DNA of 35,454 nt from Nitrospirota bacterium (GTDB lineage Bacteria > Nitrospirota > Nitrospiria > JACQBW01). The translations under genes and the position numbers were made by a program. Below are positions 1-35,454 of this stretch, one piece after another; the stretch's first letter is position 1, and every line of letters begins with the position of its first letter. The notes under the pieces were generated by a model. It made no database searches and had not been told where the DNA came from. It saw nothing but the letters and a program-made list of their open reading frames with translations. The stretch covers positions 1 to 35,454 of the forward strand of contig JACOTA010000073.1 of the NCBI GenBank assembly GCA_016178585.1, written 5' to 3'.

Positions 1-77
1 ATTCACGCTATCAAATATCAACGACCGGCCATCATGAAGAACCTTCAATCCATTCTCGGGATCTTTTGGCCTTCTGA

Positions 78-257
78 CCGGCTTGCAGTTTCATTCACCA
101 CGTAACTTTTTACGAGACCATCATAACTGGACTGTCCCACCTAAGTGCTTGCGGTCTCGGAGATGCCTACACGGCTACATTTGTTTACGACGCCGCAGAA
201 TACTACGCACCAGAAGATCCATTTGAGGGCTACGAGCCCGACAACAATGAACCGTGA
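78..257 (+). pseudogene. 3' remnant of a possible integron cassette ORF
   Basis: An open frame from the TGA at 75-77 to the TGA at 255-257 encodes about 59 residues ending in an acidic, Pro/Tyr-rich tail (APEDPFEGYEPDNNEP). It contains no ATG, GTG or TTG, so it is at best the 3' part of a gene whose upstream frame is broken or continues in another frame. Its stop lies just before the attC-like hairpin at 264-341, the usual arrangement in integron cassettes. I do not recognise the protein. A chance open frame remains possible. Confidence 0.3.
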
Positions 258-263
258 GTTGCT

Positions 264-341
264 CGCTAACACGCTTTACACGGACGTGCAAAAGCGGCGT
301 TTCGCTCTATTTTTGCACGCCGGTGAGCTCAATCGTTATTA
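264..341 (+). other. attC-like integron recombination site
   Basis: The segment begins with CGCTAAC (264-270) and ends with CGTTATTA (334-341), resembling the outer R boxes of attC sites. Between them, GTGCAAAA (286-293) pairs perfectly with TTTTGCAC (311-318). The stem continues outward through CACGGAC (279-285) and GCCGGTG (319-325) with unpaired bases, as in folded attC sites. The string GGTGAGCTCAATCGTTA also resembles the 3' ends of known cassettes. The last R box departs from the GTTRRRY consensus. No integrase gene or second attC is visible, so this may be a lone or terminal cassette. Confidence 0.5.
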
Positions 342-768
342 GAAAAGGGGTCACCCATTAACAGTGGATGTCAATAGGGAAAAAACATCCCCCCCTCCCT
401 GTTTTAATATTTTTTACAGAGCAAAATGCTTTGAATACTCCTTTAATTGCGCGTCGGACCAAGCTTACGTATTCCGGACTTGACTCTTCCCAATTATTCA
501 TGGCCTATCGCATATTAAATATCGGACTTTTTACAAGACCGCGTAAAGGGTAAACGAGGGGTCTGGTGCGCGCCGCAGGACGAGAAAATAGGGACATGAA
601 TAACATTTAATATGAGTCAATTTACGTGTAAACTAAAAGTTGTCCATTCATTGCTTTTAGTTTAATAAAGGAGGATAATTAAACTTCAGGCTTCTCCCTA
701 TTGCCCTTCGTTTCTTGTCGAACTCAAATGAGCCATACATCTTTTAAGTAAGAGAAGGAGGATCCAAC
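342..768. other. Gene-poor spacer with an 11-bp inverted repeat
   Basis: I find no convincing gene here. An inverted repeat with 11-bp arms (629-639 and 654-664, core AAACTAAAAG/CTTTTAGTTT) surrounds a 14-base loop. It has no T-run on either side, so it is not a typical terminator. It is followed by a perfect ribosome-binding motif AAAGGAGG (667-674) that has no usable start codon at a sensible distance; the next real start is at 769. The motif may be left from a deleted gene, or the hairpin may belong to the leader of the 769 gene. Confidence 0.4.
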
Positions 769-975
769 ATGGAAACTCTCACACCATTTGGCGCGTTGAT
801 GCTCCAGAATGAGTTAAATTTATTAAAGACGATTGTCGGTATTGGTTTTTTTGGGTGGATGATGTTAATGCTGGTACAGGTCGTCTGGTTGGATGAAATC
901 CCTTCAGAACAGAAGGATTCACCTCAAAAGCCAAAAGAAGAATACCGGCGGCAAGATTTTCTTAAGGCAGCCTAA
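769..975 (+). CDS. Small single-pass membrane protein, unknown
   Basis: This 68-residue protein has a strong ribosome-binding site (AGAAGGAGG, 9 bases before the ATG). Residues about 20-42 (LKTIVGIGFFGWMMLMLVQVVW) form one hydrophobic segment. The rest is a short N-terminal tail and a charged C-terminal tail (SEQKDSPQKPKEEYRRQDF). I recognise no family. The hydrophobic helix without a cleavable signal suggests a small inner-membrane protein with the charged tail in the cytoplasm; that topology is inferred. The good ribosome site and clean helix favour a real gene. The next gene starts 50 bases downstream with its own promoter. Confidence 0.6.
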   Translation: METLTPFGALMLQNELNLLKTIVGIGFFGWMMLMLVQVVWLDEIPSEQKDSPQKPKEEYRRQDFLKAA

Positions 976-991
976 GACAGCAACCTTTTAT

Positions 992-1019
992 TTGACAGGT
1001 TGGCAAACTCTGTTATCTT
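992..1019 (+). promoter_or_regulatory. Sigma-70-type promoter of the 1026 gene
   Basis: A perfect -35 box TTGACA (992-997) is followed 16 bases later by TATCTT (1014-1019). Transcription would be expected to begin about 7 bases further on, at or next to the ATG at 1026, giving a leaderless message. No ribosome-binding motif is seen before that ATG. Confidence 0.55.
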
Positions 1020-1025
1020 TAGAAT

Positions 1026-1310
1026 ATGGAAGATTTTAATCCAATTTTAAAGAAAATAGAGCAAAAACTGGGTCAGTTTTTAGATTCTGGAGATTTTCGG
1101 AAACTCATGGGCCTTTTGGCCAGTCAGGGCGTTTGGTTGGACATAACCCTGCAGCCCGGAGGTCCGGGTGTCCTCGGCGGCGGTGAACCTTTAACCCTGG
1201 CCAGTCCTTTGAAAGAGGAAATTTTAGATAGGGCCGAGCGTTGGGGAAAGGATTACGACTTCAGCTTTTTAAAGGCCAACCGGATCAAGACTAAAAAAGA
1301 AAACAAGTAG
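1026..1310 (+). CDS. Hypothetical protein, 94 residues
   Basis: This soluble protein of unknown family has an amphipathic helical start (MEDFNPILKKIEQKLGQFLDSGDFRKLMGLLASQGV), a Gly/Pro-rich middle (LQPGGPGVLGGGEPLTLASP) and a Lys-rich tail. I do not recognise it. The start is set by the promoter at 992-1019, whose predicted start point coincides with the ATG; there is no ribosome-binding site, so initiation is probably leaderless. The gene ends exactly where the convergent gpmI ends (1310/1311), so the two stop codons abut. Confidence 0.6.
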   Translation: MEDFNPILKKIEQKLGQFLDSGDFRKLMGLLASQGVWLDITLQPGGPGVLGGGEPLTLASPLKEEILDRAERWGKDYDFSFLKANRIKTKKENK

Positions 1311-2852
1311 CTATCTTTTAATGAGGGATTCTCCCGTCATGTCAGATGGTTTTGGAATTCCCATGATTTCTAAAACCGTCGGGGCGATGTCGGCCAGCAC
1401 ACCTCTTTCTCTTAAGGGATAAGAGGTATCCGAAATGAGAATAAAGGGAACCGGGAAGGTCGTATGGGCCGTATGCGGTTCTCCTGTCTGATAATCTTCC
1501 ATTTGTTCTAAATTTCCATGATCGGCGGTAATCATAACCGTTCCATGATGATTTTTCACCGTCGTGATAATTTCCTCCAAACAGCGATCAATGGTTTCCG
1601 CTGCCTTAATGGCTGCCGGCAGGGAGCCGGTGTGCCCCACCATATCAGGATTGGCCAAATTTAGAACAATAAATTGAAATTTTTCGGTTTTAATCTGGGC
1701 GATGAGCGTTCCGGTAACCTCTGGCGCGCTCATCTGGGGTTTTAAATCATAGGTCGGGACATCTTTGGGAGATTGAATTAAAATCCGTTCTTCACCGGGA
1801 TAGACCTTCTCTTTTCCGCCGTTAAAAAAATAGGTGACATGCGCATATTTTTCGGTCTCGGCGATCCTCAATTGTTTCATTCCAAGCTGGCTGATGAGTT
1901 CTCCGAGTAAGTTATTAAGAGAGTAGGGCGAAAAAGCGCACGGGAGATTAAAGGTCTCATCATACTGGGTCATGGTTACGAATTGGGCAAGGTCAGGGGC
2001 TTTTTTTCGTGGAAAAGCGTTAAACGGGTTTGAGGTAAATGCCTGAGTGAGTTCCCGCGCCCGGTCGGCCCTAAAATTGAAGAAAATGATTCCATCGCCA
2101 TCTTCGACAGGGCCGACAGGATTTTTTTCGCGGGTGATAACGATTGGGTTTAAAAATTCGTCCGTTTTTCCGGCCTGATAGCTTTGTTTTATTGCCTCAA
2201 GGGGAGAGGAAACGCCGGCTCCAGCGCCCAAAACGATAGCGTCATAGGCTTTTTGAACCCGATCCCAACGCTTATCCCGATCCATTGCATAATACCGGCC
2301 TGAAACCGTTGCAATCTGTCCCACCTGCTGTTTTTTCATAAAATCGATAAGGTGTTGAATAAAGGCGAGGCTGCTTTTAGGCTGAGTATCTCTTCCATCT
2401 AAAAAGGCGTGAACAAAGATCTTCTCCAATCCAGTTTTTTTTGCCATTTCCAATAAAGCAAACAAATGTTGGATATGGCTGTGAACGCCGCCGTCGGAAA
2501 CAAGCCCCATGAGGTGAAGCGCTTTTTGCCCCTGCTTGAGCTGTTCCATGACGGAAAGGAACGCCTTATTTTTAAAAAAAGATTTGTCGGAGATCGATTT
2601 GTTTATCCGCATTAAATCCTGATAAACGACACGGCCGGCTCCGATGTTGAGATGACCGACTTCGGAATTTCCCATTTGGCCATTGGGCAAGCCGACAGAT
2701 TCACCCGATGTCATGATGAGACAATTTGGAAAGTCTTTTAATAAAGATTTATAAAAAGGGAGCCTGGCCTGTTCAACCGCATTTGAAGCGGGATTGGGGT
2801 TGATGCCCCAACCGTCTAAAATAATCAGTAAAACCGGAGTGTTTTGGACCAT
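1311..2852 (-). CDS. gpmI: Cofactor-independent phosphoglycerate mutase
   Basis: It interconverts 3-phosphoglycerate and 2-phosphoglycerate in glycolysis and gluconeogenesis without 2,3-bisphosphoglycerate, using two Mn ions. The 513-residue length is normal for the family. D13 in LLIILDGWG is a metal ligand, and S63 in MGNSEVGH is the expected phosphoserine nucleophile. Also present are DGRDTQP, GRYYAMDRDKRWDR, NFRADRARE, NLANPDMVGHTG, TADHGNLEQM and HTAHT, which hold the remaining metal and substrate ligands. It starts 15 bases after the stop of the LapA-LapB gene, so the two are probably cotranscribed. No clear ribosome-binding site precedes the ATG; the sequence before it is C-rich. Identification is firm. 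Confidence 0.97.
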   Translation of the reverse strand: MVQNTPVLLIILDGWGINPNPASNAVEQARLPFYKSLLKDFPNCLIMTSGESVGLPNGQMGNSEVGHLNIGAGRVVYQDLMRINKSISDKSFFKNKAFLSVMEQLKQGQKALHLMGLVSDGGVHSHIQHLFALLEMAKKTGLEKIFVHAFLDGRDTQPKSSLAFIQHLIDFMKKQQVGQIATVSGRYYAMDRDKRWDRVQKAYDAIVLGAGAGVSSPLEAIKQSYQAGKTDEFLNPIVITREKNPVGPVEDGDGIIFFNFRADRARELTQAFTSNPFNAFPRKKAPDLAQFVTMTQYDETFNLPCAFSPYSLNNLLGELISQLGMKQLRIAETEKYAHVTYFFNGGKEKVYPGEERILIQSPKDVPTYDLKPQMSAPEVTGTLIAQIKTEKFQFIVLNLANPDMVGHTGSLPAAIKAAETIDRCLEEIITTVKNHHGTVMITADHGNLEQMEDYQTGEPHTAHTTFPVPFILISDTSYPLRERGVLADIAPTVLEIMGIPKPSDMTGESLIKR

Positions 2853-2867
2853 GGGAGGGGGGACCCG

Positions 2868-4217
2868 TTAACTCTTTACTTCAATAAGAGGATTTCCAGA
2901 GTAGGTCGTTTCTTCGAGAATCGGGGAGGCGGTATAGGAGTTCCAATGTCCACAACGATGGCAACGCCCCGACCAATCATGGGTGTGATAGTCGCAAACC
3001 GGACAATAATAAGGAACTTTAACGGATTCTTTAAGATGAAGCGCCCTCTTAAAGGCTTCTACGGCCTGTCTCAGGTTTCCTTTTCTGGAATAAATCAACC
3101 CTAAAAGTTTGTGCAAATCGGGAAAACGGCCTTCGTGGTTTTCGATTAAAACCAGCAGGTTATAGGCGTCATCAATCATTTCAAGCCGATAATAAAGTTT
3201 TCCTAAATAAAATTTGTTCAAAACATTGTCAGGATCGCGCCTGACAATGTTTTGATAAAAACTGATAATCTTTGCCGGTTGCCCCATTTCAAGGTAAAGG
3301 TCTTCAATTCGAAAGAGGAGAATATGATTTCCGTTTAAAAGAAAGGCTTTTTCCCAAAATTCTCCCGCTTCCTCGATTTTGTCCTCGTTAATTAAAACCT
3401 CTCCCAGGCCAATGTAAGCCGGTAAAAAGTTTTTATCAAGTTTGAAAGCGCTTTTAAAATATTTTTTTGCCTGATCCAGGTCTCCGTTTTCAAGAAAGTT
3501 TTTACCGACCTCATATTTGAGGCCGAGAAATAGCTCCTGGCTTTCTTTGATTCCCTGGGGAGAATAAATAAAATTGTTTTTTATGATTTTTTCCTGAATA
3601 TGATGAGCCTCTTCCCAGCGTCCCAGCAAAATTAAAATGTCCCGTAACTTATTCAGGGCATTCAGATCAGTTTCTTCAATGGCCAGGGCCTCTTTGAGCG
3701 ATTGGATGGCCTCCTCATATCGGCCGGCTTCCTCATAGTCTTTAGCGAGGGCATAAAGAATCTCCCTGTTTTTTTCGTCTGAACTTTTTGCCTTTTTGTG
3801 AAGACGGATGGCCTCGCTGAAGTTTTTTTCAATTCGATAACCGTTTCCAAGACAAAGAAGCGAGTCGGTATGATTGGGTTTTAAAACCAGGATTTTTTGG
3901 AACAGGCCAATGGCTTGTTTGTTTTTCTTGGAGAGAAACGTATTGACCGCCTCGGTGTACATTTCCTGAATTTTCGATTCTTTTTTCTGCTGGCGGGAAA
4001 ATTTCCAGTTTAAAAATAAATTTTTCGTTTCGCGGATGCCGGCCGAAAAAATGACAAAAAGCCCTCCAAACGCGATAGAAAACAGCACCAATCCGGCCAC
4101 AGAAATGTCTATCGATGTGTTTTGGGATAAATGAAGGGTCAGATGAGAAGGATTGACAAAATCAATATAAGCCAAACCAAGCATCAAGAAGACAAAAATG
4201 ACGATAAAAAGACGCAT
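2868..4217 (-). CDS. lapB: LapA-LapB fusion: membrane-anchored TPR protein with rubredoxin-like knuckle
   Basis: The 449 residues contain two membrane segments (about 3-20 and 39-60), a charged linker, a long run of TPR repeats (about 84-395) and a C-terminal zinc knuckle with C405-x2-C408 and C419-x2-C422. The TPR plus knuckle arrangement is that of LapB (YciM). In E. coli, LapB is a cytoplasmic-facing inner-membrane protein that controls FtsH-mediated turnover of LpxC and so LPS amount. The two-TM N-terminus resembles LapA (DUF1049), normally a separate gene just upstream of lapB; here they appear fused. It lies between rsfS and gpmI on the same strand. Family assignment is from architecture and the Cys motif; the regulatory role is inferred. 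Confidence 0.8.
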   Translation of the reverse strand: MRLFIVIFVFLMLGLAYIDFVNPSHLTLHLSQNTSIDISVAGLVLFSIAFGGLFVIFSAGIRETKNLFLNWKFSRQQKKESKIQEMYTEAVNTFLSKKNKQAIGLFQKILVLKPNHTDSLLCLGNGYRIEKNFSEAIRLHKKAKSSDEKNREILYALAKDYEEAGRYEEAIQSLKEALAIEETDLNALNKLRDILILLGRWEEAHHIQEKIIKNNFIYSPQGIKESQELFLGLKYEVGKNFLENGDLDQAKKYFKSAFKLDKNFLPAYIGLGEVLINEDKIEEAGEFWEKAFLLNGNHILLFRIEDLYLEMGQPAKIISFYQNIVRRDPDNVLNKFYLGKLYYRLEMIDDAYNLLVLIENHEGRFPDLHKLLGLIYSRKGNLRQAVEAFKRALHLKESVKVPYYCPVCDYHTHDWSGRCHRCGHWNSYTASPILEETTYSGNPLIEVKS

Positions 4218-4239
4218 GAATTCCTTCTCTACCTTCAGG

Positions 4240-4632
4240 CTATTTTAACATAGCTTTTTTAATGTGAAGCACTCTTTCTTCAAGATCGATTTTGGGTGAG
4301 TCTCCCCACAGCCCGTCTAAATTGTAGAAGTCGCGGGCGTCCTTTCTGAAGAGGTGAATGATCACATCTCCATAATCCATAAGGATCCAGTGAGAGACCT
4401 TTTCACCTTCAATGCCGGGCGGGTGAAACCCCTCTTTCCCAAGTTGTTTTTCAATTTCTTCGGCAATTGCGTTCAGTTGGGTTTGAGAATCTGCAGTACA
4501 GATAACGAAATAGTCGGCGATGAAAGTGACTTTTTTAACCGCGTAAATCACCACCTCTTCGGCTTTTTTATTAAGCGCAGACCTTGCTGAAAGTAAAGCC
4601 TTTTCTTTGGTCGATATCGTTATGGCCGTTAT
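4240..4632 (-). CDS. rsfS: Ribosomal silencing factor RsfS
   Basis: RsfS binds ribosomal protein L14 and blocks 30S-50S joining during starvation. The core VTFIADYFVICTADSQTQ followed by a WILMDYGDVIIHLF segment is diagnostic. The first canonical start in this frame is GTG at 4554 (104 residues). However, the conserved family N-terminus (KEKALLSARSALNKKAEEVV) is encoded upstream of it in the same open frame, which contains no ATG, GTG or TTG. An ATA at 4632-4630 sits 6 bases after AAAGGA and could be a rare AUA start; two more ATA codons follow. I therefore give the extended frame. The nadD stop is 20 bases upstream. Function is firm, the start is uncertain. Confidence 0.85.
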   Translation of the reverse strand: MTAITISTKEKALLSARSALNKKAEEVVIYAVKKVTFIADYFVICTADSQTQLNAIAEEIEKQLGKEGFHPPGIEGEKVSHWILMDYGDVIIHLFRKDARDFYNLDGLWGDSPKIDLEERVLHIKKAMLK

Positions 4633-4652
4633 GACAAATCCTTTACCTTTGA

Positions 4653-5312
4653 TTAAAAAATCTTTTTTTTAATTATAAAAGATTTTACGTGTTCGGGCAA
4701 GAGATTATTTCCTAACCGACCGGTGAGCTTAAGCGTTTGTCTGATCTCTGAGGAGGAAATGGGCCTGGGGTTGATATGGAGGAGAATCAGGGTCGGAAAT
4801 TCATTTAAATGGACGTCGAGCCGGTTGATCCGTTGGTCGTCAAGCCGGGCGAGATTTTCAACAGAAGATCCCTTAAAAAAAGGGAGCCGGACCAGGTGAG
4901 CAAATTGGTAACCCGGTCTTGAAACAACGATGAAATGCACCGTTTGAAGGAGAAAGGGCGAATCTTTCCAGGATTCAATTTCCATAAAGGCATCCAATCC
5001 GATAATAAAAAAAAACTCATTTAACGGATGGCTTTTTTTTAACGCTCTAACCGTATCGATCGAATAGGATTTTTCGGCTCGTTTGATTTCAAAATCTGAA
5101 ATTTTAAAAAAAGGGTAGTCTGAAATTGCCATTTCAACCATTTTAAACCGATCGGCGGGAGAGGCTAAATCTTCATCGATTTTATGAGGCGGGATGCCGG
5201 CAGGAATAAATAAAATTTCATCAAGGCCCGTTTTTGAACGGACTTCTAAAGCAAGATGAAGATGTCCCAGATGAATGGGATTAAAGGTCCCTCCCAAAAT
5301 GCCGATCTTCAT
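4653..5312 (-). CDS. nadD: Nicotinate-nucleotide adenylyltransferase
   Basis: It joins nicotinic acid mononucleotide and ATP to form deamido-NAD, a late step of NAD synthesis. The 219-residue protein begins MKIGILGGTFNPIHLGHLHL, the nucleotidyltransferase signature GGTFNPIHxGH with the catalytic histidines. IPAGIPPHK follows, and ISSSEIRQTL near the C-terminus matches the ISSTxIR motif that binds the ATP phosphates. The start is supported by a modest AAAGG ribosome site. It sits 27 bases after proA and 20 bases before the rsfS frame, a neighbourhood (proA-nadD-rsfS) common across bacteria and probably one transcript. Confidence 0.95.
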   Translation of the reverse strand: MKIGILGGTFNPIHLGHLHLALEVRSKTGLDEILFIPAGIPPHKIDEDLASPADRFKMVEMAISDYPFFKISDFEIKRAEKSYSIDTVRALKKSHPLNEFFFIIGLDAFMEIESWKDSPFLLQTVHFIVVSRPGYQFAHLVRLPFFKGSSVENLARLDDQRINRLDVHLNEFPTLILLHINPRPISSSEIRQTLKLTGRLGNNLLPEHVKSFIIKKKIF

Positions 5313-5339
5313 TTAAAAACCTTTATCAACAGCCAAGAT

Positions 5340-6596
5340 TCATTCTCTGATTTGGCCTGTACCAAGGACAACAAACTTCATGGAGGTCAACTCTTTTAAC
5401 CCCATCGGTCCCCTGGCGTGAATTCGGGTGGTGCTGATGCCTATTTCCGCACCCAGGCCAAATTGATACCCGTCATTTAGCCGGGTCGAGGCGTTAATTA
5501 AAACGGCCGAGGCATCAACTTCGTTTAGAAAGCGAAGTCCTTTTGAATAGTTTTCCGTAATGATCGATTCGGTATGGCGCGAACCATATTTTTCAATATG
5601 GTTTATGGCTTCTTCCATCGTTTGAACGACCCTTATAGAGAGCGTGAGGTCCAGATATTCCGTATGATAATCTGATTCGGCAGCCGGTTTTACAAATTTT
5701 CCGTATTTTTGGGTTTCAGCGCATCCTCTTAATTCCACCCCCCGTTGGTTGAGTTTTTCCAGCAAATCTGGAAAAATCAAAGGGGCGATTTTTTGATGAA
5801 CCAGCAGCGTTTCCATAGCGTTACAGGTCCCGGGCCGTTGAACTTTAGCGTTGATGGCGATTTTTTTGGCCATTTCCAAATCGGCCGCCTCATCAATATA
5901 AACATGGCATAACCCTTTGTCGTGCTTAATGACCGGAATCCGGGAGTTTTCTGTGACCGCTTTAATTAAAGCCTCTCCTCCCCGGGGAATGACCAGGTCG
6001 ACATAAGCGTCCAATTTTAACAAGTCCGTGGTGACCGACCGGTCAGTTCGATTGATAAAGGTTACAGCCCCCTCAGCGACGCCAAACATTTTCAACGCTT
6101 CTGAAAAAAGGTCAACCAGCTTCTCGTTGGAATGAAGCGCTTCGGAGCCCCCTTTTAAGATCACTCCGTTTCCCGATTTTAAACAGAGGCTTGCGGAATC
6201 TACCGTAACGTTGGGCCTCGACTCGTAAATAATAGCGATGACGCCAATCGGCACTCTCATCCGTCCCACCTGCATGCCGTTCGGCCGTTTTTCCAGTTGA
6301 AGAACTTCACCCACGGGGTCGGGAAGGGCTGCAACCTCCCTCAATCCGGCGGCCATTTCTTCAATTCTTTTTTTGTTTAAGGTTAACCGTTCAATTTTCG
6401 CAGGCTCGAGCTTTTGAACCCGGGCATTGTTCAGATCTTTTTGATTTTCTTTAAGAATCTCTTTCTCATGCTTCAAGAGTAGATCGGCCATGGTTAAAAG
6501 GACATTGTTTTTTACGTTTGTGCTTAAAATGGCCACTTCCCTGGCGGCATTTTTCGCTTTTTGGCAAAGCGCTTGGAGATAGGCTTGATTTGTCAT
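5340..6596 (-). CDS. proA: Gamma-glutamyl phosphate reductase
   Basis: This is the second step of proline synthesis: NADPH-dependent reduction of glutamyl-5-phosphate to the semialdehyde. The 418-residue length is typical. C258 in KVQRPGTCNAMETLLVH is the expected catalytic cysteine. The segments RVPIGVIAIIYESRPNVT and GLGAEIGISTTRIHARGPMG, shared by ProA proteins and related aldehyde dehydrogenases, are intact. ProB, which makes the unstable substrate, is encoded upstream on the same strand, but the two genes are separated by about 134 bases filled with palindromic repeats instead of being tightly joined. Confidence 0.96.
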   Translation of the reverse strand: MTNQAYLQALCQKAKNAAREVAILSTNVKNNVLLTMADLLLKHEKEILKENQKDLNNARVQKLEPAKIERLTLNKKRIEEMAAGLREVAALPDPVGEVLQLEKRPNGMQVGRMRVPIGVIAIIYESRPNVTVDSASLCLKSGNGVILKGGSEALHSNEKLVDLFSEALKMFGVAEGAVTFINRTDRSVTTDLLKLDAYVDLVIPRGGEALIKAVTENSRIPVIKHDKGLCHVYIDEAADLEMAKKIAINAKVQRPGTCNAMETLLVHQKIAPLIFPDLLEKLNQRGVELRGCAETQKYGKFVKPAAESDYHTEYLDLTLSIRVVQTMEEAINHIEKYGSRHTESIITENYSKGLRFLNEVDASAVLINASTRLNDGYQFGLGAEIGISTTRIHARGPMGLKELTSMKFVVLGTGQIRE

Positions 6597-6619
6597 TTAT
6601 TACTCTCCATTGTTCCCAC

Positions 6620-6720
6620 GCCCCACACTCGCCCCGGCAAAGCCGGTGGTTCGCTTTCCAGCGAGCAAAGCGAGCGAGAGGGGGAGGCTCAATCCGGCTT
6701 TGCCGGTTGAGGGGGCGACG
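6620..6720. repeat. GC-rich palindromic repeat cluster between proB and proA
   Basis: Two 13-bp palindromes, CCGGCAAAGCCGG (6634-6646) and CCGGCTTTGCCGG (6694-6706), are exact reverse complements of each other. Between them lies a second self-complementary stretch (TCGCTTTCC-AGCGAGCAAAGCGAGCGA, about 6651-6677). Each palindrome can form its own hairpin and the two can also pair across the spacer. The composition resembles REP-type intergenic repeats. It lies in the transcribed gap between two coupled biosynthetic genes, so it may affect mRNA stability there. Confidence 0.6.
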
Positions 6721-6730
6721 CAAGCCCCTA

Positions 6731-7858
6731 TTATAGTATGACGAGGTTGTTTCGGTGAATAACCTCGTCAGAGAATTTATAGCCTAACACTTTTTCAATT
6801 TGGGTTGTTTTAATTCCTTTAATTTGATTAATTTCAGGGGTCGGGTAATTCACCAGTCCTTTGGCAATTTCCTTTCCATTTGGATCAATGCAGGTTACGG
6901 CATCGCCTGCCATAAAAATTCCTTTCACTGAAGTAATTCCTGAGGGAAGAAGGCTCTTCCCTTTTTGTACGAGGGCGGTTGCCGCGCCTTCATCCAGATA
7001 AAGCTCCCCCTTTGATCGGATTGAAAAAGCAATCCAATGTTTCCGGCTGTTGAGTTTTTCTCCTTTGACCCGAAAAAGGGTTCCTACAGCTTCACCGCCA
7101 AAAGCGAGAGAAAGGATGCCGGGATGGGTTCCATTTAAAAGAAGGGTAGGGACGCCATACGCCCCCACTTTTTTTGCCGCCTCTATTTTTGAACGCATTC
7201 CGCCGGTACCTTCCAGCGTTCCGCTTCCTAAGGCGCTTTTTTCAATTTTCTCAGAGATTTCATCAACTTCAGAAAGTAGTTCAGCGTGGGGGTTTGTTCG
7301 GGGATCCGCTGTAAAGAGGCCGTCAACATCCGTCAGAATAATCAAAAGCTGTCCGTCAATCAGATTAGTCACCAGAGCGGCCAGGTGGTCATTGTCTCCG
7401 AATTTAATTTCATCGATTGAAACCGTATCATTTTCGTTAACGATCGGGATGACCTTATGGTCAAAAAGGGTGAAAAAGGTGTTCCGGGAATTTAAAAAAC
7501 GTTTTCGGTCGGCCAGGTCTTCTCCGGTAAGTAAAATCTGGGCCACATGAAGGTTATGTTCTTTAAAGGTTTTTTCGTACAGCCACATCAATTGACTCTG
7601 CCCTACGGCGGCGGCGGCCTGTTTTAAAGGGATTGTTTTCGGCCGTTCTTTTAAACCAAGTTTTTCCATTCCCGCCAAAATGGCGCCGGACGAAACCAGG
7701 ACAATCTCGAATCCCTTTTCTTTAAGATGGAAGATTTCATTTGCCAGGCGCTCAATTCTCGATTTGTTCAAGCCGGCCCCTTTAGACGCGATAATCCGGC
7801 TGCCGATCTTAATGACCACCCGTTTTACATTTTTAAATACATCTGTCCGTCTGTTCAT
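6731..7858 (-). CDS. proB: Glutamate 5-kinase with PUA domain
   Basis: It phosphorylates glutamate with ATP, the committed and usually proline-inhibited step of proline synthesis. The amino-acid kinase domain starts KRVVIKIGSRII and includes LVSSGAILAGMEKLGL, AVGQSQLMWLYE, NENDTVS and FGDNDHLAALV. GSGTLEGTGGMRSKIEAA is the phosphate and substrate lid region. The C-terminal quarter (WIAFSIRSKGELYLDEGAATAL to KGLVNYPTPEI) is a PUA domain, as in E. coli ProB. I chose the ATG at 7858 over an in-frame TTG three codons upstream; neither has a clear ribosome site. It follows obgE closely on the same strand. Confidence 0.95.
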   Translation of the reverse strand: MNRRTDVFKNVKRVVIKIGSRIIASKGAGLNKSRIERLANEIFHLKEKGFEIVLVSSGAILAGMEKLGLKERPKTIPLKQAAAAVGQSQLMWLYEKTFKEHNLHVAQILLTGEDLADRKRFLNSRNTFFTLFDHKVIPIVNENDTVSIDEIKFGDNDHLAALVTNLIDGQLLIILTDVDGLFTADPRTNPHAELLSEVDEISEKIEKSALGSGTLEGTGGMRSKIEAAKKVGAYGVPTLLLNGTHPGILSLAFGGEAVGTLFRVKGEKLNSRKHWIAFSIRSKGELYLDEGAATALVQKGKSLLPSGITSVKGIFMAGDAVTCIDPNGKEIAKGLVNYPTPEINQIKGIKTTQIEKVLGYKFSDEVIHRNNLVIL

Positions 7859-7881
7859 TTTAAACAAGTCATTTTTCAGGT

Positions 7882-8916
7882 TTAAGTGGATTGGCTTTCC
7901 AGCAGTTCAGGACGCCGGATTTGATCAACTTTGCTTCCAAGGGATTTAATCAGAGGTTCCAGGCCGGTATGAGCCGCCGCGGAGAACGCAAAGAAATCGT
8001 ATTGATGGGTTTTACAAAACTTTTGTAGTTTTTTTAGCTTTTCACCAGACCCCTGAATATCAACTTTGGAGGCTCCCACAACGAATGGTTTCAAACTTAA
8101 ATCTTTGTGATAGAGGTCAAGCTCGTTTCGAATGGTCTTAAAGCTCTGAACCGGATCGTCATCGTTCATTTCAGAGATATCGATCAGATGGAGCAAAAGA
8201 GAGGTCCTTTCTACGTGCCGGAGAAATTGAAATCCGAGTCCCTTCCCTTCGTGAGCGCCTTCAATTAACCCGGGGATGTCCGCCACGACAAAGCTTTTAC
8301 GATTCCCCCACGAAACCACCCCTAATTGCGGGGTAAGGGTGGTGAAAGGGTAATCTGCGATTCTGGGATGGGCAGAAGAAACAGCGGAAATAAAAGTTGA
8401 TTTACCCGCATTCGGAAAGCCAACCAGGCCGACATCTGCCAGAAGCTTAAGCTCCAGCAAAAGCGTTTTTTCTTCACCCGGTTCTCCAGGTTCCGCGCGG
8501 GTGGGCGCCTGATGCGTCGGCGTTGCAAAATGGGCATTTCCCCGCCCCCCTCGCCCCCCTTTGGCGGCCAAAAAAGTTTCTCCCGGGACCACTAAATCGG
8601 CCAGTATTTCACCGGTATCAAAATCTTTTACCGTTGTTCCGACAGGAACCTGGATCATGACATCCGGAGAATTCTTGCCATACATTTTTTTCCCCTGACC
8701 ATGTTCCGCGTGTTTTATGAAATAGTTTTGCTGGTACCTCAGGTCGATTAAGGTATTTAGATGGGGAGAAGCCGCCAGGACAAGACTTCCCCCTTTCCCT
8801 CCATCTCCTCCATCCGGGCCTCCCCGCGGAACAAATTTTTCACGCCGGAAGCTGGTACAGCCGTTTCCTCCATCTCCCGCTTTTAAATAAATTTTAACTT
8901 GATCAATAAATTGCAT
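7882..8916 (-). CDS. obgE: Obg family GTPase
   Basis: Obg is an essential ribosome-associated GTPase acting in 50S assembly and in stress responses. The Gly-rich Obg fold fills the first ~155 residues (KAGDGGNGCTSFRREKFVP, GGPDGGDGGKGG, KGGRGGRGNAHFATP). The G domain follows, with P-loop GFPNAGKST (166-174), switch region YPFTTLTPQLGVV, DIPGLIEGAHEGKGLGFQFL and an SKVD-type G4 motif. At 344 residues there is no long C-terminal extension. It follows rplU and rpmA in order, separated from them by a GNAT gene that is not usually there. Confidence 0.96.
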   Translation of the reverse strand: MQFIDQVKIYLKAGDGGNGCTSFRREKFVPRGGPDGGDGGKGGSLVLAASPHLNTLIDLRYQQNYFIKHAEHGQGKKMYGKNSPDVMIQVPVGTTVKDFDTGEILADLVVPGETFLAAKGGRGGRGNAHFATPTHQAPTRAEPGEPGEEKTLLLELKLLADVGLVGFPNAGKSTFISAVSSAHPRIADYPFTTLTPQLGVVSWGNRKSFVVADIPGLIEGAHEGKGLGFQFLRHVERTSLLLHLIDISEMNDDDPVQSFKTIRNELDLYHKDLSLKPFVVGASKVDIQGSGEKLKKLQKFCKTHQYDFFAFSAAAHTGLEPLIKSLGSKVDQIRRPELLESQST

Positions 8917-9031
8917 ATGCGCCAGTTTATCATTAAAAGAAAGGTCTCTACAACCCTTCTTTGAAAACCCTGTTTTTGAAAACTCTGGTATTTAAACGTC
9001 GAACGGGGGCTTTTCGAAAGCGGAATTAATT

Positions 9032-9610
9032 TTAACCCTGAACCTCCGGGCTTGTCCGGGAGGAGGTTTTGCGGCATTTCAGGATTTGCCATTCAGGCCG
9101 GCTGATTCCGTAGACATGGAGCGTATACAACCGGCTTTCTTTAAACAACGGCTCTTCAACCGTTTTTATTTTTTTCATTCCCGATCTAATCAATACCTTC
9201 TCAGACGCAAAATTATCAGGCTGACACTTTCCTTCGATCCACTCCATTTTCCCCCGGTCAAACCAGGCGTCGATAAAAGCGGAACAAGCCTCGGTCATCA
9301 AGCCCTGATTGCGAAAAAGTTTATCAATCGAAAAACCGATTGTCCCGGTTTTTTCCTGAGGGTCCCATTTAAAAAATCCGATGATCCCTATTTTTTTATG
9401 GAGTTCCTTGAGCGTCACTTTATAGTTAGATGGCGGATTAGGGGAGGTATAAAATAAGAGCCGATGAACCGCTGTTTCCTGGAGTTGAGCCTCTGAACGC
9501 CAGGGGAAAAAAGGCGTTAAACAGGAGCTTAAAAGAGCTCTGGGGTCATCATCGTTAATTAATTCCAGATAAAGACGGGGGGTTTCTAGGCGAGAGATAA
9601 TCCGGGTCAT
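9032..9610 (-). CDS. GNAT N-acetyltransferase, RimJ/RimL-like
   Basis: A predicted acetyl-CoA-dependent acetyltransferase. The N-terminus SRLETPRLYLELI is typical of RimJ/RimL-like proteins. The segment KIGIIGFFKWDPQEKTGTIGFSIDKLFRNQGLMTEAC is the acetyl-CoA-binding beta strand and Q/RxxGxG/A-type loop (here RNQGLMTEA). EWIEGKCQPDNFASEKVLIRSGM is the usual C-terminal motif. I placed the start at the ATG at 9610 because the preceding 23 codons of open frame (from 9679) are basic and do not look like this family. The substrate cannot be told from sequence. It is inserted between rpmA and obgE. Confidence 0.8.
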   Translation of the reverse strand: MTRIISRLETPRLYLELINDDDPRALLSSCLTPFFPWRSEAQLQETAVHRLLFYTSPNPPSNYKVTLKELHKKIGIIGFFKWDPQEKTGTIGFSIDKLFRNQGLMTEACSAFIDAWFDRGKMEWIEGKCQPDNFASEKVLIRSGMKKIKTVEEPLFKESRLYTLHVYGISRPEWQILKCRKTSSRTSPEVQG

Positions 9611-9699
9611 GGTCCTGATCCGTCGATAAGGGCCCATCTGCCTCCGAGCTGGCTTTGGAAGCGTTTTAACAGCGGACATAAGATGTTTTTAATAACATT

Positions 9700-9745
9700 A
9701 GCTTCGCTGCGAAACCGCTCGCGAGCAAGCTTTGTCGCACCTGGG
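9700..9745. repeat. Self-complementary GC-rich element upstream of the GNAT gene
   Basis: The perfect 10-bp palindrome GCTCGCGAGC (9717-9726) lies inside an outer pair TGCGA (9708-9712) and TCGCA (9735-9739). A second weak hairpin (CCTGG...CCAGG, about 9741-9764) follows with a T-run on the plus strand, the wrong direction for the flanking minus-strand genes. This is probably an intergenic repeat like the one at 6620-6720. Confidence 0.4.
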
Positions 9746-9800
9746 CCCTTCTCAATGGCCAGGTTTTTCGGGGGCTTCACTCCCGTTAGACTAAGATTTT

Positions 9801-10070
9801 TTACGCTTGGGCAGAAGGGGCGGGGTAAACGCTCACAAACTTTCTTTTGTTTGATTTAGTTTCAAATTTGATCTGGCCATCAATCTTTGAAAAAAGAGTA
9901 TCATCCCTGCCGATCCCTACGTTGGATCCGGGATGAAAGGCGGTTCCTCTTTGACGAACAATAATTGAACCGGCCGTGACAAATTCTCCCCCAAAACGTT
10001 TTACACCCAACCGCTGGGAATTACTGTCGCGTCCATTTTTTGATGAGCCGACCCCTTTTTTATGTGCCAT
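9801..10070 (-). CDS. rpmA: 50S ribosomal protein L27
   Basis: L27 is a large-subunit protein whose N-terminus reaches the peptidyl-transferase centre. The 89-residue sequence [20 protein letters not shown] followed by [23 protein letters not shown] is unmistakable. It begins MAHKKG directly, so no N-terminal processing peptide (as in Firmicutes) is present. It is 87 bases downstream of rplU on the same strand, the near-universal arrangement. Confidence 0.98.
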
Positions 10071-10157
10071 TTGATTTCCTTTATTCTAACCGTCGATGGG
10101 GGATCATTTGCCCTGTTCATGTGGCTTGCGATCCACCTTCTGAACGGTCAGGGTTCA

Positions 10158-10475
10158 CTATACCGTAATGTCTTTAATCTTGACCCGGGTAAAAGACTGG
10201 CGGTGTCCTCTTGTCCTGCGATAGTTTTTCCGCCTTTTTTTCTTAAAGATCAGAATTTTCCGGGATCTATCCTGTAAAACAATTTCAGCGGTCACTTTGG
10301 CATTCCCGACCAGAGGATTTCCTACCTTTATCTCTTGATTATCCAAATGAAGAAGGGCGACCTGAGTCAATTCTACCGTATCCCCAAGGTTTCCTTCGAT
10401 TTTTTCCAGGTCCACCGTGGCGCCTGGCGTGACCTGATATTGCTTTCCGCCATTTTTAATAATTGCGTATGACAT
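10158..10475 (-). CDS. rplU: 50S ribosomal protein L21
   Basis: A large-subunit protein binding 23S rRNA. The sequence starts MSYAIIKNGGKQYQVTPGAT and ends with FKKKRRKNYRRTRGHRQSFT plus VKIKDI, the conserved basic C-terminus. The start at 10475 is set by the strong ribosome site GGAGGG five bases upstream and by family length (105 residues); an in-frame start 11 codons earlier would add a non-conserved leader. It heads the L21-L27 pair. Confidence 0.98.
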   Translation of the reverse strand: MSYAIIKNGGKQYQVTPGATVDLEKIEGNLGDTVELTQVALLHLDNQEIKVGNPLVGNAKVTAEIVLQDRSRKILIFKKKRRKNYRRTRGHRQSFTRVKIKDITV

Positions 10476-10536
10476 CTTTCCCTCCGCTAAAACGATAAAA
10501 TTTAGCATAAGTTGGTGCCATCCGTCAATTGTTTTT

Positions 10537-10887
10537 TTACCAGGTTTTTTTGAATTCTTCTGGATTAAATCCTACCGTCACCTTTTTTCCATCTGTTACA
10601 ATAGGTCTCTTAATCAAACGCCCTTCCTCGCTGAGCATTTTGATGACCTCGTTTTCAGAAAGGGTTTTAACCCGTTCCTTCATGTTTTTTTCACGGTATT
10701 GAACGCCGCTTCTATTTAAAAAGTCGGTATAAGGCCTGCCGCTCTTTTGGATTAAGGTTTTTAGGTCTGAAAAAGAGGGGGGAGAGGTGGTAATATCGAT
10801 TTCTTCCAGTTGATGTTTTTTCTGAGCAAGAAGTTTTCTGGCTTTAACACAACTCTGGCATTTTGCGTAATGATAAATTTTAAGCAT
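10537..10887 (-). CDS. ArsC/Spx/MgsR-family thioredoxin-fold protein
   Basis: This 116-residue protein has an N-terminal CxxC (MLKIYHYAKCQSCVKARKLL, C10 and C13), then the ArsC-fold body SGRPYTDFLNRSGVQYRE and LIKRPIVTDGKKVTVGFNPEEF. This is the arsenate reductase/Spx family. The RPIV-x-G-K-x-x-VGF motif is shared by glutaredoxin-dependent arsenate reductases and by Spx/MgsR-like proteins of unknown activity. There are no arsenic genes nearby, so I would not call it an arsenate reductase. It is a single gene on the minus strand upstream of rplU. Confidence 0.8.
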   Translation of the reverse strand: MLKIYHYAKCQSCVKARKLLAQKKHQLEEIDITTSPPSFSDLKTLIQKSGRPYTDFLNRSGVQYREKNMKERVKTLSENEVIKMLSEEGRLIKRPIVTDGKKVTVGFNPEEFKKTW

Positions 10888-11034
10888 CCTGGATACTCCC
10901 TTTTTTCGATTCGAGCGTTAACAGTTTTAGGTGCACAGGCGGTTAAGGTTTTCTTATCCTAAACCACTTTTTCAGGGTAAACAAGAGACTTTTTTATTTG
11001 TCGAAGGACTCGCATTATCGTCTTAAAAGTTCAA

Positions 11035-11099
11035 AAGCGCTCCTCCATTCTCTTTTTTAATCATTGAACCTGAGACCCTTTGGATGGAGGTAAGCGCTT
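11035..11099. repeat. Long imperfect inverted repeat upstream of the Spx-like gene
   Basis: AAGCGCTCCTCCAT (11035-11048) pairs with ATGGAGGTAAGCGCTT (11084-11099) with only a two-base bulge, leaving a 35-base loop. It lies in the 265-base gap between the acyl-CoA dehydrogenase gene and the Spx-like gene. It lacks a T-run and may be an mRNA structure or an old repeat. Confidence 0.45.
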
Positions 11100-11152
11100 C
11101 AGGCCGGTGTCCTCCGGCGGGGGAGGGAGAAGGCCCCTGTTGTTAAGGTTTT

Positions 11153-12322
11153 TCAGGAAAAAGCTGAGAGGCCGGTAATCTCTTCGCCGATGATCAGCGT
11201 ATGAATATCATGGGTTCCTTCGTAGGTATAGACCGCTTCGAGGTTGCAAAGGTGGCGGGCAATCTGATGTTCATACATGATCCCGTTGGCCCCCAGAATG
11301 TCCCGGGCGGTCCGGGCAATCTGAAGGGCATGGAAGACGTTATTTCTCTTCCCCATTGAAATTTGAAAATGGTTTAACTTTTTTTGCTCTTTCAGCCTCC
11401 CCATTTTTAGAGAAAAGAGCTGTATCTTGGTAATTTCAGTCAGCATATCGACCAGCTTCTGCTGTACCAGCTGATAACCGGCAATCGGCCGGGCGAATTG
11501 CACCCGGGTTTTTGCAAAATTCAGAGCGGTTTCGTAACAGGCCATTGAGGCGCCGATGGCTCCCCAGGCAATGCCATATCGGGCCTGGTTGAGACATCGC
11601 AACGCGGTTTTAAGGCCGATGGCGCCGGGGAGAGCATTCGCTTCCGGCACCCGGACATCTTCCAGAATCAGCTCTGCCGTATCCGACGCCCGAAGCGAGA
11701 ATTTTCCGGTAATTTTATTTTGATGGAATCCCGGCGTTCCTTTTTCAATCAGAAACCCGCGGATCACCTCCTGGTCGTCTCTGGCCCAGATCAGGGCCAG
11801 ATCGGCAATCGATCCGTTGGTAATCCACATTTTTGTCCCATTTAGGATAAACGTTGAATGGTCACGTCTGGCACGGGTCACCAGCCCCTCCGGGTTTGAC
11901 CCGAAATCGGGTTCTGTCAATCCAAAGCAGCCGATTGCTTTTCCCTGGGCCATTTTCGGGAGCCAGCGCTCTTTTTGCGTTTCGGATCCATATTCCGCGA
12001 TTGGCCACATCACCAGATTGGATTGAACCGAAACAAAACTTCTCAGCCCGCTGTCTCCCCGCTCCAACTCCTGGCTGATCAAACCCGAAGCGACGCTGTT
12101 TAACCCTGCGCCTCTATACCGGGGGTCAAGGGAGGCTCCCAGAAGGTTAAGACTCCCCATCTGAGAGATAAGGTGAAGAGGAAAAGTGCCGGCCTCAAAG
12201 TGGCGTGCCATCTCCGGGATGACCTCTTTTGAAACCCATGCCCGGATCTCGTTCCGGATCATTCGCTCTTCTTCGGTCAGTTCGTCATCAAGACTTAAGA
12301 AATCAACCCCTCGAAAAGTCAT
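11153..12322 (-). CDS. Acyl-CoA dehydrogenase, glutaryl-CoA dehydrogenase-like
   Basis: A 389-residue FAD enzyme of the acyl-CoA dehydrogenase family. FGLTEPDFGSNP, ILNGTKMWITNGSIADLALIWA and RARDILGANGIMYEHQIARH are the FAD and substrate-binding signatures. The C-terminal NLEAVYTYEGTHDIHTLIIG carries the Glu of YEGTHD, the catalytic base in glutaryl-CoA dehydrogenase. The LRSFVSVQSNLVM segment keeps the Arg that binds the glutaryl carboxylate in that enzyme. Glutaryl-CoA oxidation to crotonyl-CoA, in lysine or aromatic degradation, is therefore the best guess, but no electron-transfer flavoprotein or other pathway gene is adjacent. Confidence 0.85.
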   Translation of the reverse strand: MTFRGVDFLSLDDELTEEERMIRNEIRAWVSKEVIPEMARHFEAGTFPLHLISQMGSLNLLGASLDPRYRGAGLNSVASGLISQELERGDSGLRSFVSVQSNLVMWPIAEYGSETQKERWLPKMAQGKAIGCFGLTEPDFGSNPEGLVTRARRDHSTFILNGTKMWITNGSIADLALIWARDDQEVIRGFLIEKGTPGFHQNKITGKFSLRASDTAELILEDVRVPEANALPGAIGLKTALRCLNQARYGIAWGAIGASMACYETALNFAKTRVQFARPIAGYQLVQQKLVDMLTEITKIQLFSLKMGRLKEQKKLNHFQISMGKRNNVFHALQIARTARDILGANGIMYEHQIARHLCNLEAVYTYEGTHDIHTLIIGEEITGLSAFS

Positions 12323-12417
12323 GACCCCCCATTGAGGATTGTTTATTTATTGTAGAATATCGATTTTCAAAGCACGAAAGTCATTGTTTCAAGCGGCTAT
12401 TCAAAAACGTTTCCCTG

Positions 12418-12894
12418 CTATTTTTCCCATTCGGAAAGTTTCATGATGATTGCCCATTCCTCAGGCCTGACCGGTTGAACCGACAGGCGCATTCCCCGTT
12501 GGAGGAGTTTCATCTCTTGAAGACCGGGGATCGATCTCAGTTTTTTAAGGGTGATCATCTCTCTGCAGGCCCGGATCAATTGAATGTCGACCGTGAACCA
12601 GGACGGCTTGTTGGGGTTGAATTTCGGATCATAATGAACATCTGCGGGATCAAAAGCCGATTTGTCAGGGTATCCTTCACGTACAACAGCCGCCTCTCCG
12701 GCGATTCCAACCGGGTCAACGCTACTGTGATAAAAAAGGACTCCATCGCCAACCTTGATGTCATCCCGTAAGAAATTTCTGGCCTGATAGTTTCGCACAC
12801 CATCCCAGCAGGCGGTCTGATTTTCGGAGTTTCTTAGATCTTCAACGGAGAAAACACTCGGTTCCGATTTCAAAAGCCAGTACCGCTTCGGCAT
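12418..12894 (-). CDS. EVE domain protein
   Basis: About 158 residues forming one EVE domain, a PUA-like fold thought to bind modified bases in nucleic acids. Visible hallmarks are MPKRYWLLKSEPSVFSVEDL, WDGVRNYQARNFLRDDIKVG, VLFYHSSVDPVGIAG and KPSWFTVDIQLI, matching the THYN1/YqkB-like group. I use the ATG at 12894 because the family begins MxxWLxKSEP; a longer frame reaches 12936 with extra residues. Its upstream edge lies only about 40 bases from the island's attL repeat, so its original promoter may have been displaced by the insertion. Confidence 0.85.
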   Translation of the reverse strand: MPKRYWLLKSEPSVFSVEDLRNSENQTACWDGVRNYQARNFLRDDIKVGDGVLFYHSSVDPVGIAGEAAVVREGYPDKSAFDPADVHYDPKFNPNKPSWFTVDIQLIRACREMITLKKLRSIPGLQEMKLLQRGMRLSVQPVRPEEWAIIMKLSEWEK

Positions 12895-12934
12895 CTCGAC
12901 TCTCCCTGGTAAAACCTGTTTTTGAATGATAGAC

Positions 12935-12985
12935 AAAATTGATAGCGGCGGACGGGATCGAACCGCCGACCCAGTGATTATGATT
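12935..12985 (-). repeat. attL: 51-bp direct repeat, displaced 3' half of tRNA-Met
   Basis: These 51 bases are identical to 19580-19630. They contain the anticodon loop and everything 3' of it from the tRNA-Met gene, but no 5' half, so no tRNA is made from this copy. It marks the far end of the island whose other end restores the complete tRNA. Crossover in the anticodon-loop region is usual for tyrosine recombinases. Confidence 0.93.
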
Positions 12986-13007
12986 TTCTTTCAGGCCTTT
13001 TTTGCCC

Positions 13008-13135
13008 GTCTACATGACCTACGCTGAAATACGATTTACCTTGATTTTATTCTTCAATGTCTCTATCATCAATCACCGGGTCTACTCTCAAAAACGCTGA
13101 ATTTCTCCTTTTCCCGTCTACATGGCGTCTACATG
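13008..13135. promoter_or_regulatory. Candidate integrase arm sites, left end (direct copies)
   Basis: The nonamer GTCTACATG occurs at 13008-13016, 13116-13124 and 13127-13135. The last two are 11 bp apart and together make the 20-mer GTCTACATGGCGTCTACATG (13116-13135). A degenerate copy, GTCTACTCT, is at 13080-13088. The same 20-mer recurs inverted before int and, with one mismatch, at the island's other end. This fits arm-type binding sites for the integrase N-terminal domain. Confidence 0.65.
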
Positions 13136-13242
13136 GAACGACCCAGTGAGCTTTTAACGATTTTTTCCAGAAAAATAACGATTTTTCTTAAATTAAGAAA
13201 CGTAAAACATCAATTGCGTCCTTTATTCATAGGGTTATTTCT

Positions 13243-13262
13243 CATGTAGACGCCATGTAGAC
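13243..13262 (-). promoter_or_regulatory. Candidate arm site/operator, inverted copy before int
   Basis: Two CATGTAGAC units (13243-13251 and 13254-13262) are the exact reverse complement of the 20-mer at 13116-13135. They end 3 bases before the integrase ribosome site (GGAGG) and 12 bases before its ATG, so bound integrase could repress its own gene. Confidence 0.65.
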
Positions 13263-13274
13263 CGGAGGAAAATA

Positions 13275-14462
13275 ATGCCGAAACTGACAAAAACAATTAT
13301 AGATTCAACCGATCCCCCAGAGCAAGGTCAAATCTTCGTGAGAGACGATCTTTTCGCCGGTTTCGCCCTCCGCGTGACCTCAGGAGGGTTCAAATCCTTC
13401 GTCTGGGAGGGAAAGATCAAAGGCCAAACAAAGCGGGTTACCCTGGGGCAATATGGTGTTTTGACCCTGGATCAGGCCAGAGCCAGGGCCTTTGAGACCA
13501 AAGCCCGGATTTTAAAAGGAGAGGATCCTGCAAGAGAGAAAAAAGAAAAGCATGGGGAAATTACTTTCAAAGACCTTTCGGAAAAATATCTAGAACAACA
13601 TGCGAAGATTTTTAAAAAGACCTGGGAAAAGGATAAATCCAGAATTGATAATCATCTTGAAAACTGGAAGGGGAGAAGGCTTTCAACTTTCTCACGGGAC
13701 GAAATTACGAAGCTCCATCAAAGAATAGGGGCTGACAATGGTAAATACGAGGCCAATAGAATTATCGATCTAATCCGGAAGATTTTTAATTGTGCTCTCG
13801 ACTGGGGAATGATGCCGGAAGGGTTAATGAATCCGGCCGTCAGGATCAAGAAATTCCCCGAAGAGAAAAGGGACCGCTTTTTAACTCCCGATGAAGTGAA
13901 GAAATTCATGGGAGCTTTAGAATTAGAGCCGGATGAATATTGGAGGGCATACTTTGCTCTATCACTTCTTACCGGAGCAAGAAGAAGTGAGCTTCTTTCC
14001 GCAAGGTGGGAAGATATTGATTTTAGTACTGCCATTTTGAGGATCCCGATGACTAAAGCCGGCCGGCCGCATCAGGTTCCCATACCAAAGGCCGCTTTAA
14101 AGATTTTGGAAGAGCTTCCAAGTTTGAAAAAATCAGAATGGCTTTTCCCAGGTCCTGGGAAAACCGGCCACTTAACCGAACCTAAATCAGCTTGGCGCAG
14201 GATTATCAAAAAGGCCGAATTACAAAAGGTCAGGATCCACGATTTAAGGCGGACACTTGGAAGCTGGTTGGCCGCGGAAGGAGCGAGCTTAATCTTGATC
14301 GGAAAGACCCTGAATCACTCCAATGTTTCAACTTCCGCAATTTACGCCAGATTAAATCAAGATCCCGTCCGGAAAGCCTTAGAGGCCAATTCTTTAAAAA
14401 TGTTAGGGATCAAGCCTAAAAAAAAGGCCAAGAAGAAACGAAGTCAAAAAGTTGACCGGTAA
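13275..14462 (+). CDS. int: P4-type tyrosine integrase of the island
   Basis: A 395-residue site-specific recombinase. The N-terminus is an arm-DNA-binding DUF4102-like domain (GFALRVTSGGFKSFVWEGK, KRVTLGQYGVLTLDQARARA, residues about 1-90). It is followed by a SAM-like core-binding domain (about 95-190) and the catalytic domain. The active-site set is complete: R236 (LTGARRSEL), K261, H322 and R325 (IHDLRRTLG), H348 (LNHSN) and Tyr357 (AIYARL). The C-terminus is very Lys-rich. A GGAGG ribosome site is 8 bases before the ATG. Its position beside the att repeat and the arm-site repeats says it moves this island into tRNA-Met. It appears functional. Confidence 0.95.
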   Translation: MPKLTKTIIDSTDPPEQGQIFVRDDLFAGFALRVTSGGFKSFVWEGKIKGQTKRVTLGQYGVLTLDQARARAFETKARILKGEDPAREKKEKHGEITFKDLSEKYLEQHAKIFKKTWEKDKSRIDNHLENWKGRRLSTFSRDEITKLHQRIGADNGKYEANRIIDLIRKIFNCALDWGMMPEGLMNPAVRIKKFPEEKRDRFLTPDEVKKFMGALELEPDEYWRAYFALSLLTGARRSELLSARWEDIDFSTAILRIPMTKAGRPHQVPIPKAALKILEELPSLKKSEWLFPGPGKTGHLTEPKSAWRRIIKKAELQKVRIHDLRRTLGSWLAAEGASLILIGKTLNHSNVSTSAIYARLNQDPVRKALEANSLKMLGIKPKKKAKKKRSQKVDR

Positions 14463-14483
14463 AATCGGTTAACATCTATTAAT

Positions 14484-14546
14484 TTCCAATCCCTCAGCCG
14501 TCTTTTTTTGTTTTAAAAGGTCGGTTCCGGTCGAAATGGCAGAAGT
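14484..14546 (+). repeat. Dispersed repeat, copy A part 1
   Basis: About 60 bases that recur at 15551-15610 with few changes: TTTCCAATCC, CAGCCG, TTTTAAAAGGTCGG and TCCGGTCGAAATGGCA are shared. In the second copy this block runs directly into another block (15611-15671) whose relative here lies about 730 bases away, after vapC (15275-15336). Confidence 0.7.
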
Positions 14547-14664
14547 CGAAAGCGGAGCATATCCGATCCTGACAACAGTAGTGGGCTGAAATAACCTTTA
14601 CTAAAAGTTTTGTGAATTTATTTCTAATTATGGTAAACTTTAAGATATCAAAAGGAGGTATGTT

Positions 14665-14886
14665 GTGGCGAACTCATCAATCAAAGAAGACCTGATCGCT
14701 CAGATTGACGGCTTACCTTTGGAACTCCAGCGTCGTCTCCTGAACTTCGCAAAATCCTTGACTCTTAAAGGGGTCGCTGGCGAGAGCCTTCTCCGGTTTG
14801 AAGGCGCCATTACCGTTGAAGATCTCCGACAGATGTCTAAGGCAATTGAAGAAGATTGTGAAAGAGTAGATGTAAGTGAGTGGTAG
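14665..14886 (+). CDS. vapB: VapB-like antitoxin (DUF2281-type)
   Basis: A 73-residue protein whose N-terminal half (LIAQIDGLPLELQRRLLNFA) matches the short helical DUF2281-type segment found in antitoxins paired with PIN toxins. The acidic C-terminus (EDLRQMSKAIEEDCERVDVSEW) would wrap the toxin. The GTG start at 14665 follows AAAGGAGG; an ATG at 14660 is out of frame. Its last 11 bases overlap the vapC start, so the two are translationally coupled. Such pairs usually repress their own promoter, but I saw no clear operator. Confidence 0.75.
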   Translation: MANSSIKEDLIAQIDGLPLELQRRLLNFAKSLTLKGVAGESLLRFEGAITVEDLRQMSKAIEEDCERVDVSEW

Positions 14887-15265
14887 ATATCTCCTCGATA
14901 CAAATATAATCATCGCTCTCTTTTCTGAAGACCCCAAAATTCACAAGCACATTACAAATCCCTTGGAAATTTTTATCCCGGCTATTGCTATTGGGGAGTT
15001 GTATTTTGGAGCATATAAGTCTGGGAGAATGAAAGAGAATCATGCCCGTATAGATGAATTTGCCCGAAGCTCTACAGTGCTTTCATGTGATACTGAAACA
15101 GCAAAAAGATATGGGGATATAAAAAATCGCTTGAAAGAAAAGGGCCGGCCGATCCCTGAAAACGACTTGTGGATTGCAGCCATTGCCCAGCAATATGACC
15201 TTACATTGGTTTCACGGGACACTCACTTCGATAACGTGGAGGAGTTACAGGTTGAAGTATGGTAG
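14876..15265 (+). CDS. vapC: VapC toxin, PIN-domain ribonuclease
   Basis: A 129-residue PIN domain, a Mg-dependent endoribonuclease that in known VapC toxins cuts tRNA or rRNA. The acidic active-site set is present: D8 (YLLDTNIIIALF), E41 (AIAIGELYFGA), D97 (ENDLWIAAIA) and D115 (LVSRDTHFDNV). The GTG start at 14876 overlaps vapB by 11 bases. The toxin is intact, so the pair may stabilise the island. It sits inside a repeat that appears to have been split by its arrival. Confidence 0.92.
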   Translation: MSGRYLLDTNIIIALFSEDPKIHKHITNPLEIFIPAIAIGELYFGAYKSGRMKENHARIDEFARSSTVLSCDTETAKRYGDIKNRLKEKGRPIPENDLWIAAIAQQYDLTLVSRDTHFDNVEELQVEVW

Positions 15266-15274
15266 CAAAAACTC

Positions 15275-15336
15275 TGTTTCCCCATTCCCACTTCCGGGAT
15301 TCAGTTCCCCTCTGATGTCGTTTCACCCTTCCTGGC
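15275..15336 (+). repeat. Dispersed repeat, copy A part 2
   Basis: This block (CCATTCCCAC, TTCCGGGATT, CTGATGTCG, TTCACCCTTCCT) matches the second half of the repeat at 15611-15671. The first half of the same composite repeat is at 14484-14546, on the other side of vapBC. The pair therefore looks like one repeat copy interrupted by a segment of about 730 bases carrying vapBC. Confidence 0.55.
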
Positions 15337-15337
15337 A

Positions 15338-15533
15338 AGAAGCCGCCTGACTTCCCCGTAACTTCCACGGTAACTTCCCCGGTTGTTCCAACCGAAACAC
15401 GGAAGGTCACGACTGCCGCGCCGGTAATTTCCTCAAACTCTGGAGGGCTGATGCCTGCCTCACGGCACATGGCGATCACCTTGTTTGTTCCGTGCCCCCA
15501 TTTTTCGATCAGGCCGGTGCGATGGACTATATT
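15338..15533 (-). pseudogene. C-terminal remnant of an AlbA_2/HATPase_c_4-type (RecG-like) regulator
   Basis: The minus-strand frame encodes VHRTGLIEKWGHGTNKVIAMC, REAGISPPEFEEITGAAVVT and FRVSVGTTGEVTVEVTGK. This matches the C-terminal ATPase-like part of the putative RecG-like transcriptional regulators common in mobile DNA, which have xGLIExWGxGTxKI and PPEFEE motifs followed by a winged-helix tail. The N-terminal few hundred residues and most of the winged helix are missing, and both ends run into repeat sequence. It is a relic with no start of its own. Confidence 0.7.
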
Positions 15534-15550
15534 AGATAATTTCTGAGATT

Positions 15551-15671
15551 TTTCCAATCCTCCAGCCGCCTTTTATTTTAAAAGGTCGGCTCCGGTCGAA
15601 ATGGCAAAAGCTTCGCTTTTCCATTACCACCTTCGGGATTGTGTTTCCCTCTGCTGTCGCTTCACCCTTCC
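15551..15671. repeat. Dispersed composite repeat, copy B
   Basis: This uninterrupted copy contains both blocks seen separately at 14484-14546 and 15275-15336. Its translation in one frame (CHFDRSRPFKIKGG) is typical of intergenic repeats that look open by chance. I therefore treat the overlapping minus-strand frame (15532-15807) as noncoding. Confidence 0.65.
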
Positions 15672-15713
15672 TTTGGAAAGGGAAACACTGCACCCTGTTC
15701 GGATTGATTAGAT

Positions 15714-15771
15714 CCGCCTTCGGGCGCTCATAAAGCCCTTTGGGCTTAAAGAGCGCTGGGACCGAAGGCGG
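15714..15771. repeat. 58-nt nested hairpin
   Basis: Three nested stems share one axis: CCGCCTTCGG (15714-15723) with CCGAAGGCGG (15762-15771), GCGCTC (15724-15729) with GAGCGC (15751-15756), and AAGCCC (15733-15738) with GGGCTT (15742-15747) around a TTT loop. Small internal loops (ATA/AAA, TGGGA) separate them. This could be a structured RNA or a cruciform-forming repeat end. Only GGTTTT follows, too weak for a standard terminator. Confidence 0.6.
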
Positions 15772-16366
15772 GGTTTTCCGCAAATAGAATTCCCTTTTTA
15801 ACATCACAAAGATAGAAGCGGGGTTTTTCTCTCACCCAACGCAATGGTTTTGCCGGTTTGGTACCACATTCTGTAATACAGAAGAGCGGATTTGAGGGTG
15901 ATTGAATTGTTTTCTCAAATATTTTTTGTAACACATTTTGTGTTACCGGTACGAATTTTTTAAAGTCCTTATCAACAGCCGGACAAATAAAAAAATGAAA
16001 TATTTCCTGTAATCGTGGATGAGCTCAAATTTAAATTGCATGTACCTTTCAATCGGCAATTCTTAGGCCATCCCAGTTTGACGGTTTAGAATCTGTAAAA
16101 TACCCTTAACATTTGAAAGCGCTAATTAATTTTCTCTCGGCACTAAAAGGAAGAAGGTCAATAAAGGTTAAGGAGACAATTGACAAGAAATGACTTGGTG
16201 GTAAATTTATATTCAACGAGAGACTTGGTGATAAAGAAAAGTTAATACGAAAACAAGGTTTTTGGGATTAAATGTTTTTAGGGTAATAAAAATATATTAA
16301 TTGGCAGGCTAATTTAAAAAATAACTTCTGGAAATTAGTAAACCCATATGGGCGCAGGCTGACATT
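15772..16366. other. Degraded AT-rich spacer with palindrome and tandem motif
   Basis: There is no convincing gene. A minus-strand frame (15746-15934, 62 codons, GTG start) has no recognisable domain and its start lies inside a palindrome. That palindrome is GTAACACA-TTT-TGTGTTAC (15928-15946), a possible operator. Closer to the next gene, GACTTGGTGGTAAA (16192-16205) is repeated as GACTTGGTGATAAA (16222-16235), 30 bp apart, and could be binding sites upstream of the methyltransferase pair. Confidence 0.45.
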
Positions 16367-17023
16367 ATGCGATACAAGGTAAAGGGCTTGGAAATTTGTT
16401 CGGAGAATGCGGCTAAGTCTATGGCACAGGCTTCAGCCGCTCTTACCAATTGGATTCTCACAAGACCTCCCGTTCGTCGCGCGCTGGACTACGGATGTGG
16501 CAAACTTCGATATGCACCGTACCTTGCGCGCCAGTGCTCCCAATTGGGACTGGTTGATTCAAATGTACAACTTGATCGCTCTCAGGTCATCGCTGGCCGC
16601 CGCACCACAGTCAAACGGTATGCCCAGAGACACTGGCCCTCTTGCAGAATTTACGCGATAGAGGAATTTTGGCATGGGATTGAGGAAAAGTACGATTTCG
16701 TACTTTGTTCAAACGTATTGTCTGCGATCCCTTCATACCACCTTCGGAACCGATCGCTTAAAGCCATCATGTCCTGCTTACGTCAGAAAGGAGAATGTCT
16801 TTTTGTGAATCAGTACACGAACTCGGAGTTTCACAAAGCGCGAAACCGTCCCGAAGCAATAGATCACCTCGATGGCTGGATTCTCGCGTCTCAAAAGAGT
16901 GCCAGCTACTATGGGATTTTGGACCGTGCGAAGACCATACGGATCCTTCGTGCAATCGGTTTCCGAATTCTTGAGGCATGGATAGACGGACAGTCTGCTT
17001 TCGTTTTGGTTGGATGTGGTTGA
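16367..17023 (+). CDS. Class I SAM-dependent methyltransferase, island cargo
   Basis: A 218-residue Rossmann-fold methyltransferase. Motif I is RRALDYGCGKLRYAPYL (residues 38-53, D41-x-G43-x-G45), D64 (LGLVDSN) is a candidate for the acidic residue that binds the SAM ribose, and motif IV is YDFVLCSNVLSAIP (109-122). LKAIMSCLRQKGECLFVNQY follows, and the C-terminus is ILRAIGFRILEAWIDGQSAFVLVG. The lack of NPPY or DPPY argues against an adenine or N4-cytosine DNA methyltransferase; the layout is of the small-molecule or lipid/RNA type. It has no ribosome site close to the ATG. Its stop and the next start are separated by 3 bases, so it forms a unit with the membrane protein. The substrate is unknown. 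Confidence 0.75.
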   Translation: MRYKVKGLEICSENAAKSMAQASAALTNWILTRPPVRRALDYGCGKLRYAPYLARQCSQLGLVDSNVQLDRSQVIAGRRTTVKRYAQRHWPSCRIYAIEEFWHGIEEKYDFVLCSNVLSAIPSYHLRNRSLKAIMSCLRQKGECLFVNQYTNSEFHKARNRPEAIDHLDGWILASQKSASYYGILDRAKTIRILRAIGFRILEAWIDGQSAFVLVGCG

Positions 17024-17026
17024 ATA

Positions 17027-17773
17027 ATGAAGCTCATCGGCCAGTCCGAAAGTTATTCTGAAATTCTTGAAAGAGTCTTCGTTACCACTCTCGCGGTTGG
17101 TTTTTTTTGCACCATTTTGCTGGCTAATGCTGATTCCACCTTTCACGACCTCCTGGAAACCATTTCAACCAAGGTAGATTTTGGTCCTCTAAAGGATATT
17201 AAGGTGCTGTATGTTGTGGTCCCCCTTGTTCTTGCCGGTATATCCCGCCTTATCCTTCTACACGATAAGATTTCAAATATTCTTGGGCTTCGTAAAAGAT
17301 TTGATACGAATCATATCCTTTTCCCCATGGCGGATCAAAGTGGGTACACACTAACGGACGCCTTCAAACAACGGTTGACCGCAAATCGTAAAGAAGCGAT
17401 GAGTGATATTTTCTATCGATATGCCAGCTTTATCAATCCTGTCATCGACCGTCAACTCGTCCGCACTGCGGCCGACAATTGGGGCTGGCTCTGGTCAGCA
17501 GTCGAAGCCAGCTTCGTTTGCCTTGTGACACTAAGTATTCTTACGCTACTGGAAATATGGAGTTACGCTATGATGCTCGGAGGATCCATTTGTATACTAA
17601 TAGGTTTTATCTTCTTCCAGTGGTTCCAGTGTCGGAAGGGTGCTGTGCGCCAGGTGAGAGTAATCATGGAAGATTCTGACCGCAAGCAAGCTATTCACAG
17701 CTATTTTACTAAATTTGCCGCTTCTGTTACTCTAGACAAACCTGAATCCCCCGGACCGCTGTCCAAAAGGTGA
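17027..17773 (+). CDS. Four-TM membrane protein coupled to the methyltransferase
   Basis: A 248-residue protein I do not recognise. Hydrophobic segments lie at about 16-34, 57-78, 156-176 and 180-200. They enclose a soluble loop of about 75 residues (80-155) with RYASFINPVIDRQLVRTAAD, and a soluble charged tail (201-248). The odd Trp-rich NWGWLWSAVEASF begins the third helix. The start ATG is 3 bases after the methyltransferase stop (TGAATAATG), implying coupled translation. Paired enzyme and small multi-TM protein genes on islands are often defence or toxin units; that reading is inference only. Confidence 0.65.
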   Translation: MKLIGQSESYSEILERVFVTTLAVGFFCTILLANADSTFHDLLETISTKVDFGPLKDIKVLYVVVPLVLAGISRLILLHDKISNILGLRKRFDTNHILFPMADQSGYTLTDAFKQRLTANRKEAMSDIFYRYASFINPVIDRQLVRTAADNWGWLWSAVEASFVCLVTLSILTLLEIWSYAMMLGGSICILIGFIFFQWFQCRKGAVRQVRVIMEDSDRKQAIHSYFTKFAASVTLDKPESPGPLSKR

Positions 17774-18058
17774 TCTTCCCCCGAAAAAAATGAAGGAGTC
17801 CCCACAAAATAGCATTCTTCCCTCTTTTCTTTTTGCCCTTGTTCCCAATATGTTTTCTGACCTTAACAAAATAGACATCATTAATTTGAAGTAATAACTT
17901 TACTTAATGGGGGTCGAATCTTTATTCTTTAAAAATAAATTATTTCTCAGAGCACAGAGGCGGTAGTTATGCCGCCGCAAAAGCGGAAATATTTTTGTGA
18001 CCACCACAAATAACCCTACTTCTTGATATTTTGTAAATGCTCGGGAGAAGAAGATTAG
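17774..18058. other. Intergenic region before the HNH gene
   Basis: AT-rich noncoding DNA with one short hairpin, GGCGG-TAGTTATG-CCGCC (about 17960-17977). The HNH gene ribosome site GGGAGAAG lies near its end. No further gene is seen. Confidence 0.4.
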
Positions 18059-19138
18059 ATGAGTGAGACTGTAATAAAACAAGCGGACGGTTCTTATGTC
18101 GACGACACAGGTAAAGTTATTTATTTCTCAACTGAGCGTTTCATCAACGAAATAGCCTTAGGGCAAAACTGCTTTATCTGCGGAGCCCATCCGGGCTCAA
18201 AAGCTTTCAATGATGAACATATTCTTTCTGACTGGATACTCAGGAAGTACAGCCTTGTAAATCGCAAAATAACACTTCCAAATGGCACTCAATTTAAATA
18301 CGGATCGTACCGCATCCCATGTTGTAAAGAATGCAACTCAAATATGGGAGATATTTTTGAAAACAAAATTAGCCCTGCAAGTGTCGATTTAAAGTCTTTC
18401 TCTCAACTGGTGAATAGCCATGGTAGCCAATATATTTTTTGCTGGTTATCTTTAATTTTTATAAAGACTCACTTAAAGGATGCAATTCTTCCTTTAGAAC
18501 AAGATCGCAGAAAAGGTACGGCCAATATCGGGGAGAGCTTTTATGCTTACGAAACTCTTCATCACATTCATTGCATATCTCGAAGTTTTTACACCGATGC
18601 CAATTGGGAAAATTGGGTGCTTGGCTCCTTATTGATCGGTCCCGCAAAAATTATGGACGGAGTAGAATCATTTGATTTTGCAGACGACTACAACGCAAAA
18701 TCTGTAATGCTTCGATTGAGTGATTTCTTTATTATTGCAGTATTTGATGATGCTGGTGCGGTCTTTACAAAAATCAATGAAACTTTCATTTCAAAAATAA
18801 ATGACGGTTTAACAGCTCTGCAAATACGAGAGCTATTTGCACGCTTCTGCTATCACTCTATAGCTTTAACTGAAAAGCCAAAGTTTTCATCTTCTTTTGA
18901 AGATGGGAAATACTTAATTACTGCATCACTTCCGGGCGACAAACCCGTTTTTAAGAATTTGGGGGCCGATTTTTTTGGAAAAACAATGTATCACCACTGT
19001 AAGAAGGTTCTTGATTTTCTCGACGGTTTTTCTGATTCAGAAAAAGAGAAAATTCTAAGTGGAAATGCCACTTATCTTCTCGATGAAAATGGAAACTTCA
19101 AAACCGATTCGATGATTTACAAACCCAAGATCTCATAG
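18059..19138 (+). CDS. HNH-type nuclease-like protein, island cargo
   Basis: A 359-residue protein with an HNH/treble-clef arrangement in its first 100 residues: C38-x2-C41 (CFICGAHPG), H54 in NDEHILSDWIL, then C89-x2-C92-N93 (CCKECNSNMGDIFE). These are the zinc-binding cysteines, the general-base histidine and the Asn of CxxC-EHI-CxxCN endonucleases. The remaining ~250 residues have no domain I recognise and presumably sense or bind something. No methyltransferase of the DNA type is beside it, so it is not an ordinary restriction pair. The ATG follows GGGAGAAG. Strand and position suggest an independent cargo gene. Confidence 0.75.
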   Translation: MSETVIKQADGSYVDDTGKVIYFSTERFINEIALGQNCFICGAHPGSKAFNDEHILSDWILRKYSLVNRKITLPNGTQFKYGSYRIPCCKECNSNMGDIFENKISPASVDLKSFSQLVNSHGSQYIFCWLSLIFIKTHLKDAILPLEQDRRKGTANIGESFYAYETLHHIHCISRSFYTDANWENWVLGSLLIGPAKIMDGVESFDFADDYNAKSVMLRLSDFFIIAVFDDAGAVFTKINETFISKINDGLTALQIRELFARFCYHSIALTEKPKFSSSFEDGKYLITASLPGDKPVFKNLGADFFGKTMYHHCKKVLDFLDGFSDSEKEKILSGNATYLLDENGNFKTDSMIYKPKIS

Positions 19139-19267
19139 TACTGAAGCGAGAGCTCCGAATGAACTGATGGGACTGACATGAAAAGTAGTATAGGTGCGGA
19201 TTAATTTTTTATTCCTCACGTTTTTGGTTTTCAAATCTTACGGAATCATAGATTCAAGCAACATTCG

Positions 19268-19444
19268 CTATTCCTCCTCGTGGCCAGCAAAGAACTCCTT
19301 GAATGCCTGATCATCTTCCAAAGCGATGATTTGATCAATTTTTTTATCACCATAAACCAGATAAAGATTATAACTGTATATTTCATGAGTGAGAGTTACA
19401 TAAGACTGGTCGTTTTCCCAGATAATTGTGGAATTGGGGTTCAT
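19268..19444 (-). CDS. Small hypothetical protein, 58 residues
   Basis: Minus-strand frame MNPNSTIIWENDQSYVTLTH ... IYSYNLYLVYGDKKIDQIIA and ending in FKEFFAGHEEE. The composition is protein-like, rich in aromatic and acidic residues. A stop lies three codons before the ATG, so this is the only start; the ribosome site is weak. I know no family. It is the last gene before the right arm site and converges on the HNH gene, which is where some islands keep an excisionase, but it is not basic and shows no helix-turn-helix. Confidence 0.5.
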   Translation of the reverse strand: MNPNSTIIWENDQSYVTLTHEIYSYNLYLVYGDKKIDQIIALEDDQAFKEFFAGHEEE

Positions 19445-19498
19445 AAATCCGAGTCACCGCCGTTATATTCTGCAAAATGGCGTGATTTTGGCCCGTGG

Positions 19499-19518
19499 GT
19501 CTACATGGCGTTTACATG
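19499..19518 (+). promoter_or_regulatory. Candidate integrase arm site, right end
   Basis: GTCTACATGGCGTTTACATG matches the left-end 20-mer at 19 of 20 positions and keeps the 11-bp spacing of its two nonamers. It lies 61 bp inside the right att repeat. Having the same motif at both ends beside att sites is the main reason to read it as an integrase arm site. Confidence 0.65.
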
Positions 19519-19579
19519 AAGGAAATAGAAATATCTGGCGATAAAGACGATATGATTTAACTACTTGTTTTATTTGATA

Positions 19580-19630
19580 AAAATTGATAGCGGCGGACGG
19601 GATCGAACCGCCGACCCAGTGATTATGATT
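19580..19630 (-). repeat. attR: 51-bp direct repeat within intact tRNA-Met
   Basis: Identical to 12935-12985. It starts 8 bases past the tRNA 3' end and reaches the last base of the 5' anticodon stem. This copy, presumably brought by the island, completes the tRNA gene. Confidence 0.93.
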
Positions 19631-19660
19631 CACTTGCTCTACCGACTGAGCTACGCCGCC
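19588..19660 (-). tRNA. tRNA-Met (CAT), elongator type
   Basis: The 73-nt gene folds fully: acceptor GGCGGCG/CGCCGCT (with a G-U first pair), D stem GCTC/GAGC, anticodon stem AGTGA/TCACT with loop ATCATAA (anticodon CAT), and T stem GGCGG/CCGTC with TTCGATC loop. The discriminator is A and CCA is not encoded. The anticodon stem lacks the GGG/CCC of initiator tRNA, and the variable region GGGTC resembles elongator tRNA-Met. A tRNA-Ile with lysidine-modified CAT cannot be fully excluded. A promoter is upstream at 19687-19715. Confidence 0.93.
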
Positions 19661-19686
19661 CTTAAGGATGATGCAAAGGAGCTTGA

Positions 19687-19715
19687 TTTTAAACGTTCCA
19701 GTTTGGTTTTGTCAA
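19687..19715 (-). promoter_or_regulatory. Promoter of tRNA-Met
   Basis: On the minus strand, TTGACA (19715-19710) and TTAAAA (19692-19687) are spaced by 17 bases. The start point would be about 20 bases before the mature tRNA 5' end. It lies outside the island, so integration leaves tRNA transcription unchanged. Confidence 0.65.
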
Positions 19716-19811
19716 TGCCTTAAATGCCCTTGCCCGCCCCCGGTTTTTTAAAATAGCCGTTTTTTCAGGCCAGGGGAGGGAGTTTCCGTTTTTTCATCTT
19801 GATCTGTAAAA

Positions 19812-19833
19812 TTTACACCGATTTTACACCCAT
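19812..19833 (+). promoter_or_regulatory. Candidate Pho box 1
   Basis: Two direct 11-mers, TTTACACCGAT and TTTACACCCAT, sit head to tail. The 11-bp period and TTTACA-N5-TTTACA form resemble PhoB/PhoP sites. It precedes the broken transposase gene. Confidence 0.55.
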
Positions 19834-19919
19834 AAGATTATTTTGAAATAAAGCGAGCGTAAATTCCTTTCATGATGATTTAGCTTTACGGTAGGAAAAT
19901 AAAATAAGGAGAAGAATCG

Positions 19920-20160
19920 ATGGAAGTTGAAAAAGATCTTCTTAAAATCAGATTGGATTTACTCAATCTGGCGAAAGAGATCAAGAATGTTTCAGAAGCG
20001 TGCCGCATCATGGGAATTTCGCGCCAGCATTATTATAGTCTCTTTAAGGCCTATCAGGAAAAAGGTTTGAGGGACTAAAAGAGAAGAATCGTCGAAAGCC
20101 TAATTTAAAAAACCGTGTCGCTCCAAGAATTGAAGAACGAGTGATTTCAAGTTTTTTTGA
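19920..20160 (+). pseudogene. IS481-like transposase N-terminal remnant, frameshifted
   Basis: The first frame, from ATG 19920 to TAA 20078, encodes 52 residues with a helix-turn-helix (LLNLAKEIKNVSEACRIMGI and SRQHYYSLFKAYQEKG). A -1 shift near 20072 continues the family sequence (GLKEKNRRKPNLKNRVAPRI and EERVIS) to about 20160. This matches the start of IS481-type transposases; the DDE catalytic core is absent. A good ribosome site (AAGGAGAA) precedes the ATG, so the short HTH peptide could still be made. Pho-box-like repeats lie on both sides. Confidence 0.75.
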
Positions 20161-20161
20161 T

Positions 20162-20183
20162 TTTACACCGAATTTACAGCTTA
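20162..20183 (+). promoter_or_regulatory. Candidate Pho box 2
   Basis: TTTACA at 20162 and again at 20173 (11-bp period), as TTTACACCGAA then TTTACAGCTTA. A CAATAA that may serve as -10 lies about 10 bases downstream. It precedes the TPR gene at 20262. Confidence 0.55.
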
Positions 20184-20261
20184 TTGACGCATTCAATAAA
20201 AAGAATAGGTATTATTGGAGGCAGACTATAAAATATAAAAAAATAAAAGGAGAACAAAGAC

Positions 20262-20744
20262 GTGAAAGCAGCCATTTATGAAAAGAGTGAGAAGTCGAAT
20301 ATGAACCCTGCCGGCCGGGCGGAACACCTGAGTAATCTCGGGAGGATTTATTTTTCAATGGAAATCTATGATAAAGCGGAGTCTTTTTATCTGGAAGCCC
20401 TTGAATTGCTTAGAGAGTCTCTGGAGAAGAATCATCCGAACATCGGAGTGACTTTAAATAACCTTGGTGGTTTATATTATCTTCAAGGACACTCTGACCG
20501 GGCCGCGGCTCTTTATGAACAGGCCATTGCAATTTATGAAAAAACCCTTGAACTTGACCATCCCTACCTGGCGATTTTGCTTAACAACCTTGCCGAAGTG
20601 TATAAGGTTCGGGGTCGGTACAGGGAAGCGCAGGTTCTTTACAATAGGGCCCTGACTATTCTGGAGAAAATTGCCGGGGAGGAGAACCCATATATCGAAA
20701 TGACACTACCCGCCCGGCTGAATGTGTTCCCTTCGATGATCTAA
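20262..20744 (+). CDS. Short TPR protein (kinesin light chain-type repeats)
   Basis: A 160-residue protein made almost entirely of TPR repeats of about 42 residues (RAEHLSNLGRIYFSMEIYDK, GVTLNNLGGLYYLQGHSDRA, AILLNNLAEVYKVRGRYREA). TPRs are protein-interaction scaffolds. It has no signal peptide or membrane segment. The GTG start is supported by AAAAGGAGAA 8 bases upstream. The end (IEMTLPARLNVFPSMI) leaves the repeat pattern abruptly, so the gene may be a shortened form of a longer TPR protein. The Pho-box-like repeat upstream and the porin/pstS genes downstream suggest phosphate-dependent expression; its role is unknown. Confidence 0.75.
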   Translation: MKAAIYEKSEKSNMNPAGRAEHLSNLGRIYFSMEIYDKAESFYLEALELLRESLEKNHPNIGVTLNNLGGLYYLQGHSDRAAALYEQAIAIYEKTLELDHPYLAILLNNLAEVYKVRGRYREAQVLYNRALTILEKIAGEENPYIEMTLPARLNVFPSMI

Positions 20745-20756
20745 AATGAGAGCTAA

Positions 20757-20778
20757 TTTACACGGATTTTACAACCCT
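20757..20778 (+). promoter_or_regulatory. Candidate Pho box 3 (porin-pstS promoter)
   Basis: TTTACACGGAT followed by TTTACAACCCT, an 11-bp direct repeat. TTTAAT (20790-20795) lies 11 bases downstream in the position of a -10 element for a PhoB-dependent promoter. The porin ATG is at 20898. Confidence 0.6.
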
Positions 20779-20897
20779 GAGATCAGGCGTTTAATTTACA
20801 AGTCTATATTACCGGGAATTAAAATTTATTCACTCAAAATCTCTGTTACTTTGTGGCAGATTGTTTATCATTAACAAATTATTATTCAGGAGGTTAA

Positions 20898-21974
20898 ATG
20901 AAAGGTTCATTCTTTAAATATTTTTTTGTTTTTGTGATGGTCTATGTATCCCAATTTATGATGGCTCCTCAGGTAAAAGCGATTGAGCTCGATAAGGGGT
21001 TAAGCATTGAAGGAACCGGTTTTGTTGATTTCACCGCGGTTTCGGGAGATTCCTATAAGAGCGGAACCTATGGTAGTAAGATAATTACTCCTACACAGGC
21101 AGATGGTAAAGTTGGCACAGACAATGGTTTCCATTTTACCCGTGCTTACATTACAGCAAAACAAAAGATAAATGACGATTTGATGGTACGGTTTACCTAT
21201 GACGAAAAAGACGGTTACACTGGAAGGGCGTTTGTAAAATATGTTTACGGTGATTACAGCTATATGCCGGGACAAAAAGTGAGATTTGGTCTCGGACATA
21301 CCCCCTGGATCGATTTTGAAGAAGGATTGTATCCTTATCGCTTTTTAGGACAAGTCTTCAGCGACTTTCAAGGAGCTCAGTCTTCGTCCGATACTGGAGT
21401 GAGCCTGATCGGATCTTTCATGGATAAAATGCTCGATTATCATATTGGCGTATACGAAGGTGAAGGTTATTCAAGCACCACGCCAGATGGGCAGGGTTTT
21501 GCCTATGCAGGGAGAGTCTCTTTCAATATGGAAGGATTGACAGTCGCTGTTTTTGATTGGATGGAGACCAAGAGAAATGGAACCGCTGACTATAATCCTA
21601 GCCGGTTGATCGGTATGGTGACTTACGGAACGCCGATGTTTAGAGTCGCAGGCCAATATTTAGCCGCGGATGACAACAAAACGACCGCAAACGCCAACCC
21701 TAAATTCAACAAAGGAAACGGATATAGCGTCTGGGCCTATACCCGGATTCCTGGAATGGATGTTCTTCGGGTGATGGCAAGATATGACTCCATGAAACCG
21801 GATACTGATGTGGATTTAAATTCAAATACTCTGGCAAGAATTGCGGTCAGTTATGATTTAAGCAAATCGGTCGTCATTGCTCTGGATGAAACGATTAAAA
21901 CTACAAAAGTCGACAATACCGGTGGCAGCACGACCGATAATTTATTGGGGATCAAAGCTCAAGTGGCGTTTTAA
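20898..21974 (+). CDS. Outer-membrane porin, probably phosphate-related
   Basis: A 358-residue protein with a signal peptide (residues 1-28, ending APQVKA) and a body of alternating aromatic/polar beta strands (FHFTRAYITAKQKINDDLMV, RFTYDEKDGYTGRAFVKYVY, VRFGLGHTPWIDFEEGLYPY). It ends in a strand closing with Phe (LLGIKAQVAF), the signal used by the Bam complex. It has no domain other than the barrel. The pstS gene follows after 45 bases on the same strand, and a Pho-box-like repeat precedes it, so phosphate or polyphosphate uptake is likely, by analogy with OprO/OprP and PhoE; the substrate is inferred from context only. Confidence 0.85.
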   Translation: MKGSFFKYFFVFVMVYVSQFMMAPQVKAIELDKGLSIEGTGFVDFTAVSGDSYKSGTYGSKIITPTQADGKVGTDNGFHFTRAYITAKQKINDDLMVRFTYDEKDGYTGRAFVKYVYGDYSYMPGQKVRFGLGHTPWIDFEEGLYPYRFLGQVFSDFQGAQSSSDTGVSLIGSFMDKMLDYHIGVYEGEGYSSTTPDGQGFAYAGRVSFNMEGLTVAVFDWMETKRNGTADYNPSRLIGMVTYGTPMFRVAGQYLAADDNKTTANANPKFNKGNGYSVWAYTRIPGMDVLRVMARYDSMKPDTDVDLNSNTLARIAVSYDLSKSVVIALDETIKTTKVDNTGGSTTDNLLGIKAQVAF

Positions 21975-22019
21975 CCTGAGTTAATCATTCAGATAGTAAA
22001 CAAAAAAAGAAAGGTTGAT

Positions 22020-23054
22020 ATGAACTTCAAATTAACATTAACATCATTATTAATAGGGTTAGGTCTGGTTATAGGAGGAGTCACCTCCTCCCATGCCGCA
22101 GACGCATTACTCATCAACGGGGCGGGAGCGACTTTTCCCTATCCCATTTATTCCAAATGGTTTGATGAATTCGGGAAAAAACATCCTGAGCTTCATTTTA
22201 ACTATCAATCGGTCGGGAGCGGCGCCGGAATCCGACAGGTTGGTGAAATGACGGTTGATTTTGGAGCCACCGACGGGCCGATGACCGATGACCAGCTCAA
22301 GGCGAGCAAACAAAAGCTCCTTCATTTTCCTACCGTGTTGGGAGCCGACGTTCCGACTTACAATATTCCTGAAGTGAGCGCCGAATTAAACTTTACCGGA
22401 GAGGTTCTGGCCAATATTTTCCTTGGCAAGGTGACCAAGTGGAACGATTCTGCAATTGCCGGGGCAAACCCGGGAGTGAATCTTCCTGATAAAGAGATCA
22501 TGGTGATCCATCGTTCAGACGGTTCCGGAACTACCTATATCTGGACCGATTTTTTGTCCAAAGTCAGCCCGGAATGGGATCAAAAAGTGGGTAAAGGGAC
22601 CTCGGTGAACTGGCCGGTGGGTTTGGGAGGCAAAGGAAACGAAGGGGTCAGTGGATTGATCAAACAGACTCCCTATTCAATCGGTTATGTGGAACTGATT
22701 TATGCCGTTCAGAACCATCTCAGTTATGGCAAGATCCAGAATAAGGAAGGTCATTTTATTAAAGCCACTTTAGAGACAGTGAGTGAAGCGGCGGCAGGGG
22801 CCTTAAAGACCATGCCGGAAGATTTTCGGGTTTCCATTACGAATCCTCCGGGAAAGGGGGTTTATCCCGCTTCAAGCTTTACTTGGCTTTTAATCCCCGA
22901 AGAGATTAAAGACCTGAAAAAAAGGAAAGCCATTGTCGAATTTTTAAAATGGATGATCCATGACGGGCAGGCCTATACCAAAGATCTTGCTTACGCACCT
23001 CTTCCGAAGGAAGTGGTCCAGAAGGAAGAGCGCGCTATTTCGAAGATCAAATAG
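22020..23054 (+). CDS. pstS: Phosphate ABC transporter substrate-binding protein
   Basis: The periplasmic phosphate-binding protein that delivers phosphate to PstCAB. The 344-residue precursor has a signal peptide (about 1-26, SSHA). The mature start LLINGAGATFPYPIYSKWFD is typical of PstS, as are YQSVGSGAGIRQ, VDFGATDGPM, IMVIHRSDGSGTTYIWTDFL and KGNEGVSGLIKQTPYSIGYV, which hold the phosphate ligands. A ribosome site AAGAAAGG precedes the ATG. It is cotranscribed with the porin and ends at a strong terminator. Confidence 0.96.
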   Translation: MNFKLTLTSLLIGLGLVIGGVTSSHAADALLINGAGATFPYPIYSKWFDEFGKKHPELHFNYQSVGSGAGIRQVGEMTVDFGATDGPMTDDQLKASKQKLLHFPTVLGADVPTYNIPEVSAELNFTGEVLANIFLGKVTKWNDSAIAGANPGVNLPDKEIMVIHRSDGSGTTYIWTDFLSKVSPEWDQKVGKGTSVNWPVGLGGKGNEGVSGLIKQTPYSIGYVELIYAVQNHLSYGKIQNKEGHFIKATLETVSEAAAGALKTMPEDFRVSITNPPGKGVYPASSFTWLLIPEEIKDLKKRKAIVEFLKWMIHDGQAYTKDLAYAPLPKEVVQKEERAISKIK

Positions 23055-23085
23055 TCATTTTTCCGGGACAAACTGGAGTGAGTTC

Positions 23086-23115
23086 GCCGGCCGGATTTTT
23101 GGCCGGCATTTTTTT
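23086..23115 (+). terminator. Rho-independent terminator after pstS
   Basis: GCCGGCC (23086-23092) pairs with GGCCGGC (23101-23107) around an 8-base loop and is followed by ATTTTTTT. The T-run overlaps the last two bases of phoU, which converges from the other strand. Confidence 0.9.
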
Positions 23116-23785
23116 ACTCGGGGAGAGTGGTATGGCGGATAATTTTCCCTTCGATCAGATAAACCACCAGTTCGGCAATATTGGTCGCGTGGTCTGCCAC
23201 CCGTTCGAGGTATTTTGAGATGAAAGTAACCCGTACCGCCTGACTGATGGAGTGATGCTCCTCCAGCATCAGGGCTAAAAGCTCATGAAAAATCTGGTGG
23301 TTCAACTGGTCGACCTTGTCATCGTTTTTGCAGACTTTCCGCGCCAGATCGCCGTTCCGGTTGACAAACGCATCAAGCGACTCCTTGACCATTTGCTGGG
23401 TATATTTAGCCATCTGCCGAAGGTCGGCATAAGCTTTGACGGACTTTAATTCCACCTCTTCATTGAGTTCAATCGTCCGCTCTGAAATATTTTCAGCAAG
23501 ATCGCTCATTCTTTCCAGCTCGGTAGACGTTTTCATGGCGGTGGTGAGGAACCGCAAGTCCCTTGCCATCGGCTGATGAAGGGCGATGAGCCGTAAACAA
23601 TCTTCGTCAATTTCCACGTCAAAAGCGTTGACCAGATGATCATTAGAGATGACCTTTCTGGCCAGATCGGAATTCCGTTCGGTCAAAGCCTTAATGGCAT
23701 TGGTAATCTGTTCTTCAACCATGGCCCCCATACGAAGAATCTTTTCTTTGAGTTCGTTTAACTCAAGATCAAAGTGCCTTTCCAT
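23114..23785 (-). CDS. phoU: Phosphate signalling protein PhoU
   Basis: PhoU links Pst transporter activity to PhoR and damps the phosphate response. The 223-residue all-helical protein contains two copies of the PhoU helical bundle: IDEDCLRLIALHQPMARDLR and FLTTAMKTSTELERMSDLAE in the first, and ISQAVRVTFISKYLERVADH and ATNIAELVVYLIEG in the second. The E/DxxxD metal-binding motifs ELERMSD and YLERVAD are present. Its ATG overlaps the pstB stop by one base. It is the last gene of the minus-strand pst operon. Confidence 0.96.
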   Translation of the reverse strand: MERHFDLELNELKEKILRMGAMVEEQITNAIKALTERNSDLARKVISNDHLVNAFDVEIDEDCLRLIALHQPMARDLRFLTTAMKTSTELERMSDLAENISERTIELNEEVELKSVKAYADLRQMAKYTQQMVKESLDAFVNRNGDLARKVCKNDDKVDQLNHQIFHELLALMLEEHHSISQAVRVTFISKYLERVADHATNIAELVVYLIEGKIIRHTTLPE

Positions 23786-24573
23786 TATCCAAATCTCCCT
23801 GTAATGTAATCTTCCGTCCGGTGGTCTTTCGGGTTGGTAAAGATCTGCCGGGTATCCCCATACTCAATCATTTCTCCGAGAAGGAAAAAAGCGGTATAGT
23901 CGGCGATCCGCGCGGCCTGCTGCATGTTATGGGTGACAATAACCACACTGTAAGATTTTTTCAAGTCTAACAACAGCTCTTCAATCCGGGCTGTGGCAAT
24001 GGGATCGAGCGCGGAGGTCGGCTCGTCAAGCAAAAGGACTTCGGGTTCAACTGCCAGTGCGCGCGCGATGCAAAGGCGCTGTTGTTGTCCGCCTGAAAGA
24101 CTGAGGGCTGAGTGTTGGAGTACCTCTTTTACTTCATCCCATAAAACGGCCTTTTTTAAAGATTGTTCAACCCGTTCATCAAGAAGCGGTTTGTTTCTCA
24201 GGCCGTTAAGTCTCATACCGGAAGCGACATTTTCATAGATCGACATGGTGGGGAAGGGGTTGGCTTTTTGAAAAACCATTCCTACCCGGCGCCGGACCAG
24301 AACAGGGTCCATCTGCGGGGTGTAAATATCCTGGCCATCCAAACGGACGGTCCCGGATACTTTTGCGGCCGGGATGACCTCATGCAACCGGTTTAAACAG
24401 CGGATAAAAGTCGACTTTCCGCATCCGGACGGACCGATCACCGCGGTGATCTGCCGGGCCATCGTGATCATCTGAATATTCTTGAGGACATGGGTCTCCC
24501 CAAACCATGCATGAAGGTTTTCTATTTCAAATACCGGTTTTGTGATGGGCATGGTCATTTCTTGAATTGCCAT
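23785..24573 (-). CDS. pstB: Phosphate ABC transporter ATPase
   Basis: It energises phosphate import through PstC and PstA. The 262-residue ABC domain has Walker [10 protein letters not shown] (47-55), Q-loop [11 protein letters not shown], signature [15 protein letters not shown], Walker [14 protein letters not shown] and switch His in [26 protein letters not shown] after the Q-loop is specific to PstB. The start at 24573 overlaps the end of pstA by 19 bases; internal Met codons at residues 7 and 9 are alternatives. Confidence 0.97.
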
Positions 24574-25400
24574 TGAAGGAGCAAGCGTGACACGAAATTA
24601 ATTCCAAGGATCAACAGGAGAAGCACCAGGGCCGCTGTCCATGCAAGTTGATGCCATTCCTCATAAGGTGAAATGGCATAAGTATAAATCATTACCGGGA
24701 GAGAGGCAACCGGTTCAAGGATAGTTTGATTCCAGTACATGTTTCCAAAAGCGGTAAACAACAGAGGAGCCGTTTCGCCGGCAACACGGGCCAGACCCAA
24801 TAAAACTCCTGTCATAATCCCCCTGCCGGCTGTCGGGACGACCACGAAACAGATCATTTTCCATTCCGGCACCCCGAGGGCAAGGGCGGCTTCGCGGATC
24901 GACGCGGGGACCAGTTTTAAGACTTCTTCCGTATTTCTGATCGTAATGGGGATCAGAATAAATGCGAGCGCCACTCCGCCGGATAAGGCCGAAAAATGGC
25001 CCATCGGGAGAACAATCAGGATATAGGCAAAGATACCGACCACGATCGAAGGAAGGGCGTTAAGGAGGTCGGAGGCATACCGGACCATGAACCCGATCAG
25101 GTTTTTCTGCCCATATTCCGAAAGGTAAAGGCCGCCGATTAAACCGAGGGGAATGCCAATCAGGCCGGTCAGGCCAAGAAGTTTAAGGGTTCCGACAACG
25201 GCGTGGGCCATCCCCCCCCCGGATTCTCCCACCGGTTTGGGGAGTTGGGTAAAGAAGTTGAGATGCAAACCAGGCAGGCCATGGACCACGATATAACTTA
25301 AAATAAAACATAGAACCGAAAGGATTAAAAGGGTGCATAGACCGGTCAGAAAGAGCATAAAGGTGTTGACGATTTTTCGTCTTAACGCCAGGGGGATCAT
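24555..25400 (-). CDS. pstA: Phosphate ABC transporter permease PstA
   Basis: One of the two membrane subunits of the phosphate importer. The 281 residues include six predicted membrane segments, the [20 protein letters not shown] cytoplasmic coupling loop that contacts PstB, and [17 protein letters not shown], diagnostic of PstA. The ATG and the pstC stop share one base (25400). It is embedded in pstC-pstA-pstB-phoU with overlaps throughout, implying coupled translation. Confidence 0.96.
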
Positions 25401-26359
25401 CAGGTTCGTCCTTCGACTTTTGAGGTAACCCTGTAAACCAGGATACGGGCAAGTGCGTGGATCAGGATAGTCACCCCAAATAGAATTAAGCCGATTTCGA
25501 TTAAAGACTGGATATACAAATCTGAAGTCGCTTCGGAAAATTCGTTGGCGATAATGGCGGTCATGGAATAGGAGGGCTCAAACAGAGAAAGTTTGATGTC
25601 GGGCCGGTTTCCAATCACCATGGTGACGGCCATTGTTTCTCCTAATGCGCGGGCGAGGGCAAGAAAAACAGAACCGAAAATTCCGGAGCGGGCATAGGGA
25701 ATGACCGCAATCCGGATCATCTCCCACCGGGTTGCACCCAGGGATAAAATAGCTTCCCGCTGAGTGTTTGGAACAGAGAGGAGAATCTCACGGGATACCG
25801 ATATAATAAAAGGAAGGATCATGATAGCCAGTAAAATCCCCGCGGTCAGCATCCCCACCCCGTAAGGGGTTCCCTGAAAAAAAGGGAGAAATCCTAACAT
25901 CTGTTTGAGAAAAGGTTCTCCGCTGTTTCGCATCAGGGGAACCAGAACAAATATTCCGATCAATCCATAAATGACGCTTGGAATAGCGGCTAAAAGTTCG
26001 ACCAGAAGGCTAATCGGGTTTGCCACCCACGGTGAAACCAATTCTGAGAGAAAAATCGCCATTCCAAGACCGACCGGGACCGCGATCAGGAGAGCCAGGA
26101 AAGAGGTGACCAGGGTTCCGTATAAAAAGGGGAGCGCTCCAAAGACCTCTCCCACCGGATCCCAGGTGGTTTTCCAGAGGAAAGACCATCCAAATTTTTC
26201 AATCGGGAGCCTCGAATGAAGAAAAAGCTCCCATGCGAGCAGAAGGGTAAGCCCCACAATAGACAGAGCCACCAGTAACACCCCCTTACGGAAGAGCCAG
26301 TCCATCTGCCTATTTTTAATCGGAAAAAGCCTTGATTTATTTGGGGTTTCTGTTTTCAA
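25400..26359 (-). CDS. pstC: Phosphate ABC transporter permease PstC
   Basis: The partner permease of PstA, 319 residues with six membrane segments. The first TM (about 29-49) is followed by a periplasmic stretch (SRLPIEKFGWSFLWKTTWDP). The coupling loop is REAILSLGATRWEMIRIAVI, and ALARALGETMAVTMVIGN is the PstC hallmark. It begins 91 bases after the phoR stop; a Pho-box-like half site on the minus strand (26445-26435) precedes it, so the transporter genes may have their own promoter in addition to read-through from phoBR. Confidence 0.96.
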   Translation of the reverse strand: MKTETPNKSRLFPIKNRQMDWLFRKGVLLVALSIVGLTLLLAWELFLHSRLPIEKFGWSFLWKTTWDPVGEVFGALPFLYGTLVTSFLALLIAVPVGLGMAIFLSELVSPWVANPISLLVELLAAIPSVIYGLIGIFVLVPLMRNSGEPFLKQMLGFLPFFQGTPYGVGMLTAGILLAIMILPFIISVSREILLSVPNTQREAILSLGATRWEMIRIAVIPYARSGIFGSVFLALARALGETMAVTMVIGNRPDIKLSLFEPSYSMTAIIANEFSEATSDLYIQSLIEIGLILFGVTILIHALARILVYRVTSKVEGRT

Positions 26360-26434
26360 ATTTTTGACTGGAAAAAGGTCATAAATAATGAATAATAACC
26401 CTGATGGGTCAATTCGAGATCAATTTCAGATCAC

Positions 26435-26445
26435 ATCCGTGTAAA
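26435..26445 (-). promoter_or_regulatory. Possible Pho box half-site before pstC
   Basis: The minus-strand 11-mer TTTACACGGAT is identical to the first unit of Pho box 3. The neighbouring 11-mers (TCATAAAAAAG upstream, GTGATCTGAAA downstream) match poorly, so this is a weaker candidate. It lies just beyond the phoR stop and 76 bases before pstC. Confidence 0.35.
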
Positions 26446-26450
26446 CTTTT

Positions 26451-27893
26451 TTATGAATTGACATCAGGGGAGGAGAAAACGGGAAAAACCGCTGTAAAAG
26501 TCGTTCCTCTATTGATCTGGCTTTCAACTTTTATGAAACCTCCGTGGGCTTCCATAATATGTTTAACAATGGAGAGTCCCAGGCCAGTGCCCCCCATTTC
26601 CCTCGACCGGGCTCTATCAACTCTGTAAAAACGCTCGAAAATTCGATCAAGATCGGCAGGGGGAATCCCTATGCCGGTGTCCTTCACAAAAAGTTCAATT
26701 TGCCCTTCCTGTTTCAGGTATCCGGCCACAATTTTTCCTGAAGCCGGGGTATATTTAATGGCATTATCAATCAGGTTGGTTAAAAGACGGGAAAGTTTTT
26801 CAGAGTCGGCCTCCAGGGAAACCTCTTCGCCGGCCTCGACTTCAATTGTCTGATTTTTCTTCGCGGCGAGCGGAGAGAGCGCCTGAACGGTTTTGAGTAA
26901 AAAGGGTTTTAAAGGAATCGTGGAAAGTTGGAGTTTTTCTTTCCCCGATTCTATTTTGGCCAGTTGAAGAAGATCAGAGACGATATTTTCCATTCCCTGG
27001 GTATGTTTCAGGAGAATGGCCAGAAATTTTTGGCCTTCATCCGGAACCCCCGGTTCCATATCCTGCAGGGCCTCAAGATACCCTTTAATCGAGGTAAGAG
27101 GCGTTCTCAGTTCGTGAGACACATTGGCCACAAAATCTTTCCGGATTCTTTCCAGCCGTTTGATATCGGTGATTTCGTGAAAAACCAGGACAATGTAAAT
27201 CTCCCCTTCATAATTTTCTACGGAGGCGACAGACGCCTGTACCTGGAAAAAAGTCTCCTTCTGGCCTGTAAAACTGATTTCAAAAGAGAGGTTTTGCCGG
27301 GTTGAAAGAATTTCCCGGACAAATTCATTTAATTCCCGGTGTCTCAGGAGCTCATAATAATAGATTCCCTCCGGCAGGAAACGAGCGAGTGAAAACATCC
27401 GCCTTAATGCGGGGTTGACCAGGAGAACTTTTCCTTTGCCGTTTAATATAATGATCCCTTCGATCATTCCATTTAGAATGGCCGATAGTTTTGCCCGGTC
27501 TTCTGAAATCTCCTTCCACCCCGGAGCCAGTTTTCCGACCATTTCATTAAAACCTCTCCCCAATTCCTCAAAATCGTCTGAATCCTGGAGATGGACCCTG
27601 AAACTAAAGTCCCCCTTTCCGACTCTGAGGAGTCCCTGTCTCAGGACGTTAAGGGAAGCCGTTAGATGTCTGGAAAAAAAGAACCCGATAGGGATTGAAA
27701 TCGCAACGGCTGAGAAAAAAATCAGGAGGAGAAGCTGATCATTTTCCAAATGCGAAAACGGGGCTCCAAAAAATCTTCCGCCGAGAAGGATGACAAACAG
27801 AATGGAAAGAGAGATGAGGAGAAATGATCCGGTCAGCCATTTTCTGAAAATACCGTTTTGAAATTTTTTTAAAGGTCCGGGTTCATTCGTCAT
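26451..27893 (-). CDS. phoR: Phosphate-regulon sensor histidine kinase PhoR
   Basis: It phosphorylates PhoB under phosphate limitation. The 480 residues show TM1 (about 20-41), a periplasmic stretch of only about a dozen residues, TM2 (54-74), a HAMP-like linker, a PAS domain (about 130-245), HisKA with H260 (VANVSHELRTPLTSIKGYLE), then the ATPase with NLIDNAIKYTP, VKDTGIGIPPADLDRIFERF and MGGTGLGLSIVKH. The tiny periplasmic loop fits sensing through PstCAB/PhoU and the PAS domain, not a periplasmic ligand. Its start overlaps phoB by 11 bases. Confidence 0.93.
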   Translation of the reverse strand: MTNEPGPLKKFQNGIFRKWLTGSFLLISLSILFVILLGGRFFGAPFSHLENDQLLLLIFFSAVAISIPIGFFFSRHLTASLNVLRQGLLRVGKGDFSFRVHLQDSDDFEELGRGFNEMVGKLAPGWKEISEDRAKLSAILNGMIEGIIILNGKGKVLLVNPALRRMFSLARFLPEGIYYYELLRHRELNEFVREILSTRQNLSFEISFTGQKETFFQVQASVASVENYEGEIYIVLVFHEITDIKRLERIRKDFVANVSHELRTPLTSIKGYLEALQDMEPGVPDEGQKFLAILLKHTQGMENIVSDLLQLAKIESGKEKLQLSTIPLKPFLLKTVQALSPLAAKKNQTIEVEAGEEVSLEADSEKLSRLLTNLIDNAIKYTPASGKIVAGYLKQEGQIELFVKDTGIGIPPADLDRIFERFYRVDRARSREMGGTGLGLSIVKHIMEAHGGFIKVESQINRGTTFTAVFPVFSSPDVNS

Positions 27894-28566
27894 CTTTTAT
27901 TTTGTAGCCGAGGGACTTTACGGTGACAATCGCCTCAGAGAGGAGAGGGATTTTTTCGCGGATTCTTCCGATATGAACATCGACGGTTCGGGTGGTTCCA
28001 AAATAATCGTATCCCCAGACCTGGTTTAAAAGGGAATCTCTGGTTTGAACCCGCCCCCTGTTCTTCAGGAGAATTTCAAGAAGACCGAATTCTTTTGAGG
28101 TTAAAGAAACCTCCTCATGATTGACCCGCACTTCATGACGGAGCGGATCAAGGGTCAGGGAACCGTATTTGAGTGCGGCAGCCGGTTCGGAGGGGTTGGT
28201 CCGGCGAAGAAGGGCCTTGACCCGTGCCACCATTTCTCTCGGTGAAAAGGGTTTGGTCAGATAATCATCGGCTCCGAACTCCAGGCCGAGGATTTTATCA
28301 ACCTCTTCCCCTTTGGCAGTTAACATGAGGACCGGGAGCGTTCTGGTTTCAGGTCTTTCTCTGATCTTTTTACAGATTTCAAGGCCGTCCATTCCCGGAA
28401 GCATGAGATCGAGGATCAAGAGATTGGGCTTCAGCCTTAAAACCTCCGAAAGCCCTCTGGCCCCGTCTGAAATGTGGATGACCCTGAATCCTTCTTTTTC
28501 AAGGTAAAGCTTGATTAAATGGGCGATATCGGGTTCATCTTCAATGGTGAGAATGTGCTGGGGCAT
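27883..28566 (-). CDS. phoB: Phosphate-regulon response regulator PhoB
   Basis: An OmpR-family transcription factor that would bind the TTTACA repeats described here. The receiver domain contains IEDEPD, the phospho-acceptor Asp in LLILDLMLPGMDGLE (D53 with this start), LMLTAKGEE and DDYLTKPFSPREMVARVKAL. The winged helix ends with LLNQVWGYDYFGTTRTVDVH and RIREKI, close to E. coli PhoB. I chose the ATG at 28566, giving the usual MxxxILTIEDE start; an in-frame TTG at 28587 would add seven residues. It is divergent from ald. Confidence 0.94.
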   Translation of the reverse strand: MPQHILTIEDEPDIAHLIKLYLEKEGFRVIHISDGARGLSEVLRLKPNLLILDLMLPGMDGLEICKKIRERPETRTLPVLMLTAKGEEVDKILGLEFGADDYLTKPFSPREMVARVKALLRRTNPSEPAAALKYGSLTLDPLRHEVRVNHEEVSLTSKEFGLLEILLKNRGRVQTRDSLLNQVWGYDYFGTTRTVDVHIGRIREKIPLLSEAIVTVKSLGYKIKDDE

Positions 28567-28635
28567 AGCGGTCTTATTATCCTTCAAATGCTATTGCCTG
28601 TAAAGAAGTAAATCCATGGTCTTCTCTGATATTTG

Positions 28636-28664
28636 TTTTCATCCCGGGGTGAATATATTATAAT
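28636..28664 (+). promoter_or_regulatory. Promoter of ald, giving a probable leaderless mRNA
   Basis: A perfect TATAAT (28659-28664) lies 8 bases before the ald ATG, with a weak TTTTCA 17 bases upstream (28636-28641). The expected start point (about 28671) is 2 bases before the ATG, and no ribosome-binding motif exists. Confidence 0.55.
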
Positions 28665-28672
28665 TTGTTTCA

Positions 28673-29776
28673 ATGATTATCGGCGTTCCGAAGGAAATAA
28701 AAATTCATGAATACCGTGTCGCCATTACGCCTTACGGAGTTCGAAAACTCGCGGAAAGCGGTCATGCCGTCTTCATTGAAAAAGGAGCGGGTGAGGGGAG
28801 CGGATTTTCCGACGAGGAATTTTCAGCCGCTGGTGCGAAACTCGCTTCAAAAAAAGACCTTTTTGGCCAGGCGGAACTGATCTTAAAGGTTAAAGAACCC
28901 CTTCCGGACGAGGTTTCCTTTTTTCGAAAAGGCCAACTTCTTTTTACCTACCTTCATCTGGCCAGTTCCCCCGCTTTAGCACACGCTCTGATCGAAAGTC
29001 ACATCACCGGAATAGCCTATGAAACCATTCAGTTATCCGATGGAACTCTCCCGCTCTTAATACCGATGAGCGAGATTGCGGGGAGACTCTCAATTCAGGT
29101 GGGAGCTTTTTATTTGCAAAAGGTCTACGGCGGTAAAGGGATTTTGTTATCAGGGCTGGCGGGGGTGGCGAGAGGAGAGGTGGTTATCCTTGGAGCAGGA
29201 ACCGTGGGTTCCAATGCGGCCAGAATGGCGGTCGGTTTAGGGGCTAACGTCACTGTGCTGGACCAGCAAACAGATCCTTTAAGGAGACTGGATCAGGAAT
29301 TTAAGGAATCGATCCATACCCTTTTTTCTTATCCTGAAATCGTGAAAGAGCAGGTCATTAAAGCGGATCTCCTCATCGGGGCGGCCCTGATCCCCGGAGC
29401 CAGGGCTCCCTTTTTAGTCTCAAAAGCGTTGATTGGAAAAATGAAGAAAGGGTCAGTGGTTGTGGACGTTTCCGTTGATCAGGGAGGATGCTTTGAAACC
29501 ACTCGGCCCACGACGCACAAAGACCCTGTGTATGAGGTTGGAGGGGTCATTCATTACGCGGTGACCAATATGCCTGGAGCCGTTCCACGAACCTCAACCC
29601 TTGCCTTAACCCAGGCGACGCTGCCCTATCTTTTGAGCCTGGCCGGAAAGGGATTGAAAAAAGCAATTCAGGAAGATAAGGCGTTATTCAAAGGCGTTAA
29701 TTTCAGCGGGGGAAAGGTGACTCATCCGGCTGTTGCCGAGGCGCTAAGCTGTCCCTATGACCCTCTCATTCCATAA
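28673..29776 (+). CDS. ald: Alanine dehydrogenase
   Basis: NAD-dependent interconversion of L-alanine with pyruvate and ammonia. The 367-residue protein starts MIIGVPKEIKIHEYRVAITP with R15. K74 (VKEP) and H95 (TYLHLA) are the expected substrate and catalytic residues. The Rossmann motif VVILGAGTVGSNAARMAVGL is followed by TVLDQ, and VVVDVSVDQGGCFETTRPTT is the conserved closing block. Length and motifs are normal. Its message is probably leaderless. It is divergent from phoB, and hflX follows after 22 bases, so the two may share a transcript. Confidence 0.96.
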   Translation: MIIGVPKEIKIHEYRVAITPYGVRKLAESGHAVFIEKGAGEGSGFSDEEFSAAGAKLASKKDLFGQAELILKVKEPLPDEVSFFRKGQLLFTYLHLASSPALAHALIESHITGIAYETIQLSDGTLPLLIPMSEIAGRLSIQVGAFYLQKVYGGKGILLSGLAGVARGEVVILGAGTVGSNAARMAVGLGANVTVLDQQTDPLRRLDQEFKESIHTLFSYPEIVKEQVIKADLLIGAALIPGARAPFLVSKALIGKMKKGSVVVDVSVDQGGCFETTRPTTHKDPVYEVGGVIHYAVTNMPGAVPRTSTLALTQATLPYLLSLAGKGLKKAIQEDKALFKGVNFSGGKVTHPAVAEALSCPYDPLIP

Positions 29777-29798
29777 CTTTAATGAGGCGTAAAAACAT

Positions 29799-31418
29799 TT
29801 GTTATTTGGCTACACTTCCGGTTTAAAACCGAATCAACTTCGAAAACTTTCTCAGCTGTATCGAAGAAAAAGCCTTCCGGCACAAATCGTTTCACCGGAG
29901 CTCGCCCGCTCAATTACAGAGCTTTCTCATGAAATTGGACGTCAGATTGGTCTTTTAATCCAGCGTCAGGGAATTATAGAGGCGATTATCGTCGGTGACG
30001 AAAAGGAAATTGTCATTCCAGACTTAAGCGCTTATCGACTGGGAGGAAAACGGCTTCGGGGTCTTCGATGCGTCCATACGCATTTGAAACATGAGTCCTT
30101 GACGCAGGACGACCTCACCGACCTGGCGCTTCTCCGGCTCGATCTCATGGTTTCGATCGAAGTTCTGGAAAATGGGTTGCCGGGATCAGCCAGTATTGGG
30201 CATCTCGTCCCGCCCGACGGAGAAGGAAAAGTCTATGAAATCCTTCCCCCTGTTTCATTTCATCAGATCGATTTTCTATGCGATGATTTTGTGGCGGAGC
30301 TTGAGAAAAAATTAAGCCAGTCGGGAGCGGCATTTGATGTTCACGATAAGAGGGAGCGGGCCCTTTTAGTCAGCGTTTCGACAGGGTCGAGGTTTGAACA
30401 GGAGGATTCTCTGGAAGAGCTCAAAGAATTGGCCCGATCCGACAATGTGGTCGTTCTTGATGCCGTTATCCAGAGACCCAAGAAAATTCATCCGAAATAT
30501 TTGATGGGATCCGGAAAAATAAAAGAGGTAGTGATCAGGGCTCTTCAGGCCGGAGCGACGCTCCTCATCATCGATCAAAATTTATCACCGGGGCAGGCTA
30601 AATCGATCGGTGAAATTTCGGAGATGAAGGTGATCGATCGAAATCAGCTGATTCTGGATATTTTTGCCCAGCGAGCGAACAGCCGGGAAGGGAAAGTTCA
30701 GGTTGAACTGGCGCAACTTAAATACCTTCTTCCCAAACTTTCCGAACGGAGCACCGATCTTTCCCGCTTAACGGGGGGAATAGGAGGAAGAGGACCGGGA
30801 GAGACACGCCTGGAAATCGACCGGAGAAGGGTTCGGGAAAAAATAGGGAGAATGGAAACGGAGCTTCGCTCTCTTTCGTTAGGCCGTGAGCAGAGGAGGA
30901 ATAAAAGAAGAGGAACCCCGATTCCGATTATTTCGATTGTCGGGTATACCAATGTCGGGAAATCGACCCTGCTCAATGTCTTGACCAAAAGTGAAGTGAG
31001 GTCAGAAGATCTTCTGTTTGCCACCCTTGATACTACAAGCCGAAGGCTCCGTTTTCCGCGGGAGAAGGAGGCGATCATTACCGACACGGTAGGGTTTATT
31101 CGAGAACTGCCAAAGGATCTGTTTAATGCGTTTGCCGCTACGCTGGATGAATTGCAGGATTCTGACCTGTTGCTTCATATTGCGGATATTTCAAATCCCC
31201 GTTTAGAACAGCAAATCAATGCCGTAAACGACATTCTTGCTCAGCTTCATCTTGAGGATAAGCCGAAACTTCTGGTGTTAAATAAAATAGACAAGGTGGA
31301 CCCTGAAACAGCCAAAAATTTGGCCTCCCGGTTGAACGCGATTCCTATTTCTGCCCTCCAACCTGCCAGTTTAATTAACCTTATCAAAATCTTAGAAGAA
31401 AAAGTCTTTAAAATATAA
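29799..31418 (+). CDS. hflX: GTPase HflX, long form
   Basis: A ribosome-associated GTPase that splits stalled or heat-damaged ribosomes. At 539 residues it exceeds the E. coli protein (426). About 180 extra N-terminal residues (LSHEIGRQIGLLIQRQGIIE, RCVHTHLKHESLTQDDLTDL) form an additional domain seen in some lineages. The HflX domain (VVVLDAVIQRPKKIHPKYLM, GSGKIKE) and the Gly-rich linker LTGGIGGRGPGETRLEIDRR follow. The G domain has SIVGYTNVGKST (P-loop, ends at 390), DTVGFIRELP and VLNKIDKV. The TTG start follows GAGG by 11 bases and fits the family. Confidence 0.94.
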   Translation: MLFGYTSGLKPNQLRKLSQLYRRKSLPAQIVSPELARSITELSHEIGRQIGLLIQRQGIIEAIIVGDEKEIVIPDLSAYRLGGKRLRGLRCVHTHLKHESLTQDDLTDLALLRLDLMVSIEVLENGLPGSASIGHLVPPDGEGKVYEILPPVSFHQIDFLCDDFVAELEKKLSQSGAAFDVHDKRERALLVSVSTGSRFEQEDSLEELKELARSDNVVVLDAVIQRPKKIHPKYLMGSGKIKEVVIRALQAGATLLIIDQNLSPGQAKSIGEISEMKVIDRNQLILDIFAQRANSREGKVQVELAQLKYLLPKLSERSTDLSRLTGGIGGRGPGETRLEIDRRRVREKIGRMETELRSLSLGREQRRNKRRGTPIPIISIVGYTNVGKSTLLNVLTKSEVRSEDLLFATLDTTSRRLRFPREKEAIITDTVGFIRELPKDLFNAFAATLDELQDSDLLLHIADISNPRLEQQINAVNDILAQLHLEDKPKLLVLNKIDKVDPETAKNLASRLNAIPISALQPASLINLIKILEEKVFKI

Positions 31419-31496
31419 TCCATTTCTTCTTCATGAAAACTCCGTATTTTTGGAGTACGTCGCGTAACTTTTTTGAATAAAAAGGGTTTAAAAATT

Positions 31497-32123
31497 ATGT
31501 GGACCGGAAAGGCTTCCTTAAGAACGACCAAAAAAAGGGAAATAGACCCGGATGCCCTCTTGATGCTTCAGTATAAAGAGGGGAATGAAAAGTCGTTTGA
31601 AATTTTATTTAATAAATATTTTAAATATGTTTTAAACCTTTCCCGCCGGTTTTTCGACCAGGAAGCCCAGGCGGAAGAAATGGCGCAGGAAGTTTTCACC
31701 CAGATTTACCTCTCGAGGGAAAGTTATGAAACCACGGCGAAATTTAAAACCTGGTTATATCGAATTACTTTCAATAAGTGTTTAAATGAAAAGAGAAAAG
31801 GGGTTTATCAATTTCCTTCTGATTCGATCGATTCGGCGTTAGAGGATGACGAAGGAAACAGGTTCAACCGCGAATTAAAGGATCATTCCCAAATGACCCC
31901 TCTTGAAAGTTTGGAAAAAACTGAATTGGAAAAAATTTTTAAAAAAGCCCTTGATTGTTTAACCGAACAACAACGACTCTGTTTTGTTTTAAGCCGATAT
32001 GGGGATCTCTCGTATGCTGAAATTGCCGAAACAACGCAAACAACTGAAAATGCAGTTAAATCACTTATCCATAGGGCGAATGTTTCCTTAAAGGATTACT
32101 TACAAGAGTATTTTAATGAATAA
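31497..32123 (+). CDS. ECF-type RNA polymerase sigma factor
   Basis: A group 4 (RpoE-like) sigma factor of about 208 residues. Region 2 is FEILFNKYFKYVLNLSRRFF, DQEAQAEEMAQEVFTQIYLS and FKTWLYRITFNKCLNEKRK; region 4 is LDCLTEQQRLCFVLSRYGDL and SYAEIAETTQTTENAVKSLI. I prefer the ATG at 31497 (AAAAAGGG upstream); an in-frame TTG at 31473 has no ribosome site. The anti-sigma gene follows after 17 bases. TGAAAAC (31434-31440) and CGTC (31458-31461) might form an ECF-type promoter for autoregulation, but this is tentative. Confidence 0.93.
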   Translation: MWTGKASLRTTKKREIDPDALLMLQYKEGNEKSFEILFNKYFKYVLNLSRRFFDQEAQAEEMAQEVFTQIYLSRESYETTAKFKTWLYRITFNKCLNEKRKGVYQFPSDSIDSALEDDEGNRFNRELKDHSQMTPLESLEKTELEKIFKKALDCLTEQQRLCFVLSRYGDLSYAEIAETTQTTENAVKSLIHRANVSLKDYLQEYFNE

Positions 32124-32140
32124 ATGAGGAGAATGAATTC

Positions 32141-32647
32141 ATGAAGTGCCAGGAGATTCAAGAACGTTTAACTTCGTACCTGGATCTTGAACTGCCCCTT
32201 GAAGAAAGGCAGGCGGTTAAAGACCATGTTGGGGTTTGTTCTTTTTGCGCGGAAGAATTAAATGAATTGAAAAAAGTGGGACAATGGGTTCAACTTACCC
32301 AGATTGAACCCGATTTTTATTTTCAAAAGCAGGTTTTGAAGGCGGTTCGTTCGAAAAACCGGGTAGAAAAGGCCCGTTTTTGGAGCAATTTTAGGCAGCC
32401 TTTCATTTACCATCCTGTTTTTAAAAGAGCGGCAATGGCTTTTGTTTTTCTTTTAGCCGTTTCAGGGGCCTATTATTTGGGGTATCAATCCCGCCCTCTT
32501 TCTATAGCGAATAGTTACGATATTTCACAAAACGACCTTGAAAAGATTAATCAGGAAATCGACTTTTATAAGGATTATGAAATAATTCACCAATTAGAGC
32601 TCCTAAAAAAAATGAACTCACAAAAAGAAGAGGAACAGAAATTATGA
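32141..32647 (+). CDS. Zinc-binding anti-sigma factor
   Basis: A 168-residue membrane protein. The N-terminal zinc-binding anti-sigma domain carries C3 and H29-x3-C33-x2-C36 (DHVGVCSFC), the arrangement that clasps an ECF sigma factor. A single TM (about 104-123, AAMAFVFLLAVSGAYYLGY) separates it from a 45-residue extracytoplasmic tail rich in charged residues. Its stop overlaps the next start by 4 bases (ATGA). It presumably holds the upstream sigma factor until an envelope signal or redox change releases it; the signal is unknown. Confidence 0.9.
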   Translation: MKCQEIQERLTSYLDLELPLEERQAVKDHVGVCSFCAEELNELKKVGQWVQLTQIEPDFYFQKQVLKAVRSKNRVEKARFWSNFRQPFIYHPVFKRAAMAFVFLLAVSGAYYLGYQSRPLSIANSYDISQNDLEKINQEIDFYKDYEIIHQLELLKKMNSQKEEEQKL

Positions 32648-32976
32648 GAAAGATTCTGACTGTTATGCTGACTCTCCTGTTGTTTAATTTCTCGCCTGCG
32701 GTGAAACTCAGTTTAGCCGGGGTTTCGGGGTGGCGTGTCGCTCAGATTGAACGTCTTTCGCCAGAAGAAAGAGAACGGGTGAAGAAAAACTATGAAGAAT
32801 TTAAAAAACTTTCTCCCGAGGAGAAAATGCGGTTAAAGGAAAAATATTTGCAGTTTAAACAGGCCTCTCCTGAAGAAAGGGAACGGCTAAGAGAAAACTA
32901 CAGGCGTTTTGAAAACATGAAACCTGAAGAGCATCGGGATATGGAAAGAAATTTGGGCATAGGCGATAAAAAATGA
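32644..32976 (+). CDS. DUF3106-like exported repeat protein
   Basis: A 110-residue protein with a hydrophobic signal (1-25) followed by three near-identical 18-residue units and a partial fourth: LSPEERERVKKNYEEFKK (38-55), LSPEEKMRLKEKYLQFKQ (56-73), ASPEERERLRENYRRFEN (74-91) and MKPEEH (92-97). Each unit starts with a Pro-capped turn and continues as a charged helix. This matches the DUF3106 pattern. It overlaps both neighbours by 4 bases (ATGA). A periplasmic stress-sensing role like CpxP/Spy-type helical proteins is possible, but only by analogy. Confidence 0.8.
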   Translation: MRKILTVMLTLLLFNFSPAVKLSLAGVSGWRVAQIERLSPEERERVKKNYEEFKKLSPEEKMRLKEKYLQFKQASPEERERLRENYRRFENMKPEEHRDMERNLGIGDKK

Positions 32977-34130
32977 TCCGAAAAAAGAAAATGATGCGGT
33001 TTGTCCTCCTTTTGTCTGCGCTGGGGATGACCCATTGCGGCCAAATTGACGTTGTGGCGGCTAATCGTTTTGGTACGGCGCCGATGGGCTCCGGGGCTAT
33101 TGAAGGGCTTTATACTTCCCTGGCGGTCGATCAGTCAGGTCAGGCCCATATTAGTTTTTACGACAGCACCAACGGCGCTTTAAAATATACCTGGTTTGAT
33201 TCAAGTCGCCGGGTTTGGAATGACGAATTTGTCGATTTGGGAGGCGTTGCCGGGGTCGGGATCGATAATTCCCTCGCTCTCGATCCGGTGACAGGGTCTC
33301 CCCGGATCAGCTATTATGATCAAACCAACCACCGCCTGTTATTCGCCTCATGGACCGGAACACAATGGTTTCTGGAAGTGGTTGACCCAGGATTTGGACA
33401 TGATGTGGGGCAGTTTTCTTCTTTGGTTTTTGACGCCTCGGGACGTCCGGCGGTTGCCTATTATGACGCGACGCAAGGGAGTTTAAAGCTTGCGGAATCG
33501 GCGGCTACGGGTCCCCCCTTTAATTTTTCCTCCGGAACAATCGATTCTGGAAACGTCGGTCAATATTGTTCCCTGGCGCTGGATCCAATAACCCAGGAAT
33601 ACCGGATTGCCTATTATGACGCGGGACACCAGGATAACAAAGTTGCCGCCTGGGACAACACGACGTCTAATTTCTATACCTTCTTTGTCGATCCTGCGAT
33701 TGGAACCGGGATTTTTAATTCCGTGGCGGTAGATCGCGCGACGGGGAAAATACATTTGGCCTACTATGATATGGCCCTCCATGTGTTAAAGTATGCGAAA
33801 AGCTCGTTTCCTCCGTTTACCACCCCTCCGGTATGGACCATCGAAGTAGCCGATCCGGGAAACGGCCATGACGTCGGACAATTTGCCGCTTTAACCCTGG
33901 ACGCCGGGGGAAATCCCTACATTGCCTACTATGATGCCACGCTTTTCACCCTTAAATTGGGTCAGCGTTCTAATCTGGGGTGGAGTCTTTCCTGGCCGAT
34001 TTACTTTGGCTCTTCGTCGCCCGATGCCGGTTTATATCCATCGATTAAAGTGAATCCCGTCAACGGAGCGGTTTATATTAGTTTCTATGATCAAACCGCG
34101 GGCCAATTGGGTTTTTTCCCGCAACTTTAA
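32973..34130 (+). CDS. Putative seven-bladed beta-propeller, exported
   Basis: A 385-residue protein with a hydrophobic N-terminal signal (about 8-22). TH-C22 (GMTHCG) is close to but not a standard lipobox because His precedes the Cys. The mature part is seven repeats of about 50 residues, each with a core like SLAVDQSGQAHISFYD: SLALDPVTGSPRISYYD, SLVFDASGRPAVAYYD, SLALDPITQEYRIAYYD, SVAVDRATGKIHLAYYD, ALTLDAGGNPYIAYYD and SIKVNPVNGAVYISFYD complete the set. Seven such beta-rich repeats predict a seven-bladed propeller. It is coupled by an ATGA overlap to the DUF3106-like gene. Its ligand is unknown. Confidence 0.75.
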   Translation: MIRKKKMMRFVLLLSALGMTHCGQIDVVAANRFGTAPMGSGAIEGLYTSLAVDQSGQAHISFYDSTNGALKYTWFDSSRRVWNDEFVDLGGVAGVGIDNSLALDPVTGSPRISYYDQTNHRLLFASWTGTQWFLEVVDPGFGHDVGQFSSLVFDASGRPAVAYYDATQGSLKLAESAATGPPFNFSSGTIDSGNVGQYCSLALDPITQEYRIAYYDAGHQDNKVAAWDNTTSNFYTFFVDPAIGTGIFNSVAVDRATGKIHLAYYDMALHVLKYAKSSFPPFTTPPVWTIEVADPGNGHDVGQFAALTLDAGGNPYIAYYDATLFTLKLGQRSNLGWSLSWPIYFGSSSPDAGLYPSIKVNPVNGAVYISFYDQTAGQLGFFPQL

Positions 34131-34152
34131 ATCATGGGAAGGAGTGGTCGAA

Positions 34153-34968
34153 TTGAAAATTTTTTTTAAAATCTTGTTCTTGTGGTTTCTTCTGGTTCCT
34201 TTTTCGAAATCGGGGTTTGCCCACGATTTAATGGATCTGGAAGAAGAAAATCATGGGCGTTACGAGGGGAATGACCGGGATGAAATCCTGGCCCGGGAAA
34301 TGAATTTGGACCAAACTTCCCCTGAAAGCCTGGGGTACAAGGATTTTGAATCTTACGGCCGTTGGATTTTAAACGATGACTATGGAAAAGTCTGGTTGCC
34401 GAACGTCGATGAACATTGGGTTCCCTTCCGATATGGACACTGGATCTGGAACCCTTTTTACGGCTGGGTTTGGGCCTCCACTGAAGTGTGGGGCTGGAGG
34501 CCGTTTCATTATGGAAGATGGGTATGGCTGGATCTTGAAGGATGGGCGTGGATGCCAGGTCCGCCGGTGGAGGTCTGGACCCCCGGGGTAGTCCGCTGGA
34601 TTTGGCAGTCTAATCAGGTCGGATGGGCTCCTTTGGCTCCGGGAGAAGCCTACATTCCCCTTGATGAACGACAAAGAGTTTACACCCTCCCTTTTAACGC
34701 GAGGAGAGTTCCCCGATCGGTGACCTTTATTAGAAGAGACCGGTTTTTCCGGAACATAGATTCTAAAACGTTTATCCCTGTACGTCCGCCCCCCATCCGC
34801 CGGGTTCGGCCTGATCACGAACAGAGACGGTTTTTCCCTAACCCGCAGAACGTTCCCGTTCGACCTGTACCCCCTCCGGCACACGGGAGGATTATTCAGC
34901 CCCCGACGATACCCCAGGAGGGGACGAATAACAATCCGGCCCCTGGCCGGAGGCGTTTGATTCGTTAA
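34153..34968 (+). CDS. DUF6600-like W/Y-rich exported protein
   Basis: About 271 residues: a signal peptide (KIFFKILFLWFLLVPFSKSG, FAHD), an acidic stretch, then repeated aromatic motifs of YxxWxW type (YGRWILNDDYGKVWLP, RYGHWIWNPFYGWVWA, HYGRWVWLDLEGWAWMPG), as in DUF6600 proteins, and a basic Pro-rich C-terminus ending PGRRRLIR. I chose TTG 34153, 8 bases after AAGGAG; the frame stays open to 34087 but would overlap the propeller gene and delay the signal. It is probably the last gene of the ECF operon. Function is unknown; a cell-surface or peptidoglycan role is likely. Confidence 0.8.
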   Translation: MKIFFKILFLWFLLVPFSKSGFAHDLMDLEEENHGRYEGNDRDEILAREMNLDQTSPESLGYKDFESYGRWILNDDYGKVWLPNVDEHWVPFRYGHWIWNPFYGWVWASTEVWGWRPFHYGRWVWLDLEGWAWMPGPPVEVWTPGVVRWIWQSNQVGWAPLAPGEAYIPLDERQRVYTLPFNARRVPRSVTFIRRDRFFRNIDSKTFIPVRPPPIRRVRPDHEQRRFFPNPQNVPVRPVPPPAHGRIIQPPTIPQEGTNNNPAPGRRRLIR

Positions 34969-34979
34969 ACAGGCTTCTT

Positions 34980-35309
34980 TTAACCCTGTCGTTTTGCGTC
35001 CAGGCTCAGCGGACCGGCCCCTGAGGCCGCAATATAAAGAAGACCTCCCATCATGGAGATATTTTTAAGAAAATGAATCATCTGATTCGGGTCGGAAAAG
35101 TTGGTATGAAAAATAAGCGTGGCTGGAATCATAAAGAGAAAAAGAGCCCCCGCAGCCCATTTTGTTTGATATCCTATAATAATAGCAAGCCCTCCTAAAA
35201 CTTCAATGAGGATAGCCAGAACGAGGAGAAACTCAGTGGCCGGCATTCCCTTTGACGCCATGAATTGGGCCGTTCCGGAAAAATTTTGCATTTTGGATAC
35301 GCCTGACAT
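34980..35309 (-). pseudogene. DoxX-family membrane protein, 5' end truncated
   Basis: The 109-residue frame carries most of a DoxX protein: MSGVSKMQNFSGTAQFMASK, then three membrane segments (LLVLAILIEVLGGLAIIIGY, WAAGALFLFMIPATLIF, ISMMGGLLYIAASGAG). The family normally begins with another helix of the form GRLLLAxIFLMSGxxK. Here only GAIFLM remains in frame before a TGA, and that TGA is the stop codon of an adjoining transposase. The current ATG is the Met inside that motif, so the first helix is lost. The protein may still be made but is probably not normal. Confidence 0.7.
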
Positions 35310-35324
35310 TAAAAAGATGGCTCC

Positions 35325-35454
35325 TCAGCAGAATTTGTGGGTTGTTTCCGGTTCTGGCAGATTACCAAGTGTATGATATAAGGCGATTTGTAGGTTTTCT
35401 ACCGACCGAAAACCGTATGCTTTTCTCATGGTCAGTTTCGCCTTGAGGTTAAAT
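35325..35454 (-). mobile_element. ISL3-like transposase, C-terminal end (runs off window)
   Basis: The minus-strand frame is open from the window edge to TGA 35325-35327 and encodes NLKAKLTMRKAYGFRSVENL followed by QIALYHTLGNLPEPETTHKF and C. This is the C-terminal block of DDE transposases of the ISL3 (IS204/IS1001/IS1165) type as I recall it. GGCTCC (35319-35324), immediately outside the stop, resembles the GGCTC start of ISL3 inverted repeats. The element joins the doxX gene at this point. Confidence 0.65.

Follow-up and report, generated by a model that had tools for sequence, protein, structure and literature searches.

Candidate Pho boxes with TTTACA-type half-sites in the phosphate locus of a Nitrospirota bacterium

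TTTACA repeats in the phosphate locus

The phosphate locus of this Nitrospirota bacterium carries three closely spaced direct repeats of the form TTTACA-N5-TTTACA, which the initial annotation took for Pho boxes with an uncommon half-site. Are these repeats indeed parts of phosphate-starvation promoters and, if so, how are such promoters laid out and which regulator reads them? Within the window (the whole 35,454-nucleotide stretch of DNA analysed), the three copies were confirmed to be exact, at positions 19812-19828, 20162-20178 and 20757-20773, all on the forward strand; the number expected in the window is 0 (100 dinucleotide shuffles). The complete genome of 2,448,663 bases contains four forward matches and no reverse one; three of them fall within 962 bases and the fourth lies at C18:92893. 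When a looser 19-mer was searched in the whole genome, the three sites matched without mismatch and the next best place had two. The 11-mer TTTACACGGAT, which is the first unit of the third site, recurs on the reverse strand before pstC (26445-26435), as had been noticed initially. A copy of TTTACACCGAT at 18588 was rejected as most likely due to chance; it is located within an ORF and lacks the second unit.

On the forward strand, a tRNA-Met gene (19588-19660, reverse orientation) is followed by box 1, a 52-aa HTH ORF, box 2, a 160-aa ORF with TPR repeats (20262-20744), box 3, a presumed outer-membrane porin without Pfam or NCBIfam match (20898-21974) and pstS (22020-23054; TIGR00975 above cut-off). 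The opposite strand encodes a PhoB-type response regulator (27883-28587), whose best match is TIGR02154 (243 bits versus a cut-off of 296), and a PhoR-type histidine kinase (26451-27893) with HAMP, PAS, HisKA and HATPase domains scoring below the NCBIfam cut-offs. A fourth box begins just past the phoR stop codon and precedes pstC (25400-26359), the first gene of a pstC-pstA-pstB-phoU series extending down to 23114. In this locus pstS lacks a dedicated box and starts about 45 bp past the porin gene, so box 3 probably drives both. The statement that each repeat lies upstream of a gene of the phosphate locus holds by position only: behind site 1 comes a truncated HTH fragment of IS481 type, and behind site 2 the TPR ORF.

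A matrix scan of the genome had been suggested in the initial annotation. We used a sequence-only model of 40 positions (R1), trained on eight sites from G001, G002 and G006, which represent three other genera, and on none from the present genome. In the 2.45-Mb genome, box 2 (23.0 bits), the pstC box (18.0), box 1 (17.3) and box 3 (15.3) occupied ranks 1 to 4, followed by a match of 11.7 bits inside an ORF. Computational support for Pho boxes is thus good, and we consider it highly probable that all these sites function as PhoB-dependent promoters of the phosphate-starvation response. Genome-wide, the boxes are enriched in promoters of phosphate genes. As the scan scored 150 of 365 first-look candidates, weak additional sites of the regulon may be missed; as predicted by this model, the recognisable regulon of this genome is local, comprising boxes 1-4 and their targets, namely a broken IS481-transposase fragment (box 1), the TPR gene (box 2), porin-pstS (box 3) and pstCAB-phoU (box 4).

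Layout of the array and its predicted -10

The box had originally been described as a pair of units. The direct repeats with their 11-bp period stand, and the array proves to have four units, the two TTTACA hexamers representing its upstream, strong half. The units follow in the order TTWACA, TTWACA, a TTGATN-like unit and a weak GTAACA-like unit. Box 1 (19812-19850, +) reads TTTACACCGAT / TTTACACCCAT / AAGATTATTTT / GAAATA and is followed, 9 bp past the fourth unit, by a predicted -10 TAAATT (19860-19865, +). Box 2 (20162-20200, +), with TTTACACCGAA / TTTACAGCTTA / TTGACGCATTC / AATAAA, has its predicted -10 TATTAT at 20210-20215 (+), and box 3 (20757-20795, +), with TTTACACGGAT / TTTACAACCCT / GAGATCAGGCG / TTTAAT, is followed by a predicted TATATT at 20805-20810 (+). 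The pstC box (26407-26445, -) consists of TTTACACGGAT / GTGATCTGAAA / TTGATCTCGAA / TTGACC, with a predicted TATTAT at 26392-26397 (-); all four hexamers lie at the common TANNNT offset. Units 3 and 4 are weak in boxes 1 and 3.

This offset, 48 bases from the first base of unit 1, corresponds to 9 bp past the fourth hexamer and falls outside the 40 positions of the model. TANNNT was found there in 20/30 sites of the class, and no other offset comes close: all four window sites have it, as do 10 of the 11 family sites and 10 of the 19 other class sites. None of 20,000 shuffles equalled the count for the family, bearing in mind that family sites share descent and hence are not fully independent, and that contigs may be incomplete. 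From its position 9 bp past unit 4, TANNNT is likely to be the -10 of these promoters. The TTTAAT at 20790, initially proposed as the -10 of site 3 at a distance of 11 bp, begins 16 bp past the second TTTACA (a distance of 11 bp results only if counting starts where the 22-bp pair ends) and constitutes the fourth unit of the array. Hexamers at this 16-bp distance (TTTAAT, TATAAA) were dropped as -10 candidates, TANNNT at offset 48 being the sole position-specific signal.

The same hexamers would be expected if the second TTTACA were an ordinary sigma-70 -35 element, with a -10 (TTTAAT, TATAAA or AATAAA) 16 bp on, an incidental upstream TTTACA and constitutive expression. TTTACA is indeed one base from TTGACA, and AT-rich hexamers occur 16 bp past the second unit in several sites, TATAAA being found twice in G002. 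However, position specificity is highest for TANNNT at offset 48 and not at 33; pstC boxes and other families have GTGATC, GTAACG or TTAACA as their second unit, which would make poor -35 elements, while the period-11 array is kept; and genome-wide matches cluster at phosphate genes. Constitutive sigma-70 promoters are therefore very unlikely. The sites possess at least two direct-repeat units with an 11-bp period and a fixed spacing to a TAN3T -10. The half-site of the E. coli consensus box (CTGTCAT) was not found: the units are TTTACA, GTGATC and TTGATC here and of the GTAACA type in relatives.

Boxes across the class and the putative regulator

Genomes from two further genera of the family, G001 and G002, and from several other families contain the same pst genes. 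Boxes precede an HTH ORF, phoB, the porin gene, pstS and pstC in G002, and the porin gene and pstC in G001, so that the pstC box is kept in both, as is the porin gene before pstS. In other families, a box is found before pstS. Units of distant families read TTAAC(A/G) or GTAAC(A/G), making the four-unit array obvious, e.g. upstream of pstS in G025 (TTAACACGGAT GTAACGTAAGC GTAACATTGAA GTAACC).

A wider model (R2, 17 sites) was scanned over 58 genomes of the class. Outside its training sites, it recovered boxes before a phoB-type regulator gene in G012, pstS-type genes in G005, G012 and G041, a polyphosphate kinase gene (ppk) in G006, a PhoX-type phosphatase gene in G042 (nearly identical promoters also occur in G046 and G050), genes for phosphate-type porins in G004, G027 and G050, and genes for small zinc-ribbon proteins in G011 and G050. 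Two matches had no obvious phosphate role, preceding genes for an oxidoreductase-like protein (G006) and a mannose-1-phosphate guanylyltransferase-like protein (G050). The zinc-ribbon-like proteins (L142 and L149 in G011 and G050) are about 100-109 aa long, possess CxxC pairs and are encoded directly behind Pho boxes in two families; they are possibly a new member of the Pho regulon.

This distribution also bears on the question of whether the repeats have any regulatory role. Three near-identical cores within 1 kb, in a rearranged region with a 61-bp dispersed repeat just upstream of site 1, could in principle represent amplified junk, i.e. a dispersed repeat or a duplicated promoter. Against this, the three window sites resemble each other only within the box, their flanks aligning weakly, and in other families the box is kept before non-homologous genes, including unrelated phosphate genes. 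We consider amplification of this kind extremely improbable. The genome ranks and the position of the relatives' matches at phosphate genes support the interpretation of the repeats as Pho boxes with an uncommon half-site.

Most likely, the boxes are recognised by the PhoB that the cell itself encodes. Its gene and that of PhoR lie beside the pst genes, and PhoB is the best-scoring family, with a score below the curated cut-off. Several OmpR/PhoB-family regulators bind 11-bp direct repeats, for instance M. tuberculosis PhoP, with a 7-bp motif and a 4-bp spacer (PMC4832192); this, and the score of the local protein under the PhoB equivalog cut-off, would favour another member of the family as the one that binds the sites. 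However, phoBR is directly upstream of the pstC box, the PhoB family TIGR02154 is the best match of the local regulator, the box also precedes the phoB-type gene itself in G002 and G012, and the targets are phosphate genes across families. Binding by a regulator other than the PhoB encoded here accordingly appears remote. Upstream of 28587, the box before phoB that an autoregulated phoBR would have is not visible within the window; one is present before phoB in G002 and before the phoB-type gene in G012.

In the mechanism proposed for the PhoB reading, molecules of the phosphorylated product of 27883-28587 would line up in a head-to-tail row on the four tandem 11-bp units, of which the upstream pair is strong and of the TTWACA type and the other pair weaker. 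This row would replace the -35 element and recruit RNA polymerase to the TANNNT -10 situated 9 bp past the fourth unit. Binding by the local PhoB, induction at low phosphate and the transcription starts are all predicted on this basis. The PhoB-type protein retains the RTVDVHI core of the E. coli PhoB recognition helix; G replaces the first R of HIRRLR, and the wing reads TVKSLGY versus TVRGTGY in E. coli. These changes may cause the altered half-site.

Known Pho boxes and the history of the locus

Pho boxes have been reviewed as 11-bp direct repeats whose letters depend on the species (PMC4415409), the E. coli consensus being CTGTCAT (PMC3465305, PMC4415409). As in E. coli phoA and pstS, the window sites have tandem 11-bp units (four in pstS) and a TAN3T-type -10. 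In E. coli K-12, phoA and pstS have a -10 that starts 15 bp downstream of the G in their final GTCA, or, in the CTGTCA register, 6 bp after the 22-bp pair. The predicted -10 of the window sites starts 15 bp downstream of the first base of unit 4, the same distance as in E. coli if GTCATA is aligned with GTAACA. The perfect agreement is in part a matter of choice, since this register was picked after the spacing was seen and the other one differs by 2 bp. Since E. coli phoB and phoE do not match the simple GT[CA]A-11-TANNNT pattern, the spacing comparison rests on phoA and pstS. An apparent half-turn shift relative to E. coli vanished once GTCATA and GTAACA half-sites were aligned. Unlike in E. 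coli, the half-site is GTAACA/TTTACA rather than GTCATA, and the strong units lie upstream and the weak ones beside the -10.

Bacillus subtilis PhoP boxes are TTAACA-type repeats, and the initial annotation had placed the window sites closer to these than to E. coli boxes. They do share TTWACA-like direct repeats at about 11 bp; among NCBIfam families, the host regulator scores best with the PhoB model. The letters are not especially Bacillus-like, because GTAACA aligns with E. coli GTCATA at 4/6 positions and then gives exactly the E. coli -10 spacing. Cyanobacterial SphR boxes consist of at least three tandem CTTAACCT repeats with a 3-bp linker, i.e. of period 11 (PMC1906773); they share the tandem arrangement, TTAAC core and period, but have C rather than A after TTAAC. 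For Desulfovibrio vulgaris PhoB, the portion of the source consulted states a (c/t)GT(n)AC box, a 6-bp repeat with a 4-bp spacer, which fits the GTAAC half-sites in units 2-4 of relatives; that portion makes no mention of TTTACA units (PMC3333781).

A similar layout was encountered among 77 pstS upstream regions, mostly from Acidobacteriota, of which 47 have two clear units. These promoters (L031-L110) possess a four-unit box ending GTAACA-N9-[TC]ANA[AC][TC]; a -10-like hexamer occurs at +15 in 21/47 and in at most one at any other offset. The four 11-bp units, the terminal GTAACA and the -10-like hexamer at +15 are common to both sets, whereas the first units are TTCAYN/GTAACY instead of TTTACA. 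Our literature searches on Nitrospira/Nitrospirota or Acidobacteria Pho boxes found no consensus and no publication on the four-unit box of Acidobacteriota pstS. The kind of box is well known and fits the known series, with no new mechanism; what seems undescribed is the lettering of this variant and how exactly it is laid out in the class. The comparisons suggest that unit period and -10 distance are kept across distant bacteria while half-site letters drift. They provide a consensus and an exact promoter geometry for phosphate regulons of this class and, by the same layout, of Acidobacteriota; the Pho regulons of mostly uncultured bacteria thereby become predictable from sequence.

Boxes 1 and 2 appear to have their own histories. 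Box 2, together with roughly 75-95 following bases, can be aligned to the promoter of the porin gene in G001 (78% identity; z about 24), where the TPR ORF is absent at this place; the TPR ORF and box 3 therefore occupy the spot where G001 has the porin directly. Box 2 is orthologous to that promoter and represents the old, ancestral porin promoter, now ahead of the TPR gene. The 52-aa HTH_28 ORF behind box 1 (19920-20078, +) is an N-terminal fragment of an IS481-type transposase. IS481 homology resumes in another frame at 20069-20161, ending one base before box 2; residues 2-53 of a G002 protein are matched in the first frame and residues 52-82 in the second. The ORF is most likely a dead gene, a probable pseudogene, and box 1 may therefore now serve nothing. 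The G002 relative (L021:5190-5692) is intact; its 136 aa match NCBIfam IS481, correspond to the N-terminal half of the transposase (the DNA-binding part only), and are encoded behind a Pho box of their own, directly before phoB. It is conceivable, though unlikely, that the Pho regulon acquired a DNA-binding protein from a transposase, the window keeping a decayed copy behind box 1; if so, the G002 protein could serve as an additional regulator that responds to phosphate.

A 61-bp dispersed repeat (19729-19789) immediately precedes box 1 and has six more copies of 90-95% identity on other contigs of the genome. The region 13117-19660 is likely a genomic island. It contains a P4-type tyrosine integrase gene (13275-14462; Arm-DNA-bind_3), preceded by inverted copies of TCTACATGGCGTCTACA at 13117 and 13245, with a variant copy (19500) beside tRNA-Met; the same motif occurs near the porin and tRNA genes of G001. 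A 359-aa ORF of the island (18059-19138) has no Pfam match and displays an N-terminal CxxC, a later CxxC and an HNH-type look.
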